Assembly (NCBI RefSeq): GCF_000297055.2
Contig: NC_022357.1
Coordinates: forward strand, 1,933,501-1,997,500
Source: Sulfuricella denitrificans skB26
GTDB taxonomy: Bacteria; Pseudomonadota; Gammaproteobacteria; Burkholderiales; Sulfuricellaceae
Length of the DNA stretch: 64,000 nt
Reading direction: 5' to 3'
Both the position numbers and the translations under genes were made by a program. The stretch's first letter is position 1; each line of letters opens with the position of its first letter. Positions 1 through 64,000 of the stretch are shown one piece after another. A model generated the notes under the pieces. The model saw only the letters and a program-made list of their open reading frames with translations, was not told the DNA's origin and ran no database searches.

Positions 1-302
1 TCGTGCCATTCGTCCGGATCATTGAAGCGATAAAAATCAAAGTGATATAAGTATAAGCTAGAAATCACATAAAATTCAACCAATGCATAGGTAGGGCTTT
101 TCACTTTTCCTGCATAACCCAGCGCGCGCAGCATGGCGCGCACCAATGCAGTCTTGCCGGCGCCGAGGTCGCCACTGAGGGTGATCATCAGGCCCGGTTT
201 CAGCACCTTGGCCAGTTCCGCACCGAATGCATCGGTCGCACCTTCATCGGCAAGATGGCGGGTTATTTTCGACTGCCGGGGGTTTTCATCTAAACTATGC
301 AC
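1..302 (-). CDS. tsaE: TsaE, tRNA threonylcarbamoyladenosine biosynthesis ATPase (partial, 3' end outside window)
   Basis: TsaE is the P-loop ATPase that works with TsaB and TsaD to make the t6A37 modification on ANN-decoding tRNAs. The visible 100 residues contain the Walker A GDLGAGKT, then KSPTYALVE and YHFDFYRF, in the order and spacing of E. coli TsaE. The protein continues beyond base 1. The start is uncertain: GTG at 302 has a weak GAGAG upstream, while an in-frame ATG at 329 would lengthen the overlap with the divergent queG gene. Either way the two 5' ends overlap, leaving no non-coding promoter gap between them. Family assignment is secure; the start is not. Confidence 0.9.
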   Translation of the reverse strand, partial: MHSLDENPRQSKITRHLADEGATDAFGAELAKVLKPGLMITLSGDLGAGKTALVRAMLRALGYAGKVKSPTYALVEFYVISSLYLYHFDFYRFNDPDEWH

Positions 303-1385
303 GTGGACACTCTCACTGATTACTCTCATCTGGATTTACGGCAGATTGCCGAAAATATCAAGGCCTGGGGGATGGAACTCGGCTTTCAGGCTATCGGCAT
401 TGCCGGTAACGATCTCGGCCAGGCCGAAGCACGCCTGCTGGAATGGCTGGCACAAGGTTGCCATGGCGAGATGGATTATATGGCAAACCACGGCGTCAAG
501 CGCAGCCGTCCGCAGGAACTGGTACCGGGCACGCTACGCGTGATCACGGCGCGCATGGCCTACTTCCCACCCCAGGCGCGCGACAGCATAGCGGTCATGG
601 ATGACAGCAGCAAAGCCTTCATCTCGCGCTATGCACTGGGCCGCGACTATCACAAGCTGATCCGGGCCCGGCTGCAAAAGCTGGCGGAAAAAATCCAGAG
701 CGAAATCGGCCCGTTCCAGTTCCGCGCCTTTACCGACAGCGCGCCGGTAATGGAAGTGGAACTCGCCAGCAAAAGCGGGCTGGGCTGGCGCGGAAAGCAC
801 TCGCTGTTGCTGTCGCGCTCGTCCGGCTCGTGGTTTTTTCTCGGTGAAATCTATACCGATCTGCCGCTGCCCATCGACGAACCCGAGCAAAACCACTGCG
901 GCACCTGCACCCGCTGCATGACCTCCTGCCCCACCGATGCGATCGTCGCACCCTATCAGGTGGATGCACAGCGCTGCATCTCCTACCTCACCATCGAGCT
1001 CAAAGGCAGCATCCCGGAAGAACTGCGCCCCCTGATCGGCAATCGCGTCTACGGCTGCGACGACTGCCAGCTAGCCTGCCCGTGGAACAAATTCGGCCAA
1101 CTCACGCGCGAGCCGGATTTCGCCGTGCGCCATGGCCTGGACGATGCAAAACTGACCGCACTTTTCCGCTGGAGTGAAGAAGAGTTCGATGCCCGGCTGG
1201 CCGGCAGCCCTATCCGCCGCATCGGCCATGAACGCTGGCTGCGCAACATTGCCGTCGGACTGGGCAATGCCCTGCCGTCAGATGATGTGATCGCCGCCCT
1301 GCAATCCCGCCTGGACCACCCGTCCGTTCTGGTGCGGGAGCATGTAGTCTGGGCACTGGAAAGACAGATCAGTCGTCGAGAGTAG
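297..1385 (+). CDS. queG: Epoxyqueuosine reductase QueG
   Basis: QueG is a cobalamin and iron-sulfur enzyme that reduces epoxyqueuosine to queuosine in tRNA (positions 34 of His, Tyr, Asn and Asp tRNAs). At 362 residues it has the family's length. The first cluster motif is C201-x2-C204-x2-C207-x3-C211-P and the second set is C254-x2-C257-x3-C261. The proposed catalytic Asp lies in TDSAP (D147). The N-terminus matches the E. coli pattern (KAWGMELGFQAIGI), supporting the ATG at 297. The gene overlaps tsaE at its 5' end and the convergent cytochrome gene by 17 bases at its 3' end. Confidence 0.96.
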   Translation: MHVDTLTDYSHLDLRQIAENIKAWGMELGFQAIGIAGNDLGQAEARLLEWLAQGCHGEMDYMANHGVKRSRPQELVPGTLRVITARMAYFPPQARDSIAVMDDSSKAFISRYALGRDYHKLIRARLQKLAEKIQSEIGPFQFRAFTDSAPVMEVELASKSGLGWRGKHSLLLSRSSGSWFFLGEIYTDLPLPIDEPEQNHCGTCTRCMTSCPTDAIVAPYQVDAQRCISYLTIELKGSIPEELRPLIGNRVYGCDDCQLACPWNKFGQLTREPDFAVRHGLDDAKLTALFRWSEEEFDARLAGSPIRRIGHERWLRNIAVGLGNALPSDDVIAALQSRLDHPSVLVREHVVWALERQISRRE

Positions 1386-2169
1386 TCAGAAATGCCAGGA
1401 TATCGCGGATTTCTTCGGGCTTGAGCAGGTTCAGGACATCCTTGCTGGGATCCTTCATATCCACGTCGTGGATGCGCTCACCTTTGATGAACTTCTCGAC
1501 CTGACGTTTCAGGTAAGTTGTGTACTGGCCAGCCAGCATTGGCACGGTTTTGTGCCCCATCCCGTCCTTCTTGTGGCAAGAAGAACATTCGGTCTTGTAG
1601 ATCTTGGCCCCGACATCCACATCCCCTTCTGAACGCGGAATGTTCAGCACCTTCTCCACCGCCAGCAACCGGGTCAGCGCGTCATCCGATTCCTTGAATA
1701 CCGGAAAGGAAGTATCCAGCTTGATCGAAGCCAAATAAGCCGCGATATGGACAAGATCCTCATCCGGCAACTCGCGCTCCTCGGTGTAGGGGAACATCGG
1801 CAAGTTAGTCCGCTTGCGATCTTTGAACTTGTGCAGTTGATCCATCAGATATTCGACATTCTGCCCCGCCAGCCGAGGATATTCACCCTTTTTGCCGCCC
1901 TGCCCAGAATCACCGTGGCAGGCTGCACAAACACCGTTGATCTGGTGCCCGGCTTCAGGATCTGCCTTGAGCGCCGCAATGGCGGCGGAAATATGGGTAG
2001 CAACCGGCTTATTAGTGAATGTAGGTTCCGACGTCTCGGACGCCGGCGTCTTGATCGATGACTTGACCGACTTCTTGGCTCCCGGCTTGTCGGCGGCGGT
2101 ACCAATCACGGGAGTTAGCACCAAGGCTGCCAGCAGCAACAAAATACGATTTCTTTGTTTTACATACAC
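1369..2169 (-). CDS. Dihaem cytochrome c, cytochrome c4-like
   Basis: A periplasmic electron carrier with two class I haem domains. The haem motifs are CAACH and CSSCH, one in each half, each followed by an LAGQ stretch typical of cytochrome c4. Candidate distal methionines are in PMFPYTEE and DVDMKDPS. The N-terminus (KQRNRILLLLAALVLTP) is a signal peptide or anchor. I chose the GTG at 2169 because GGAG precedes it by nine bases and the signal peptide then starts at once, giving 266 residues. A longer reading frame upstream has no such site. The gene is convergent with queG; a terminal oxidase or thiosulfate-pathway partner is possible but nothing nearby shows one. Confidence 0.85.
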   Translation of the reverse strand: MYVKQRNRILLLLAALVLTPVIGTAADKPGAKKSVKSSIKTPASETSEPTFTNKPVATHISAAIAALKADPEAGHQINGVCAACHGDSGQGGKKGEYPRLAGQNVEYLMDQLHKFKDRKRTNLPMFPYTEERELPDEDLVHIAAYLASIKLDTSFPVFKESDDALTRLLAVEKVLNIPRSEGDVDVGAKIYKTECSSCHKKDGMGHKTVPMLAGQYTTYLKRQVEKFIKGERIHDVDMKDPSKDVLNLLKPEEIRDILAFLTTLDD

Positions 2170-2298
2170 TTGTTCAGTCTCCACGCTAAATAAATTGATC
2201 CAAATCAATGGTAATTCTACGACAAAACCGCTGTTTGCGCACCTTGACCATAACCGGCCGAACACTCAGAATGGCGGCCTGCTTATGTGGAAAATCTT

Positions 2299-3108
2299 AT
2301 GATGAATCCGAACTCCAGCAATCCCATCGGTGTTTTCGATTCCGGCGTGGGCGGCCTCACCGTGGTACGCGCCCTGATGGAACGCTTGCCGTTCGAGAAC
2401 ATCGTCTATTTCGGCGACACCGCGCGCGTGCCCTACGGTGTAAAATCGGTCGAAACCATCGCCCACTACACCACTCAGATCGCAGAATTCCTGCTCGCCA
2501 AAGAGGTCAAGCTGCTGGTCGTTGCCTGCAACACCATGGCAGCGGTAGCCTCGCAGGTAGTCAAAGATCTTTCCCCGGTTCCGGTGCTGGACGTGATCGA
2601 CGCCGGCGCACTCGGCGCCATCGCCACCACGGCAAAAAAACAGGTGGGCGTGATCGGCACCCCCACCACCATCAACAGCAACGCCTATGCCCGCGCCATC
2701 CACCAGTACGAGCCCGAGGTGCGGATTTTCTCCCAGGCTTGCCCGCTATTAGTGCCGCTGGTCGAGGAAGGCTGGCTGGATCACCCGGTCACGCGACTGA
2801 CCGCGCAGGAATACCTGAAACCGGTACTGGCGCAAGACATTGACACCCTGGTGCTGGGCTGCACCCATTACCCCCTGCTCAAGCCGCTGCTGCAGGATGT
2901 AGTGGGGCCAGGGGTACGATTGGTGGATTCGGCCGAAGCGATGGCTGAGGAAACCGCTGCACTGCTCACCGAAATGAACCTGTCCAATCCGCAGCGCACG
3001 GCTCCACACTACGATTTTTTCGTCACCGATGTACCGCTCCGCTTCCAGACCATCGGCGAGCGCTTCCTCGGCCGCACGCTGTCCAATGTGCATGTAGTGA
3101 AATGGTAA
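2299..3108 (+). CDS. murI: Glutamate racemase
   Basis: MurI interconverts L- and D-glutamate for peptidoglycan synthesis in the cytoplasm. The substrate loop VFDSGVGGLTV is near the N-terminus, and the two catalytic cysteines are in VVACNTMAAV and VLGCTHYPLL. At about 269 residues it is full length. An ATG at 2299 follows GGAAA by about six bases; a second ATG at 2302 and a GTG at 2287 are alternatives. The stop codon abuts the stop of the convergent HD-GYP gene with no bases between. Confidence 0.96.
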   Translation: MMNPNSSNPIGVFDSGVGGLTVVRALMERLPFENIVYFGDTARVPYGVKSVETIAHYTTQIAEFLLAKEVKLLVVACNTMAAVASQVVKDLSPVPVLDVIDAGALGAIATTAKKQVGVIGTPTTINSNAYARAIHQYEPEVRIFSQACPLLVPLVEEGWLDHPVTRLTAQEYLKPVLAQDIDTLVLGCTHYPLLKPLLQDVVGPGVRLVDSAEAMAEETAALLTEMNLSNPQRTAPHYDFFVTDVPLRFQTIGERFLGRTLSNVHVVKW

Positions 3109-4548
3109 CTACTTGAACTCGTAACCCTTGCCGAACAACCCCAGACATACATCCACCACCGCGGCGTCGTACAGCCTGCCGCGATTCTCCCTGATCTCCG
3201 CCAGCGCCTTCTCGGTGCCAAGCCCCGGCCGATAGGGGCGGTACGAGGCCATTGACTCAACCACGTCGGCCACGCACAGGATGCGCGCACCGAGCATGAT
3301 CTCGTCGCCCTTCAGCCCACGCGGGTAACCGCTGCCGTCCAGATGTTCATGGTGCTGGTACACCATCTGCGCCACCGGCCAGGGGAATTCGATATTTTTC
3401 AGAATGTCATAGCCAGCTTGGACATGAACCTTGATCAGTGCATATTCAATCTCCCCAAGCTTGCCGGGAAAGCTCAGGATTTCGGCTGGGATGTGGATTT
3501 TTCCGATGTCGTGGATGGTGGCGGCAAGGTAAATACCGTGCACCTCTTCAGCCGGCAGGTGCATTTCCTCGGCGATGTGCTGGGCGAGCCCGGCGACGCG
3601 GCGCTGGTGCCCGGCGGTGTAGGGGTCGCGCATCTCGATGGTCGTGGCGATGGCCTGAACAGTTTCCTCCATACTGTTTTCCAGCTGCTCCAGGCTGTGC
3701 TTGCGCTCGGCTTCGAGCCGCTCGCGCTCGGTGATGTCTTGAGCGGCGCCGTCCCACACCACGCTGCCGTCCTCCTGCGCGCTCGGCATGGCGTTGAGCA
3801 GGATATGCCTGACCCCACCCGCCCGGTCAAGCCAGCGAAAAGCCTGGTTCAGGCGGATCGCCCCTGCCTCGCACCGGGCCAGCGCCGCCTCGTAGCCTTG
3901 CCGGTCCTCGACGTGAAGTCCGTCAATGAACGCCGCCGCATCGGCCAGCAGTTCATCCGGAGGCAGCCCCAGCACCTCGCTGGAGCCCTTGCTGACATAG
4001 GTGAAGCGGGCCTTTCCATCCGGATAGCGCAGCATCTGGTACAGCATTTCCGGCACGTTGTCCGCCATGCTGATAAAACGGTGCTCCGAGGCGATGCGCG
4101 CGAGCGTGGTGTCGAACAGGCCCGCCACAGCAAGATAGACATTGAGCAGCTCCCTGGACAAGGGCGCGACGGTGCGGTGACCCACCAGCATCACGGTCGC
4201 GGTGCTGCGACCCTCGGTCAAGGGCAGGAAAGCGACCGAACAGGCCGGCGGCAAGTTCAGCGTTTCGGTTGCAAGAAAGCCGCTTTCCAGCACCTGGATA
4301 ATAGTATTTCCTGCCGCCTCGACCAGGCGTGGACAAAGGCTTGTATCTGCCGGACTGCAGGAATGGACGATAATCCGCCCGTTCGGGTGCCGGCCGGCAA
4401 AGGCGACGATGTCCGCGCCAAAAAAGCGAGTCACCACCTTCCCCAGCTCGGTCCAGACATCCCGATCGCTGGTGAGTCCTGCCAAGTACTGAGCCGTCTT
4501 GATCACGGCATTGAAATGCGGGTTTTGTCCGGAGAACGGTTCGCTCAT
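3109..4548 (-). CDS. HD-GYP domain sensor, probable cyclic-di-GMP phosphodiesterase with PAS domain
   Basis: A 479-residue cytoplasmic signalling protein. Residues 1-150 look like a GAF-type sensor, about 155-285 like a PAS fold ending in DITERERLE, then a helical linker and an HD-GYP domain with HDIGKIHIP (H346, D347) and HHEHLDGSGYP (GYP at 407-409). Intact HD-GYP motifs normally mean hydrolysis of cyclic-di-GMP. No membrane segment is seen. Its ATG shares one base with the stop of the upstream activase gene (TGATG), so translation is probably coupled. That places a signalling enzyme in the corrinoid methyl-transfer operon; what it senses is unknown. Confidence 0.88.
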   Translation of the reverse strand: MSEPFSGQNPHFNAVIKTAQYLAGLTSDRDVWTELGKVVTRFFGADIVAFAGRHPNGRIIVHSCSPADTSLCPRLVEAAGNTIIQVLESGFLATETLNLPPACSVAFLPLTEGRSTATVMLVGHRTVAPLSRELLNVYLAVAGLFDTTLARIASEHRFISMADNVPEMLYQMLRYPDGKARFTYVSKGSSEVLGLPPDELLADAAAFIDGLHVEDRQGYEAALARCEAGAIRLNQAFRWLDRAGGVRHILLNAMPSAQEDGSVVWDGAAQDITERERLEAERKHSLEQLENSMEETVQAIATTIEMRDPYTAGHQRRVAGLAQHIAEEMHLPAEEVHGIYLAATIHDIGKIHIPAEILSFPGKLGEIEYALIKVHVQAGYDILKNIEFPWPVAQMVYQHHEHLDGSGYPRGLKGDEIMLGARILCVADVVESMASYRPYRPGLGTEKALAEIRENRGRLYDAAVVDVCLGLFGKGYEFK

Positions 4549-6152
4549 CAGACCTCCCGTAGCGGCTGAAGATACAGATTTTCGAAAAATGCCTGTTCGA
4601 AATCAGCATAGTGCGCCAGATTGACAAGCCGGGCACGGCTGCGCAACTTTTTCAACCGCTCCGCCGCCAGCGACGACAGCATTATGTCACAGCAGCCGGC
4701 GAGGGCAGTGTTGCCGGCAAGCTCCACCGTTTCCGGCGGCACCGGCGGCAACAACCCGATCGCCTGGGCGCTGCCGACATCCAGATAGCGCCCGAATGCC
4801 CCGCCCACGCAGACCCGCTGCAGATCCTTCAGGCCCACCCCGGCATGGACACACAGCGCCCTGATGCCGACCCCGATGGCGGCTTTGGCGCGCTGCAACA
4901 GGTCCACATCGCCCTTGGTCAGGGTCAACTCGGTTCCGCCAGCACTGAAAGCGTATCCGGCTTCACCGCCGAAAAACTTGCCGGCGCTGGTCAACCTGCC
5001 GGAATCGAGCAGGCACGCGACCAGATCCACCAGGCCCGACCCGCATAGACCCTTGGCGCGGTCGTCACCGATGATCTGGCAGTCCACGCCCCCATCCGCA
5101 TCCAGCCTCACCCGGAACACCGCACCGGCCTCCGCCGGCGCGCCGCAGCTGATGCCACTGCTTTCGAATGCCGGGCCGCCTGCGGAAGAGGTCACCCACA
5201 GCTCATCGCCGCTCCACAGCGCAATCTCGGAATTGGTGCCGAAATCGATGAACAATGCCGGCGCTACCCCCTCTGTAAAGCGCGTGGACACCAACCCAGC
5301 CAGCAGGTCAGAACCGACGAACCCAGCCAGCGGGGCAACCACGTCGACCTCAGCCTTCGAGCTGACCTGCCATTCCTCCACCCAGCTCGAAGTTTCCAGG
5401 GGCGTGCAATCCACCGGCTGCGTCCAGTAATCCGGCTGAAGCAGTAGCCCGAAATTGCGGCCTGAAAGCAAGGCCAGCATCGCCGTGTTGCCAACCACCG
5501 TGACATTAACAACGCGGCGCGGATCGAAGCCCTCGCGCGTGGCGATGTCGAGCAGCGCCTCCCCGATCGCCGCCACCGCAAGCCGGCTCATTTCCCGTGC
5601 CGCATCGGGCGACTCAGCCGCCGCCGCAAGACGGGTAACCACGTCGGCGCCAAAATCCTGCTGCGGGTTGCGCCCCCAGCGGTCAGATAGCCATCGTCCC
5701 TTGGCCAGATCGAACAGCGACAAGCACACATGCGTCGTACCCAAATCCACCGCCATGCCACACGGATGCTTGACCCCTGGCGGCAGCCACCTCCCCTCCT
5801 CCGCCTTTTCGCGGAGTGTGTGCAGCAAAGCCGTATCCGGGGACGATTTCCAGTTCGACGGTGGAGCGGGGTTAAGGATTTCGACTTGCATGTCGTGGCG
5901 AGGACTGACTTGGCAGGCCAGCCGCACCCCTTGGGAAATCTGCGCCGAAGTCAGGTGCAGACGCTCGTTCTGCGTCAGCTCGCTGGCTTCTCCTCCAGCC
6001 ACGTGCACCCGGCACAGACCGCACGCGCCAATGCCGCGGCAGCCGGAGCGCACGCGAAAATCGGTCGCATCCAGGATCTCGCGGACTGACGGACCGAGTT
6101 CAAAAGGAATGCGGTGGGTCTCGCCGTCGATGCTGAGGATCAGCTCCGGCAT
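4548..6152 (-). CDS. Corrinoid-activation protein (RACo/RamA-type 2Fe-2S ferredoxin plus ASKHA domain)
   Basis: Proteins of this family use ATP and a ferredoxin-like cluster to reduce inactive cob(II)amide on corrinoid proteins back to cob(I)amide. The N-terminal ferredoxin domain has C38-x5-C44-x2-C47-x32-C80. The rest is the ASKHA ATPase-like domain, with AVDLGTTHVCLSLF, VTVVGNTAMLALL, IDFGTNSEIAL and VGGAFGRYLD. At 534 residues it is slightly shorter than RACo of acetogens. It lies three bases after the URO-D methyltransferase gene and overlaps the HD-GYP start. Its place right behind a corrinoid protein gene supports the activation role. Confidence 0.88.
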   Translation of the reverse strand: MPELILSIDGETHRIPFELGPSVREILDATDFRVRSGCRGIGACGLCRVHVAGGEASELTQNERLHLTSAQISQGVRLACQVSPRHDMQVEILNPAPPSNWKSSPDTALLHTLREKAEEGRWLPPGVKHPCGMAVDLGTTHVCLSLFDLAKGRWLSDRWGRNPQQDFGADVVTRLAAAAESPDAAREMSRLAVAAIGEALLDIATREGFDPRRVVNVTVVGNTAMLALLSGRNFGLLLQPDYWTQPVDCTPLETSSWVEEWQVSSKAEVDVVAPLAGFVGSDLLAGLVSTRFTEGVAPALFIDFGTNSEIALWSGDELWVTSSAGGPAFESSGISCGAPAEAGAVFRVRLDADGGVDCQIIGDDRAKGLCGSGLVDLVACLLDSGRLTSAGKFFGGEAGYAFSAGGTELTLTKGDVDLLQRAKAAIGVGIRALCVHAGVGLKDLQRVCVGGAFGRYLDVGSAQAIGLLPPVPPETVELAGNTALAGCCDIMLSSLAAERLKKLRSRARLVNLAHYADFEQAFFENLYLQPLREV

Positions 6153-6155
6153 GCC

Positions 6156-7166
6156 TCATCCTCCTCGGCACGCCGCCACCATGGCGGCGATGTTTTCCGG
6201 CTTTGCTTCGGGCGGAATTTCGCAGCCGGATGAAAGCAGGAAGCCTCCCCGCTCAGCAAATGCAGCGACCAGCCGGGAAGCGGCGGCGGTCACTTCGTCC
6301 GGCGACGCCTCGACGAACAGCAGCGACTTCAGGTTGCCGTCGAGACAGGTGTGGGGGAGCAGCTGCTGCGCCCGCTGCGGCTCGACGTAGTAGTCGAAGT
6401 TGGCGATATCCGCCCCGGCTTCGGGATAATAGGGCAGGGTGGTTTCGGTCGGCCCGGCGATGTTGAGCCAGTTGGCCAGAGCCCCGGCCTGCCGGAACGA
6501 GGCGAAGACCCGCTGCAGCCTGGGCAGCAGCAGTTCGCGGAAAAACTGCGGCGGCACCACCGCCGGTGAAGCGGAGGGATCGAACACGATGGGCAGATGG
6601 ACGCCCGCCTCGATCTGGGCAGTGCCGTAGCGGATCGCGACTGCGGCGGAAAAATCGAGGATTTTTTCGAACCGTACCGGATCGTCCGCCGCCAGGTAGA
6701 GCGCGGTTTCGATGCCGAGCAACTGGGTCGCCAGGGTCATCGGACCGGCAACGCAGCCGGCCACCAGCACCGTATCGTCCAGCTCGTGGCGCAGAATTCC
6801 CGCCGTCCGCAACAGCTCCGGCATACGCCCGGCAGCGGCGGGGTCGGGCACGGCCAGCGCCGACACGCTGCTGGAGGGCGCGAGCACATAGGAAGCCACA
6901 TCCGGATACTGGTTGTCGTGGTATCGCAGAATGGAGCCGACCGCCTCGGTCTCCACGCATAAATCCATGAAGGCGAACACGATGTCGTGCCCATAGTGTT
7001 CCAGGGCCTCAATCTGGCAGCGCGCCAGCAGGCAGCCGTCACGCAGGTAATCTCCCAGCGCCACGCCGGCCAGCGTAGCGGCGTGGCCGAACAGTTGCGG
7101 CACGACGGGCGTGCGGTCGACCGGAGCAAAAGCGATCGCAGCCTTGATCCGTTCCAGGCTGTTCAT
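6156..7166 (-). CDS. URO-D superfamily methyltransferase, corrinoid-linked (MtaA/CmuA-like)
   Basis: A 336-residue TIM-barrel protein related to uroporphyrinogen decarboxylase. The opening (ERIKAAIAFAPVDRTPVVP) and GPMTLATQLLG are typical of the MtaA/MtbA/CmuA branch, which moves methyl groups to or from corrinoid proteins. The usual zinc ligands H-x-C at the end of the barrel read N-I-A in WLNIAGPTE, while the distal cysteine about 77 residues later (LSSGCEIPP) is kept. Metal binding may therefore differ from MtaA. The start ATG overlaps the corrinoid gene's stop by four bases. It is unlikely to be haem-pathway HemE given the context; the substrate is unknown. Confidence 0.8.
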   Translation of the reverse strand: MNSLERIKAAIAFAPVDRTPVVPQLFGHAATLAGVALGDYLRDGCLLARCQIEALEHYGHDIVFAFMDLCVETEAVGSILRYHDNQYPDVASYVLAPSSSVSALAVPDPAAAGRMPELLRTAGILRHELDDTVLVAGCVAGPMTLATQLLGIETALYLAADDPVRFEKILDFSAAVAIRYGTAQIEAGVHLPIVFDPSASPAVVPPQFFRELLLPRLQRVFASFRQAGALANWLNIAGPTETTLPYYPEAGADIANFDYYVEPQRAQQLLPHTCLDGNLKSLLFVEASPDEVTAAASRLVAAFAERGGFLLSSGCEIPPEAKPENIAAMVAACRGG

Positions 7167-7807
7167 AATAAAGCCCCCCGCACCAGGCTATCCAGGTAGC
7201 GCGCCCCGTCGAATGCTGTTTCCGCCACGTAATCCACGTTCAGCGCTTCGGCCGAGGACTGCTTCAGCGCGGCGCCGCCCGCCACCACCCTGATGCCACC
7301 CAGGCCGTGCTCGACCAGCGCGGACCTGACTTTGCGCACCTGCGGAATGACCGGCGTGATCAGGCCGCTTACCAGAACGGCATGGGCGCGCTCGCGCCCG
7401 GCCGCATTCACCAGGGTTTCCACCGGGCAGTCCTTGCCCAGATCGACCACCCGGTAACCCTTGCCGATCAGCACCATCTTGGTGATGTTCTTGCCCAAGT
7501 CATGGACATCGCCCTCCAGCGTGGCGATGACGAAGGTATCGCGGCCCTGCTCCGGCGGCACACCCTCCGGATAAAGCTCGTTCACCACGGCGGATACCGC
7601 GCGCCCGACCAGCATGATTTCGAGCAGGTTGAAGCTTTCCACGGTGCACTTGTCATCGAGCCGCTGCATCGCCGCTTCCAGCCCTTCCGTCACGATCCGC
7701 TCGGACGCCATGCCTGCAATGCGCAGCCGCCTGGCCTCGGTCAGTGCAGCGGCGTGGCCCCCTTCCAGCAGGACCTCCACCAGCTTGTTCATTTCCGGGT
7801 TGATCAT
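7163..7807 (-). CDS. Methyltransferase-cognate corrinoid (cobalamin-binding) protein
   Basis: A 214-residue methyl carrier. The N-terminal four-helix cap (about 1-85) is followed by a Rossmann B12-binding domain with the signature D100-x-H102-x2-G105 in GDVHDLGKNI; H102 would be the lower axial cobalt ligand. VLVSGLIT and VVAGGAAL match the later loops of the B12 fold. It is the first gene of the four-gene operon (corrinoid protein, URO-D methyltransferase, activase, HD-GYP). No clear Shine-Dalgarno precedes the ATG at 7807; a second in-frame ATG occurs at codon 6. No MtrH- or MttB-type partner gene is visible nearby. Confidence 0.87.
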   Translation of the reverse strand: MINPEMNKLVEVLLEGGHAAALTEARRLRIAGMASERIVTEGLEAAMQRLDDKCTVESFNLLEIMLVGRAVSAVVNELYPEGVPPEQGRDTFVIATLEGDVHDLGKNITKMVLIGKGYRVVDLGKDCPVETLVNAAGRERAHAVLVSGLITPVIPQVRKVRSALVEHGLGGIRVVAGGAALKQSSAEALNVDYVAETAFDGARYLDSLVRGALL

Positions 7808-7897
7808 GGCGACCGTATTCAGGACAAAGCAGATACTTTCATTGTAGTGCTCTGCAAGCTCGGCAAAAGGAAAAATCGAATTCCTGCCGCATCGCCT

Positions 7898-9166
7898 TTA
7901 ATAGTGCGCGTGACCCTCGTCCTCTTCGTCGGCATCCAGCGGCCATAGCTGGTGCGCATCGAGCAACAGGCGATAACGGGTTTCGGCCGCATCCAGGCGC
8001 GCCAGCGCGGCCGCCAGATTAGCTTCCAGCGCCTGTCTGCGCGCTGTCAGCACTTCCGGCAAACCCATCTCGCCTAGCGAATAGGCGCGCGCCATCAATT
8101 CGGCATTGCCGCGCATCTTCTCGGCTACGCTCTGGGCGCTTTGCCAGCCGCCGTAGGCAGCCTGGGCTGCCGCAAAGCTGTTGACCGACTCGGCAGTGAC
8201 CTTGCGCAAAATAGCCGCCTCGCGCTGTGCCGCCATCTCCGCCATTGCCCTGCCTTCGTCTGCCCGAGCCGAACGCGCGCCACCGGGGAAGGGAAACGAC
8301 ACATGCAGGCCGACGATGTGCTCGGCGCTGTCCCGTTCACCGCCAAAACGCAAGCCAACGGTGGGGTCAGGAAGTTTGTCGGCGGACGAGCGTTCCGAGT
8401 GCAGCCTTCCCAGCGACGCCTCGCTACGCGCCACACCAAGTTCGTGGTTGTGCCTGAGAATTTCTTCCTGCCAGTATTCCAGCCCCTGCTGCAAAGGCAC
8501 AGGAGCCGACGCAGGCACCGATGCCGGCAGGGAAATCGCCGGAAAGCGCTGGCCGAGCTCATTGGCAGCCACCTGCTCACGCAGCCTGGCCTGGTATAGC
8601 GTGCTTTCTGCCTGCGCCACAGCGGCTTCGGCAAGGTCGATTTCCAGCCGCGGCGCATCGCCCGCGCGCACCCGCTTGGCGACGATTCCAGCCTGCTTCT
8701 TCAACAGTTCCACTTGATTCGCCCATTGCTGCGACTGAGACCGCTCCCGGTTCCAGGAAAACCAGGCCTTGAGTAGAACACGCCCCGTTTCATGCAGCGC
8801 ATCGCCATACAGGGTGTGCGAACGCTCCACCTCGACATTGCCCATCTTGCCGTCGAGCGCGGCCTTGCCGGGCAGGCGGATAGCCCTCTCCAGCCCGATA
8901 TCCCATTCCCGGTAACGCTCGGAGGGATTGATGCTGCGCCGCTGCCCCATCACGCGCATGATGACCTCGTGCTCGCCAGCCTGCAGGCGCTGGCGCACCG
9001 CCTCGCCGACCTTGATGCCGGCCTGGGCGGACAGCACATCAGGGCTGCTCCTGATCGCTGCCTCAACGGCTGCCGGCGATGGCAGATCGGGATAATTGAC
9101 CAATGTTTCAGCTGCCATTGTGGGCAGTGGGACCGAGAGCATGATAAATAAAAGCATTCTGTTCAT
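7898..9166 (-). CDS. TolC-family outer-membrane channel of the RND metal efflux system (CzcC-like)
   Basis: The outer-membrane factor that completes the tripartite efflux pump. The signal peptide is MNRMLLFIMLSVPLPTMA. The body is alpha-helical with two repeated halves, as in TolC proteins: LEIDLAEAAVAQAE in the first and MARAYSLGEMGLPEVLTARR in the second. At 422 residues it has the CzcC length. The C-terminus is acidic and His-containing (DADEEDEGHAHY), which could touch metal. It overlaps the DUF3240 gene by ATGA and ends the operon; in classic czc operons this gene comes first, so the order is altered. Confidence 0.88.
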   Translation of the reverse strand: MNRMLLFIMLSVPLPTMAAETLVNYPDLPSPAAVEAAIRSSPDVLSAQAGIKVGEAVRQRLQAGEHEVIMRVMGQRRSINPSERYREWDIGLERAIRLPGKAALDGKMGNVEVERSHTLYGDALHETGRVLLKAWFSWNRERSQSQQWANQVELLKKQAGIVAKRVRAGDAPRLEIDLAEAAVAQAESTLYQARLREQVAANELGQRFPAISLPASVPASAPVPLQQGLEYWQEEILRHNHELGVARSEASLGRLHSERSSADKLPDPTVGLRFGGERDSAEHIVGLHVSFPFPGGARSARADEGRAMAEMAAQREAAILRKVTAESVNSFAAAQAAYGGWQSAQSVAEKMRGNAELMARAYSLGEMGLPEVLTARRQALEANLAAALARLDAAETRYRLLLDAHQLWPLDADEEDEGHAHY

Positions 9167-9474
9167 GCGAACCTCCCGAATTCATTGATTGGAGCTATCC
9201 AGTAAACGATATCCCGGCTCGGCAGGGTTTCCTTGAAATGGGCGATCAGCGTCTGTGCATCCTCATGCTCCATCGCCACCTCCATCTTCACCCGCCGCGC
9301 ACGGCCTCTTACCTGCTCGTTGACGCTGTGGTAGACGGCAACCTGGCCGTGGCCCTCAACCTCGTAAGTGGTAAAACCGCATGCCAGCTCAGGGTGCTCA
9401 AGCAAGTGGTCTATCATGTCCTCCTCCAGCGCCTTGGAAAAAACGATGGTCAGACAACAATCCGGTTGTTTCAT
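9163..9474 (-). CDS. DUF3240 family small protein of a metal efflux operon
   Basis: A 103-residue soluble protein with a ferredoxin-like alpha/beta pattern resembling PII-type and CutA-type folds, assigned to DUF3240 from its pattern (FSKALEEDMIDHLLEHP, then YWIAPINEFGRF at the end). Paired cysteines at residues 6-7 and histidines in the middle could bind metal. Family members are usually found between czcA and its partner genes; here it overlaps both czcA and the tolC gene by four bases. A role in sensing metal and modulating the pump is inference. Confidence 0.75.
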   Translation of the reverse strand: MKQPDCCLTIVFSKALEEDMIDHLLEHPELACGFTTYEVEGHGQVAVYHSVNEQVRGRARRVKMEVAMEHEDAQTLIAHFKETLPSRDIVYWIAPINEFGRFA

Positions 9475-12400
9475 TTTTTATCCTCTCCGACCACGCCGAA
9501 CCGCTGGTAAAGCAGCGGCAGGATGATCAATGTCAACAGTGTCGAGCTCAGCAGGCCGCCGATCACCACGATCGCCAACGGCTTCTGAATCTCCGAGCCG
9601 GGGCCGCTGGCGAACAGCAGTGGAACCAGACCGAAAGCAGTGATACTGGCGGTCATCATCACCGGCCGCAGGCGACGCCGGGAGCCCTCCACCACCACTT
9701 CAATCAGCGTCATGCCCTGATCCCGCAGCTGGTTGAAATAACTCACCATCACCACCCCGTTCAGCACCGCAATACCCAGCAGTGCGATGAATCCGACCGA
9801 CGCCGGGACCGACAGGTATTCGCCCGAGAGCCACAGCGCCCACACGCCCCCGATCAGGGCGAAGGGAATGTTGGCGAAGACCAGCCACGCCTGGCGCATC
9901 GAACCGAAGGTGGCGAACAACAGCAGATGGATCATGGCCAGAGCCACAGGGACCACGATGGCGAGCCGTGCTGCGGCGCGTTGCTGGTTCTCGAACTGGC
10001 CGCCCCAGGTGAGACTGTAGCCGGCTGGCGATGGCGCCAGTTTCTCCACCGCCAGCTTCGCCTCCTCGACAAAACTGACCAGGTCGCGGCCGCGCACGTT
10101 GCTTTGCACCACGGCGTAGCGCTGCGAGTTTTCCCGATCGATCTTGACCGGTCCATCCACCCGCTTGAGGTGAGCCACACTCGCCAGCGGCACGCTCTGG
10201 CCGGAAGGCAGGGTCAGGCGCAGGTCAGCGAACACCGCCGGGATATCGCGCACGGCATCGCTGCCGCGAAGCAATACCGGCGTGCGCCGCACGCCTTCCA
10301 TCACCATGCCCAGCACCTGACCTTCAAGCTGGGAGCGCAGGGCGTTGCCGATCTCATCTACCGTCAGCCCCATACGTCCTGCGGCAAGGCGGTCGATCTC
10401 GATTTGCATGTACTGCACCCCATCGTTCATCACCCGGTAAACGTCCTCGCTACCCTTGATGCCCTTGAGCACGGTCTCGATTTTTTCCGCCTGCTGGTTG
10501 AGGGTGGCGAGATCGGGACCGAAAACCTTCACCGCGACGTCGCCGCGCACGCCGATGACCATCTCGGAAACACGCATATCGATGGGCTGGGTGAAGCTGT
10601 GGGAGATACCGGGAAAGTCCTTGAGCACCTCGCGCAACTGGTCGGTGAGCCATTCCTTGTCCGGCTTGCGCCACTGATCGCGCGGCTTCAGCACCAGGAA
10701 AGTATCGGTCTGGTTAAAGCCCATCGGATCAAGACCCAGTTCGTCCGAACCCGCGCGCGCCACTATCCCTTTCACTTCCGGCACCCGCGCCATGATCGCT
10801 TGCTGCAGGCGCAGATCCAGCGCCATCGATTCCTCCAGGCTAATAGAAGGCAATTTCTCCACGCCGATGATGATATCGCCCTCATCCATCGTCGGCATGA
10901 AGGTCTTGCCGATCATCGGATAAACCGCCACCGTCATGGCCAGCGCAGCCACCGCGCCGATGGCCACCAGCTTGGCATGCTTGAGTGCCCAGCCGAGTGC
11001 TGGCATGTAAACCGCAGTGAGCTTGCGCACCAGCCACGGGTCACCATGGGCGCCCTGTTTCAACATGTAGGACGCCAGCACCGGGATCGCGGTGAGCGAC
11101 AGGATCAGCGAGCCGGCCAGCGCGAACACAATGGTCAGCGCCACCGGGATGAACAGCTTGCCTTCCAGACCCTGCAAGGTCAGCAGAGGCAGGAACACCA
11201 CGATGATGATCACCACGCCGGAGGCCACCGGCATCACCACTTCCTTGACCGCCCGATAAATCACATGCAGATGCGGGATATTCTTCGAACTCTGGTCGTG
11301 GGCGAGATGTGAAACCACGTTCTCCACCACGACCACAGCGGCGTCCACCAGCATACCGATGGCGATGGCAAGTCCGCCCAGGCTCATCAGGTTGGCCGAC
11401 ATTCCGAATAAACTCATCAGAATAAAAGTGAACAGCGCTGCCAGCGGCAGCGTGACCGCCACCACGATGGCGGCACGCAGATTTCCTAAAAACAGCAGGA
11501 GCAGAATCACCACCAGAACGATCGCTTCCATCAACGCCCTGGAAACTGTGCCGACAGCGCGCTCCACCAGACTGCCACGATCATAGAAAATCTCGGTCTT
11601 TACGCCGGGCGGGAACGAAGGCGCGATTTCCTTCAGTCTCGCTTTGACGCCGTTCACCACGGTCTGCGCATTAGCACCGCGCAAGCCCAGCACCAGCCCT
11701 TCCACTGCCTCACCCTTGCCATCCTTGGTGACAGCGCCATAACGACTCAGGTTGCCAATGCGCACCTTTGCCACGTCGCCCACGCGGACCGCCTGGCCGT
11801 CGCGGTTACTGACGACGATGGCGCGCAGGTCGTCGAGGCTCTTGATCGCCCCCTCGCTACGCACCAGCAGAACTTCCTCGCCATCCTTGAGTCGGCCAGC
11901 ACCGTCATTACGATTATTGACCTCCAGAGCCTGCTGCAACTGTGCCATGGCAATGCCGCGCGCCTGCATGGCCGCGTTGTCCGGCACCACTTCAAAGGTG
12001 CGCACCAGGCCACCCAGCGCATTGACATCCGCCACGCCCGGCAAGGTACGCAACGCCGGGCGGATCACCCAGTCGAGCAAGGCGCGCCGTTCCAGCGGGG
12101 TGAGATCACCGCCTTCGATGGTAAACATCAGCATTTCGCCCAGCGGCGTGGTGATCGGCGCAAGTCCGCCACTGACGCCGGCGGGCAGGTCTTTCATTAC
12201 CCCGCCCAAGCGTTCCGCCACCTGATTGCGCGCCCAGTAGATGTCGGTACCATCCTCGAAATCGATGGTGATGTCGGTCAGCGCATACTTCGATACCGAA
12301 CGCAGGATTTTCTTGTAAGGGATGCCCAGGAGTTCCACCTCGATCGGCGCCACGATGCGCGACTCGACCTCCTCCGGCGTCATCCCCGGCGCCTTGATGA

Positions 12401-12548
12401 TGACCTTGACCTGGGTCGATGAAACATCGGGAAAAGCATCGATCGGCAATTTCTTGAAGGCGAACGCACCCGCAGCGATGAGTATCAAGGTGGTCACGAT
12501 CACCGCCAGCCGCTGGGTGAGGGCAAATTCGATTATCCGCGTCAGCAT
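9471..12548 (-). CDS. czcA: Heavy-metal efflux RND transporter, CzcA/CusA family
   Basis: The inner-membrane proton-driven pump (1025 residues from ATG 12548). Twelve membrane segments are expected; the first is LAVIVTTLILIAAGAFAF and others are plain in the middle and C-terminal thirds. The TM4 signature reads AIGMLVDAAVVVVEN: the second Asp and the Glu of the CzcA motif are kept but the first Asp is Ala, as in CusA. The porter region (TQPIDMRVSEMVIGVR) is closer to CzcA, and a CusA first methionine is not seen (EGDIIIGVEKLP). The metal is therefore unclear. The start codon shares a base with the adaptor's stop (TAATG). Confidence 0.9.
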   Translation of the reverse strand: MLTRIIEFALTQRLAVIVTTLILIAAGAFAFKKLPIDAFPDVSSTQVKVIIKAPGMTPEEVESRIVAPIEVELLGIPYKKILRSVSKYALTDITIDFEDGTDIYWARNQVAERLGGVMKDLPAGVSGGLAPITTPLGEMLMFTIEGGDLTPLERRALLDWVIRPALRTLPGVADVNALGGLVRTFEVVPDNAAMQARGIAMAQLQQALEVNNRNDGAGRLKDGEEVLLVRSEGAIKSLDDLRAIVVSNRDGQAVRVGDVAKVRIGNLSRYGAVTKDGKGEAVEGLVLGLRGANAQTVVNGVKARLKEIAPSFPPGVKTEIFYDRGSLVERAVGTVSRALMEAIVLVVILLLLFLGNLRAAIVVAVTLPLAALFTFILMSLFGMSANLMSLGGLAIAIGMLVDAAVVVVENVVSHLAHDQSSKNIPHLHVIYRAVKEVVMPVASGVVIIIVVFLPLLTLQGLEGKLFIPVALTIVFALAGSLILSLTAIPVLASYMLKQGAHGDPWLVRKLTAVYMPALGWALKHAKLVAIGAVAALAMTVAVYPMIGKTFMPTMDEGDIIIGVEKLPSISLEESMALDLRLQQAIMARVPEVKGIVARAGSDELGLDPMGFNQTDTFLVLKPRDQWRKPDKEWLTDQLREVLKDFPGISHSFTQPIDMRVSEMVIGVRGDVAVKVFGPDLATLNQQAEKIETVLKGIKGSEDVYRVMNDGVQYMQIEIDRLAAGRMGLTVDEIGNALRSQLEGQVLGMVMEGVRRTPVLLRGSDAVRDIPAVFADLRLTLPSGQSVPLASVAHLKRVDGPVKIDRENSQRYAVVQSNVRGRDLVSFVEEAKLAVEKLAPSPAGYSLTWGGQFENQQRAAARLAIVVPVALAMIHLLLFATFGSMRQAWLVFANIPFALIGGVWALWLSGEYLSVPASVGFIALLGIAVLNGVVMVSYFNQLRDQGMTLIEVVVEGSRRRLRPVMMTASITAFGLVPLLFASGPGSEIQKPLAIVVIGGLLSSTLLTLIILPLLYQRFGVVGEDKK

Positions 12549-13666
12549 TATTCGCCTCCCGCCGCCAGCCCTTGCCACATCGCCTTGAGCGAAACCGTGC
12601 CGCTCACTGCGATGCGCTCGTCACCCTTGAATTCCGCAATCACCACACTGTTCCCCGCCGTCTCACCACCCAGCTTCACTGACTTGGCGAGAAAGCCCGT
12701 CGTAGTCTGCACGAATACATAGGCTTGCTCGCGCTGCCGCACCAACGCGCTATTGGGTACATGCCAGTGCTTGTCATCACTGTCCACGGCCAGCACGGCC
12801 TCGACGAACTGGCCAGGACGCAGATTCTCCGCGCCCTGGCGGATCTCGGCACGCACCGTCACGGTCTGACTGCCTTCCTCCACGCCACGACCGATTTGCG
12901 CCACTTTTCCACTTGCCTGATAAGCCGGCACGCTAACCGCTCCACCTGCCTTCAGGCCGGCAACCTGTGCCAGCGGCGCCTGAATGTCCAACCACAGCGG
13001 CACGATCTGTGCCAGTTTGGCCAATGGCATGGCCGCCTCAATACGCTGGCCCGGTACCGCCATCAATTCAAGCGCGACACCATTGACCGGCGCGGTGATC
13101 TCGATGGTGCTGAACATGGCATGGCTCTTTTCCAGCCGCTGCAATGCGGCGGAGCTCAGGCCTGCAAGCGCAAGAGCCTGGCGGCGCTCGGACAATGCCG
13201 CCACCGCTTCGACGTGACGGCCCTTTGCGGCAAGATATCGGCTTTCGGCGACTATGCCTTCCTTGAACAATTTCTCATCGCGGCTCAGTGATTCGCGTGC
13301 CAGTTGCTCCTGTGTCGCCGCCTGCAGGAAGCCGCGCTGAATTTCCACCAAGCCTGGGCTCTGCAAACGAGCCAGAACCTGACCTTTTTTTACCACCTGA
13401 TTGGGCGACACTAATATAGTTTCAACCATCCCGGCAAGCGGTGCACTGACAATGTGCAACTGATGGTTCGGTATCACCACCCTCGCAGGCAATCCTTTTC
13501 CGCCCGTCGTGACAGTACTGGCGAGCGGTGCCGTAGCTACGCCCATAGCCTTGGCCTGAGCCGGGGACAACTTGATTTCATCGCCAGCTTGCAGCGGTGT
13601 TGCAACAATAAAACCGCATAGCAACAGCGCTCCCAGGGAAGCGCGCAAATATTGCGCTTTCCGCAT
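12548..13666 (-). CDS. czcB: Periplasmic adaptor (membrane fusion) protein of the RND metal efflux system
   Basis: CzcB-like adaptor linking pump and TolC channel. The N-terminal segment to about residue 28 is a signal peptide (ASLGALLLCGFIVATPLQA). The lipoyl half-motifs are VSAPLAGMVETILVSPNQ and ITAPVNGVALELM, flanking a helical hairpin, followed by beta-barrel and membrane-proximal domains. At 372 residues it is of normal adaptor length. AAGGAG lies just upstream of the ATG. There is no long His-rich N-terminal extension of the Ralstonia CzcB type. It is cotranscribed with the pump. Confidence 0.9.
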   Translation of the reverse strand: MRKAQYLRASLGALLLCGFIVATPLQAGDEIKLSPAQAKAMGVATAPLASTVTTGGKGLPARVVIPNHQLHIVSAPLAGMVETILVSPNQVVKKGQVLARLQSPGLVEIQRGFLQAATQEQLARESLSRDEKLFKEGIVAESRYLAAKGRHVEAVAALSERRQALALAGLSSAALQRLEKSHAMFSTIEITAPVNGVALELMAVPGQRIEAAMPLAKLAQIVPLWLDIQAPLAQVAGLKAGGAVSVPAYQASGKVAQIGRGVEEGSQTVTVRAEIRQGAENLRPGQFVEAVLAVDSDDKHWHVPNSALVRQREQAYVFVQTTTGFLAKSVKLGGETAGNSVVIAEFKGDERIAVSGTVSLKAMWQGLAAGGE

Positions 13667-13758
13667 ATCTGTCTCCTTAAAAAATACGAAATAGACCCGC
13701 CATTTCTCCAGCGAGAAAACGGCAGCAAAGATGATGCACCAGCTAACTTAAGGAATGC

Positions 13759-14145
13759 TTAAACGAATGCGGGCGGCGCCTGGGAGGGAGGCGGCCCGGC
13801 CCGGAAGGGCATATAGGGAAGTATAGAGGGTGATGCAATAGCAACAAGGTAAGTCGAATAAGGCGCGTTCAAGCAGAGAGCACCAGGCGGCGCGCCGTTA
13901 AAGCCATCATTCGTGAGGTCGCGCTTGAATTCACAGGCGGCGCCGACCACGGGCGAGTCGCTCATGTCGGCCTTGAGCTCCGTTGCATGCTCCACATGGA
14001 AAGCCGACGACTCCAAACCCAGGTCATGAACATGCACATGAGATGAAACATGCACGCCGCCCGCATGGGCGTGCAAAACCGGCACCAGACATTGGAGGAA
14101 TGTCAGAACCAGTAACAGGCAGTAATTCTTTACAGTCTTACTCAT
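13759..14145 (-). CDS. Small exported His-rich protein at the head of the metal efflux operon
   Basis: I do not recognise a family. From ATG 14145 it is 128 residues. It starts with a signal peptide (KNYCLLLVLTFLQCLVPVLHA), followed by a His-rich stretch (HAHAGGVHVSSHVHVHD) suited to binding Zn, Cu or Ni in the periplasm. The C-terminus is Pro-rich (PFRAGPPPSQAPPAFV). It precedes the adaptor gene by about 90 bases on the same strand. Such short His-rich leaders are common before RND metal operons; a metal-sensing or buffering role is inference. Confidence 0.6.
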   Translation of the reverse strand: MSKTVKNYCLLLVLTFLQCLVPVLHAHAGGVHVSSHVHVHDLGLESSAFHVEHATELKADMSDSPVVGAACEFKRDLTNDGFNGAPPGALCLNAPYSTYLVAIASPSILPYMPFRAGPPPSQAPPAFV

Positions 14146-14343
14146 AGACACATTCTAAACCAGAATTTCCACGAGCGACAATCTTTTTACTATTGGCAAA
14201 GCCCGACGAGGGAGTTAGGATGCGGCTAGGAGCCTATCATAGGTGTGTGGTAATCCACGACACGCGCCATTTGGCACGGATGCTACCCAAGAGCACATTG
14301 ATTTAATTGCCTCTATTTCAGGCACACTTCTTGCGACAAGCCT

Positions 14344-14817
14344 ATGAAATCTTTTTCGGATAAATTGTTATGGGGCATTATAGTATTGCTGGCTGCAGCC
14401 ATGGCCATTACGGCAGCGGTCAAACTGTCGCCTCTGCTCAACCCGCCGCAAGATATCAGCCTGCCGCTGAATGCGGCTTGCGATCTGCATCAAGGACCAT
14501 GTACCACCTCACTACCCGGCGGAGGGCGCCTGGAATTCTCCCTGGAGCCCCGACCGATCCCGGTGCTGAGACCGCTCAGGCTGCAAGTGCGGGCCACCGG
14601 CATCAAGGCCGATTCGGTGGAAGTGGATTTTGCCGGCGTGGACATGAAGATGGCTTTCAACCGCCCGCGCCTGGTGTCCGGCAAAGAGGGCCTGTTTACC
14701 GGGGAAGCCACACTGCCGGTGTGCGTACGCAACAAAATGGCCTGGCAGGCGACCGTACTGGTCGAGGCCGACGGTCAGCGAATTGCAGTGCCATTCAGAT
14801 TTGAAACGAAACGATAA
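14344..14817 (+). CDS. Membrane-anchored protein of the copper-delivery operon
   Basis: A 157-residue protein with one N-terminal membrane segment (LLWGIIVLLAAAMAITAAV), then a periplasmic beta-rich domain with three cysteines (NAACDLHQGPC and LPVCVRN) and a Met-rich piece (GVDMKMAF). I cannot name a family. It lies four bases before the SCO gene and is followed by PCuAC, so it probably assists copper delivery to an oxidase. It is divergent from the metal efflux operon, with about 200 bases of shared regulatory DNA between. Confidence 0.7.
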   Translation: MKSFSDKLLWGIIVLLAAAMAITAAVKLSPLLNPPQDISLPLNAACDLHQGPCTTSLPGGGRLEFSLEPRPIPVLRPLRLQVRATGIKADSVEVDFAGVDMKMAFNRPRLVSGKEGLFTGEATLPVCVRNKMAWQATVLVEADGQRIAVPFRFETKR

Positions 14818-14821
14818 AACC

Positions 14822-15430
14822 ATGAAAAAAATTCTTGTCGCCATCATCGTAGCACTCGGCTTGTCGCTAGTCTGGGCCATTACGGTGTGGCAGCCCTCCA
14901 GTAATCAATCCGGCACCCACTCCCCACTCGGCTTGGCGGAAGTTCCCCGTGGCGGAGACTTTACCCTGCGCTCTCCGGACGGCCCGCTGGCGCTGCATGA
15001 TCTGAAAGGCAAGGTGGTACTGCTGTATTTCGGTTATACCTTCTGCCCGGATATCTGTCCGACTTCGCTCGCCTTCACTTCCCAAGCGCTTGCCTCGCTC
15101 AACGAAGCAGAGCAGAAAAAGGTGCAGATGCTGTTTGTCACGGTGGATCCGGAGCGCGACACGCTGGACAAACTCAAGACCTACACCGCGTATTTTAACC
15201 CCAACATTGTGGGGCTGAGCGGCACACCGGAGGAAATCGCCAAAGTCGCCAAACTTTACGGCGCGAGCTATTCCAAGCAGAATACCGAATCGGCCGGCGG
15301 CTACGTAGTTGATCATTCAGCGTACACTTACGTCATTACGCCCGACGGCAGCCTGCTCAAAACTCTCGATCACGGCACCCCGCCAGCGCAGGTCGTCGAA
15401 GCAATCCGTGCTGCAATACAAGTGAAATAA
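14822..15430 (+). CDS. SCO1/SenC family copper chaperone
   Basis: A membrane-anchored thioredoxin-fold protein that delivers copper to cytochrome oxidase CuA or reduces its cysteines. The N-terminal anchor is VAIIVALGLSLVWAITVW. The copper ligands are C75 and C79 in FCPDICP plus H165 in VDHSAYTYVI. FVTVDPERDT and YFGYTFCP are family hallmarks. The ATG at 14822 is chosen over an upstream frame because the anchor begins at once. It is the second gene of a three-gene copper set. Confidence 0.93.
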   Translation: MKKILVAIIVALGLSLVWAITVWQPSSNQSGTHSPLGLAEVPRGGDFTLRSPDGPLALHDLKGKVVLLYFGYTFCPDICPTSLAFTSQALASLNEAEQKKVQMLFVTVDPERDTLDKLKTYTAYFNPNIVGLSGTPEEIAKVAKLYGASYSKQNTESAGGYVVDHSAYTYVITPDGSLLKTLDHGTPPAQVVEAIRAAIQVK

Positions 15431-15455
15431 ATTTTATCAACTGAAGGAGAAAAGC

Positions 15456-15956
15456 ATGACTGACAAGTTCCGTTCCATCCGCATCGCCGCTTGCGTTCTG
15501 GCCACACTGATTGCCGCCCCGGCATTGGCGGGTTCCGCCGCAGAGAGCATTTCCGCCGACGACCCCTATGTGCGCATGGTACCTCCCGGCATGACTGTCT
15601 CTGGCGCGTTCATGGTACTCAAGAACGCCGACAGCAAGGATCACAAAGTGGTCAAGGCAGACAGCCCGGCGGCCAAGGCGACGGAATTGCACACTCACAC
15701 CAACGATGGTGGCGTAATGAAAATGCGTCAGGTCAAGGACATCGAGATCAAGACCAAGGGCGAAGCCGTACTCAAACCCGGCAGCCTGCACGTGATGCTG
15801 ATCGGCCTGAAACAGGAACTCAAGGAAGGTGATAACGTAGCGATCACGCTGACCTTCGAGGACGGTAGCAGCAAGAAAGTTGAAGCACCGGTACGCAAAA
15901 TCCAGACCGAAATGAAAATGGAAATGAATCATGACCACGAGGGCATGAAACACTAA
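15456..15956 (+). CDS. PCuAC family periplasmic copper chaperone
   Basis: A 166-residue exported copper chaperone. The signal peptide ends near PALAGSAAE. The copper-site pattern of the family is visible: GAFMVLKN, then HTHTNDGGVMKMRQV and later GSLHVMLIGL. The C-terminal tail is Met/His-rich (MKMEMNHDHEGMKH) and could hold extra Cu. GAAGGAG lies ten bases before the ATG. It follows the SCO gene by 25 bases, the usual partnership for CuA assembly. Confidence 0.93.
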   Translation: MTDKFRSIRIAACVLATLIAAPALAGSAAESISADDPYVRMVPPGMTVSGAFMVLKNADSKDHKVVKADSPAAKATELHTHTNDGGVMKMRQVKDIEIKTKGEAVLKPGSLHVMLIGLKQELKEGDNVAITLTFEDGSSKKVEAPVRKIQTEMKMEMNHDHEGMKH

Positions 15957-15965
15957 GCCACATAC

Positions 15966-15990
15966 TCACCCGCCCACCTCGGACGGGTGA
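15966..15990 (+). terminator. Hairpin after the copper-chaperone operon, terminator-like
   Basis: A 7-bp perfect stem (TCACCCG at 15966-15972 with CGGGTGA at 15984-15990) sits ten bases after the PCuAC stop. The T-tract is weak, so it may be a weak intrinsic terminator or an mRNA-end structure. The rest of 15991-16201 has no gene I can support. Confidence 0.5.
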
Positions 15991-16201
15991 GGGCCTTCTG
16001 CCGCACCTCCCCATGACTTGATTTTATTACCGTCTATTTCAGTCAGCCAGACTTTAGAACACCCTTTCCCCTGCAATATTGTCTTTTCAGCACGAATCGC
16101 CAGAGAAGAACCTATACTGGATTTGATAGTCTGAACTGAAAAGCAATGCGTCCAGCATGGAATCTGTAGTCGTTTCGATTGCCGAGCGTGAGGAGTGGGC
16201 C

Positions 16202-16571
16202 GTGAACACACCGCATAGGGAGCCATGGAATTTCAACGACTGGATGGCACTCAGCCGATCAGACCCCACGGCTTTCGAGGAAAGGCGCAGACGCGTGATT
16301 GAGGAGGCCATTGCGCGTGCTCCGCACCACAGACATCCCCCGGTTGCGCGCCCTGCAATGGCGCATCGACATGGCGCGTAGCAAGGCGAGCAATCCGCTC
16401 TCGGCCTGCATCCGGCTATACAACATGATGTGGGAAACACTCAACGGCGAGAATAGCATGATGTCCGCAATCGGGAGACTGACGGGATCAACTCCTGCCT
16501 CTTCGGGGGAAGGACGGCTTCCCCATTCAGCCAAAATATTGACATTCAAGCCCCGCAAACGGCTCCCCTGA
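16202..16571 (+). pseudogene. DUF3135-like small protein, frameshifted
   Basis: Two adjacent frames join into one about 122-residue protein. The first half (from GTG 16202: PWNFNDWMALSRSDPTAFEE) leads to RRRVIEEAIARAP. The sequence then continues in the +1 frame as TDIPRLRALQWRIDMARSKA and NPLSACIRLYNMMWETL. The combined order resembles DUF3135 proteins as I know them. The break is at about 16325-16330, where one extra C in CACCAC would explain it. GAGGAG lies eight bases before the GTG, so the start looks genuine. It may be a true pseudogene, a sequencing error or a programmed shift. Confidence 0.55.
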
Positions 16572-16603
16572 TACCCCGCATTTTCCCGCCAAACCGGAAA
16601 GTG

Positions 16604-17095
16604 CTAGTGCAGACTAGGCATATCTTCCCCGTCCGCCCTGCCGCTGGCGATTTCGGATGGTGTGGCGTCATTGACCGACACCACGTTCACGACGAAGGTC
16701 ACCGTCTGGCCAGCCATAGGGTGATTGGCGTCGATAGTCAGCTTGCCATTCTCGATCTTGGTGACGAAAAACTTCATCGCCTCGCCCTTATCGTTCTCGA
16801 ACTCCACCTCGGCACCCATATGACGAAATTCCGGCGGCACGTTGTCGATGTCGTCGGTGAAGGTCAGTTCAGAATGATGGCTGCCGAACCCTTCCTGCGG
16901 ATTCAGTGTAACTTCGATCTTATCGCCGGCAACTCGGCCTTCCAGCGCTGCTTCGATTTTCTCGAACAGTCCGCTGTCAGCCCCGTGGACGTAGCCAATC
17001 GGCATGTCGTACTGCTCGAAGACCTTGCCACTCTCGTCCAGAATCACATAAGTCACGTGTACTGTCTTGTTCCTGCCGATTTTCTGCTCAGCCAT
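16604..17095 (-). CDS. FKBP-type peptidyl-prolyl isomerase, SlyD/SlpA-like
   Basis: A 163-residue cytoplasmic prolyl isomerase and chaperone. It opens with GRNKTVHVTYVILDESGKVFEQ and has the split FKBP domain with an inserted flap (PQEGFGSHHSEL to FFVTKIENGKLTIDANHPMAG), as in SlyD. It lacks the long His/Cys-rich nickel tail of E. coli SlyD, ending in GRADGEDMPSLH. It stands alone between a broken gene and the GH57 genes. Confidence 0.9.
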   Translation of the reverse strand: MAEQKIGRNKTVHVTYVILDESGKVFEQYDMPIGYVHGADSGLFEKIEAALEGRVAGDKIEVTLNPQEGFGSHHSELTFTDDIDNVPPEFRHMGAEVEFENDKGEAMKFFVTKIENGKLTIDANHPMAGQTVTFVVNVVSVNDATPSEIASGRADGEDMPSLH

Positions 17096-17140
17096 GAAGG
17101 TAATTCCTGATCGGGTAAAAAAGCTGGTTATTGTAGCAGC

Positions 17141-19147
17141 TTAGGATTTTGGCAGCACTTCCAGCGACACGTGCAGTTCACGCTGGATTTTATCCAGTGG
17201 CCATGAAAGCGTCAGCGTAACCGCCTGCATGATTTTCTCGAAGCCCGCCTCTGACTGGGATACGCTGAAATGGGGCCGGCTAACCAGCCGGGCCGGCTCG
17301 CTCAGGGTCAATTTTACCATGCCACCCAGAACGTCGTCGTCAAGCAGTAATTCCCTCACCGAATCCAGTTCCATCAGCTGACCGAAACCACCCGGCACCT
17401 GGCCTGCAAAGATGAACTTCCCGGCCGGACCATCACAGCTTGGCATGGCGAGATTGATTTCAGTGGTGAACGTGCCGCGGGATTCCTTACCGAAGCGATA
17501 GCTCGCTTCCAGCCTGTTTTCAGATAAGTACACACGTTTTTCCACCCCGTCTCCGATAAAGGTCAGAGAAAGGTCGCGCTCCGTCTTCAGCTGGTAATCC
17601 TGCAAGGGCGAGAACCCTCCGCCCTCCGGCTGGATGCTGTCGACGAACAGGCCACGCGGGCGCACATCGGTAGCCAGATCCTCCGAATGAATCTCGTGCT
17701 TGAAGACGACGCGATCATGCGCCGAGGCAATACCGGCGCCTTCGTGCTGACCATGCTCCTCGCGCAAATGGATTTTTCGATGGTAGTGCTCGGTCTGGCG
17801 CATCAGGCTGTCGGCGAAATTGTGGCGCAGCGGGTAGCTGTCGAACTCGATCACGCTGGCATTGCCGTCCACCCGTACTACCGCCTGCAAGGCGGAGTTA
17901 TGCAGAAAAACCTCATCCTGGCCATCGAGGTCGCAATCAAAACGGGTTCTTCCTGAACGCGGATCGCATTGATCGAGGCTGCCCTCCAACTCGACGATGG
18001 CGTGGTACACCGCGCGCCGCAAGTGCGGCAGGTACAGGCCGCCGAACAGTCCATGCCAGTAGGCATCATTGGCTTGGGCACGGTACAGCGCATCGAGCAT
18101 AGCCGGCTTCTTGCGGTTCGACGGCAGCTTGTCCAGCCGTTCGGACAGCCCCAGCATGCGCTTGTGCATCCAGTTCGCCTCGGGATAGCGGGTAAGGAAA
18201 TTCTTCCACATCCCGCCGCGCAGGAACGCCTTGTCCTGAGCGAACCACCCTTCGGCCTTGGCGCGCGCCAGCAAGTCCGCATACTGGTTGGCGGCAGGCG
18301 CCGGCAGGCTCCACTCGTTCATCTCGATATAGGAGGTGGTGGGCAGATAAACTACGCCGCGCGTTTTGGCGGCAGCGTGGTAATCGCTGTAACGCTGGGT
18401 GCGGATTTTCGGCGAGGCGAGCACACCCTCGATGAAGCTCACCAGCCAACCCTTCTCGTACACCCATTCGTAGGTTTCCGGCCAGATCCCGAATTTCTCG
18501 ATGTCATCGAAATACACCGCCGCGGTGCGCCCTTCGTCTGCCAGGCTCTCCAGATAAGCAACCGCCTCGTTGGCGGGCGAAAACGGGAAACGGTAGCGCA
18601 GTTCCTCGGAAATCGGGAACAGATCCAGCCTGCGTCCGTCCTCTTCGGTCGTGTAGAAGCCGTCCAGTTCAGCCGCGGTCTTTCCGGCGCAGAAGAAATG
18701 GTAGTCGTCCACGGTAACATAACGAATCTTCGAATCGGCCAGCGCCGGAACCACCGTTGCTTCCCACACTCGCTCGGTCAGCCAGGCGCCCGCCGGCCTC
18801 TGGCCCAGTTTCTTTTCCAGCTTGTCGGACAGCCGCGTCACCTGCCCGACGCGGTCTCGATGGGGAATCACCGCCAGCACTGGCTCAGTGTCACCGGCAC
18901 CAAACAGCTCAACCTGGCCGCGCTTGACCATTTCGCGCAGCAGCGCCATGTCTTCAGGGTAATGCTGGAACAGCCAGTCCAACAACCAACCGGAAAAATG
19001 CACGGCAAAATGGAAGTCGGGGAAGCGGTGCAGAGTATGGATGAACGGGCGGTAACAGCGCAGGTGCGCATCTTCCAGTACTTCAGGAAAGTTGCCGACG
19101 GGCTGATGGGCGTGGACGCCGAGCAGGAGGGAAATTTGACGTGCCAT
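17141..19147 (-). CDS. GH57 4-alpha-glucanotransferase-like enzyme
   Basis: A 668-residue cytoplasmic GH57 enzyme with the TLGT architecture: a seven-stranded catalytic barrel, a helical DUF1925-like part and a C-terminal beta-sandwich of the DUF1926 type. The predicted nucleophile is E125 in WLTERVWE and the acid is D214 in YFDDIEKFG, aligned with E123 and D214 of the Thermococcus litoralis enzyme. It probably rearranges alpha-1,4 glucan chains. It follows the second GH57 gene on the same strand, separated by a palindromic repeat. Confidence 0.88.
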   Translation of the reverse strand: MARQISLLLGVHAHQPVGNFPEVLEDAHLRCYRPFIHTLHRFPDFHFAVHFSGWLLDWLFQHYPEDMALLREMVKRGQVELFGAGDTEPVLAVIPHRDRVGQVTRLSDKLEKKLGQRPAGAWLTERVWEATVVPALADSKIRYVTVDDYHFFCAGKTAAELDGFYTTEEDGRRLDLFPISEELRYRFPFSPANEAVAYLESLADEGRTAAVYFDDIEKFGIWPETYEWVYEKGWLVSFIEGVLASPKIRTQRYSDYHAAAKTRGVVYLPTTSYIEMNEWSLPAPAANQYADLLARAKAEGWFAQDKAFLRGGMWKNFLTRYPEANWMHKRMLGLSERLDKLPSNRKKPAMLDALYRAQANDAYWHGLFGGLYLPHLRRAVYHAIVELEGSLDQCDPRSGRTRFDCDLDGQDEVFLHNSALQAVVRVDGNASVIEFDSYPLRHNFADSLMRQTEHYHRKIHLREEHGQHEGAGIASAHDRVVFKHEIHSEDLATDVRPRGLFVDSIQPEGGGFSPLQDYQLKTERDLSLTFIGDGVEKRVYLSENRLEASYRFGKESRGTFTTEINLAMPSCDGPAGKFIFAGQVPGGFGQLMELDSVRELLLDDDVLGGMVKLTLSEPARLVSRPHFSVSQSEAGFEKIMQAVTLTLSWPLDKIQRELHVSLEVLPKS

Positions 19148-19165
19148 GTAAGAAACCCTTATTTA

Positions 19166-19242
19166 ACCGCAGAGGACTCGGAGGACGCAGAGGAAATGCG
19201 ATAATGTTTTATTGTTTCCCTCTGCGTCCTCCGCAGTGAAAA
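19166..19242. repeat. Nonamer-based palindromic intergenic repeat, copy 1
   Basis: The left arm (19166-19196) is built of near-nonamer units such as CGCAGAGGA, CTCGGAGGA and CGCAGAGGA. The right arm (19215-19242) reads the complement, including CCTCTGCGTCCTCCGC. The loop is about 18 bases. The element lies between the two GH57 genes and is closely related to the one at 35858-35985. Confidence 0.75.
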
Positions 19243-19250
19243 GTTGCTGT

Positions 19251-21017
19251 TCAAGCTGCTCTGCGCATCGCTCCGCCCGCTTCGGGGCTGCCGCCGCCAT
19301 GGCTGATCGGTTTGCCGAGCTGCTCCGGTATGGGCAGCTTCAGCAATCGGTAGAGGTTCGCCAGATTATCCCGATACAGCTTGTCGAAGCTTTCTACGCT
19401 GTGCTGCGGATTGTAATCACCGAACCACCAGAACCAGTCGGAACCTTCGCAATCGGCCAGCTGTTTATGTGCGAGTTCAACTTCCTGCTTGTCCAGGCGG
19501 CCGCTGCCCATGACCAGGTCGAAGTTTTGCTTGGCGGTGCACAGCAGGTCCCAGGCGCGGTTTTTTGCGGGCTCTCCGATCCAGGTGGAAAACGTGCCAT
19601 ACACCCAGCTGCCGGCAACCAGGTAGGGCAATTTGCCCATCGCAGGGCTTGTTGTGCTGGCATTCTCGACCAAGCCCAGCGGCAATTGCACCTGCATACC
19701 GTTGCTTTCCACGCAGCCGTCGAGATAATCCTTGAAGGTGGTGGAGCGGATGAAAGGGTGCGACTCCAGCGCATCGTACATTTCGGATAGAAAGTAATAT
19801 CCGTTGTAAGGGTAGTATTCCCAGGCGTTTTCCCCGTCCAGGATAACGCTGACCACCGGGCTCTCGCCTTCCGGCGTATGCCGCCAGATTTCCTCCAGTT
19901 CATCAATGAAATTATCCACTGCATCCCTGCCGAACCACTTCGCGTACTCGAAGCCGATTTTGTCAGACAGACGGTCATCGCGGAAAAAGGAGACGATCTC
20001 ATGATCGCCCGTAGCAAGGCGGTAAGGCCGATAGAGATAGTCCATTCTGGACGGTAACGGCTGGTTCCCATCCAGTCCGCGCAGACTGTTAACCAGCACC
20101 GATTCTCCGCTCGCCATCCAGCGGCAGCCATGCTCGGCAAACACTGTCGCTGCCGCCTGCGACACGCCGCCCTCTGCGGGCCAGATGCCCTGCGGCGCAA
20201 CGCCAAATCGGTCGCGATGGCTTTCGATCGCGGATGTGATATGAAAGGAGGCACGCTTGAGTCCGCCCGGATAGCACGTCGCTTCCGGCAGGACGACGCC
20301 AGGCATACTTTCCCGCGCCACCTTGAAGTCAATCAGGAGCGGCACGATGGGGTGATAATGGGGCGTAGTGGAAATTTCGATCTGCCCGGAATCTGCCAGG
20401 CTACGGTAACGCGGAATCAATCCCCGGATGGTTTTTCCGATCAGATCGAACAGTTGACGACGGTCGGCAAGGGTGAAATGCGAGCCCTTCGCCATCAGAT
20501 TGACCACTAGCTCGCTGCCGCGCCGCACGCTTTCACCGCACCACACCAGGTGGTACCAGACCAGCAGATCTGCCATATACTGCCCGGAAAGGAAATCAAG
20601 GCTCGCTTCGCCATTCAGTTCATGATGCTTGTACAGATCGCTCAGCCGTTTGTAGGCCGGGTAAGGGTCAATCATCTTGGTATGGTTGCTGCGGAAACAG
20701 CTGTCAAAAATCAGCCCGCGCCTGACGGAAGAGAGATTATTCAGGTCCTTTTCATCCAACAAGGCAAGCAGCGGGTCGCGCAGCTTGCCTTCCTCGAATT
20801 GCCGACTGTAATCCTCCAGCTGATCCAGCAGCACGGGAACGAAATTGAACACCGACTTGGCTTGGGGATGGCTTTCCAGATGATAGGCCATGTCGGAATA
20901 ATCCTTCATGGCGTGCAAATAGGTCCACGGCAGCATGTATTCGCCCGTGGTCAGGTTGCGGTAATCAGGCTGGTGCATGTGCCAGCACAGGATCAGGTGG
21001 AGCTTTTTGTCGGTCAT
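19251..21017 (-). CDS. GH57 glycoside hydrolase, alpha-amylase-like
   Basis: A 588-residue GH57 enzyme distinct from its neighbour. The opening LHLILCWHMHQPDYRN is the GH57 first motif. The predicted nucleophile is E282 in GIWPAEGGVS and the acid is D394 in ILDGENAWEYYP. No signal peptide is seen, so it acts in the cytoplasm, probably on glycogen or maltodextrin. It sits between glgC (upstream) and the glucanotransferase (downstream) on the same strand. Confidence 0.87.
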   Translation of the reverse strand: MTDKKLHLILCWHMHQPDYRNLTTGEYMLPWTYLHAMKDYSDMAYHLESHPQAKSVFNFVPVLLDQLEDYSRQFEEGKLRDPLLALLDEKDLNNLSSVRRGLIFDSCFRSNHTKMIDPYPAYKRLSDLYKHHELNGEASLDFLSGQYMADLLVWYHLVWCGESVRRGSELVVNLMAKGSHFTLADRRQLFDLIGKTIRGLIPRYRSLADSGQIEISTTPHYHPIVPLLIDFKVARESMPGVVLPEATCYPGGLKRASFHITSAIESHRDRFGVAPQGIWPAEGGVSQAAATVFAEHGCRWMASGESVLVNSLRGLDGNQPLPSRMDYLYRPYRLATGDHEIVSFFRDDRLSDKIGFEYAKWFGRDAVDNFIDELEEIWRHTPEGESPVVSVILDGENAWEYYPYNGYYFLSEMYDALESHPFIRSTTFKDYLDGCVESNGMQVQLPLGLVENASTTSPAMGKLPYLVAGSWVYGTFSTWIGEPAKNRAWDLLCTAKQNFDLVMGSGRLDKQEVELAHKQLADCEGSDWFWWFGDYNPQHSVESFDKLYRDNLANLYRLLKLPIPEQLGKPISHGGGSPEAGGAMRRAA

Positions 21018-21024
21018 ATGATTT

Positions 21025-21120
21025 AGTACTGAGTGCTGAGCTGAAAGTGCTGAGTCAGTGGAATCCCTGCGTGATGGCTAGCTCAGGATTCAGGATTCAG
21101 GACTCGGCACTCAGGACTCG
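21025..21120. repeat. Heptamer-based palindromic intergenic repeat (STRR-like), copy 1
   Basis: The right arm (about 21081-21120) is a run of heptamers: TCAGGAT, TCAGGAT, TCAGGAC, TCGGCAC, TCAGGAC. The left arm (21025-21058) has complementary units such as TGCTGAG. The whole can fold into a long hairpin. It fills the gap between the GH57 start and the glgC stop, ending two bases from the latter. A sister copy is at 33181-33258. Confidence 0.8.
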
Positions 21121-21122
21121 AA

Positions 21123-22400
21123 TTATCTAAGATGATGCAACTTCTGCCCAAGCATCTCGGGCGTAATCAGCGTGATTCCATTTTTTGTCACGTGAAAGCG
21201 CTTGGCATCTTCCTCGGGATTTTCCCCTACTACCAGACCATCTGGTATCTTGCAGCCCTTGTCCACCACCACCCGACGCAGGCGAGCGCCACGACCGATG
21301 TTCACGTCCGGCAGCAGCACTGAATCGCTGACCTCGGCAAAACTGTGGACATAGACATTGGAAAACAGCAGCGAGCGACTAACCGTTGCACCGCTGATAA
21401 TGCAGCCGCCGGACACCAGGGAATCCACCGCCACGCCCCGACGAGTTTCATCGTCGAACACAAACTTGGCGGGCGGCAACTGCGCCTGGTAAGTCCAGAT
21501 CGGCCAGGTCTTGTCGTAAAGATTAAGGTCGGGGGTGACCTTGGTGAGCTCCATATTGGCTTCCCAATAGGCATCCACTGTTCCCACATCACGCCAGTAT
21601 GCCGATTCGCCCGGTGCGGCAACACAACTATCGGAAAAACTATGCGCAAACATGCGGTAGCGCGACATGATATGGGGAATGATGTCCTTGGCGAAATCAT
21701 GCGAAGAATTCGGATCGTCAGCGTCGCGGGCCAGTTGCTCATAGAGAAATTCAGCGTTGAACACGTAAATACCCATGCTCGCCAGCGCCATATCGGGATT
21801 GCCCGGGGTCGACTGCGGATGCTCCGGTTTTTCATTGAAGGCAACCACGCGATGCCCTTCATCGACCGACATCACGCCGAATTCCCTGGCATCTTCGATC
21901 GGCACCTCGATACAAGCCACCGTCATATCGGCCGCACTGGCGGCATGAAACGCCAGCATTTCGCCGTAGTCCATCTTGTAAACATGATCGCCCGCCAGGA
22001 TCAGGACATAGGTCGAATCGTAGTTGCGCAAAATGTCCATGTTCTGGAAAACCGCATCGGCGGTGCCACGGTACCACATGGTTTCGTCGATGCGCTGCTG
22101 TGCCGGCATCAGTTCGACAAATTCGTTGAATTCGCCGCGCAGGAAACTCCAGCCACGGTGCAGATGCTGCAACAGGCTATGCGCTTTGTACTGGGTGATG
22201 ACGCCGATGCGGCGGATGCCGGAATTGACGCAGTTGGAAAGGGGGAAATCGATGATCCGGAACTTGCCGGCAAATGGGACGGCGGGCTTGGCGCGCCACT
22301 CGGTCAGGTTCTTCAGACGGGAACCGCGGCCGCCGGCGAGGATCAGCGCGACGGTGTTTTTTGTCAGCAAGCTGACAAAACGTGGGTATTCTTTCTCCAA
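21123..22400 (-). CDS. glgC: Glucose-1-phosphate adenylyltransferase
   Basis: GlgC makes ADP-glucose, the committed step of glycogen synthesis. The 425 residues contain the nucleotide loop [31 protein letters not shown], the [13 protein letters not shown] loop and [16 protein letters not shown]. The C-terminal part is a left-handed beta-helix with [19 protein letters not shown]. Full length and intact. It is divergent from glgB; an extended -10 box (TGCTATAAT) lies about 80 bases upstream. Confidence 0.96.
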
Positions 22401-22477
22401 GACTGACCTCCACTTACAATTATCGGAAACCTGTTGAAGCCCATCCGAGCACAGCTACGCGGGGAGCTCAAGGAGGG

Positions 22478-22483
22478 ATTATA
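22478..22483 (-). promoter_or_regulatory. Candidate -10 box for glgC
   Basis: On the minus strand the sequence TGCTATAAT gives an extended -10 element. A TTGCGG about 15 bases upstream could be a weak -35. It lies about 80 bases before the glgC start. Confidence 0.45.
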
Positions 22484-22520
22484 GCAGACTGAAATCTCCC
22501 GCAACCCGAGTAACAGTCGT

Positions 22521-22526
22521 TATAAT
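22521..22526 (+). promoter_or_regulatory. Candidate -10 box for glgB
   Basis: A perfect TATAAT lies 37 bases before the glgB ATG. No good -35 is seen at 17 bases, so an activator may be needed. It is only about 40 bases from the opposing glgC -10 box. Confidence 0.4.
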
Positions 22527-22562
22527 CCAAATATACTTCTAATTTAGAGAAACACCACACCC

Positions 22563-24731
22563 ATGAAAGTAAATCCGCAGGTGAAGTCTTTGCTTCAAGC
22601 TCGGCTGCACGATCCTTTCGCCTTCCTCGGCACTCATCAAGCCAACGGAAGGTGGACAGTCCGGGTATTTGCACCCTACTCCGAAAAACTCTGGCTACAG
22701 ATCGGAGATGCTTGGGAGGATATGCAAAAAACCGACTCGCATGGCCTGTTCGAGTGGAACGGCAAGGAAGCGCCTCACACGCCGTGCCACCTGCGCCACC
22801 TGCAAAACGGGGTACTGAAAAACAGCCACGACACCTATTCCTTCCCCAGCACCATCAGCGAGCACGACCTCTTTCTTTTCGGCGAAGGCCGGCTCTACCA
22901 GGGCTACCACATGCTGGGTGCACAGCCGATGGAAAATCTCGGCATCGCGGGCGTGCGCTTCGCGGTGTGGGCACCCAATGCGGAAAGAGTCAGCGTGGTC
23001 GGCGACTTCAACTGCTGGGACGGTCGCGTTCACACCATGCGCAGCCTGGGAAGCTCGGGCGTGTGGGAAATTTTCATCCCCGGACTTTCTCCCGGCAGCC
23101 TGTACAAATTCGAAATCCGTAATCGCCACAGCGGCCAGGTGCTGGTCAAGGCCGATCCCTACGCCAGAGAATTCGAACTGCGCCCAAACACCGCCGCCCG
23201 CATTACGGCATCTGCAGGCCATGCCTGGCAGGACGGCGCATGGCTGGAAAAACGCAAGAACCTCGACTGGCTGCACGCGCCGTTCAACATCTACGAAATC
23301 CATGCCGGCTCATGGCGGCGTCATCCTGACGGGCGCTTCTATACCTGGCGCGAACTGGCCGAAAGTCTGGTCCCTTACGTCAAGGAAATGGGTTACACCC
23401 ACATCGAACTGCTACCGATTTCCGAGCATCCCCTGGACGAGTCCTGGGGCTATCAAACCACCGGCTATTTCGCCCCGACTTCCCGCCACGGCACGCCGGA
23501 CGAACTGCGCGCATTCATCGACGCCTGCCACCAGGCGGACATCGGCGTCATCCTCGACTGGGTGCCGGCGCACTTCCCGCAGGATGCCTGGGCGCTTGCC
23601 AACTATGACGGCACCGCCCTGTACGAGCACGAAGATCCGCGCCTGGGCCTGCATATCGACTGGGGCACCCACATCTTCAATTTCGGCCGCCACGAGGTAA
23701 AAGGTTTTTTGCTGTCCAGCGCCCATTACTGGCTGGATGAGTTCCACTTCGATGGCCTGCGCGTGGATGCCGTCGCTTCCATGCTCTACCTCGACTATTC
23801 GCGCAAGGCCGGCGAATGGCTGCCGAACAAGTACGGCGGACGGGAAAACCTCGAAGCTATCGACTTCCTGCGCCAGCTCAACATCATGGTGCACGACGAA
23901 TTCCCCGGCGCACTCACCTTCGCCGAGGAATCCACCTCCTGGCCTATGGTATCGCGCCCGGTTTACCTCGGTGGCCTGGGTTTCTCGATGAAGTGGAACA
24001 TGGGCTGGATGAACGACACCCTGACCTACATGCAGAACGACCCGGTGCACCGCCGTTACCACCACAACGAACTCACCTTCGGCCAACTCTACGCCTATAC
24101 GGAAAATTTCGTACTGCCGTTCTCCCATGACGAAGTGGTACATGGAAAACGCTCGTTACTCGCCAAAATGCCGGGCGATGGCTGGCAGAAATTTGCCAAC
24201 CTGCGCCTGCTGTTCACTTACCAGATGACTTACCCCGGAAAAAAACTCAACTTCATGGGCAACGAACTGGCCCAGGGCCGGGAATGGCGCATCGGCGGAG
24301 AACTTGACTGGGAACTACTGGAGCGCGAGCAGCACCAGGGAATGAAAAGCCTGTCGCGCGACCTCAATCGTCTCTACCGTGACCGGCCCGCCCTGCACGA
24401 ACTTGATTTCACATCGAACGGCTTTGCCTGGATCGATTGCCACGACGCCGACCAGTCGGTGCTTTCTTACCTGCGGCGCGACCGCAATGGCTCGTTCGTG
24501 GCAGTGATGCTGAACTTCACACCAGTGCCGCGTCTCGGCTATCGCATCGGAGTGCCCCGGCCCGGCTTGTACCGCGAAATCCTCAACAGCGACTCCCTGT
24601 TTTACGGCGGTTCCAACCAGGGCAATGGCGAAGGCGCCGTTGCCGAGAATACACCCTGGATGGGCCATCCTTATTCCATCGTGATAACCGTACCGCCGCT
24701 GGCGGGAATAATATTGGCTTTGGCCGAATAA
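22563..24731 (+). CDS. glgB: 1,4-alpha-glucan branching enzyme GlgB (GH13)
   Basis: GlgB introduces alpha-1,6 branches into glycogen. The 722 residues show the N-terminal CBM48-like modules ([20 protein letters not shown]), the GH13 barrel with [22 protein letters not shown] (nucleophile Asp), TFAEEST (acid) and [12 protein letters not shown], and a C-terminal beta-domain. The length matches E. coli GlgB. It is followed after 34 bases by pgi on the same strand. Confidence 0.97.
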
Positions 24732-24765
24732 AATAACCGCGCCCTCTGCGGTATCAAGGAAAGTT

Positions 24766-26409
24766 ATGTCCGCCCTCACCCGCTCGACACACTGGCAAGC
24801 GCTGAAAGCGCATCAGAAAACACTGGTTCCAACCTCGCTACGCGAGCTGTTCGCAGCCGACCCCAAACGCTTCGACAAATTTTCCCTGGAGGCCTGCGGC
24901 ATCCTGCTGGATTATTCGAAAAACCGTATCGACTCGGAGACCATGACGCTGCTGGCGGCGCTGGCGCGTAAAGTGGATGTCGAAGGCTGGCGCGAAAAGA
25001 TGTTCGCCGGCGACAAGATCAACTTCACTGAAAATCGCGCGGTACTGCACACGGCGTTGCGCAACCGCTCCAGCCGTCCGGTCATGTTCGACGGGCACGA
25101 CGTCATGCCTGAAATAAGGCGCGTGCTCAACAAGATGCGTGAATTTACGGAAAGCGTGCGCTCTGGCCACTGGAAAGGCCACACCGGCAAGCCGATCACC
25201 GATATCGTCAACATCGGCATCGGCGGCTCCGATCTCGGCCCGGCAATGGCCTGCCTGGCGCTTGCGCCTTATGGCAAGCCGGACTTGCATGCCCACTTCG
25301 TCTCGAATATCGACGGCACCCAGCTGGCGGAAACGCTGAAGCGGCTCGACCCGGCAACCACGCTGTTCATTGTCGCTTCGAAGACCTTCACCACCCAGGA
25401 AACCATGACCAACGCGGCTTCAGCACGCGAATGGCTGCTCCGTTCGGCGCATGACGAAACCGCAGTGGCCCGACATTTCGTCGCTGTCTCTACAAACACC
25501 GCAGCCGTCGCCCAGTTCGGCATCGACACCACGCACATGTTCGAATTCTGGGACTGGGTGGGCGGCCGCTACTCGCTGTGGTCGGCAATCGGACTGCCGA
25601 TTGCCGTTTTCATCGGCATGGACCATTTCGAGGCCTTGCTGACCGGCGCATTCGAAATGGACGAGCATTTCCGCAAAGCTCCGCTGGAAAACAACATGCC
25701 GGTGATCATGGCCCTGATCGGGATGTGGCACGCCAATTTCTGGAATGCCCACAGCCACGCCGTGCTGCCCTACGACCAGTCCCTCGCGCGCTTTCCCGCC
25801 TACCTGCAACAGCTCGACATGGAAAGCAACGGCAAGCGCGTCGACCGCAGCGGCAAAACCGTCGATTACAATACCGGCCCGGTAATCTGGGGCGAACCTG
25901 GCACCAACGGCCAGCACGCCTTCTACCAGCTGATTCACCAGGGCACCCGGCTGGTGTCGGCGGATTTTCTCGCCCCGGTGGAAAGCCACAACCCCATCGG
26001 CGAACATCACGCCATCCTGCTCTCCAACTTCTTCGCCCAGACCGAAGCGCTGATGAAAGGAAAAACGGCAGAAGAAGCCCGTGTCGAACTGGAAGCGGCA
26101 GGCATGAAGGGCGCGGCGCTTAAACAGTTATTACCGCACAAGGTGTTTCCCGGCAATAGCCCGACCAACTCGATTCTGTTCCAGAAACTCGACCCCAGGA
26201 CCCTGGGCGCGTTGATCGCACTCTACGAGCACAAGGTGTTCGTGCAGGGCATGATCTGGAACCTGAATTCCTTCGACCAGTGGGGGGTGGAACTGGGCAA
26301 GCAACTGGCGCAAAAAATCCTTCCCGAGCTCGCAGGAAAAACGGTTGTCAACACCCATGACACTTCCACCAATGGACTGATCAATTATTTTAAACAGCGA
26401 AAACTGTAA
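24766..26409 (+). CDS. pgi: Glucose-6-phosphate isomerase
   Basis: Interconverts glucose-6-phosphate and fructose-6-phosphate, linking glycogen to glycolysis and gluconeogenesis. The 547 residues contain [14 protein letters not shown], the substrate loop [15 protein letters not shown] and [18 protein letters not shown], the classic PGI signatures. Full length. AAGGAAAG precedes the ATG. The next gene starts on the base after its stop. Confidence 0.97.
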
Positions 26410-27255
26410 ATGGCACAGGCGCTCTCTCCCCATTCGGGTGAAAAACACTGGCACCTGCCCGCACAGCCCAAAATACTGGCAAAAATCGAGGGTCTGGCAC
26501 GCAAGCCCAACCTGAACATCAGCAGCCTCTCCACTCTTGTGGCACAAGATGTCGGCCTGTCTGCGCTTCTTCTCAAGTCAGTCAATTCCGTCTATTTTGG
26601 CCTGGAAGAACGCATCAGTTCGATCAAGCATGCCATTGCCCTGCTTGGCATGCAGCAAACGCTGAATATCGCCCGTACCGAATCACTGCGCCGTACCGGG
26701 GGCGGAGAAACCCATGCGCTTGCCGACAGTCGGATTACCGAACGCTCGCGTGAGGTCAGCACGATGTGCGCCATCATTGCTACCGAATGCTTTGATGAAG
26801 ATCAGATATCTTCCGAACTCGCTTACATGATCGGTCAATTCCATGACTGTGGCATCGCGATACTGATGCGCGATTACCCGAACTATTGCACCTCGCTCGA
26901 TGACCTGGAAAACAAATTCTGGCCCGATCTGCTCGCGGAAGATCAGAACAACCAAACCGACCACGGCATGGTGGGCTGTTTGCTGGCGGAAAACTGGGGG
27001 CTGCCCGATCCGGTGTGCCAAGCCATTCGCCATCACCATCACATCCAGCAATCAGGTGAGGAATCGCGCGCCCTTGTTGCCATCCTGCAAATGGCGATGC
27101 ACTTGTTCAACGTAAGAACAGGAAACGATGACAGAGAATGGGAAAACAATATCGATCATGTTCTTCAGGCACTGGAAATAGCGCCTGAAGAGGTCGAAGA
27201 ATTCGAAGAGGACGTACGCCGGATTTTCCACGAGCGGAACGCTCACGCCAGCTAA
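26410..27255 (+). CDS. HDOD domain signalling protein
   Basis: A 281-residue cytoplasmic protein made mostly of an HDOD domain, a catalytically dead relative of HD phosphohydrolases. Family features are LPAQPKILAKIEGLARKPNL, LSALLLKSVNSVYFG, the ISSIKHAIALLGMQQT helix and AIRHHHHIQQSGEESRALV. The C-terminus is acidic (EEVEEFEEDVRRIF). HDOD proteins act in regulatory and stress signalling. It starts immediately after the pgi stop, so it is probably cotranscribed. Confidence 0.85.
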   Translation: MAQALSPHSGEKHWHLPAQPKILAKIEGLARKPNLNISSLSTLVAQDVGLSALLLKSVNSVYFGLEERISSIKHAIALLGMQQTLNIARTESLRRTGGGETHALADSRITERSREVSTMCAIIATECFDEDQISSELAYMIGQFHDCGIAILMRDYPNYCTSLDDLENKFWPDLLAEDQNNQTDHGMVGCLLAENWGLPDPVCQAIRHHHHIQQSGEESRALVAILQMAMHLFNVRTGNDDREWENNIDHVLQALEIAPEEVEEFEEDVRRIFHERNAHAS

Positions 27256-27302
27256 AAACCAATTATTTCGATGAAGAGGGGAGAGATGAAGCGAACTTCG
27301 AG

Positions 27303-28001
27303 CTACCCTTCAAGCAAGATGCTTTCAGCCAGCACATCCACCCCTAGCCGTGGCGTGATGGCGTGAGCGGGGATATGGGCGCCGGCGCGCCAGTTCATCA
27401 CGGCTTCACGCTTGCTTTCCCCGGTAACCAGGAACAACACCTGCTTTGCCTGACTCAAGCGCCAGGCACTCAAGCTTACCCGCTCAGCCGGAGCCTTGGG
27501 CGCATCAAATACCGGCAGAGCCACAGGAGAACCCACTCCCTGGCCCAAATCGTTGCCAGGGAACAGGCTGGCGGTATGGCCATCCTCGCCCAGCCCGAGC
27601 AGCACCAGATCGAACTCCCCAACCTGCTTCAAGGTGACAGCATAGGCTGCAGCAGCAGCTTTTGCACCCATTTCGGCCGGAATTGCATAAACTTGTTTTT
27701 GCGGCACCGGAACATGGTCCAGCCAGGCGTCCCGCGCCATGCTGCTGTTGCGCTCGGAGTCGGCAGCGGGCAGGCAACGCTCGTCGCCGAAATAGATATG
27801 CCAGGCTTCCCAGTTGGTCTTTAAAGTTCGCAGCCGCTCATACAGGGCGCGGGGGGTATTACCGCCGGCCAGCACCAGACGGAAGACGCCGGAACCTGCG
27901 ATCGCCTGCTCGGCGGCAAGAGAAATCATGCTGACAGCTTCCGTCTGCAACGACTGCACAGAAGAAAAAAGATACCAGCGGCAAAGCTGTGTGGGGGTCA
28001 T
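27303..28001 (-). CDS. pgl: 6-phosphogluconolactonase
   Basis: Hydrolyses 6-phosphogluconolactone in the oxidative pentose phosphate pathway. The 232 residues from ATG 28001 include LVLAGGNTPRALYE, WHIYFGDERCLPAADSERNS and LGLGEDGHTASLFPG, the SOL/DevB-type signatures. I chose ATG 28001 because GGTGAAG precedes it and homologues begin near here; the frame is open further upstream without support. It is convergent with the HDOD gene. The 214 bases upstream (28002-28215) show no gene. Confidence 0.92.
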   Translation of the reverse strand: MTPTQLCRWYLFSSVQSLQTEAVSMISLAAEQAIAGSGVFRLVLAGGNTPRALYERLRTLKTNWEAWHIYFGDERCLPAADSERNSSMARDAWLDHVPVPQKQVYAIPAEMGAKAAAAAYAVTLKQVGEFDLVLLGLGEDGHTASLFPGNDLGQGVGSPVALPVFDAPKAPAERVSLSAWRLSQAKQVLFLVTGESKREAVMNWRAGAHIPAHAITPRLGVDVLAESILLEG

Positions 28002-28215
28002 ATCTTCACCATAAAACAAACTGCCGCAGTACATTCCAGACAACCGCGGCCCACCATGCAGATACTCATATCTGCCCTCTTTTCCCATTACACTTCTCAA
28101 GTATAGATCAGGAAAGTGAATGCATCGCCCAATACGATTCGGGTGGGTCTACGATCTGCAGCAAAAAAAGATTGCGGCAAACCGATATGCGGCCGAGGCG
28201 AAACTCAGAATATGT

Positions 28216-28950
28216 TCATACCTTGATGTAAACCCAGTCCTGCTTCAGACGCAAGGTGATCTGGTCCAAGGCGGAGGAGGCAACCCCTGTATGCGGTAGC
28301 AGTTGTACGTCCACCCCTTTTCCCTGGAGTTTCTTGATGGTCTGGCTGCAGGCTATGAACCCGAGGTTAGGATATTTTTCTTGCATCAAGCCGATACGCT
28401 TGGCATAGGGAGAGACATCCGCGCGCAACAAATCTACCCCCCCACCATTGGCAACGATTTCAATCTGGAGCTTTCGACCGGACCGTCGATAGCTGTCCAG
28501 CAGGTTCTCAGTTTCGTCCAGCGCTGTTTTGAGCCGGATTGGATTGGATGAACTCACGTGAACTATGAATTTTTGGGACTCCGCCCCGACATCGTTGCGC
28601 TGCGCGCTCTGGAGCAGGCGCGTCATTTCTTTGTCGCCCCCCATCCCTGTCCAGGTGTGGGCAAACCAGCCGGAGGCTGCGCCGATGCTCAGCAGCAGGC
28701 AAGCAGCCAGCGCCTGAAGATGGGACGCGCGGAAACGCCGCCCTTTCACCGCCGATCTGCCCGGGGCAGGAGGGTGCTCGTAGGCGTGCCGCATCCTCTC
28801 CTTCAGCCCGCGCAGCTCACACACCCGTTCCTTCAGCGCATCATCATGTTCGATCGCATCGAACGCCTGGCTTTTCTCAGCCCCGTCGAGTTGATCATCC
28901 ACAAACGCATTGAGGAATTCATCTGAAACGCCTTGATCATTCTGCTTCAT
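28216..28950 (-). CDS. Transmembrane anti-sigma factor fused to a DsrE-like periplasmic domain
   Basis: A 244-residue protein from ATG 28950 (AGGAG seven bases upstream). Residues 1-60 look like an anti-sigma domain without the zinc-binding H-x3-C-x2-C set (FLNAFVDDQLDGAEKSQAF). One membrane helix spans about 78-96 (LQALAACLLLSIGAASGWF). Residues 127-244 align with the secreted DsrE-like protein at 29695-30150: KFIVHVSSSNP against KVVFQVSAGDP, and IACSQT (C201) against VACENT, both ending near a WVYI/YAYI motif. It overlaps the sigma gene by ATGA. The fusion suggests the DsrE-like domain is the periplasmic sensor; that is inference. Confidence 0.8.
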   Translation of the reverse strand: MKQNDQGVSDEFLNAFVDDQLDGAEKSQAFDAIEHDDALKERVCELRGLKERMRHAYEHPPAPGRSAVKGRRFRASHLQALAACLLLSIGAASGWFAHTWTGMGGDKEMTRLLQSAQRNDVGAESQKFIVHVSSSNPIRLKTALDETENLLDSYRRSGRKLQIEIVANGGGVDLLRADVSPYAKRIGLMQEKYPNLGFIACSQTIKKLQGKGVDVQLLPHTGVASSALDQITLRLKQDWVYIKV

Positions 28951-29507
28951 TTTATTCTCCTGATTCGGCTGATCTGCGCAGACTGCACTGGGGCAAGCTC
29001 CTGCAACATCTCCTTCAACGCCCGCCGCGCTCGACACAAACGGCTCATCACGGTGCCAACCGGAATTTCCAGGATGGTGGCAACCTCGGCATAGGAAAAT
29101 TCTTCCAGATCCACCAGCGTCAGAACCTGGCGCTGGCCCATCGCGAGCCGTGCTACCGCCCCGCGCACTCGCCCCACAATCTGGGTCTGCGCATGCTCAT
29201 CTTCAGGTGTGGTTTCGTGCACACAGCGGTAATCCTCAATTTCATCAATATCCTCCATCTCCCGGTGTTGCCGGAAATGATCGCGCCAGCAGTTGGTCAA
29301 AATACTGAACAGCCAACTATTCAGCATTTTCGGATCGCGCAACTGACCGTAATTTTTCAGCGCCTTGGACAGGGTTTCCTGTACCAGGTCGTCTGCCAGC
29401 GCCGCGTCATGACTCCAGGAGTATGCAACCCGGTATAGACGCACTCGGCTTTGCTCCAATTGGTCGTGGAAGGTATGAGAGCGACTGAACAGGGAAAGGA
29501 TTTTCAT
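28947..29507 (-). CDS. ECF-type RNA polymerase sigma factor
   Basis: A 186-residue extracytoplasmic-function sigma factor. Region 2 reads LADDLVQETLSKALKNYGQL and WLFSILTNCWRDHFR; region 4 reads LVDLEEFSYAEVATILEIPV then GTVMSRLCRARRALKEML, a clear helix-turn-helix. I chose ATG 29507; an in-frame GTG/ATG at 29576-29579 would add 24 residues, and neither has a good ribosome site. It is translationally coupled to the anti-sigma gene and divergent from the DsrE/porin operon, its likely target. Confidence 0.9.
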   Translation of the reverse strand: MKILSLFSRSHTFHDQLEQSRVRLYRVAYSWSHDAALADDLVQETLSKALKNYGQLRDPKMLNSWLFSILTNCWRDHFRQHREMEDIDEIEDYRCVHETTPEDEHAQTQIVGRVRGAVARLAMGQRQVLTLVDLEEFSYAEVATILEIPVGTVMSRLCRARRALKEMLQELAPVQSAQISRIRRIK

Positions 29508-29609
29508 CGTATCGGAAGATCGGCCTGAAAATTGATCATAAAGTATACGACGTGGCAGCCAACTAAAATATTCCATCACCGGCGAATTATTTAATTTTTA
29601 AAAAAATTC

Positions 29610-29636
29610 GGAATAAATGCCTTGTCCCAGCCGTCT
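29610..29636 (+). promoter_or_regulatory. ECF-type promoter candidate upstream of the DsrE-like gene
   Basis: GGAATAAA (29610-29617) followed 14 bases later by CGTCTT (29632-29637) resembles ECF promoters with a GGAA-type -35 and a GTC-type -10. It reads toward the DsrE-like gene, about 60 bases before its ATG. A short inverted repeat (GTAGC/GCTAC, about 29647-29664) lies in the leader. Confidence 0.5.
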
Positions 29637-29694
29637 TCAATTGTAGTAGCAGTACACCGCTACAACTCACATTACAAACAGGAGACAACACCAA

Positions 29695-30150
29695 ATGAAA
29701 ATTTTACGTCAATTCCAGCACATGGTCGCCGCTTCCGCGCTGGCACTGTCCTTTGCTTCTAGCGCCGCCCAGGCCGTCGATGCTCCCGCCCCGCAAGCTA
29801 CCGCGGATAAGCAAAAAGTGGTATTCCAGGTCAGCGCAGGCGACCCGAAAATATGGAACCTTGCACTCAACAACGCCAAGAACGTACAGCAAGAACTTGG
29901 TGCGCAAAACGCCGACATCGAAATCGTGGTCTATGGCCCCGGAATCGGCATGCTCAAATTCGATTCCGCGGTCGCAAACCGTATCGATGAAGCCGTCGGA
30001 AGCGGCGTCAAGATCGTCGCCTGCGAGAACACCATGAAGGCACAGAACCTCACCAAGGACGACATGCTCTCATCCCTTAGCTATGTACCGGCTGGCGTGA
30101 TCGAACTGATGAAAAAACAGAAAGAAGGCTACGCCTACATTCGCCCCTAA
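29695..30150 (+). CDS. Exported DsrE-family protein
   Basis: A 151-residue protein with a signal peptide (ASALALSFASSAAQA) and a single DsrE-like domain. VVFQVSAGDPKIW, IEIVVYGPGIGML and VKIVACENTMKAQNL are typical; C110 sits where DsrE-type proteins carry their sulfur-handling cysteine. ACAGGAGAC precedes the ATG. It is followed by a porin gene and faces a sigma/anti-sigma pair whose anti-sigma carries the same domain. The function is not known; a sulfur or thiol role in the periplasm is inferred. Confidence 0.87.
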   Translation: MKILRQFQHMVAASALALSFASSAAQAVDAPAPQATADKQKVVFQVSAGDPKIWNLALNNAKNVQQELGAQNADIEIVVYGPGIGMLKFDSAVANRIDEAVGSGVKIVACENTMKAQNLTKDDMLSSLSYVPAGVIELMKKQKEGYAYIRP

Positions 30151-30208
30151 AACGGCAAAGCGCGTAGACCGACCAAATTAAAATTCAAATACCCTTCAGG
30201 AGAGGACA

Positions 30209-31615
30209 ATGAAAAAAACCCTACTGGTGACCGCAATGGTCGCCGCTTTCGCGCATGCACCCGCCTCATTCGCCACCAACTGGTTCCAGCTGCAGAACAA
30301 CGAGCAGCCGGGCGCTGCGCCCTATACTTTCTGGGGCTTCATCCAGCCCACCTATACGCATAACGAAGGCGGGACAGTCAGCGGTATTCCCGCGACGGTC
30401 GTATCCCCGGTAAACGGCGCCAATGTTGCAGTTCCGGCGGGGCTTCGGGCTTACAATGGACAAACTGCCCTGTTCAATCTGGTGGGACCTGATCTATCCC
30501 ACAGCGACCAGTTGCAAATGTTTCGCGCACGCCCCGGGGTGCGCGGCGTGATTCCTGGAACGGACGAGAAAATCAATTATTTCGTCCTCGCCGAACTCGG
30601 CAATAACGCCCTGACCCGTGAAAGGCAAGCCGTACTTACTGACGCCACGGTAACCTTGAATTACATCCCCGGCGCGCGCATTCGTGTCGGCCTGGGCCGC
30701 CTCCCGCTCGGCGAGGAAGCCATGCAAGGCGTCCAGATCATGGATTACATCAACTTCACCACCGTCACCGACCAGTTACTCAATGAACGTTTCGTGGAAT
30801 CCTACGCAAATGCATCGCGCACCCATGCTGCAGTGGTGGGCGCGCCGATGGCGATGTCAAAACTCAATGGTGCATTTGGCGGCTATCGCGACGTCGGTGT
30901 CGAAGTGTACGACTGGTTCAACCGGGGCAGATGGGAATATACCTATGCGGTGATGGCCAGCCAGGCCAATGGCATTAGTTTCGGCGACGACCTCAACAGC
31001 GGCAACCACGATGTGACGGCGCGCGTACAGGCCTCCTACGTGTTCCAGGGGGCCGGCCCGAAACGCGAAGACGTCACGGCTTACGCCTGGCATCAGGACG
31101 GCAAGCGCGCCTTTGGCGGCACCGACTACACCCGCATCCGCGAAGGCATCGGCGCCAAATACCTGCGCAACGGCGTACGGGTCAGCGGCGAATACATACG
31201 CGCCAAAGGCATGATCTATGTCGCCCCCACACCGCAATTCAACGACATCGGCGCCCCTGCCTATGAACCGGTTGATTATGTGGCGCTTGACTCCAGCAAC
31301 AAGGCCGACGGCTATTATCTGGAGACGGGCTGGAAGTTTGCGCCAAAATGGGAAGTGGACCTGCGCTATGACGAACTCAGCAAAATGACGAATTCGGCCT
31401 ACGACGAACGCAAAGCCACCACCTGGACCCTGGGCGGCCAGTATTTCTACAGTCCCAAGGTACGCTTTGTGCTGAATTATGAAATCCGCGACATCAAGGT
31501 CGTTCACCCTGAGGCGCAATTGACCAACGGGCAAAAAATCCAGGGTACCGCTGCTGGAATTATTGGCGGTTCAGTCGGCAACCGGCTCAGCGCACAGATG
31601 ACCTGGATTTTCTGA
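30209..31615 (+). CDS. Outer-membrane porin-like beta-barrel protein
   Basis: A 468-residue exported protein. The signal peptide ends near APASFATNW. The body is rich in amphipathic strands with aromatic girdle residues (TPWTL-like YVFQGAGP, GYYLETGWKFAPKWEVDLRY) and ends in a terminal phenylalanine (SAQMTWIF), the barrel-assembly signal. It resembles phosphate-selective or general porins, but I cannot assign the substrate. It is 58 bases after the DsrE-like gene with AGGAGAGG upstream, so both are probably one transcript. Confidence 0.8.
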   Translation: MKKTLLVTAMVAAFAHAPASFATNWFQLQNNEQPGAAPYTFWGFIQPTYTHNEGGTVSGIPATVVSPVNGANVAVPAGLRAYNGQTALFNLVGPDLSHSDQLQMFRARPGVRGVIPGTDEKINYFVLAELGNNALTRERQAVLTDATVTLNYIPGARIRVGLGRLPLGEEAMQGVQIMDYINFTTVTDQLLNERFVESYANASRTHAAVVGAPMAMSKLNGAFGGYRDVGVEVYDWFNRGRWEYTYAVMASQANGISFGDDLNSGNHDVTARVQASYVFQGAGPKREDVTAYAWHQDGKRAFGGTDYTRIREGIGAKYLRNGVRVSGEYIRAKGMIYVAPTPQFNDIGAPAYEPVDYVALDSSNKADGYYLETGWKFAPKWEVDLRYDELSKMTNSAYDERKATTWTLGGQYFYSPKVRFVLNYEIRDIKVVHPEAQLTNGQKIQGTAAGIIGGSVGNRLSAQMTWIF

Positions 31616-31638
31616 CAATACCCGTAGCACCTCTGCAC

Positions 31639-31678
31639 GGGGCCGCGAGCCCGGTCTTTCTGGCCGGATCGCGGCCCC
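31639..31678 (+). terminator. Strong hairpin after the porin gene
   Basis: A 10-bp perfect GC-rich stem (GGGGCCGCGA at 31639-31648 with TCGCGGCCCC at 31669-31678) and a CCGG inner stem, followed by TTCT. It lies 24 bases after the porin stop, in place for a terminator, though the T-tract is short. Confidence 0.6.
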
Positions 31679-31735
31679 TTCTCCATTGCGAATTGCCGGC
31701 ATGATACAATTTGAACAAAATTCAAGGTGATGCTC

Positions 31736-33379
31736 ATGCCGGCCCCAAGCGCAAAAAAATCAAAAAAGTCCCTTAAAGTTCTTTTCGTCACATCTGAAAT
31801 CCACCCCCTGATCAAGACCGGTGGGCTGGCTGATGTCAGCGGCGCATTGCCCGCGGCATTGCGCGAGCTCAGCACGGAAGTGCGAGTGCTGGTGCCGGGT
31901 TACCCGAAAGTGCTGGCCGGCGCCAAGAACAAGCGCCTGCTTCACACCTTCCACGATCTGCCCGAAGCTGACGAAGTACACTTACTATCGGCCTCACTGC
32001 CTGGCAACGGAGTGCCGCTGCTGATCATCGATTGCCCGGTACTCTACCAGCGCGACGGCGGCCCTTACCAGAACCCTGCCGGCGTAGACTGGCCGGACAA
32101 TGCTCAGCGTTTTGCCCTGCTTTCACGGATCGGCGCCATTCTTGGCAGCGATGCCACGCCCCTCTCATTCCGTCCCAACATCGTTCACTGCAACGACTGG
32201 CAAAGTGCACTGGTACCCGCGTTTCTGCGCTTCATGCATGGAAAGAAAGCGGCGACAGTCATGACCATACACAACCTCGCCTTCCAGGGCATCTTCCCGC
32301 CACACGTCGTGACCGAGGTCGGTCTACCGCCGGCATGCTTCAGCATCGAGGGAGTGGAATACTATGGCAATTTCTCCTTTCTCAAGGCCGGCCTCTACTA
32401 TGCCGACCACATTTCCACGGTCAGCCCCACCTACGCGCAGGAAATCCAGCAGGAAGCACTCGGCTTCGGCATGCAGGGTCTGCTCACTCGCCGCAGCAAC
32501 AAACTGACCGGAATCGTCAACGGCATCGACACCAGCGACTGGAATCCAGCCGCTGACCCGCATCTGGTGCAGGGATACGACGCTGGGAACATGGCTGGCA
32601 AGACCGCCAACAAGCTCGCCCTGCAGGAAAAAATGGGGTTGAAGCGCGACCCGGACATCCCGCTGCTCGGCATGATCAGCCGTATCACCCAGCAGAAAGG
32701 CGGGGATCTGCTGCTGGAAATTGCGCCGCAACTGCTGCGAGAAAACGTGCAGATTGTCCTGCTTGGAACCGGCGAAACCGTGCTGGAAAACGGCTTCCGT
32801 AACCTCGACCACGCACATCCGGACAGGGTGGGGGTGACGATCGGCTTTGACGAGGGATTGTCGCATCTGGTCGAAGCCGGCGCAGATCTGTTCCTGATGC
32901 CCTCTCGCTTCGAACCCTGCGGCCTCAACCAGATGTACAGCCAGCGCTATGGCACGCCACCAATCGTGCATGCCACCGGCGGTCTGGCCGACACGGTGGA
33001 GGATGGCGTCACCGGCTTCGTGTTCGAACCGATGACCGCCGAGGCATTTCTGGCCAGCATCAGACGTGCACTCACCACCTACCACGACAAGCAAGCATGG
33101 CACGCCATCCAGCACAACGCCATGACGCGGGATTTCAGCTGGAAAAAAAGCGCCGAGGATTACCTGGCGCTTTATAAAGCAGTCCTGAGTCCTGAGTCTA
33201 CAAATTATCGCGCAGCGATAACCACGCACTCAGGACTTTCTACTCGGCACTCAGCACTGTGCTTCAAAGCCAAACCATCAGCCCCATCTCCAACGGATGA
33301 GTCAGGAGCTCCTGCCAGGGGTAAACGCGGATTTTGTAATCCAGATGACCACACCGGTCCGGGGCCAGATCGAGGGTAA
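31736..33379 (+). CDS. glgA: Glycogen synthase, with a repeat-derived C-terminal tail
   Basis: Transfers glucose from ADP-glucose to glycogen (GT5). The N-terminal KVLFVTSEIHPLIKTGGLAD holds the ADP-glucose K-x-G-G-L motif; VHCNDWQSALVPAF and LFLMPSRFEPCGLNQMYSQR are the other signatures. ATG 31736 has AAGG eight bases upstream; ATG 31730 is an alternative. The conserved protein ends near YLALYKAVL (about 33183). The last 65 or so residues are translated from a palindromic repeat and then from the antisense of the glgP 3' end, ending 116 bases inside glgP. The tail is probably not functional. Confidence 0.93.
   Translation: MPAPSAKKSKKSLKVLFVTSEIHPLIKTGGLADVSGALPAALRELSTEVRVLVPGYPKVLAGAKNKRLLHTFHDLPEADEVHLLSASLPGNGVPLLIIDCPVLYQRDGGPYQNPAGVDWPDNAQRFALLSRIGAILGSDATPLSFRPNIVHCNDWQSALVPAFLRFMHGKKAATVMTIHNLAFQGIFPPHVVTEVGLPPACFSIEGVEYYGNFSFLKAGLYYADHISTVSPTYAQEIQQEALGFGMQGLLTRRSNKLTGIVNGIDTSDWNPAADPHLVQGYDAGNMAGKTANKLALQEKMGLKRDPDIPLLGMISRITQQKGGDLLLEIAPQLLRENVQIVLLGTGETVLENGFRNLDHAHPDRVGVTIGFDEGLSHLVEAGADLFLMPSRFEPCGLNQMYSQRYGTPPIVHATGGLADTVEDGVTGFVFEPMTAEAFLASIRRALTTYHDKQAWHAIQHNAMTRDFSWKKSAEDYLALYKAVLSPESTNYRAAITTHSGLSTRHSALCFKAKPSAPSPTDESGAPARGKRGFCNPDDHTGPGPDRG
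33181..33258. repeat. Heptamer-based palindromic repeat (STRR-like), copy 2, inside the glgA 3' end
   Basis: The left arm has AGTCCTGAGTCCTGAGT (33181-33197). The right arm has ACTCAGGACT and, after a few bases, ACTCGGCACTCAGCACT (33228-33257). In the loop is a perfect small hairpin, TTATCGC/GCGATAA (33205-33221). It uses the same heptamers as the copy at 21025-21120 and lies six bases from the glgP stop. Confidence 0.82.
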
Positions 33380-35822
33380 ACAGATGCTCCCCGGTCGCCT
33401 CGACGAGTCCCTGGAACGAGAAGCTGAAGTGCAGGTAATCCTTCATCTCATTGCGATTAGGGCGACGCATCATCAACTCGACCCTCACATCCTCCGGCGC
33501 CAGGCCGTTCAGTTTCAGGGCAACTTCGAAACGCACTTTGTCCCCAAATTGAATGCGCTTCTTCGGCGTATACAGGCGGCGAATCTCGACACCCTCCCAG
33601 GCGGCGAGGATCTTCATTTTCCAGGCTGAAACATTCTTTGCATTTACGTAGCCATCGCGGGCGTACAGCTCGCCTTGGCGGCTGGCCTGAAGGTAAAAGT
33701 GGGACACGTATTCGCCCACCATCCGGTTTGAATTGAAGCGCGGCAGCAGGGTGCCGATCGAACGCTTGGAACGCCTGATCCATTCCGCCGAGTAGCCCAT
33801 CTTGCCGCGATCGTAGTACTGGGGCACGATACGGTCCTGCAAAATCTCGTAAAAGGTCTGGCTGTCTTCCTTGTTGCGGCGGTAATCGTCCATGTAGGTC
33901 GGTGCCGGTTTGATCGCCCAGCCGTTGGTGCCGTCGTAGCCCTCGCCCCACCAGCCGTCCAGAACCGAGAAATTGATCGCGCCATTGATGCCCGCCTTGA
34001 TACCGGAAGTGCCGCTCGCTTCGAGCGGGTACACCGGGTTGTTGAGCCACACGTCCACACCCGCAACCAGCCTGCGCGCCAGGCCCATATCGTAGCCTTC
34101 CACCAGCAGCACTTTGCCCTCGAATTCCGGCATGTGGGACATCCCCTGAATATGCCGGATCAGATCCTGGCCCGGGCGGTCGGCAGGGTGGGCCTTGCCG
34201 GCAAAAATAAACAGTACCGGACGGTCTGCCTCGGAAATAATCTGACTCAGCCAGGTCGGATCTTCGAACAGCAGCGCGGCGCGCTTGTAGGTGGCAAAGC
34301 GTCGGGCGAAACCGATAGTGAGAACGTTCGGATTGAGAGGATCAATGTGCTTCAGCAGCCTGTCGAGGTGGGCTTCGGAGCCGTTGTTGCGAAAATGCTG
34401 CTGGCTGATGCGAAAGCGCACCAGTTCGAGCATTTGCGACTTGAGCGACTGACGCACGCTCCAGAACAGGTGGTCGGGAATCTCGTCGATACGCTCCCAG
34501 TAGCCCTGCTCGGTAAGATTATGGCGCCACTGGTAGCCGAACTGGTTGTCGAACAGGTCGATCCATTCCTGCGCCAGGAAAGTCGGCATGTGCACGCCGT
34601 TGGTGACGTAGCTCATCGGGTTTTCTTCGGGCACCAACTGCGGCCACTGGCTGGCGCAGATACGCGAGGATACTTCGCCGTGAATGCGGCTGACGCCGTT
34701 GTGAAAGCGCGAGCCGCGTAGCGCCAGGGCGGTCATATTGAAATCCGGCCCATCCGGCGTGCGGCCCAGAGCAAGAAACACTTCGCGGCTGATTTTCAGC
34801 TCATGGCACATGTGCTGGAAATAGTCGCAGACCGTGTTCTCGGCGAAATGATCATGCCCCGCCGGCACCGGCGTGTGGGTGGTAAACACGGTATTGCCGG
34901 CACCCGCTTCCAGCGCGCTGGCGAAATCCAGCCCTTCGGCAACCAGGTAGCGAGCGCGTTCCAGCACCAGGAAGGCGGCATAGCCTTCGTTGATGTGCCA
35001 CACCGTGGGCTTCAGCCCCAGCGCTCTGAGAGCGCGCACACCACCGACGCCAAGGACGATTTCCTGCATGATGCGCATGTTGCTGTCGCCGCCGTAAAGC
35101 TGGTGGGTGATATTGCGATCCTCGGGCGTATTTTCCTCCAGGTCGGTATCGAGCAGGTACAGCATGATGTGGCCGACCCGCACCTGCCATACGTTGGCCT
35201 TCACAATCCGTCCCGGCAGGTCGACGTAAACGTGCATCTCTTTGCCATCCTCCCCCAGAGCGGGAAGGATCGGCAGGTCTTCGAAATCCGAATCGCTATA
35301 AGTGGCGATCTGATTGCCTTCGCCATCGATAATCTGGGAAAAATAGCCTTGGCGGTAAAGCAGTCCAACCGCAACGAAGGGCAGGCGCAGATCACTCGCC
35401 GACTTGCAGTGATCGCCAGCGAGGATGCCGAGACCGCCGGAATAGATCGGAAAACTTTCGTGAAAGCCGAATTCGGCGCAAAAATAGGCGATCAGATCGC
35501 CTTCCTTGAATTGTTCGTGATTACCACCGCGACGTAGCGGTTCGTTGTGGTAAGTATCGTAAGCCGACAGCACGCGATTGACGGTGGCCAGAAAAACCTG
35601 ATCCTCCGCCGCTTCCACCAGGCGCTTTTCATCCACCCGGCGCAGAAACACCTTGGGGTTGTGTCCGACCGCATCCCACAAGCCGGGATGCAGGCGCGCA
35701 AACAATGTCCGGGTCGGCTTGTCCCAGCCGTACCAGAGGTTGTTGGCAAGCTCCTCCAGACGCAACAGCTTGCGCGGAATCTTCGGGTTGACTTCGATAA
35801 CGAAAGTGTTGCCCTGCTTCAT
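33264..35822 (-). CDS. glgP: Alpha-glucan phosphorylase, DUF3417-type (GT35)
   Basis: Releases glucose-1-phosphate from glycogen. The 852 residues begin with the DUF3417 module (RLEELANNLWYGWDKPTRTL) of the non-muscle-type phosphorylases. The catalytic part has HINEGYAAFLVLER, FTTHTPVPAGHD, VWLNNPVYPLEASGTSGIKA (probable PLP lysine in GIKA) and NFSVLDGWWGEGY. It is full length. GCAGGG-type sequence before the ATG is weak. The stop is next to the repeat that invaded glgA; upstream a nonamer repeat separates it from orn. Confidence 0.93.
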   Translation of the reverse strand: MKQGNTFVIEVNPKIPRKLLRLEELANNLWYGWDKPTRTLFARLHPGLWDAVGHNPKVFLRRVDEKRLVEAAEDQVFLATVNRVLSAYDTYHNEPLRRGGNHEQFKEGDLIAYFCAEFGFHESFPIYSGGLGILAGDHCKSASDLRLPFVAVGLLYRQGYFSQIIDGEGNQIATYSDSDFEDLPILPALGEDGKEMHVYVDLPGRIVKANVWQVRVGHIMLYLLDTDLEENTPEDRNITHQLYGGDSNMRIMQEIVLGVGGVRALRALGLKPTVWHINEGYAAFLVLERARYLVAEGLDFASALEAGAGNTVFTTHTPVPAGHDHFAENTVCDYFQHMCHELKISREVFLALGRTPDGPDFNMTALALRGSRFHNGVSRIHGEVSSRICASQWPQLVPEENPMSYVTNGVHMPTFLAQEWIDLFDNQFGYQWRHNLTEQGYWERIDEIPDHLFWSVRQSLKSQMLELVRFRISQQHFRNNGSEAHLDRLLKHIDPLNPNVLTIGFARRFATYKRAALLFEDPTWLSQIISEADRPVLFIFAGKAHPADRPGQDLIRHIQGMSHMPEFEGKVLLVEGYDMGLARRLVAGVDVWLNNPVYPLEASGTSGIKAGINGAINFSVLDGWWGEGYDGTNGWAIKPAPTYMDDYRRNKEDSQTFYEILQDRIVPQYYDRGKMGYSAEWIRRSKRSIGTLLPRFNSNRMVGEYVSHFYLQASRQGELYARDGYVNAKNVSAWKMKILAAWEGVEIRRLYTPKKRIQFGDKVRFEVALKLNGLAPEDVRVELMMRRPNRNEMKDYLHFSFSFQGLVEATGEHLFTLDLAPDRCGHLDYKIRVYPWQELLTHPLEMGLMVWL

Positions 35823-35857
35823 GCTGATTCCTTAAATCTTTGCTAAAAAAGACGATT

Positions 35858-35985
35858 CACCGCGGAGGACGCAGAGGGCGCGGAGAAATTCAAAAGCTAC
35901 GCGCTATTGCGCGCTCACAAAGGCAGGCCTGATATAAGCTCTTGTTTTTGTTTTTCCTCTGCATCCTCCGCGTCCTCTGAGGTTC
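35858..35985. repeat. Nonamer-based palindromic intergenic repeat, copy 2
   Basis: The left arm (35858-35888) contains CGCGGAGGACGCAGAGG; the right arm (about 35952-35985) contains CCTCTGCATCCTCCGCG and more. The arms match those at 19166-19242, but the loop of roughly 60 bases is different. The element fills the gap between glgP and orn. Confidence 0.75.
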
Positions 35986-36001
35986 AATAGCTTTTTACAA
36001 C

Positions 36002-36550
36002 CTATTCCAGCCGAAGGAAATTCTCCCGGTAATACCTCATCTCGCCGATGGATTCATACACATCGGCCAGCGCGGTATGGTTGTTCTCCTTCTTGAAACC
36101 GCCGTAAACCTGCGGCCTCCAGCGCTTGGCCAGTTCCTTCAGGGTGCTCACGTCGAGGTTGCGATAGTGGAAATAATCCTCGAGCTTGGGCATGTAGTTC
36201 GCCATGAAACGGCGATCCTGGCAGATCGAATTGCCGCACATCGGCGATTTTTTCCCCGGTACGTACTCCTTCAGGAACTCGATCAGTTGGGCTTCGACGG
36301 CGGCATCATCCAGTTTCGATGCTTTGACCTTGTCGATCAGGCCGGATTTGCCATGAGTCGCCGTATTCCAGGCGTCCATGCCATTCAGCACTTCATCGGA
36401 CTGGTGCACGACCAGTACCGGCGCTTCGGCGATGGTCTCCAGATTGGAGTCGGTGATCACCAGCGCGATTTCGATGATGCGATCCCGTTCGGGAACCAAC
36501 CCGGACATCTCCATGTCGATCCAGATGAGGCGATTGCTGTCTTGTGCCAT
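36002..36550 (-). CDS. orn: Oligoribonuclease
   Basis: A 3'-5' exoribonuclease that degrades di- to pentanucleotides, including pGpG from cyclic-di-GMP breakdown. The DEDDh motifs are visible: [37 protein letters not shown] and [20 protein letters not shown]. At 182 residues it is full length. It is divergent from the M48 protease gene, 57 bases apart. Confidence 0.97.
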
Positions 36551-36607
36551 AATGGAAACCTAGTAACCTAAAGTGATGTATTTTAGCCCGAAACCACACG
36601 TGACTCC

Positions 36608-37855
36608 ATGACATTTACCCTGATCTTCCTCGCTGCACTGACAATCTCCGTACTCTTGCGCTACTGGCTCGCACAACGCCACATCCGTCATATCCAGGCA
36701 CACCGTGCCAGCGTGCCGCAGGATTTCGCCGACCGCATCAACCTGGAATCGCACCAGAAAGCCGCTGATTACAGCATAGCCAAAACCCGCATGGACAATC
36801 TGCACCTCGTGCTGGAATCCGCCCTGCTGCTGGCCTTTACCCTGGGCGGCGGGATCGAGTTGCTGTACGGCCTGTGGCACGGCCTGCTCGGATCGGGGCT
36901 GTGGCAGGGCACGGCGCTGATTCTGAGCGTATTCGCTATTTTAACTCTAGTTGAAATTCCGCTGGGGTTCTACAGCGCCTTCGGTATTGACGCACGTTTC
37001 GGTTTCAACAAGATGACGCCGGCACTGTTTTTCACCGACCTCGCCAAGCAGATGCTGCTCGGCGCGGCGCTCGGCATTCCCCTGTTGCTCGGCGTACTCT
37101 GGCTGATGGGTCAGATGGGTGAATACTGGTGGTTCTATGTTTGGAGCGCGTGGATGGGATTCAATCTGCTGGTGCTGGCGGTTTATCCCACCTTCATCGC
37201 TCCGCTGTTCAACAAGTTCACACCGCTTGCAGATTCGACACTGAAAGAGCAAGTCGAACATTTGCTGCAGAAATGCGGCTTCCACGCACAGGGCTTCTAC
37301 GTAATGGACGGCTCCAGGCGCAGCACCCATGGCAACGCCTATTTCAGCGGCTTCGGCAAATCCCGGAGGATCGTGTTTTTCGACACCCTGCTGACACGCC
37401 TCGGCCACGACGAAATCGTCGCCGTACTGGCCCACGAACTCGGCCACTTCAAGCACCGTCACATCATCAAGCGCATCGTCCTGATGGCCGCCATGAGCCT
37501 GGCTGGACTGTGGCTTCTCGGCTGGCTGATGGACAAGGAATGGTTTTACCACGGCCTCGGCGTCACCACGCCAGGCACGGCCACGGCACTGCTGCTGTTC
37601 CTGCTGGCGATGCCGGTGTTCACTTTTCTGCTGCAGCCGCTGATGAGTTTTTATTCGCGCAAGCACGAATTCGAGGCCGACCGCTATGCTGCAAAAAATG
37701 CCAGTGCCGACGATCTGGTGCGGGCGCTGGTCAAACTCTACAACGACAACGCCTCGACCCTAACCCCCGACCCGTTGCACTCGGCGTTCTACGATTCGCA
37801 TCCACCGGCAGCGATCCGCATTGCACAGCTTCAGGCTCATGCTAGTATTCAGTAA
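36608..37855 (+). CDS. M48 family (Ste24-like) membrane metalloprotease
   Basis: A 415-residue integral membrane zinc protease. The zinc site is HELGH (H276, H280) with the third ligand in KHEFEADRYAA, followed by the C-terminal SHPP motif, all as in CAAX-type Ste24 proteases. Several membrane helices flank it, for example LESALLLAFTLGG and LGAALGIPLLLGVLWL. Bacterial members take part in protein quality control or maturation. It precedes a cytochrome gene by about 20 bases. Confidence 0.92.
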   Translation: MTFTLIFLAALTISVLLRYWLAQRHIRHIQAHRASVPQDFADRINLESHQKAADYSIAKTRMDNLHLVLESALLLAFTLGGGIELLYGLWHGLLGSGLWQGTALILSVFAILTLVEIPLGFYSAFGIDARFGFNKMTPALFFTDLAKQMLLGAALGIPLLLGVLWLMGQMGEYWWFYVWSAWMGFNLLVLAVYPTFIAPLFNKFTPLADSTLKEQVEHLLQKCGFHAQGFYVMDGSRRSTHGNAYFSGFGKSRRIVFFDTLLTRLGHDEIVAVLAHELGHFKHRHIIKRIVLMAAMSLAGLWLLGWLMDKEWFYHGLGVTTPGTATALLLFLLAMPVFTFLLQPLMSFYSRKHEFEADRYAAKNASADDLVRALVKLYNDNASTLTPDPLHSAFYDSHPPAAIRIAQLQAHASIQ

Positions 37856-37876
37856 CATCCACCCACGGAGGTCCAC

Positions 37877-38185
37877 ATGAAATTTATTACACTGCTCCTT
37901 AGCCTGCTGCTCGTCAGCGCCCCTGCGCTTGCCGATCCCTTTCCCAAGGGCGATGCCAAGATCGGTAAAACCCTGCACGACAAGTCCTGCACCAGCTGCC
38001 ACGTTTCCATGACCGGTGGCGACGGTTCGGCCATTTACTCGCGTCTCGAACGCAAGGTAAAGAATCCGCAGCAACTCCAGGCTCGCATCCGCAACTGTAA
38101 TGCCAATGTCGGCGCGAACTGGTTTCCTGATGAAGAAAACCACGCTGCAGCCTACCTCAACAACGCCTACTACCATTTCAAGTAA
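37877..38185 (+). CDS. Small monohaem cytochrome c, possibly SHP-like
   Basis: A 102-residue periplasmic cytochrome. The signal peptide is KFITLLLSLLLVSAPALA and the haem site is CTSCH. No methionine lies where the class I distal ligand is expected. Instead RIRNCNANVGAN resembles the RNCN segment of the Rhodobacter SHP cytochromes, where an Asn binds the haem iron. That assignment is inference. GGAGGT precedes the ATG by six bases; it probably shares a transcript with phhB and rsgA. Confidence 0.82.
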   Translation: MKFITLLLSLLLVSAPALADPFPKGDAKIGKTLHDKSCTSCHVSMTGGDGSAIYSRLERKVKNPQQLQARIRNCNANVGANWFPDEENHAAAYLNNAYYHFK

Positions 38186-38189
38186 CCCC

Positions 38190-38477
38190 ATGAATCCGTT
38201 AAGCTCAGAGCAAATCGCGCAGCAACTGGGCACGCTGGCAGACGGCTGGGAATATGCCGACGGTAAAATCAGCAAAACCTACCGCTTCGATGACTATTAC
38301 CAGACCATGGCCTTCGTCAATGCCGCCGCCTGGGTTTCCCATCGAGAGGACCACCACCCCGACCTTGAAGTGGGCTACAACCAGTGCCGGGTTCGATATC
38401 ACACCCATGACGTCAACGGTCTGTCCGAAAACGACTTCATCTGCGCGGCGAAGATAGACGCCCTGCTAAGCCTCTAG
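38190..38477 (+). CDS. phhB: Pterin-4a-carbinolamine dehydratase
   Basis: Dehydrates 4a-hydroxytetrahydrobiopterin made by phenylalanine hydroxylase, and may act in molybdopterin metabolism. The 95 residues contain WVSHREDHHPDLEVGYNQCR and VRYHTHDVNGLSENDF, with the conserved His triad. The ATG at 38190 is four bases after the cytochrome stop and begins the conserved part; the frame opens further upstream in the cytochrome gene without support. Confidence 0.93.
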   Translation: MNPLSSEQIAQQLGTLADGWEYADGKISKTYRFDDYYQTMAFVNAAAWVSHREDHHPDLEVGYNQCRVRYHTHDVNGLSENDFICAAKIDALLSL

Positions 38478-38478
38478 A

Positions 38479-39339
38479 GTGGGTATGTTGCAGCACGGCC
38501 AGGTTGTTGCCGCCTTCGGCAGGCACTTCGATGTCGAAACGGCAGAGGGCATCGTTTCCTGCGTCACCCGCGGGAAAAAAGGCGGCATCGCCTGCGGCGA
38601 CCGGCTCCAGATCGAGATGACCGGCACCTCCCAGGGTGTGATCAAATCGATCGACCCGCGCTCTTCACTGCTGTTCCGCTCCGATGAGTTCAAGGAAAAA
38701 ACCATTGCCGCCAATGTCACCCAGATCATCGTCGTGGTGGCAGCAGAGCCGGCCTTCTACGAGGATCTGGTCAGCCGCTGCCTGATCGCGGCCGAGGCGG
38801 CTTCGCTCAAGATCGTCATCGTGCTCAACAAGTGTGACCTGGAGCAGGCAACCCAGGCCGCGCTCAAAAAGCTCAAGCTGTACTGCGACCTCGGCTACCC
38901 CCTCGTCACACTCTCGGCCAGACAGGACATCAGCCCGCTGCGCCCCTATTTACAGGGCGAAACCAGCGTACTGGTGGGGCAATCCGGCATGGGCAAATCG
39001 AGCATCATCAACGCCCTGCTGCCGGCGGCGCAGGCGCACACACGCGAGATTTCCCAGGCACTGAATTCCGGCAAGCACACCACCACCCATGCACGCCTCT
39101 ACCACCTTGATGACGACAGCCATATCATCGACTCGCCCGGCCTGCAGGAATTCGGCCTGAGTCACGTCAACGAGATGGACATCGCCCATGCCTTCGTCGA
39201 ATTCCGTCCCTACCTCGGCCATTGCCGCTTCAGCAATTGCCGCCACCTGGTGGAGCCGGGCTGCGCCGTACTGGAAGCCACGATGGCTGGCGAAATCGAC
39301 CGACGACGGCTGGGTACTTTCCACAAACTGGTCAGGTGA
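38479..39339 (+). CDS. rsgA: Small-subunit ribosome biogenesis GTPase RsgA
   Basis: A circularly permuted GTPase for late 30S maturation. The order is an OB-fold, then VLNKCDLE (G4), LSARQD (G5), VGQSGMGKSSIINALL (G1) and DSPGLQEFG (G3), with a C-terminal zinc finger CRFSNCRHLVEPGCAV. At about 286 residues it is normal. The start is GTG 38479 or ATG 38485, one or a few bases after the phhB stop. Its stop overlaps ychJ (GTGA). Confidence 0.95.
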   Translation: MGMLQHGQVVAAFGRHFDVETAEGIVSCVTRGKKGGIACGDRLQIEMTGTSQGVIKSIDPRSSLLFRSDEFKEKTIAANVTQIIVVVAAEPAFYEDLVSRCLIAAEAASLKIVIVLNKCDLEQATQAALKKLKLYCDLGYPLVTLSARQDISPLRPYLQGETSVLVGQSGMGKSSIINALLPAAQAHTREISQALNSGKHTTTHARLYHLDDDSHIIDSPGLQEFGLSHVNEMDIAHAFVEFRPYLGHCRFSNCRHLVEPGCAVLEATMAGEIDRRRLGTFHKLVR

Positions 39340-39728
39340 GCACGCCTCTGCCTTGCCCGTGCGGCCGGCCTTACAGTTACGAAGATTGCTGCGGACGCTA
39401 TACCGGCGACGACACCCCCGCCCCCACTGCCGAAGCGCTGATGCGCTCGCGCTACACAGCCTACACCCTGGCGCAGGAACCCTATCTGCTCGCCACCTGG
39501 CACCCCAGCACCCGCCCAGCCGCGCTGGACCTCAACACCGAACCCCGGCCCAAATGGCTCGGCCTGCAAGTCAAACGTTACCAGGAAACCGACGGCAGCC
39601 ACGCCGAAGTCGAATTTATTGCCCGCTACAAGATCGGCGGCCGCGCCCACCGGCTGCACGAAACCAGCCGCTTCGTGCGCGAAGAGGGGCAGTGGTATTA
39701 CCTGGATGGGGATATCAAGGAAAGCTGA
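39336..39728 (+). CDS. ychJ: YchJ family protein with N-terminal SEC-C zinc motif
   Basis: A 130-residue protein of unknown function. The zinc motif is CPCGRPYSYEDCCGRY, followed by EALMRSRYTAYTLAQEPYLL and an NTF2-like beta domain ending YYLDGDIKES. The GTG at 39336 overlaps the rsgA stop by four bases and gives the usual TPLPCPCG beginning; an upstream ATG in the same frame would lie inside rsgA without support. Only the N-terminal SEC-C copy is present. Confidence 0.88.
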   Translation: MSTPLPCPCGRPYSYEDCCGRYTGDDTPAPTAEALMRSRYTAYTLAQEPYLLATWHPSTRPAALDLNTEPRPKWLGLQVKRYQETDGSHAEVEFIARYKIGGRAHRLHETSRFVREEGQWYYLDGDIKES

Positions 39729-39808
39729 GGCAGCACGGATTATTCGATCCGAATATTACATTTCGGTGTGTATGCTGCAATGCTAAACTGTAAGTTGCTA
39801 ATGCGTTT

Positions 39809-39839
39809 GATCAGACAAGGGAGTTAGTCGGGTCTGATC
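39809..39839 (+). promoter_or_regulatory. Inverted repeat in the leader of the GAF gene
   Basis: An 8-bp perfect inverted repeat (GATCAGAC at 39809-39816 with GTCTGATC at 39832-39839) sits 26 bases before the GAF gene ATG. It could be an operator or a weak terminator for the ychJ transcript; nothing else distinguishes these. Confidence 0.35.
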
Positions 39840-39864
39840 CTATTTAACCAACCGGAAAACGGCC

Positions 39865-40617
39865 ATGGGCAATGAAGAGACTCCGCTAGCCAAGCTGCTC
39901 GACCTGTCCAATTTCCTCGAATCCGAGGGCACCCTGGACGAGAATCTCTATCAGCTCGCGGCAATGGCGGCCAAGATCCTCAACGCGGAAAACTGCTCCA
40001 TCATGCTGTTGAACGATGATGAATTCGAAGAGTTGCGCCTGCGCGTCTGCGCCAACTTTGGAAAGTTGCCAGCCAGCGCCTACCAAAGCCCCGTCAAACA
40101 GGGAGAAGGCATTTCCGGGCATGTCGTCGCCACCGGCAAGTCGCTCCTGATCGAGGACATCACGCAATCGGAATTCGCGCAGGTGGCTCGCCAGCTTCAC
40201 GACCCGCGCAAGAGCATGATTTCCTCCCCGATCCTGATCAACGGCAAGATCATCGGCGTGGTCAACGTCAACAGCCCGAAGCATCCGCGCCCGTTCAACC
40301 TGAATGATCTCAATCTGCTCGACATCGTGGCCTTGTTCATTGGCCGATCAATCCAGGTCATCCAGCTGCAAAATATCCTGAATTCCCGGTTCACCCAGAT
40401 CACCCTTGCTGCCGGAGCAGATAAAACCTTCGGCAACGCCCTGTTCACCGCCTCTCAGAATCCGGATCAGATGGCGAAGATTGTCGCCAAATCGTTCTAT
40501 CGCGAAATGACCAAAGCCGGTTTCGGCTCAAACCAGATCATCAAAGCCGCCGCGGAAATCATCTCGGAGCTGACTCAAAGCCTGCACAAGCACAGCAAGC
40601 GACTAAAAAAACCGTGA
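39865..40617 (+). CDS. GAF domain protein
   Basis: A 250-residue cytoplasmic protein with a GAF domain at about 20-165 (AENCSIMLLNDDEFEELRLR, GISGHVVATGKSLLIEDI and SPILINGKIIGVVNVNSP). The C-terminal 85 residues are helical and Lys-rich (NQIIKAAAEIISELTQSL) and end in KRLKKP. No output domain is seen, so it may act through a partner or bind nucleic acid. It is preceded by an inverted repeat and followed by a hairpin, so it is probably transcribed alone. Confidence 0.78.
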   Translation: MGNEETPLAKLLDLSNFLESEGTLDENLYQLAAMAAKILNAENCSIMLLNDDEFEELRLRVCANFGKLPASAYQSPVKQGEGISGHVVATGKSLLIEDITQSEFAQVARQLHDPRKSMISSPILINGKIIGVVNVNSPKHPRPFNLNDLNLLDIVALFIGRSIQVIQLQNILNSRFTQITLAAGADKTFGNALFTASQNPDQMAKIVAKSFYREMTKAGFGSNQIIKAAAEIISELTQSLHKHSKRLKKP

Positions 40618-40928
40618 TGCCGGTGAATCCTGAAATTCTTCGCCTTTCCTGACTTTCCTGCATACCCCTACCTGCCGGGCAGCAAAATGTGCCCGGACTC
40701 TTTCATACGCGGACGCATCCTCGCATTGATAGATTATCTGAATCGTATGCAGAGCAAATAAAAAAGGGTACGTTTCCGTCGTTCCTTATCTGAATCCTGC
40801 GCCAGACAAGTAGACAACTGGTGGATTATCTGGACAATTGAACCTGGCGGCAGCCCACATGAAAGCCCATTGCTGATTGAGCAATCCGCCCAAGGCCAAC
40901 ATGCGGCAACGCCCTGAGCAGGAGGGGA
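40618..40928. other. Gene-free intergenic region with a hairpin and repeated TTATCTGAATC motifs
   Basis: I see no supportable gene in these 311 bases. A 7-bp perfect stem (CCGGGCA/TGCCCGG, 40675-40696) is a possible terminator for the GAF gene, with little T-tract. TTATCTGAATC occurs at 40734-40744 and 40786-40796, and a partial copy TTATCTGGA at 40826-40834; these might be protein sites but have no known match I can give. Confidence 0.5.
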
Positions 40929-41852
40929 TTACAGTCCACTCAGCACCTTGATATGCGCCGCCACGCTACGGCCCAAGGCATGAAGTTCATACCCCCCCTC
41001 CAGCGCAGATACAATCCGACCTTGGGCATGCTTTTCTGCAACATCTTTGACCTGCTGCGTCACCCAGGCGTAATCGGCTTCCTTCAGTTTGAACATCGCC
41101 ATGTCATCCTCCCAGTGGGCGTCGAAGCCGGCGGAGATGAACAGCATTTCGGGCTGAAAGCGCTCCAGTGCTGGCAGCCAGCGCTCGCTCACCGCCTGAC
41201 GGAACGCAGCACCATCCGTTCCTGCCGGCAGCGGCACGTTGATGATGTGGTCGTTGCCGCTGTCGGCACCGCAGTAGGGATAAAAAGGGGACTGGAAAGT
41301 TGAGCACAGCATGACGCGGGGATCATCGTGGAAGATTTCCTCGGTGCCGTTGCCGTGATGGACGTCAAAATCAGCAATGGCAACGCGCTTCAGGCCATAG
41401 TGCTCAATGGCGTGGGCGACGCCGACGGCGACATTATTAAACAGGCAGAAGCCCATGGCGCGGCCCGATTCGGCATGGTGGCCAGGCGGACGGATGGCAC
41501 AAAAGGCATTCTCAACCTTGCGCTCCAGCACCAGATCAGTCGCCAGTACTACTGCGCCGGCAGCGCGCAGAGCCGCATTCAGCGTGAACGGGTTCATCGC
41601 CGTGTCCGGATCGAGGTAAACCAGCCCATGCTGGGGCGCTGCGGCTTGCACGGCTTCGATGTATTGCGGCTTGTGCACCCGCGCCAGTTGCTCGAACGTG
41701 GCCAGCGGCGCATCATGGTGCTGAAGGAAGGTCAGCAACCCGGAAGCAATCAACTGGTCTTCGATGGCGCGAAGTCGCGCCGGACATTCCGGATGATCCG
41801 CCCCCATGTCGTGCTTGAGGCAATCCGGATGAGTAATATAAGCAGTATGCAA
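40929..41852 (-). CDS. HDAC-family deacylase (AcuC / acetylpolyamine amidohydrolase type)
   Basis: A 307-residue arginase-deacetylase-fold zinc amidohydrolase. The active-site His pair is in IRPPGHHAESGRAMGFCLFN and the zinc ligands are in FDVHHGNGTEEIF with a later Asp in ISAGFDAHWEDDM. It could deacetylate lysines (AcuC-like) or polyamines. It is divergent from a Pat-type acyltransferase gene, 119 bases apart, which favours a protein-acetylation role; that is inference from context. Confidence 0.88.
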   Translation of the reverse strand: MHTAYITHPDCLKHDMGADHPECPARLRAIEDQLIASGLLTFLQHHDAPLATFEQLARVHKPQYIEAVQAAAPQHGLVYLDPDTAMNPFTLNAALRAAGAVVLATDLVLERKVENAFCAIRPPGHHAESGRAMGFCLFNNVAVGVAHAIEHYGLKRVAIADFDVHHGNGTEEIFHDDPRVMLCSTFQSPFYPYCGADSGNDHIINVPLPAGTDGAAFRQAVSERWLPALERFQPEMLFISAGFDAHWEDDMAMFKLKEADYAWVTQQVKDVAEKHAQGRIVSALEGGYELHALGRSVAAHIKVLSGL

Positions 41853-41971
41853 TTGTCACACCTAAAATCGTGCCGTCAACTAAAATAGAAGAAAGAAACT
41901 GAACACGCCGAATTCGCTCAATCATCTCCCTTAATTATATATTTAACCTAAACAACAGCGAGTGCAAGCCC

Positions 41972-44650
41972 ATGGGACAACATTACCTCAGTACCCTTTT
42001 CTCCCCCAAATCGGTCGCGATCATCGGCGCCAGCGACCGCGCCGACTCGGTGGGAGCCATCGTATTCAAAAACATGCTGGAAAGCGGCTTCAAGGGGTCG
42101 CTTTACCCGATCAACCCGAACCACAAAAAGGTACAGGGGAAAAAAGCCTACGCTTCGATCGAGGACATCGGCAAACCGGTTGAACTGGCGGTGATCTGCA
42201 CCAATGCGGCTACCGTACCCGACGTCATCGAAGCCTGCGGCAAGCACGGCGTGCGCGCTGCGGTGGTGCTGTCCGCCGGTTTCAGCGAAATCGGCGCCCG
42301 TGGCGCCGAAATCGAACGCACCATGCTGGCCAACGCCAGAACTTACGGCGTGCGCATTATCGGCCCCAACTGCCTGGGGATCATGCGCACCGGCATCGGT
42401 CTCAATGCCACTTTCTTCAAGGGCAACGTCAAGCCCGGCAAGCTCGCGCTGGTATCGCAATCGGGCGCGCTCTGTACCGCCATTCTGGACTGGGCGCCAG
42501 CCAACGACATCGGATTCTCCAGCGTGGTTTCGATGGGCACCTCGGCCGACGTGGATTTCGGTGAAATTCTCGACTATCTGGCATCAGACCCGCAAACCGA
42601 AAGCATCCTGATCTACATCGAGGGCATCCACAAGGCGCGCGGCTTCATGAGCGCCCTGCGCGCCGCCGCCCGCTCCAAGCCGGTGTTCGTGGTCAAGGTT
42701 GGCCGCCATGCCGCCGGCTCGAAGGCGGTAATGTCGCACACCGGCGCACTGGTCGGCTCCGACGACGTGTTCGACGCCGCCGTGCGCCGCGCCGGCGTAG
42801 TGCGCGTAATGTCGATCGGCGAACTGTTTTCCGCCGCCAAGGCACTTGCCTCTCCCCACCGCTCCAGCGGTAACCGGCTGGCCATCGTCACCAACGGCGG
42901 CGGGCCGGGCGTGATGGCGATCGACCATGCGGTCGACCTGGGTGTCACTGTTGCCAGCTTGTCCGATCAGACTATCGAAGCGCTGAATAAAGTGCTGCCC
43001 GCCACCTGGTCGCACAACAATCCGGTGGACATCATCGGCGACGCTACGCCGGAACGCTATCGCGACGCAGTCACCATCTGCATGGAAGATTCAGACGTAG
43101 ATGGCGTGCTGGTTATCCTCACCCCCCAGGCGATGACTAACCCGCTGGCAGTGGCCAACACGTTGATCGAAATCGCCAGCCGCTTCAAGAAACCCATGCT
43201 GACCTGCTGGATGGGCGACATCCAGATCAAGGCCGGAAGGGCCGCATTTGCCCAGGCACGCATCCCCACCTTCAGCACGCCGGAATCTGCAGTCGAGGCC
43301 TTCTCCTACATCACCGCCTTCTACCGCAACCAGCGCCTTCTGGCTCAGACTCCCGGCCCGCTATCGCACCGCGACGAACCGGACGTGGAAGGCGCACGCA
43401 TGCTGATTGAAACCGTGCTGTCCGAACGGCGCAAGGTGCTCTCTGAAATGGAATCCAAGGCCTTGCTGGCCGCATTCCGCATCCCGGTGGCGAGCACCGT
43501 CATCGCCCGCTCTCCCGGCGAGGCACTGCTCCTGGCCCAGCAACTCGGCTTCCCGGTGGCAATGAAAGTCAACTCGCCCGACATCACGCACAAATCTGAT
43601 GCCGGCGGTGTCAAGCTCAACCTGATGAACGCGCCGGCAGTGCGTGCCGCCTATCAGGACATCATCACCGAAGTAAAGAAAAACCGGCCAGAGGCACACA
43701 TCGACGGCATCGCCATCCAGCCCATGGTGGTCAAGCCCAATGGCCGCGAGTTGATGCTCGGCGTCACTTCCGACCCGGTATTCGGCCCGGTGATCACCTT
43801 CGGTGCCGGCGGCACCACGGTAGAAGTACTGGGAGACCGCGCCGTTGCGTTGCCGCCCCTGAACAGCTTTCTGGTGCGCGAACTGATTGCCGGCACGCGC
43901 ATCTCTAAACTGCTCGGCGCCTTCCGCCACATGCCGCCAATCCAGAGGGAGGCACTGGAAAGCCTGCTACTGCGCGTTTCAGAGATGGTGTGCGAGTTGC
44001 CCTGGCTGAAGGAGATGGACATCAACCCGCTAATCGTCGACGAAAACGGTGCGTTGGCGGCGGATGCGCGCGTGATGGTGGATTTCGCCCCGGTCTCCGG
44101 CGACCGCTATGCTCATATGGCGATCTATCCCTACCCTTCCCACCTCGTCACCGAGTGGCAGTTGCCGGACGGCACGGAAATCACCATCCGCCCAATCCGC
44201 CCGGAAGATGCCGAAATGGTGCAGGAGTTCGTGCGCAACCTCTCTGCCGAGGCCAAATACTTCCGCTTCATGAACACCCTGCAGGAACTCTCCCAAACCA
44301 TGCTGGCGCGCTTCACGCAGATCGACTACGACCGCGAAATGGCGCTGATTGCCGTGACCGAAGAAAACGGCAAAGAAGTGGAAATCGGCGTCTGCCGCTA
44401 CGCCATCAACCCAGATGGCGAATCCTGCGAATTCGCCCTGGTGGTAAGCGACCAGTGGCAGCACAAGGCAATCGGCCACAAGCTGATGGGCAGCCTGATG
44501 GACGCGGCGCGCACCCGGGGTCTGAAAACCATGGAAGGCGAAGTACTGGCGGGCAATCACAACATGCTCAAGCTGGTTGGGACGCTTGGCTTCGCCATCA
44601 CCACCAGCGAGGAAGACTCGGCCATCAAGCGGGTGACCCGTAGCCTGTAA
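41972..44650 (+). CDS. Pat-like protein acetyltransferase (NDP-forming acyl-CoA synthetase domains plus GNAT)
   Basis: An 892-residue protein. About 1-460 is a CoA-binding/ligase region (PKSVAIIGASDRADSVGAIV, GPNCLGIMRTG), about 470-710 an ATP-grasp module (GFPVAMKVNSPDITHKSDAG), and the last 160 a GNAT acetyltransferase. E. coli Pat (YfiQ) has the same layout but lost the phospho-His of ADP-forming synthetases; here SHTGALVG keeps it (H256). The protein may thus have synthetase activity too. It is followed after five bases by a kinase-like gene. Confidence 0.9.
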   Translation: MGQHYLSTLFSPKSVAIIGASDRADSVGAIVFKNMLESGFKGSLYPINPNHKKVQGKKAYASIEDIGKPVELAVICTNAATVPDVIEACGKHGVRAAVVLSAGFSEIGARGAEIERTMLANARTYGVRIIGPNCLGIMRTGIGLNATFFKGNVKPGKLALVSQSGALCTAILDWAPANDIGFSSVVSMGTSADVDFGEILDYLASDPQTESILIYIEGIHKARGFMSALRAAARSKPVFVVKVGRHAAGSKAVMSHTGALVGSDDVFDAAVRRAGVVRVMSIGELFSAAKALASPHRSSGNRLAIVTNGGGPGVMAIDHAVDLGVTVASLSDQTIEALNKVLPATWSHNNPVDIIGDATPERYRDAVTICMEDSDVDGVLVILTPQAMTNPLAVANTLIEIASRFKKPMLTCWMGDIQIKAGRAAFAQARIPTFSTPESAVEAFSYITAFYRNQRLLAQTPGPLSHRDEPDVEGARMLIETVLSERRKVLSEMESKALLAAFRIPVASTVIARSPGEALLLAQQLGFPVAMKVNSPDITHKSDAGGVKLNLMNAPAVRAAYQDIITEVKKNRPEAHIDGIAIQPMVVKPNGRELMLGVTSDPVFGPVITFGAGGTTVEVLGDRAVALPPLNSFLVRELIAGTRISKLLGAFRHMPPIQREALESLLLRVSEMVCELPWLKEMDINPLIVDENGALAADARVMVDFAPVSGDRYAHMAIYPYPSHLVTEWQLPDGTEITIRPIRPEDAEMVQEFVRNLSAEAKYFRFMNTLQELSQTMLARFTQIDYDREMALIAVTEENGKEVEIGVCRYAINPDGESCEFALVVSDQWQHKAIGHKLMGSLMDAARTRGLKTMEGEVLAGNHNMLKLVGTLGFAITTSEEDSAIKRVTRSL

Positions 44651-44655
44651 AACAG

Positions 44656-46212
44656 ATGGATGCCACCTTCGCCCGCCAGGAAATTCTGGTTACCGCGCTC
44701 CGCAACGTTCTCGGAGAACCGGTCGAGGTGGTTGAAACCCACATTTCATGGGTACTGCTGGCTGGCGACTACGCCTACAAGATCAAGAAAGCGGTCGACC
44801 TCGGCTTTCTCGATTTCAGCACCCTGGGAAAGCGTCATTTCTATTGTGCGGAAGAACTGCGCCTAAACCGGCGACTGGCGCCAGATCTCTACCTGGAGGT
44901 CGTTCCCATCGCCGGCAGCGCAGATCATCCTGTCTTGAGCGGCCCCGGTCCACTTATCGAATACGCCGTTAAAATGCGGCGCTTTCCCCAGTTTTGTTTG
45001 CTCGACCAAGTATTGCTGCGCGGCGAACTGACCTCTGAAATGATAGACGCCATTGCCCGCAAAATAGTCGATTTCCATGGACGAACTGCAGTCGCAGACA
45101 ACAAGAGTCCTTTTGGCACGCCGGAGCGGACTCACCTGCCAATGGTGGAAAATTTCGCGCAAATTCGTCCGCGACTGCGGGATAAAAAAGACCTGATCCG
45201 CCTGGATGAACTGGAGCGATGGAGCGAACAGGAATATCTGGCCCGTTGGGACGCCCTTGCGGCGCGCAAGGCACGGGGCTTTGTCCGCGAGTGCCATGGC
45301 GACCTGCATCTCGGCAACATGGCACTACTGGATGGGGAGGCGGTTCCCTTCGACTGCATCGAGTTCAGCGACAACCTGCGCTGGATCGATGTCATCAGTG
45401 AGGTGGCTTTTCTGACCATGGATCTGCATGGCCGCGGACGGTCTGATCTGGCGCGCCGATTTCTCAATGCCTACCTGGAGCAAACCGGGGATTACGAAGG
45501 TCTTGAGGTGCTGCGCTACTACCTGGTGTACCGGGCCATGGTGCGTGCCAAGGTGGCCTGCATCAAGGCCGGACAGGAGAGACTGTCCGCCGGCCACTGG
45601 GCGCAATACCGAAACCACATCGAACTGGCGACAGAGTTTGCTCGCCCCCTGCAACCTTTGCTCACCATCACCCACGGCCTGTCCGGCGCCGGAAAAACCA
45701 CGGTCACGCAATCGTTGCTGGAAGCAACAAGCTTGTTCCGAGTCCGTTCCGATGTAGAAAGAAAACGCTTGTATGGGCTCAAGCCGGAGGCGCGCAGCGG
45801 CGCAGGGACTGGCGAAAGCATTTACTCTCCGGAAGCCAATGAGCGCACCTACCGACGACTGACGGAGGTTGCGCGGGGAATTATCCAGTCCGGCTTTTCA
45901 GCTATCGTCGATGCGGCATTCCTGAAACGACGAGAGCGTGCATCCTTCCATGAACTGGCTCAGGAATTAAACATTCCTTTCGTCATTCTGGATGTCACTG
46001 CTCCCGAAAACCTGCTGCGGGAACGAGTCAAGCAACGCATGCAACAAGGGCGAGATGCCTCGGAAGCGGATATCACAGTACTGGAAAATCAGCTCCGCAA
46101 CAGCGAGCCGCTAGACGCCAGCGAACTGGCCTTGGCTATCGACGTGGATACGGAACAGAAAGAGAATATTCAGGCGCTTGTGCAGCGCCTGATGAAGGCT
46201 ACTTCTTGCTGA
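44656..46212 (+). CDS. Fused aminoglycoside-phosphotransferase-like and P-loop kinase protein
   Basis: A 518-residue two-domain protein. The first 330 residues are APH-like with the catalytic loop ECHGDLHLGNMAL and FDCIEFSDNLRWIDVISE. The last 180 are a P-loop kinase of the Zeta/AAA_33 type: HGLSGAGKTTVTQSLLE, DVERKRLYGL and IVDAAFLKRRERASFH. Such fusions are common, and the substrate is unknown. It starts five bases after the Pat gene, so it is probably cotranscribed; it overlaps the convergent DUF2934 gene by 14 bases. Confidence 0.86.
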   Translation: MDATFARQEILVTALRNVLGEPVEVVETHISWVLLAGDYAYKIKKAVDLGFLDFSTLGKRHFYCAEELRLNRRLAPDLYLEVVPIAGSADHPVLSGPGPLIEYAVKMRRFPQFCLLDQVLLRGELTSEMIDAIARKIVDFHGRTAVADNKSPFGTPERTHLPMVENFAQIRPRLRDKKDLIRLDELERWSEQEYLARWDALAARKARGFVRECHGDLHLGNMALLDGEAVPFDCIEFSDNLRWIDVISEVAFLTMDLHGRGRSDLARRFLNAYLEQTGDYEGLEVLRYYLVYRAMVRAKVACIKAGQERLSAGHWAQYRNHIELATEFARPLQPLLTITHGLSGAGKTTVTQSLLEATSLFRVRSDVERKRLYGLKPEARSGAGTGESIYSPEANERTYRRLTEVARGIIQSGFSAIVDAAFLKRRERASFHELAQELNIPFVILDVTAPENLLRERVKQRMQQGRDASEADITVLENQLRNSEPLDASELALAIDVDTEQKENIQALVQRLMKATSC

Positions 46213-46552
46213 GCAGCGCTTCAATTTCCGCTTCTGCCGCAATCCAGTCCTGCAACGAATTGCCCAGAAACCCATGCCGCTCGGCGTGGTAATAAGCCGC
46301 CTCGGCAACCATACGATAGCGCTGCTCTGGCGTGACGGTGGATTTGGCAACCGTTGCGCGCTTCGCTGCAGGTTTTTTCGGCGCAGCGGCTTTTGTCGGC
46401 GCAGCAGCCTTTTTCGGTGCTGCCGCGACAGCCTTCTTCGGCGCAGCTACTTTGGCAGCAACTGGTTTCTTCACGGCAGCTTTTGTAGCGGCAGTGGTTT
46501 TTGCAGCGCTAGATGATGTCGTTTTCTTTGAGGTCTTTTCAGTGGTAGCCAT
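46199..46552 (-). CDS. DUF2934 protein with histone H1-like Lys/Ala-rich N-terminal tail
   Basis: A 117-residue protein in two parts. Residues 1-75 are almost only Lys, Ala, Pro, Thr and Val (PKKAVAAAPKKAAAPTKAAA), like bacterial histone-H1-like DNA-compacting proteins. Residues 76-117 (RYRMVAEAAYYHAERHGFLG then DWIAAEAEIEALL) fit DUF2934. The tail suggests DNA binding. It is convergent with the kinase gene and overlaps it. Confidence 0.75.
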   Translation of the reverse strand: MATTEKTSKKTTSSSAAKTTAATKAAVKKPVAAKVAAPKKAVAAAPKKAAAPTKAAAPKKPAAKRATVAKSTVTPEQRYRMVAEAAYYHAERHGFLGNSLQDWIAAEAEIEALLSKK

Positions 46553-46669
46553 GTTTTTTCTCCAGTTAAATCTTGAATAATTTCATATCGAATTTTGAAC
46601 GAAGTATAGCTTAATTTTTCAAGGGTAGAACATGTTCATGACATTATGATGAAACCTGCGCATTTTTCC

Positions 46670-46981
46670 CTATTTTGCCTCGAGTGCCCTGTCAGGTCGG
46701 ATCAGAAATCGGTTGCTGCGCTCCTTACGGTTCTGGATGTAATGGTTCACCGTAATCTCCTGGCCTGATTTGTCGAAGATAATTTCGTAGTAAGCATAAT
46801 TTTTGAACACTTCTTCGAAGTTCAGGTCCTGACCGGGGTCCCACGGTTTCATCGCCGGATCGAAACTCTCGAAATAGTATGGTGCATCTGGCTGGAATTT
46901 TTCTGCCAGTGACGCCGCACTTGCCCCCACAGAAAACAGGATCGCAATAACCTCAGCAGCAACGCGCACACCTTGCCTCAT
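46670..46981 (-). CDS. Small exported protein of unknown function
   Basis: A 103-residue protein from ATG 46981 (GGAG eight bases upstream). The N-terminus RVAAEVIAILFSVGASAAS is a signal peptide. The mature part is rich in aromatic residues (PYYFESFDPAMKPWDPG, NYAYYEIIFD) and ends with basic residues. I recognise no family. It lies 29 bases after tldD on the same strand. Confidence 0.6.
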   Translation of the reverse strand: MRQGVRVAAEVIAILFSVGASAASLAEKFQPDAPYYFESFDPAMKPWDPGQDLNFEEVFKNYAYYEIIFDKSGQEITVNHYIQNRKERSNRFLIRPDRALEAK

Positions 46982-47010
46982 GCTCCGCACTCCGGACTAA
47001 TAACCCTCAT

Positions 47011-48474
47011 TTAAGCCGTTCCACCCACCGTCAGACCGTCGATGCGCAGAGTCGGCTGGCCCACGCCCACAGGCACGCTCTGGCCGTCCTTGCCGCAGGT
47101 GCCCACGCCCGGGTCGAGCGCCATATCGTTACCGATCATCGACACCCGCGTCAGCACGTCCGGCCCGTTGCCGATCAGGGTCGCGCCCTTGACCGGGTAG
47201 GTGATCTTGCCATCCTCGATCATGTAGGCTTCCGCCGCCGAGAACACAAACTTGCCGCTGGTGATATCCACCTGACCGCCGCCAAAATTGGCCGCGTACA
47301 GGCCATGCTTGACCGACTTGATGATTTCCGCCGGGTCCTTGTCTCCATTCAGCATGTAGGTGTTGGTCATACGCGGCATCGGGATGTGTGCGAAGGATTC
47401 GCGCCGGGCGTTACCGGTAACAGCCATGCCCATCAAGCGGGCATTCAGCGTGTCCTGCATGTAGCCCTTGAGGATGCCGTTTTCGATCAGCACCGTGCAC
47501 TGGGTCGGATTGCCTTCGTCGTCGACGTTGAGCGAACCACGGCGACGGGCGATCGTGCCATCGTCCACCACGGTCACACCAGCCGACGCAACGCGCTGGC
47601 CGATCTTGCCGCTGAAGGCGGAACTGCCCTTGCGGTTGAAATCCCCTTCCAGTCCGTGGCCAATCGCTTCGTGCAGCAGGATGCCCGGCCAACCGGAGCC
47701 CAGCACCACGGTCATGGTGCCCGCCGGAGCCGGCTTGGCGTCGAGATTGATGAGCGCCTGATGCACCGCCTTTTGCGCGTAATCCTGCAGCACCTCGTCG
47801 CTGAAATAAGTGTAGTCGAAACGCCCGCCACCGCCGGCGCTGCCCTGCTCACGCCGACCGCCATCCTCGACGATTACCTGCAGCGAAACCCTGACCAGAG
47901 GACGCACATCCGCTGCCAGCAAGCCGTCGTTACGGGCAATCAGCACCACTTCGTATTCGCCGGCCAGCGATGCCATGACCTGGGTGACACGCTTATCGAG
48001 CGCACGAGCGTGGCGTTCCAGCCTTTCCAGCAGGGCCACTTTTTCGGCGTCCTTGAGACTGGCAATCGGATCGTGAGGCAGGTAAAGCTGGGGCTTGGCC
48101 GCGCCATATACCGCTGGTACCGATTTTTCCGCTCCCTGCCGGGCGATCGCACGGGTGGTTTCGGCCGCAGCCGCCAAGGCTGGCAGGCTGATGTCATCGG
48201 AATAGGCGAATGCGGTCTTTTCGCCGGATACGGCGCGCACGCCCACGCCCTGGTCGATGCTGAAACTGCCCGACTTGACCTGACCTTCCTCCAGACTCCA
48301 CCCCTCGGCGCGGGTGTACTGAAAGTAGAGGTCGGCGTAATCCACCTGATGGGTCATGATGCGGCCGAACACCTGCTGCAAATCTCCTACATCCAACCCG
48401 TAAGGGGTCAGCAGAGTCGACTGGGCGGTACCGAACAGAGGGTCGGACTGGAACGAAGCGGTTTCAATTTTCAT
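47011..48474 (-). CDS. tldD: Metalloprotease TldD
   Basis: TldD with TldE/PmbA forms a heterodimeric zinc protease that processes modified peptides. The 487 residues contain the zinc motif [17 protein letters not shown] and the later [19 protein letters not shown]. It is full length. The ATG at 48474 has no clear ribosome site and is 13 bases after the nitrilase stop, suggesting coupling. No pmbA is in the window. Confidence 0.96.
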
Positions 48475-48487
48475 AAATTTTCAGAAT

Positions 48488-49372
48488 TCAGCAAGTTTTC
48501 AAGGTTCGGTGTGTCAGGGCAGGCAGGCTCTTGCGCAAGCTCGCCTGATAGGCCGGGTTGATGTTGGCAATCACCACCCCGGAACCGCGCGGCAGACGAT
48601 CGAGGATTACACCCCAGGGATCGACAATCATGCTGTTGCCGTGCGTTTCGCGGCCGGACAAATGATAGCCGCCCTGCGCCGCGGCCACCACATAAGCCAG
48701 GTTCTCGATGGCGCGGGCACGCACCAGGGTTTCCCAATGCGCCTTGCCGGTGGTTTCAGTGAAGGCAGAGGGCACGACGATGATATCGACCTCGCCCATG
48801 GCGCGGTAAAGTTCGGGAAAACGCAGGTCATAACATACCGATAGACCGATTCGACCGAACGGAGTTTCCACCACCACTACCTGGTCGCCCGGTTCGATGG
48901 TTTTTTCTTCGCGATATTTCTCGTTGCCGAGATCCAGGCCGAACAGGTGGATCTTGTCGTAGCGCGCCACCTGTTTTCCCTTGTCGTCGTATACCAGACA
49001 GCTGTTGCGCACCTTGGACGGCACACTCGCCTCCAAAGGCACCGAACCACCTATGATCCATATCTTGTGCTTCTTTGCCATGGCACTGAGAAATTTCTGC
49101 ATCGGTCCCTTGCCCTCGGCTTCGCGCACCGCCACCTTGTCGCTTTCCTTCTTTCCCATAATGGCAAAAAACTCCGGCAGCACGACCAGTTTGGCGTCCT
49201 GCGCTGCGGCCATGCCGATCAGGCGCTCGGCCTCGGAAAGGTTGGCCGCCACGCTCGGGCCGGAAGCCATCTGGATGGCCGCGATACGGCAAATGCCTGG
49301 CTGTGGTTTGGCACGTGCAACTGCAGTGCGAGTCTTGGTTCTGGCGAAGCTCGATTTGGCTTTTGTTGTCAT
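48488..49372 (-). CDS. Carbon-nitrogen hydrolase (nitrilase superfamily, Nit1-like)
   Basis: A 294-residue amidase with the catalytic triad visible: Glu in VVLPEFFAIMG, Lys in RYDKIHLFGLDLG and Cys in GLSVCYDLRFPELYRAMG. This resembles Nit1-type enzymes that hydrolyse deaminated glutathione, a repair reaction. The first 30 residues (KAKSSFARTKTRTAVARAK) are basic and unusual for the family. AGAGGA precedes ATG 49372. It is upstream of tldD on the same strand. Confidence 0.9.
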   Translation of the reverse strand: MTTKAKSSFARTKTRTAVARAKPQPGICRIAAIQMASGPSVAANLSEAERLIGMAAAQDAKLVVLPEFFAIMGKKESDKVAVREAEGKGPMQKFLSAMAKKHKIWIIGGSVPLEASVPSKVRNSCLVYDDKGKQVARYDKIHLFGLDLGNEKYREEKTIEPGDQVVVVETPFGRIGLSVCYDLRFPELYRAMGEVDIIVVPSAFTETTGKAHWETLVRARAIENLAYVVAAAQGGYHLSGRETHGNSMIVDPWGVILDRLPRGSGVVIANINPAYQASLRKSLPALTHRTLKTC

Positions 49373-49401
49373 TTTATTTCCTCTCATCCATTGCTTAATT
49401 C

Positions 49402-49490
49402 AGTGAGGGGTTAGAAGGTGAGGGGTGAGGCGGAAGGTCACTCCCCACCGCACCGTTTTTGACTTTTCTCCTCACCCCTCACCCCTCACG
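49402..49490. repeat. Heptamer-based palindromic intergenic repeat of a second type
   Basis: The left arm has GTGAGGGG and GTGAGGGGTGAGG (about 49403-49430); the right arm has CCTCACCCCTCACCCCTCAC (about 49470-49489), that is CCCTCAC heptamers. The arms are complementary. The yhdP stop codon lies inside the right arm, and the element ends the gap before the nitrilase gene. Confidence 0.78.
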
Positions 49491-52400
49491 GCTGCCCCGG
49501 AGTGGCAGCCGCGTTCCCACCGATCTTAACGACATTGGGTTTGTCCCATGTTCCGCTAATACTGTATTCGTAGGCAGCGATTTGATCAATCGGGTCCCGC
49601 AACAATTTTTGCGCCACCAACGCAGCTATCCCGACCACGGGACCGCCCAGAAATGCGCCTGCGACGGACACGCCCTCTCCCAACTGGGGAGCCACTCTCA
49701 CCTTCAGGTTCTGGGTTTCCCTGGCAAGATCGGTTTCACCCTGCATCCGGACTTTTGCCGCCGGGCCTTCCAGCCTGAAATCATCGGTGTGCGCTACACC
49801 GTGGTCGATGCGCGCACTGCCGGAAATCGAGTCGAAGGCGAAACCTCCGCTGAAAATATCCCGAAAATCCAGCGTCAGGCGCCGTGGCAACGACTGAAGA
49901 CTGAGCAGGCCAAGCAGTTTCCCCACCCCCGGCTCGACCTTGAGAAATTGACCATTCTTTGCTTCCAACTGCAGATTGCCAGTCAAACTCGGAAAATCGA
50001 TACTATGGGGGCTACCCGCCCAGGAAAGATGACCATCGAGCTTCGCTGTTCCGCGCTTCACTGCATCCGGATAACCCAACCGCGCCAGCAGTTTGCCCAA
50101 ATCCTGCGCTTCAACACGCAGATTGGCGTTGGTCACCGGCCTGCGTCGCCAACCCTGCCACAATCCATCCATCTGCAGATTGCCATCGGGGTTGCTGATG
50201 CGCAACTTCTCGATGCGCCAATCGTCATCCTCCTGTACGGCCAGTAACTCGAGCTTGCCGAGCTTTTTCTGATTGGCCGAGAAACTCTCCGCGATGACAT
50301 CCAGTGCCGGCAACTCCTTCTCCTGCGGCGCTTTCGACGGAACACCCAGCTTCGCAGGAGCCGGATCGGGAATGGTCAGATAATCCAGACGCGCCTGCAG
50401 ACGTCCGCGCGCCTCGGGATTCCATTGCACATTGCCGGCAAGTTCCCTGCTCTCTATCTTCGCCTGCCAGGTGCTCTCCTGCATTTTGGCACTAATACGC
50501 AAATCGTTAAAGCGTTTGCCAAACACATCGAGAGCACCAAATTTCAGATTGAGGCCGGCAAACTCGGGCAACTGCGTTTTGTCCGACGACGTTCCGAGGA
50601 TGCCACGCCAATGATCGAGATCAAGCAAGGCAAGCTCACCGCTCAACCAGATACCGGGTTGCGGAGGCAGCACCACTGTTGCGCCCAGATTAACCGCACC
50701 GCGCTCGATCGTCGTTTTTCCGTTTTCTTGACGACGCGACAGCACCGCGGCAAGGGCTTTGCCATAATTGAGCTGAATCAGATCCTCCTTCGCACCCGAT
50801 ATTTTCTTTTCAAAGCGTAGCGGCACCGTCTCAGCTGCTGTTTTGCCAAAAGGCGCAGGCAAATTAACCGCCAGCCCGACCAGCGAAGATTCGAGCAGCA
50901 TATCAGCCTGTTTTTTACGGATCGAGATCACTCCACGCCAGTCGGCAGTTCCGCTCAAGCTACGGGTTATCGGCTGATCGGCCAAACCGCGTATTCCGGC
51001 AGCGGTAGCGCGCCCCTGGGCATTGATGCGCACGCCACCATCCTTCTGGGTCGCCCCACTGATCGAGGCCGGACCACCCACGACCTGCGCCGTAATTCGA
51101 GGAATCCCCACCGAAGCTTCGGTAAAATCCAGGCGCCCATTTACCTGTTCCAGAACCGGCAAGTCCGCGCCGAGAGAAACACGGTTGTTGACGAACTGAT
51201 AACTACCCTCCACCCGGCTATCCTTGTTGCGTCGCAAGGGGATAGCCAGCTTCAGCTTGAAATTTCCGTTGCCCGATGCCCCCATGCCTTCGGTAAAATC
51301 GTCGATCATGGCACTGACCGGACTATGGCCGATGAACTTGATCATGTCGCCGGTCGGTCCATGCGCCTCACCCTCCACTTCGAGAATTTCATCCCAGCTC
51401 AACAGGTCGGGGATCACCACGCGAGTCTTGCTGATTTGCATGTCATCGGTATTACCCTGATGTGCGGTGATTTCCATGCGCGCACCACGGAACAAGAGAT
51501 CCACCACGATATTCTCGATTTTTGGCCACCCCGGCGCATATTCCAGCGTGCCGTGAGTCACCTTCCCGGCCACCTCGAACAGGCCGTGCTTGCCGTCGGC
51601 AAAGGGGAAATCGGCCAGATTGCCCTTCAGCCGCAGCCTCACATCGTTGGACTGCCCGGCCAGCAGCGCCGTATCGAGCCAGTCGCGCGTCGATTGGCCG
51701 ACCGTGAGAGGGATGTATCGGGCGACCTGGCGCCCATCGCCGCGGGTGAACTGGCCGGTGAGATCGATCATGCCCGGTGTACCACTTTTCATCTTGTAGC
51801 TGCCGAACAGCGTGCCCGCCAGGTGGCGGTTGGCAAGAGAAAGACTGGTCAGGGTAATATCCAGGCCATTACTATTTTCCTGTTTCTTCCAGTTCATCTG
51901 CGCAGTCAGTGCATCCATCTCCAGCGGCTCGCGGAACAGACCGGGAAAGTCCGCACGCACGCCGTGTGAATCCAGCGCCAGGGTGCCGGATTTTTCGTTG
52001 GCGTCGAGGTTGCCGCTCAGGCCGGAAACACCCGGCAGCTTTCCATGGGGCTTCATGCCCAAGCCGGTAAAGCCACCCTTGGCCGTATAGCGCTGCGGCG
52101 TTTTCCAGTCACCGCTCCATTTAACACTGAAGTCGTGGAAGCTGCCCTGGGGAGCGATTTCAGTCAGATTGCCACGCACTTCCTGTGACAGCGGCAGCGC
52201 ATCGGCCAATTTCACCAGCGGTTCCAGGTAAAGGCCATTGGCGCGAATTTCCCCGGTAGCGGGCTTTTTACCTTGCGCCGGAATATAGCGCACCAGCAAA
52301 TCGGTAGACGGCAAGTTGACGCCACTCTTCGCGGCCAGGCTCAGATGCTGCGCGCGGAACTCGAATGCCCCCGGCAGCGGTTTTCTTCCGAGACGACCTT

Positions 52401-53394
52401 GCAGACTTTGGAGTTCAGCCTCGGCCAGGTCACCAATAAAACGGGCTGCCGAATCGACAAAACGAACATCCGCCTGCAATGGCCGCCAGCCGAGGCGGCC
52501 GCTCAGGCTATGCAGATCGAGCGGGGGTAAATCAGTGGCAAGGCGGGCAGCCACATCATTCAGACGAACGTCCGCTGTGACCTCGCTGACCCCCCCGGCC
52601 TTAAGCCCAAGCCAGGCCTGCACACCGCCATAACCGTGCTGCAGCTCGAATGGGAAGGGTAGCCAAGTCTGCCAGGCAGCGATGTCGGCATGGTTGAGCT
52701 TCGCATAAACCTTGCCCTCCCAGGCGGCCAGTTCGGCCACTTTTTCACCTTTCAAATCGGCACGAATATCCAGCGGGTCGGCCAGTTCAGCAGGCGGAAC
52801 GGCCTGCAGACCCAAGCGGTGGCGACTGCCGCTGCTCTCCAGGCGCAGGTTGACGCGGCTCAAGGTCAAAGCCGGCGCCTGGCGCTTCTCGTCACGCCAT
52901 TCGATCACTGCGTTGCGAATGACGATACGCGATTGCTGCAACATCCAATCGGCGAATCCACTGTCACTGTCCGGCTGGTTGAGCTCGATTCCCGCGATAA
53001 AGATGTGTCCTTCGGCATCGCGCCGAATACTCAATACGGGATCGCTGATTTCGAGAGAATGCAGGCGCACCTCGCCGACCAGCAACGTCCACCACGACAG
53101 AGTGCTATCAACCTGCTGGAGCACCAGCGCAGGACGTCCCTGCCGGTCGTAAACCTGCACTTCGCGTAGCTCCAGGTGCGGCCTCAAGCGTTCCCAGTTT
53201 GCATCGATCGCGCCAATCGCAACGCGTTGTCCGGCTGCGCGGGTAATGGAAGCGGCAATATCCTCGCGATATTGGCCGATATTGGGCAAGATCCAGTAGC
53301 GCAATGCCACCACCGTTGCGGCGAACGCCAGCCCGGCCAGAAACAGGGCCGCGATTGCAATTCGGTAACTCCATAGCCACAAGGTTTTATGCAT
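49486..53394 (-). CDS. yhdP: YhdP family AsmA-like envelope protein
   Basis: A 1302-residue inner-membrane protein with one N-terminal membrane helix (IAIAALFLAGLAFAATVVAL) and a long periplasmic beta-rich bridge. YhdP and its AsmA-like relatives move phospholipids to the outer membrane. The family start (YWILPNIGQYREDIAASITR) and the C-terminal GGPVVGIAALVAQKLL are seen. The gene is full length, but its stop lies in a palindromic repeat. It is divergent from gspE. Confidence 0.92.
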   Translation of the reverse strand: MHKTLWLWSYRIAIAALFLAGLAFAATVVALRYWILPNIGQYREDIAASITRAAGQRVAIGAIDANWERLRPHLELREVQVYDRQGRPALVLQQVDSTLSWWTLLVGEVRLHSLEISDPVLSIRRDAEGHIFIAGIELNQPDSDSGFADWMLQQSRIVIRNAVIEWRDEKRQAPALTLSRVNLRLESSGSRHRLGLQAVPPAELADPLDIRADLKGEKVAELAAWEGKVYAKLNHADIAAWQTWLPFPFELQHGYGGVQAWLGLKAGGVSEVTADVRLNDVAARLATDLPPLDLHSLSGRLGWRPLQADVRFVDSAARFIGDLAEAELQSLQGRLGRKPLPGAFEFRAQHLSLAAKSGVNLPSTDLLVRYIPAQGKKPATGEIRANGLYLEPLVKLADALPLSQEVRGNLTEIAPQGSFHDFSVKWSGDWKTPQRYTAKGGFTGLGMKPHGKLPGVSGLSGNLDANEKSGTLALDSHGVRADFPGLFREPLEMDALTAQMNWKKQENSNGLDITLTSLSLANRHLAGTLFGSYKMKSGTPGMIDLTGQFTRGDGRQVARYIPLTVGQSTRDWLDTALLAGQSNDVRLRLKGNLADFPFADGKHGLFEVAGKVTHGTLEYAPGWPKIENIVVDLLFRGARMEITAHQGNTDDMQISKTRVVIPDLLSWDEILEVEGEAHGPTGDMIKFIGHSPVSAMIDDFTEGMGASGNGNFKLKLAIPLRRNKDSRVEGSYQFVNNRVSLGADLPVLEQVNGRLDFTEASVGIPRITAQVVGGPASISGATQKDGGVRINAQGRATAAGIRGLADQPITRSLSGTADWRGVISIRKKQADMLLESSLVGLAVNLPAPFGKTAAETVPLRFEKKISGAKEDLIQLNYGKALAAVLSRRQENGKTTIERGAVNLGATVVLPPQPGIWLSGELALLDLDHWRGILGTSSDKTQLPEFAGLNLKFGALDVFGKRFNDLRISAKMQESTWQAKIESRELAGNVQWNPEARGRLQARLDYLTIPDPAPAKLGVPSKAPQEKELPALDVIAESFSANQKKLGKLELLAVQEDDDWRIEKLRISNPDGNLQMDGLWQGWRRRPVTNANLRVEAQDLGKLLARLGYPDAVKRGTAKLDGHLSWAGSPHSIDFPSLTGNLQLEAKNGQFLKVEPGVGKLLGLLSLQSLPRRLTLDFRDIFSGGFAFDSISGSARIDHGVAHTDDFRLEGPAAKVRMQGETDLARETQNLKVRVAPQLGEGVSVAGAFLGGPVVGIAALVAQKLLRDPIDQIAAYEYSISGTWDKPNVVKIGGNAAATPGQP

Positions 53395-53775
53395 GATCCA
53401 GATTCAAAAAAACCGCAGTGCCTTATTGATCGTCCCTGCGGCAGATTATACCCCGGCAAAGGGGATCTCTTCACGTTACCATTTGGTCAGCCGCATAAGG
53501 TGCGCCATGCGCGCCCATTATCCTTCCATCCCCATGTTTTAAAGAATAATACCCTGAAATTCCAGGTGCCTTATTCGGTGTTGATGAAGTACAGAAAACT
53601 GTATTGCACTTACCACCCAAATCAGCCATTATCAAATTATTCCAAGTTGAATACGAACGAATACTGCGTTGTCGGCTCTTGGCGTACTACATGTACTGCC
53701 TGCGAACCTCTGTCTTACTTCCTTCGAAAGCGACCTGGAGCTTGCTACCAACCAGATCCAGTACCAGGGGAAAAC
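53395..53775. other. Gene-free upstream region of the GspE/PilB-type gene
   Basis: The frame of the ATPase gene happens to stay open here back to 53389, but the translated sequence has no domain and an AT-rich, irregular composition, and the good ribosome site is at 53766-53770. I see no gene or RNA element in these 381 bases; the yhdP and ATPase promoters are expected here. Confidence 0.5.
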
Positions 53776-56136
53776 ATGAATACCGAAAAAGAACAATATT
53801 CCAGGATTGCAGATGCCATAGCGCGTGCCGAGACGAGCTTTCCCGGGACCCTTGCCGAGGATTTCCCCCGCATTCTGCAAAATATTGACATGCTATGGGG
53901 AAGCAAAGATGCTACAGATTATATCAACGATCTTTTCCTGAATGACCGCGATAACCGTCAGGGCTTCCCCATGGGCGCTCTGGAGGAAATCACCATGCTC
54001 CATCAACTCCACGACTTGCTTTTCCCCTCGTTTAGCACCAATCCATATGACCCATTCACCGGTCCCAACCTGGCTGCACCGCTTGAAAAACCGGCAAAAT
54101 CACAGAAAGATAACGACCCTCTGGAATGGCGGGTTCCCGAACACCTTTTAGGTGAGACGAACATTCCCGACACCTCACCAGACCTGTCCGCTACACAGGT
54201 AAAATCCGCCAAGGCGACAGACTCGCCAGCCAGCAGCGGGCGCGGAAAACCTGTTGAATGGCCCATATTGCGCTCTCTGCACCAGATCAACGATGCCATG
54301 GAATTGCGCCACAATGGAATGCACATCTATGCCATGCAAGGCAAACCCATAGGCGAAATTCTCGTACATTTTGGCGTAATTGATGAACAAACGCTGCGAG
54401 TTGTGCAGAAAGTACAGCATGAACAAGAAGCTGGCGACAGCATGCGCACACCCATCGGCCAAATGTTTGCCAAGATCGGTGCTGTCGATGACGAATCATT
54501 GACGCGCGCCCTGTGCATTCAGTCGGGAATGCCGATGGTGGATATTTTGGGCATCCACATCCCTTATGAGACGCTCAAACTCATTCCCAGCGATAAAGCG
54601 CGCGCGAAGCAAGTAGTGCCTGTAGCTGTTCGTGGTGACATCCTGTTTCTGGCTGCCGCCGACCCATACTCGCTTAAGGATCAGCCATTCTTTACCGTCC
54701 TGACCGGAAAAGAGGTGGAACTCATGTATGCGCCTCGCCACGAAATTGTAAATCGGCTCAACATGTATGGTTTAGGCAAGACAACAAAAGATGCCCAGGA
54801 TGAATTTCACGACCTGGCCAAGAAAACCTTGGGTTTTGCCCAGAATCAACATGTCGAAGCGGAGGAGTCCAGGCTCCATTCCAACATATCGGAAAATGAC
54901 GCCACCATCATTAATCTGGTCAACAAACTGATCCACAACGCCGTCGAGTCAGGGGTGTCAGACATACACATCGAACTCTTTCAGGACAGCACTGAAACCA
55001 GCATCCGGTTTCGCCGTGACGGACTGATGGAGCAGTTCTCCTCTTTTCCCAAGGACTATCACGACGCAGTCATTTCCCGCATCAAGATAATGGCCACCCT
55101 GGATATTTCAGAACGCCGCCGACCGCAAGACGGCAAGATTTCCTTTCTCCTGCCCGGGAGCAGACGGATAGATTTACGGGTGGTCACCATTCCCGCCATA
55201 CACGGCAAGGAATTCGTCACAATCCGAATCCTGGCAGCGGGTGAGCCACTGCCTCTCACCAGCATCGGCATGTCCGAACGGGATTTGAATGTTTTTCAAG
55301 AAGTGTTCCACCGCCCTTATGGTCTGATTCTGGTCTGCGGCCCCACCGGCAGCGGCAAAACCACGACGTTGCATTCCGTTCTGCGCGAACTCAACACCGA
55401 CGACAACAAGATTTGGACAGTCGAAGATCCGGTGGAAATCGTGCAACCCCATCTCTGCCAGGTTCAGGTTAACAACAAAATCGGGGTAACCTTCGCCACT
55501 GTGCTGCGCTCGCTCTTGCGTGCCGACCCGGACATCATCATGATTGGTGAAATGCGCGACCAGGAAACCGCCAAGATTGCCCTGGAAGCGTCAATGACAG
55601 GCCATCTCGTGCTTTCAACCCTGCACACCAATTCGGCTTCTGAAACCGTCTCACGCTTGATAGATCTGGACGTAGACACTTTCAATCTTTCCGACGCACT
55701 GCTCGCCATTCTCGCTCAACGTCTTGCGCGTAAACTGTGTCCGCTATGTGCGAAGAAAGTAGAAGCCCCGCTTAACGAACTCGAGGCGCTGGCCAACGAA
55801 TATCGCCATACCTCGCATGGCCGCCTGCCTACCATGCAGGAGCGCGAAAAGATCATTCAGGGCTGGCGGGAAACTTATGGTCAGAACGGCAAAATCTATC
55901 TTTCCCGCCCGGTGGGATGCAAGCAGTGCAGTGGTGGGTACAAAGGCCGTATCGGGCTTTACGAACTACTGAAAGTCTCCCCCACCATCCGGCATCTTAT
56001 CTGCCAAAGAACAGCCGCATCCGAATACCAGTCAACCGGCATCCAGGAGGGAATGCGCACGCTGAAACAGGACGGCATAGAGAAAGTGCTACGCGGCATT
56101 ACCGATATCACGCAAGTGCATAGTGCGTGTGTTTGA
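53776..56136 (+). CDS. GspE/PilB-type secretion ATPase, orphan
   Basis: A 786-residue hexameric ATPase that powers type II secretion or type IV pilus assembly. It has an MshEN-type N-terminal region (GEILVHFGVIDEQTLRVVQK, RTPIGQMFAKIGAVDDESL), then Walker A CGPTGSGKTTTLHSVLREL, the Asp box EDPVEIVQ, Walker B RADPDIIMIGEMRDQETA and His box STLHTNS. The zinc site is CPLCAK with CKQCSGGYKGRIGLYE. AGGGGA is five bases before ATG 53776. No pilus or T2SS genes adjoin; a tandem DsrC gene follows. Confidence 0.9.
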   Translation: MNTEKEQYSRIADAIARAETSFPGTLAEDFPRILQNIDMLWGSKDATDYINDLFLNDRDNRQGFPMGALEEITMLHQLHDLLFPSFSTNPYDPFTGPNLAAPLEKPAKSQKDNDPLEWRVPEHLLGETNIPDTSPDLSATQVKSAKATDSPASSGRGKPVEWPILRSLHQINDAMELRHNGMHIYAMQGKPIGEILVHFGVIDEQTLRVVQKVQHEQEAGDSMRTPIGQMFAKIGAVDDESLTRALCIQSGMPMVDILGIHIPYETLKLIPSDKARAKQVVPVAVRGDILFLAAADPYSLKDQPFFTVLTGKEVELMYAPRHEIVNRLNMYGLGKTTKDAQDEFHDLAKKTLGFAQNQHVEAEESRLHSNISENDATIINLVNKLIHNAVESGVSDIHIELFQDSTETSIRFRRDGLMEQFSSFPKDYHDAVISRIKIMATLDISERRRPQDGKISFLLPGSRRIDLRVVTIPAIHGKEFVTIRILAAGEPLPLTSIGMSERDLNVFQEVFHRPYGLILVCGPTGSGKTTTLHSVLRELNTDDNKIWTVEDPVEIVQPHLCQVQVNNKIGVTFATVLRSLLRADPDIIMIGEMRDQETAKIALEASMTGHLVLSTLHTNSASETVSRLIDLDVDTFNLSDALLAILAQRLARKLCPLCAKKVEAPLNELEALANEYRHTSHGRLPTMQEREKIIQGWRETYGQNGKIYLSRPVGCKQCSGGYKGRIGLYELLKVSPTIRHLICQRTAASEYQSTGIQEGMRTLKQDGIEKVLRGITDITQVHSACV

Positions 56137-56234
56137 TTGAACCTCAGATAGGGTGCGGACTGAACTATAGTGTCAAATAATTTGTACTATTCTTATGGCA
56201 TTACTGATGCATCCGCCAATGAGAGAGGTAAACC

Positions 56235-56978
56235 ATGGACAAAACTAACACGACCCAATGCGAACTCACCCCTGCCGGACGATTGAAAAACCTGGCGGAC
56301 TGGGACAAAAATGTTGCCGCATGGCTTGCTGAGAAGGATGGCATCACTCTGACCGAAGCACATTGGGAAATCATCCTTATGATGCGCAAGTACTATGAGA
56401 CATATAACATTTCACCCATCCTTAAATTATTGAAACGGGAAATTCGGGAAAAACTGGATGCGCAGAAGGCAGAAAATGTCTATCTGGACAAGCTTTTCCC
56501 CAATGGCGTGCTGACCCAAGGCTCCAAAATCGCCGGCCTGCCTGTACCCATACTCGATGTTGAAATTGAAAAGCTTCCCGTAGCTAAAGCCAAACCTGCG
56601 GCGGAGCCTATAACCACACCTCCCGCACACAAACACTTCATCGGATCATTCGAATTTCAAGGCAAAGTTTATCCGGTGTATGAGAAAGGCAATCTGGCAA
56701 ATCTTGATGACTGGAGTGAACCCTTGGCCGAATTCATGGCACGTCAGGAAGGCATTAATCTCACACCTGCCCATTGGGAAATCATCCATTTCATGCGCCA
56801 GTTTTATTTCAAATATGGCATCAGCCCCATGGTCCGCTTACTTATGAAAAACATGCGTGACGAACTAGGCGCAAGCAAAGGCAGCGATGAGTACCTTTAC
56901 AAGCTCTTCCCGGGCGGCCCTTCACGGCAAGGCTCACGTATAGCCGGCCTGCCGGAACCGCAGGGTTGCATCGATTAG
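56235..56978 (+). CDS. Tandem DsrC/TusE-domain protein
   Basis: A 247-residue fusion of two DsrC-like domains. The first (about 10-100) has LADWDKNVAAWLAEKDGITL and AHWEIILMMRKYY; the second (about 130-247) has LDDWSEPLAEFMARQEGINL, AHWEIIHFMRQFYFKYGISP and ends AGLPEPQGCID. In DsrC the C-terminal arm carries two cysteines that bind sulfur. Here the inner one is replaced in both domains (QGS where DsrC has QAC) and only the second domain keeps the terminal Cys (C245), as in TusE. Two extra residues follow that Cys. GAGAGAGG precedes the ATG. Confidence 0.9.
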   Translation: MDKTNTTQCELTPAGRLKNLADWDKNVAAWLAEKDGITLTEAHWEIILMMRKYYETYNISPILKLLKREIREKLDAQKAENVYLDKLFPNGVLTQGSKIAGLPVPILDVEIEKLPVAKAKPAAEPITTPPAHKHFIGSFEFQGKVYPVYEKGNLANLDDWSEPLAEFMARQEGINLTPAHWEIIHFMRQFYFKYGISPMVRLLMKNMRDELGASKGSDEYLYKLFPGGPSRQGSRIAGLPEPQGCID

Positions 56979-57117
56979 CAAACACACGAGGAATCTTTCG
57001 CGGTAGTTCTCAACATGAATGGGGCAATATCCTTGCTGGCGGGTTCAGCCGCCAAGGTTCTCGCCCGCGATGAAAACACCACTGCCACCCATTTTCAAAA
57101 TGGAAAGACAGAAAAAA

Positions 57118-57207
57118 TTACTTCACTACCTGTTTCAACTGCTCCAGAATCGCCGGGTTCTCCAGCGTAGACACATCCTGGGTGATCTCCTCGCCCTTGG
57201 CCAAGGC
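57118..57207 (-). pseudogene. Orphan copy of the acs 3' end (89 bp, 85 identical to acs)
   Basis: On the minus strand this codes for the last 29 residues of acetyl-CoA synthetase ([16 protein letters not shown], then LKQVVK and a TAA stop). It aligns without gaps to 59828-59917 at a fixed offset of 2710 bases with four mismatches. The rest of acs is absent. It marks the left edge of the islet that separates it from acs. Confidence 0.85.
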
Positions 57208-57242
57208 ATCCCAGTTGGCCAAAATGTCAGACCAAAAATTGG

Positions 57243-57554
57243 TCATGCCGCAAGTTCAGTCAATACCTCTGGCCGTTTTTCAGCAATGGCGATAAGCGTT
57301 TTTGCTGCGCCGGAAGGTTGGCGTCGGCCTTGTTCCCACTCCTGGAGTGTGCGCACTGACACGCCCAGCAACGTTGCAAACTGTGACTGCGAAAGACCGG
57401 ATTTAATGCGTACCGCAACCACAGGCGAAACAGGAGCAACCGCTCCATTTCCAGCCAGCATTTCGCGAACGGACTGTTCAAGTTCAGCGCCAATATTGCG
57501 GGACGATTCCCATGCTTCTAACTCGGCGTCAGACAGCGGTTTTTTCGATGGCAT
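57243..57554 (-). CDS. HigA-type XRE antitoxin
   Basis: A 103-residue antitoxin-like repressor. The helix-turn-helix is in [20 protein letters not shown] and [19 protein letters not shown], near the C-terminus as in HigA-2 and MqsA-like antitoxins. AAGGAGATG precedes the ATG. It is downstream of the toxin gene on the same strand, but a MITE lies between them. With the toxin broken it may remain as a free regulator. Confidence 0.85.
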
Positions 57555-57590
57555 CTTTCATCTCCTTCAATTTGTGACCAGCGATGGAAT

Positions 57591-57760
57591 CTAGCCCGGA
57601 TGTTTCATAAATTCGCGTGATGATTGCGCAGGATTTTGTTTTGTAGGGGGATTTTGTGAAAGAGTGGCGTAGTTACTCATATGCCCGACTGAACAAAATC
57701 TCCCTACGAAACATAAAGACAAGCAAGGGCACGCGTCAATTTATGAAACATCCGGGCTAG
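57591..57760. mobile_element. MITE-like palindromic insertion between toxin and antitoxin genes
   Basis: A 170-bp element with perfect 23-bp terminal inverted repeats (57591-57613 and 57738-57760), each beginning CTAGCCCGGATGTTTCAT when read inward. A second inner pair (GTTTTGTAGGGGGATTTTGT and its near complement) continues the palindrome, with a loop around 57659-57692. It codes for nothing itself. The target-site duplication is unclear; CTAG is self-complementary and could be it. I cannot assign the IS family. Confidence 0.8.
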
Positions 57761-58015
57761 GGCGCTCTTCGCATACAAAAACAGCAGCCAAACTTGCCCA
57801 TTCGTCAGCCGCGTAAAGTAAATCACACGAACACCGCCCGATTTACCTGAACCGGCCCGCGTCCAGCGCACTTTGCGCACCCCACCTGAATTCCTTACCA
57901 CGTCGCCTGCTTCTGGATTGTGGGCGATGAATGCAGCGAATTCACCACGCTCCCCCTCAGTCCAGTAATGCGGCCAGAGGCGCTGAAAAGTCGGGGTTTC
58001 AATCACCGTAAGCAT
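57704..58015 (-). CDS. HigB/RelE-type toxin, C-terminus replaced by MITE sequence
   Basis: A RelE-superfamily mRNA interferase gene reading LTVIETPTFQRLWPHYWTEG, EFAAFIAHNPEAGDVVRNSG, VRKVRWTRAGSGKSGGVRVI and VWLLFLYAKS. Family members continue with a basic C-terminal helix; here after YAKSA the frame enters the MITE and ends MFHKLTRALACLYVS. The start is ATG 58015, since the longer frame runs into the operator. The toxin is probably damaged. Confidence 0.75.
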   Translation of the reverse strand: MLTVIETPTFQRLWPHYWTEGERGEFAAFIAHNPEAGDVVRNSGGVRKVRWTRAGSGKSGGVRVIYFTRLTNGQVWLLFLYAKSALARMFHKLTRALACLYVS

Positions 58016-58021
58016 AAATAA

Positions 58022-58049
58022 ACTATACGTCAATGACGTATTTTGTCAA
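58022..58049 (-). promoter_or_regulatory. Toxin-antitoxin promoter with an embedded palindromic operator
   Basis: On the minus strand TTGACA (58049-58044) and TATAGT (58027-58022) are separated by 16 bases, a near-consensus sigma-70 promoter. The perfect palindrome ATACGTCA-A-TGACGTAT (58025-58041) covers the spacer and the -10, as expected for antitoxin autorepression. Confidence 0.75.
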
Positions 58050-58212
58050 GAATACATTAACGAGAAATTACTTCACAGCCATAACCCGCCGAATACAAGC
58101 ATCTGGCGTAAAGGAACCAGATGGGGTGCGCGTCGCGCACCCTGCAAATCCAATATTATTGGTGGTCTGGCCCAGAACATGCGGAATGCGGAGTTAGGCT
58201 GGATGCGTGATT

Positions 58213-58280
58213 GCAAGACCTAGCCCCGCTGACGCTTTAGTGACGCTTTAGCGCGTCCCTCTTGAATGTTAAGGTTAGCC
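58213..58280 (-). repeat. attC-like site 2, degenerate, after the membrane-protein cassette gene
   Basis: CGTCCCTCTTGA followed by a GTTAGCC box (58274-58280) matches the corresponding half of attC site 1. The other half is degenerate; instead GACGCTTTAG is repeated twice. The box overlaps the stop of the cassette gene at 58275. A GTTAGGC at 58193-58199 and a GGGTGCGCG/CGCGCACCC hairpin near 58111-58130 are in the gap up to the toxin gene, where I see no gene. Confidence 0.5.
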
Positions 58281-58985
58281 ACCGTTGGTACCCTCAAGAG
58301 CTTTCTGTACGAGTGCACCACGAATCTTCGTAAGTTCTTCCGTTCCCAGAATTGTACGGAGGCCTTGAATGATGCTTGCGATAGCCACGTCTTCAGACAG
58401 CGGCTTACCTTGCCATGAATCGCCCATACTCTCTCTTCCGAGAATATCCGCGAAAGTCTTATACATTTCTTCAATCTGCTTCTGGCGTGGCTCGCCATGT
58501 CCGGCATTGCGCAAGAACCAGTCACCGGCCCCGACGTTACGAAGTGCACCCTCGAATCCCTGAAGAACAGAATCAAGTTTAGTCGTTAGCCAAACAGCGT
58601 ATTTTCTGCGTAATGCGAAGAGATTCGTAGCGTGTGGCAACACCTCCTGTGTAGGTCCTTCTCGGAAAAGCGTGTCGAGAGTTTTGAATACCTCGGCGAT
58701 GTACTCCTCTGAGAAAGCGACATGCTTGTCAAAGGCAACATTTGCCATATGTGAGCTAGCACCTAGCGCAAATCGTTGCTGCACATCAAGGAGGAGCAAC
58801 TGGCGCTCGTGCGAGGAAAGGTCTCGCATTAGCTGGAACATGGCGACCACAAGGGAGCCAACTAGTGGAACTGCAGCTATTTCTTGGATTAGCGTGCTGT
58901 GTGGAAGGAGATAAAACGCCAGTAGCGATGACAAAAACAACACCGCAAGGCCAATGTAGATGCTACTGCTTGAGGGAGTGCGCAT
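58275..58985 (-). CDS. Cassette-borne membrane protein of unknown function
   Basis: A 236-residue protein I do not recognise. The N-terminus has two membrane helices (YIGLAVLFLSSLLAFYLLP and EIAAVPLVGSLVVAMFQL). The rest is soluble and helical (HERQLLLLDVQQRFALGASS; KYAVWLTTKLDSVLQGF). It starts ten bases after attC site 1 and ends on the next attC-like box, so it fits one integron cassette. A defence or stress role is possible but nothing in the sequence shows one. Confidence 0.65.
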   Translation of the reverse strand: MRTPSSSSIYIGLAVLFLSSLLAFYLLPHSTLIQEIAAVPLVGSLVVAMFQLMRDLSSHERQLLLLDVQQRFALGASSHMANVAFDKHVAFSEEYIAEVFKTLDTLFREGPTQEVLPHATNLFALRRKYAVWLTTKLDSVLQGFEGALRNVGAGDWFLRNAGHGEPRQKQIEEMYKTFADILGRESMGDSWQGKPLSEDVAIASIIQGLRTILGTEELTKIRGALVQKALEGTNGG

Positions 58986-58994
58986 TTTTTAAGT

Positions 58995-59054
58995 GGCTAA
59001 CGTTGAAGGTAAGAGGCGGCCGATAGGCCGTCCCTCTTGACCGAAAGGTTAGGC
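58995..59054 (-). repeat. attC site 1 (integron cassette recombination site)
   Basis: A 60-base imperfect palindrome after the exported-protein gene. On the minus strand it begins GCCTAAC (59054-59048) and ends GTTAGCC (59001-58995). Between are TCAAGAGGGACGGCC and GGCCGCCTCTTACC, which pair around TATC. This is the structure and the TCAAGAGGGAC core of chromosomal integron attC sites. Confidence 0.75.
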
Positions 59055-59073
59055 GGCACTCGGCGACGTTTGC

Positions 59074-59598
59074 TCACTTCTTACCTTGAGATGCTCGGAT
59101 AAGGTTTCGTAGCGCCTCGTGCAAACGATCATCGCTGAATACCTGAACACACGCCAGGCGCGCAAAGGTTTGATATGAGTACTTCTGTAGTTTAGGCAAG
59201 TCGCTTGCATCCAGCTTGTCGAGTGGGCGGCCTGCTTGCGACGCGTAGCTGAGATTTGAAAGTGCGTGTCCGTACGACAGCAGCGCCTTAATGTTGGCGG
59301 AAGAGAGCCCACTTGCGTTCAGGAAGTCAACCTGCTCCAGAAGGTAGCGGTGGGCAACAGGATTTTTGTCGTTGGCTTCGACGAACGAAACATGCAAACA
59401 CTGGGCATACTGCGGTGGCAGAGAGAACTGAAGCGCAATATCCGAGCCAGCATCAAACACTTCGGCCCGAGGCTTCACTTTTTTGAGTAGTGCGTCGACT
59501 TCTTGCTGTTGCTGTGCGAAAGCCGGGGTAGAAATTGCGAGAGCAAGCCCTACAATAACAGCAGCGACGGCACTTCTCGATTGAGCAATGGTGCGCAT
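59074..59598 (-). CDS. Cassette-borne exported protein of unknown function
   Basis: A 174-residue protein from ATG 59598, with a signal peptide (AAVIVGLALAISTPAFA). The mature part is helical (VDALLKKVKPRAEVFDAGSD; QYAQCLHVSFVEANDKNP; LSSANIKALLSYGHALSNL) and has two cysteines. I know no family. The start is chosen because a GTTAGAC cassette boundary lies 13-19 bases upstream, so upstream in-frame codons belong to attC. Site 1 lies 20 bases after the stop. Confidence 0.65.
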   Translation of the reverse strand: MRTIAQSRSAVAAVIVGLALAISTPAFAQQQQEVDALLKKVKPRAEVFDAGSDIALQFSLPPQYAQCLHVSFVEANDKNPVAHRYLLEQVDFLNASGLSSANIKALLSYGHALSNLSYASQAGRPLDKLDASDLPKLQKYSYQTFARLACVQVFSDDRLHEALRNLIRASQGKK

Positions 59599-59610
59599 AG
59601 TGGTTGTACC

Positions 59611-59630
59611 GTCTAACGTAAAGTTGACCC
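59611..59630 (-). repeat. Half attC site at the upstream cassette boundary
   Basis: On the minus strand GTCAACTTTACGTTAGAC matches the R' end of an attC site (GTTRRRY). The remaining half upstream is not recognisable, so the array is truncated here. No integrase gene is visible. Confidence 0.5.
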
Positions 59631-59773
59631 CAATAAAACGACCTAAAATTTCATTCGGTTGGTTTAAAAACATGCACCGACTCTAAACCCAATTTAAAAC
59701 CAAGAAAACCAAATAGTTATCAAGCATTTTTTCGACTTTCAACACCCAACCTGCCCACCCCTGCAACAAACAT

Positions 59774-59807
59774 AAAAAAAGCCGCCGAAAACCCCGGCGG
59801 CTTTTTT
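59774..59807. terminator. Bidirectional Rho-independent terminator after acs
   Basis: A perfect 7-bp stem (GCCGCCG at 59781-59787, CGGCGGC at 59795-59801) is flanked by A7 on one side and T6 on the other, the classic layout in both directions. It lies 20 bases after the acs stop. Confidence 0.9.
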
Positions 59808-59827
59808 CGTGCCCCACAAACAAGAAC

Positions 59828-61795
<1,968 letters not shown>

Positions 61796-61923
61796 GTTTT
61801 CTCCTCGAAGTTTTTGTTACGATGCAGTTGTTTGATGATATCGCTTTTGCGAATAGTTGCAAACTCACCAGGCTGTTCATCTGGAACTTATAGATAAGTT
61901 AACTGACATCTCATCATATCAAA

Positions 61924-64000
61924 ATGGATATTTCCCCGCAAAACACCCCCGAACAACTCATCGCGGCGGCGCTCAAGCTCAGCCGTTATGCCCGACGCCT
62001 GACCGAAAGCGATGCCGCCGCGCTCGACCGGCTTCATGCAACCCTGTTCATCCCCTGGGATACAGCGACGATGCAGGCCATCCTCGACGACTGCGCGATC
62101 GACGATGAAACATCGCTGAAGAAAGCTCTGCGCATTTTGCGCAAGCAGGTGATGCTGCGCCTGATCGTGCGTGACCTCGCCGGACTGGCCGACCTGCGCG
62201 AAGTCATGAGCACGGCCACTTTGCTGGCCGAAGTCACCACCCGCTTCGCCCTCTCCTGGCTCGACAACTGGCTGCGTAGCCAATACGGGCCTCCAGTCGG
62301 GGAAGAAAGCGGCAGCGAGCAAGATCTGGTTGTGGTCGGCATGGGCAAGCTCGGCGGCGGCGAGCTCAACGTCTCATCGGACATCGACCTGATCTTTGCT
62401 TACCCGGAAGAAGGCGAAACCACCGGACCGCGCAAAACCAGCAACCATGAATACTTCGCCCTGCTCGGCAAAAAGCTGATCGGTGCACTCAACGAAACCA
62501 CCCAGGACGGCTTTGTCTTCCGCGTCGACATGCGGTTAAGGCCTTATGGCGATTCCGGGCCGTTGGTCGGCAGTTTTTCCATGCTGGAAAACTACTATCT
62601 CACCCAGGGCAGGGAATGGGAGCGTTACGCCTGGATCAAGGGGCGACCTCTCACCGGCAGCCTGTACCAGGAACTGGCCGACATCCTGCGCCCGTTCGTG
62701 TTTCGCAAATACCTCGATTTCGGCGCCTTTGCCTCGATGCGCGGCCTGCACACCCAGATCCGCCAGGAAGTGAACCGGCGCGACATGCAGGACAACATCA
62801 AACTGGGACCGGGCGGCATACGCGAAATCGAGTTCATTGCCCAGGTGTTCCAGCTCATCCGCGGCGGCAAGGAAACCGACCTGCAGACCCGCTCCACCCT
62901 GGTGGCTCTCGACCTGATCGAACAGCGCAATCTGCTGCCGGCACAGGCCGTGACCGAACTGCGCAACGCCTACTTCTTCCTGCGCAACCTGGAGCACCGC
63001 CTGCAATACCTGGAGGACGCCCAGACCCAGACCCTGCCCGGCAGCGATGCCGACCGGCAGATTATTTCCTCCGCGATGGGCTACGCCGATTGGCCCGAAT
63101 TCCTGAAAACACTCGACACCCATCGCAACAAGGTAGAGCGCCATTTCGAACAAGTTTTCGCTGCGCCGCAAAGCGCTCAAGGCAATCACTCCCTGGCAGC
63201 CTTGTGGCAGGGCGCACCGGCCGATGAGGACGCAATCGCACTTCTCGCCGAACAGGGCTACCATCACCCCGCCGAGACTTGGCAACGACTCAGTCGGATC
63301 CGTGAAGGCAGCCGCTACAACCAGCTGCCGACCGAGAGCCGCACCCGCTTCGACTCACTCCTGCCGCCGCTGATCCAGGTCGCCTGCAATTTCTCCAACC
63401 CCGATGAAACCCTGGAGCGCATTCTCCATCTGGTGGAGAACATCAGCCGACGCGGCACCTACCTCGCCCTGCTGGTGGAATACCCACAGACCCTCAACCA
63501 GGTGGCCAAGCTGTGTAGCGCCAGCCCCTGGGTATCGGGCTACCTCACCCAGCACCCGATTTTGCTGGATGAACTGCTCGACACCCGCGAGCTTTACGCC
63601 AGGTACGACCGGGAAAAACTACGGAATGAGCTGAAAGATCTGCTGCACGCGGCTGAAGGCGACACCGAGCGGCAGATGGACATCATGCGCCACTTCAAGC
63701 AGGCACAAACATTCCGCCTCGTGGCACAGGATCTGGCCGGGGCGCTGCCGCTGGAAATCCTGTCCGACCAGCTCTCCGATCTGGCCGACATGATCCTGGA
63801 CGAAACCTTGCGCCTCGCCTGGGCCGGACTACGTGTCAAACACCGCGACACACCGCGCTTCGCCATCATCGCCTACGGCAAACTGGGCGGCAAGGAACTG
63901 GGCTATGCCTCCGACCTGGACATCATTTTTCTTTACGACGACGACTCCCCGGACGCTGCCGAGAACTACGCCAAATTGGCACAACGCATCAACAGCTGGA
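61924..64000 (+). CDS. glnE: Glutamine synthetase adenylyltransferase/removase (partial, 3' end outside window)
   Basis: GlnE adds and removes AMP on glutamine synthetase in response to PII. The 692 visible codons carry the first nucleotidyltransferase domain (VGMGKLGGGELNVSSDIDLI, about residues 137-160) and the start of the second (IAYGKLGGKELGYASDLDII, from about 648). LGPGGIREIEFIAQ lies between. The frame is open to base 64000; E. coli GlnE has 946 residues, so about a quarter is missing. ATG 61924 fits homologues but lacks a clear ribosome site. Confidence 0.95.
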   Translation, partial: MDISPQNTPEQLIAAALKLSRYARRLTESDAAALDRLHATLFIPWDTATMQAILDDCAIDDETSLKKALRILRKQVMLRLIVRDLAGLADLREVMSTATLLAEVTTRFALSWLDNWLRSQYGPPVGEESGSEQDLVVVGMGKLGGGELNVSSDIDLIFAYPEEGETTGPRKTSNHEYFALLGKKLIGALNETTQDGFVFRVDMRLRPYGDSGPLVGSFSMLENYYLTQGREWERYAWIKGRPLTGSLYQELADILRPFVFRKYLDFGAFASMRGLHTQIRQEVNRRDMQDNIKLGPGGIREIEFIAQVFQLIRGGKETDLQTRSTLVALDLIEQRNLLPAQAVTELRNAYFFLRNLEHRLQYLEDAQTQTLPGSDADRQIISSAMGYADWPEFLKTLDTHRNKVERHFEQVFAAPQSAQGNHSLAALWQGAPADEDAIALLAEQGYHHPAETWQRLSRIREGSRYNQLPTESRTRFDSLLPPLIQVACNFSNPDETLERILHLVENISRRGTYLALLVEYPQTLNQVAKLCSASPWVSGYLTQHPILLDELLDTRELYARYDREKLRNELKDLLHAAEGDTERQMDIMRHFKQAQTFRLVAQDLAGALPLEILSDQLSDLADMILDETLRLAWAGLRVKHRDTPRFAIIAYGKLGGKELGYASDLDIIFLYDDDSPDAAENYAKLAQRINSW

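Follow-up and report, generated by a model that had tools for sequence, protein, structure and literature searches.

What does a DsrE-like domain do on the periplasmic side of a transmembrane anti-sigma factor, and does the accompanying sigma factor act on the secreted DsrE and porin genes that lie divergently beside it? These questions are raised by a locus in the window, i.e. the whole stretch of 64,000 nucleotides of Sulfuricella denitrificans skB26 that was analysed. The original prediction described a four-gene module of sigma factor, anti-sigma factor, secreted DsrE protein and porin. All four genes are present and divergently arranged, and the features considered are as follows:

28216..28950, minus strand: transmembrane anti-sigma factor, 244 aa (N domain ~4-51, TM ~75-97, periplasmic DsrE-fold domain ~124-243)
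28348..28350, minus strand: codon of Cys201, sole periplasmic cysteine of the anti-sigma factor, invariant across relatives
28947..29507, minus strand: predicted ECF sigma factor, 186 aa (Pfam, NCBIfam, neighbour conservation)
29549..29574, minus strand: predicted ECF-type promoter GGAATA-N16-CGTC toward the sigma/anti-sigma operon, score 20.6
29610..29635, plus strand: predicted ECF-type promoter GGAATA-N16-CGTC toward dsrE/porin, score 25.5
29695..30150, plus strand: secreted DsrE-family protein, 151 aa, lone Cys110 (signal peptide by eye, then a Pfam DsrE domain)
30209..31615, plus strand: outer-membrane porin (Porin_O_P type), 468 aa, C-terminal Phe (PF07396, model)

The start of the sigma factor gene was taken as the ATG at 29507, in preference to the GTG (29579) with which the longest ORF would begin. 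Its product matches Pfam Sigma70_r2 (PF04542) and Sigma70_r4_2 (PF08281) above their cut-offs and NCBIfam TIGR02937 with 84.4 bits (cut-off 42.9); possessing regions 2 and 4 and a hit to the sigma70-ECF model, it can be classed on its sequence as an ECF sigma factor. The porin scored 29.5 bits with PF07396 (cut-off 20.9), and its model is a beta barrel that, among PDB entries, matches OprP best. The anti-sigma ORF extends from an ATG at 28950 to a stop codon whose last base is 28216, and overlaps the sigma stop by four bases. Its hydrophobic maximum at residues 78-96 corresponds to one TM helix, and this single helix, together with the adjoining sigma gene, is as in a transmembrane anti-sigma factor, which the product is predicted to be. 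Order and class are here those of the window's genome. The order-level set A2 (n=53) comprises the window, 51 more order-level full-length matches and G013, the full-length copies of G006 and G009 belonging to A1 and being left out of A2. The class-level set consists of 40 loci (35 genomes, 25 families), mostly stronger matches chosen non-randomly from the 66 of 369 genomes that gave full-length matches. An ECF homologue lies directly upstream of the anti-sigma gene at 53/53 order-level loci and at 40/40 of the chosen class-level loci.

The N-terminal domain of the anti-sigma factor is probably RseA/MucA-like, judging from weak matches of the A2 family profile to MucA (6in7, E 0.011) and RseA (E 0.014) and of RseA_N to 5/53 A2 members (E<=0.01). 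RseA/MucA-type anti-sigma factors (sigma-E/AlgU) resemble the window protein in the single TM helix and in a gene directly following that of the sigma factor, and would resemble it in the type of N domain if the weak match holds; the periplasmic part of RseA is not known as a DsrE fold. By itself the window protein matches no Pfam family at E<=1, DsrE (PF02635) included, and only one, insignificant, NCBIfam match, so that family annotation would overlook it.

Homology between its periplasmic domain and the divergently encoded secreted protein, as originally proposed, was detectable with single sequences (BLASTP E 8e-7, 30%) and much stronger in profile-profile comparison (hhalign 99.6%, E 8.8e-24, 114 columns; anti-sigma profile excluding six f50 anti-sigmas), five column-shuffled profiles giving E values of 0.15-0.53. 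The secreted neighbour itself matches Pfam DsrE with 40.4 bits (cut-off 22.7). Among known structures, the anti-sigma sequence alone finds MTH1491 (PDB 1l1s) with E 1.2e-4 over residues 129-244, and the family profile does so with E 2.2e-20. The modelled domain (pLDDT 91-97 from residue 131 onward) superimposes on MTH1491 with a VIA-align Z of 18.3 (rmsd 1.7, 110 aligned), and Foldseek gave E 1.1e-8. The best ten VIA-align rows (Z 18.3-11.8) are DsrE-type, the row after them dropping to 8.0; seven of the ten are named DsrE/DsrF, TusBCD or YchN, two more (1l1s and 2pd2) are related in sequence to the Pfam-DsrE neighbour, and 2fb6 is titled as of unknown function. Likeness within the DsrE/F family declines from MTH1491 through ST0148 (Z 17.2) and YchN (13.5) to TusBCD and DsrEFH (both 12.6), and the cysteines of MTH1491 and ST0148 align with that of the anti-sigma domain. 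The model thus supports a DsrE/F fold for the periplasmic part of this membrane-spanning, anti-sigma-like protein. The DsrE/F proteins named are stand-alone, DsrEFH and TusBCD being cytoplasmic complexes, whereas in the window the domain is anchored as part of a regulator in the membrane. PF02635 matches 12/53 A2 anti-sigmas (E<=0.01); as fold and profile comparison both show the relationship, the lack of a match in an anti-sigma factor shows divergence only. In a tree, the DsrE domain found in the anti-sigmas of one family groups with the stand-alone proteins, as though it stemmed from a separate, second capture.

The original prediction also paired the cysteines of the motifs IACS and VACE, and these do occupy one column, in 53/53 A2 anti-sigmas and in 37/37 neighbouring stand-alone DsrE proteins, where the cysteine is likewise invariant. 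None of the 95 fused anti-sigmas examined (53/53 A2 and 42/42 further ones) lacks C201 or has a second cysteine in its periplasmic part. The observation of a DsrE-type domain on an anti-sigma factor was therefore confirmed, and it extends further than had been supposed: at least 41 families of the class have members with a fused anti-sigma factor.

Twin divergent GGAATA-N16-CGTC sites sit between the sigma and dsrE genes. At the order-level loci, where the motif was first seen by eye and then counted, so that the numbers are descriptive, it is found sigma-ward at 48/51 and outward at 37/51 usable loci (dinucleotide shuffles, 0.0 and 0.05 loci expected; control windows, 2/295 and 0/295). Three of the 51 lack the sigma-ward motif, one of which offers only 178 bases. 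The 40 class-level loci are the fresher test, with the motif sigma-ward at 26 and outward at 16, the sigma-ward site being absent from 14. The window's own genome contains 13 exact sites and also 13 of the backward pattern; site number alone consequently shows nothing, and it is by score that the divergent pair stands out. The other 11 sites score 4.6-14.2, below the weakest matrix-building site (14.7); eight of these fall inside program-made ORFs of at least 259 aa, and three lie in ORFs of 102-158 aa without a Pfam match and so may be intergenic. On sequence grounds the case for the twin promoters is strong, and with them paired the predicted action of the sigma factor on the dsrE/porin operon is probable.

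The arrangement was found again in genomes with sox genes. SoxB was present in 50/52 fused genomes of the order compared with 138/347 others (399 genomes searched, E<=1e-50), and in 64/65 fused genomes of the class compared with 81/295 unfused (360/369 genomes searched, E<=1e-100); these are raw counts that ignore kinship, with the fused sets read by hand from match tables (the class set and the order total were confirmed on a second count) and the fused genome G764 outside the search. At 14/53 order-level loci sox genes (representatives named by NCBIfam) adjoin the sigma/anti-sigma pair, replacing or joining dsrE/porin. They are downstream on the same strand at eight of the 14, all with the sigma-ward promoter, and divergent at six, all with the outward promoter. 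A divergent DsrE was not seen at 23/53 loci; 11/53 show neither it nor sox, six of which are cut on one side by a contig end, while two further ones carry a divergent porin. In one genome the motif (score 25.5) starts 53 bases ahead of the soxY ORF in an unlinked soxYZAXB operon (L147). This was the sole such promoter at soxY in 14 fused genomes, each read for one unlinked sox region (the second SoxB of G067, G177 and G241 being outside this reading), and the window genome's own sox operon (L132) has no GGAATA-N16-CGTC promoter. The sox operon was rejected on these grounds as a universal target. Three near-complete genomes of the same genus (G003, G007, G011) gave no anti-sigma match; two of them, G007 and G011, hold SoxB, so the module is not required for having sox.

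Since many relatives that possess thiosulfate-oxidation genes share this arrangement, the module probably senses reduced sulfur outside the cell. The sulfur signal originally suggested is supported indirectly, by the invariant lone cysteine, the sox linkage and the co-occurrence of SoxB. The best reading, which we consider rather likely, is a periplasmic, autoregulated sigma/anti-sigma switch that responds to reduced sulfur through the DsrE cysteine. Domain and gene order suggest that the RseA/MucA-like N domain keeps the ECF sigma factor at the membrane. The one conserved cysteine of the periplasmic domain may accept sulfur, or else it may be read by a partner that carries sulfur, for example SoxYZ or the secreted DsrE protein. 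This event would weaken or destroy the anti-sigma factor, by proteolysis or conformational change, and the freed sigma factor would transcribe both the operon that encodes it and the divergent dsrE-porin genes from the twin predicted promoters; in some relatives the same promoter would serve the sox genes that it faces or heads, instead or additionally. The porin would pass sulfur anions across the outer membrane, and DsrE, or Sox, would handle the bound sulfur in the periplasm. Secreted DsrE may feed back on the switch, positively or negatively; it may compete with the anti-sigma domain, as originally suggested, or may equally donate to it. A broader version is put forward tentatively, as somewhat less probable than its opposite: class-wide sulfane-sulfur signalling, with the anti-sigma factor a membrane-tethered DsrE sulfur carrier, its cysteine charged by the secreted DsrE twin or SoxYZ, and sulfur transfer itself the transmembrane signal for sulfur uptake and, in some lineages, sox.

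The invariant lone thiol would also fit redox or metal sensing, and in none of the 95 anti-sigmas is there a second periplasmic cysteine to resolve it. Oxidants, electrophiles or arsenite/mercury could then modify it, and the regulon would restore periplasmic thiols rather than supply sulfur as food. A Thioalkalivibrio study reports changes with arsenite in DsrE/F-like genes and, separately, in a porin (PMC6620896), which may or may not correspond to the window module. Such a sensor is nevertheless unlikely, as general thiol or metal stress would need neither the adjoining sox genes at 14/53 loci nor a near-universal SoxB. Less likely again is a switch worked by protein interaction, in which the DsrE domain would serve as a platform for oligomerisation; secreted DsrE would dock on it in the manner of RseB on RseA and be titrated by the state of the envelope or porin, without sulfur chemistry. 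DsrE proteins form multimers, and outer-membrane porins are among the targets of sigma-E type envelope responses; one fold common to both partners, probably one promoter type, the weak RseA_N similarity and a porin as likely target would all suit docking, but mere docking does not need a cysteine invariant in both partners, and 23/53 loci show no divergent DsrE. Chance capture of the domain without a sensory role, regulation proceeding via something else, is very improbable given the retention of domain and cysteine across many families and the apparent second capture.

The proposed reduced-sulfur switch has partial parallels among known regulators. The outer sensor domain of RsgI, different from the one here, is of the kind of protein that its regulon makes. 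The RsgI anti-sigmas of Clostridium thermocellum work alike, but sense carbohydrates in a Gram-positive host (PMC12203970). In Hyphomicrobium, SoxR/SoxT1B likewise fits sulfur oxidation to external sulfur, but as a repressor fed via a membrane transporter, and "sigma factor" does not occur in the main text (PMC11582611); the same source describes the sensing of external sulfur by regulators of sulfur oxidisers as poorly understood. The ECF26 factors RpoE1/RpoE4 of Sinorhizobium meliloti, compared here by their described behaviour, are tied to sulfur metabolism, as the window's sigma factor would be, being activated by thiosulfate or taurine metabolism and controlling their own operon, but their targets include the sulfite dehydrogenase gene sorT, and the sole "dsre" string in the text is part of DsRed (PMC3511301). 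Other published ECF sigma factors influence sox expression, with DsrE occurring 0 times in the main text, and the main text of a Sideroxydans thiosulfate transcriptome names neither DsrE nor a sigma factor (PMC8788666). No account of a DsrE-fold anti-sigma factor was found among the titles and abstract openings of the literature searched. The module places a sulfurtransferase-type fold in the sensor position of an anti-sigma factor; as a conserved candidate sensor of those 41 or more families, it offers a single residue to test, a single promoter motif and a single operon to serve as reporter, and would give secreted DsrE proteins a context for study.

That the module is a mobile element was considered and rejected, as no flanking repeat was found and housekeeping genes lie on either side. 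Versions elsewhere in the phylum were likewise rejected: outside the order, the 17 strongest partial matches proved to be DsrE-type proteins standing alone, with no ECF gene within 1.5 kb on each side. By eye, most of these 17 begin with a signal-peptide-like sequence.

The module is bordered by a 6-phosphogluconolactonase-type gene on one side and a starch/glycogen-synthase gene on the other (Pfam). The sigma and anti-sigma genes lie on the minus strand with a 4-base overlap, and the genes of the secreted DsrE and the porin are divergent from this pair. The sigma gene product is an ECF factor (Pfam and NCBIfam). The porin is assigned to PF07396, a family found in 25 of 31 module porins, and was modelled as a beta barrel (pLDDT 80, pTM 0.82) with OprP as its best PDB match (E 1.4e-12). 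By anti-sigma identity, the closest named loci are those of Sulfuricella sp. T08 (94%), a Sulfuricella MAG (91%) and a Hydrogenophilales MAG (89%).

The anti-sigma of the window has no Pfam match at E ≤ 1, and its sole NCBIfam match is to an anti-sigma model at an insignificant E of 0.52. A profile of 53 anti-sigmas carrying the periplasmic domain (fused anti-sigmas; alignment A2, from the window and relatives in its order) matched MTH1491 at positions 123-240 (E 2.2e-20); a separate, weak match over positions 4-51 is to the N-terminal domains of MucA (E 0.011) and RseA (E 0.014). The periplasmic domain is confident in the AlphaFold2 model, the relative placement of domains being unsure at a whole-protein pTM of 0.54. 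VIA-align of the periplasmic-domain model gave ten best matches with Z 18.3 to 11.8 (next row 8.0): seven are named DsrE/DsrF, TusBCD or YchN, and the others are MTH1491, ST0148 and BT1422. The original prediction that this domain is homologous to the secreted DsrE is borne out by profile comparison with stand-alone DsrE neighbours (99.6%, E 8.8e-24; column-shuffled controls, E 0.15 or worse).

Only D18, G171, C201 and L217 are invariant in A2. C201 is the sole cysteine beyond residue 100 in all 53 members, and its counterpart is the sole cysteine of the last 125 residues in 42 of 42 anti-sigmas from 40 class-level loci, chosen mostly from stronger matches. A single cysteine had also been predicted to be common to the anti-sigma and the secreted protein, and this extends to relatives: all 37 stand-alone DsrE neighbours possess a cysteine in the C201 column, 36 of them without any further cysteine in the last 122 residues. 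Profile alignments place a cysteine of MTH1491 and ST0148 at the same position. An internal disulfide within the DsrE domain of these proteins is excluded, because the domain has no partner cysteine; adducts, persulfides and inter-protein bonds remain.

Two predicted promoters of the form GGAATA-N16-CGTC, scoring 20.6 and 25.5 respectively, lie between the divergent genes:

29549-29574, minus strand, promoter toward sigma/anti-sigma
29610-29635, plus strand, promoter toward dsrE/porin

The sigma-ward motif, its last block counted as C/T-GTC, is present upstream of the sigma gene at 48 of the 53 order-level loci and an outward-facing version (GGAATA-N15/16) at 37, with 51 loci having enough sequence for the test. 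Dinucleotide shuffling predicts 0.0 and 0.05 loci, respectively, and 295 control windows gave two sigma-ward motifs and no outward one. At class level (n=40), the motifs were found at 26 and 16 loci. Thirteen exact sites occur in the whole genome, and the backward pattern gives the same number; the 11 outside the window pair score at most 14.2 on a matrix whose building sites include that pair and whose weakest site scores 14.7. Since only the window pair exceeds this weakest site, the direct regulon in this genome is predicted to be the sigma operon and dsrE-porin. At locus L208 (+1496 relative to the anti-sigma), the outward motif faces a 724-aa SoxB-similar protein (phmmer 1e-25) and not dsrE.

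Of 399 genomes in the order, 52 have a full-length fused anti-sigma, as do at least 66 of 369 in the class, from at least 41 families; the only three full-length copies in a phylum sample of 398 genomes all come from the window's order. The best 17 partial matches outside the order in this sample are stand-alone DsrE-type proteins with no ECF gene nearby. Such proteins at loci L171-L187, close to the sensor domain and without an adjacent sigma factor, are a possible source of that domain. An ECF gene adjoins the anti-sigma at 53/53 order-level and 40/40 class-level loci, and a divergent DsrE is present at 30/53 and 18/40. The four-gene arrangement recurs in relatives, with divergent DsrE and porin together beside the pair at 18/53 and 17/40 loci; a same-strand DsrE lies downstream of the pair at eight class-level loci. 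L193 and L198 each have two tandem sigma/anti-sigma-DsrE pairs, accompanied by a DsrE gene on the same strand and, divergently, by genes for DsrE and porin.

Genes of thiosulfate oxidation (sox) adjoin the pair at 14 of the 53 order-level loci: downstream on the same strand at eight, all with the sigma-ward promoter, and divergently at six, all with the outward promoter. Representatives are SoxB, SoxY, SoxZ, SoxX and SoxA, above NCBIfam cut-offs; at class level, AXYZ-type genes occur at 2/40 loci. Genome G262 (L147) has an unlinked soxYZAXB operon with the motif (score 25.5) starting 53 bases ahead of its soxY ORF; among 14 fused genomes in which one unlinked sox region was examined, 13, the window's own genome being one of them, have no such site at soxY. 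SoxB is encoded by 50/52 fused versus 138/347 other genomes of the order and by 64/65 versus 81/295 in the class (Fisher p 6e-16 and 6e-29, phylogeny not corrected for). Five loci (L064, L065, L066, L068 and one further) encode an extra protein of 170-175 aa that is DsrE-like by eye, contains a CGNS motif and has an N-terminus resembling a signal peptide; it is near sox genes at four of them, and a representative had no NCBIfam match.

Beside the established anatomy, folds, cysteine, promoters and sox linkage, a mechanism may be proposed in which the anti-sigma N domain holds the sigma factor, some sulfur species or carrier acts on the DsrE-domain cysteine, either loading or reading it, and the sigma factor is then freed, so that dsrE-porin, or sox, would be made. 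The secreted DsrE might either donate sulfur (positive feedback) or soak it up (negative feedback). Sensing of thiol or metal stress is an explanation to which we give a rather low probability, and a docking switch without chemistry appears less probable again. An ECF influence on sulfur genes is already known (PMC3511301; PMC3445524), and searches of a mostly open-access literature on DsrE with anti-sigma, soxY with ECF, and persulfide with anti-sigma gave no description of this arrangement. Novelty is therefore limited to the sensor domain, undescribed for sigma/anti-sigma systems in the literature searched; the system type itself is known.

In a tree of 90 DsrE domains, rooted by midpoint only and with one long-branch row beside the f50 domains, a strongly supported branch (100/99) sets 47 anti-sigma domains apart, and those of the six anti-sigmas of family f50 (L093-L098) group with stand-alone proteins (98/92), the type that they resemble. 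This branching suggests a second capture or a swap of the DsrE domain in f50. At the contig end of L097 (1-195), a second, partial anti-sigma N domain is also present; it diverges from the full one.

The whole module is absent from G011, a genome of the same genus: window positions 28009-31778 correspond there to approximately 125 bases (L228, 1394-1519). The flanking DNA is 93-94% identical, and the module is thus a discrete cassette that has been either acquired or lost among close relatives; no repeats were seen flanking the module or the empty site. An HDOD-domain gene (PF08668; 26410-27252), located between PGI and 6-phosphogluconolactonase-type genes, is also missing at the G011 locus.
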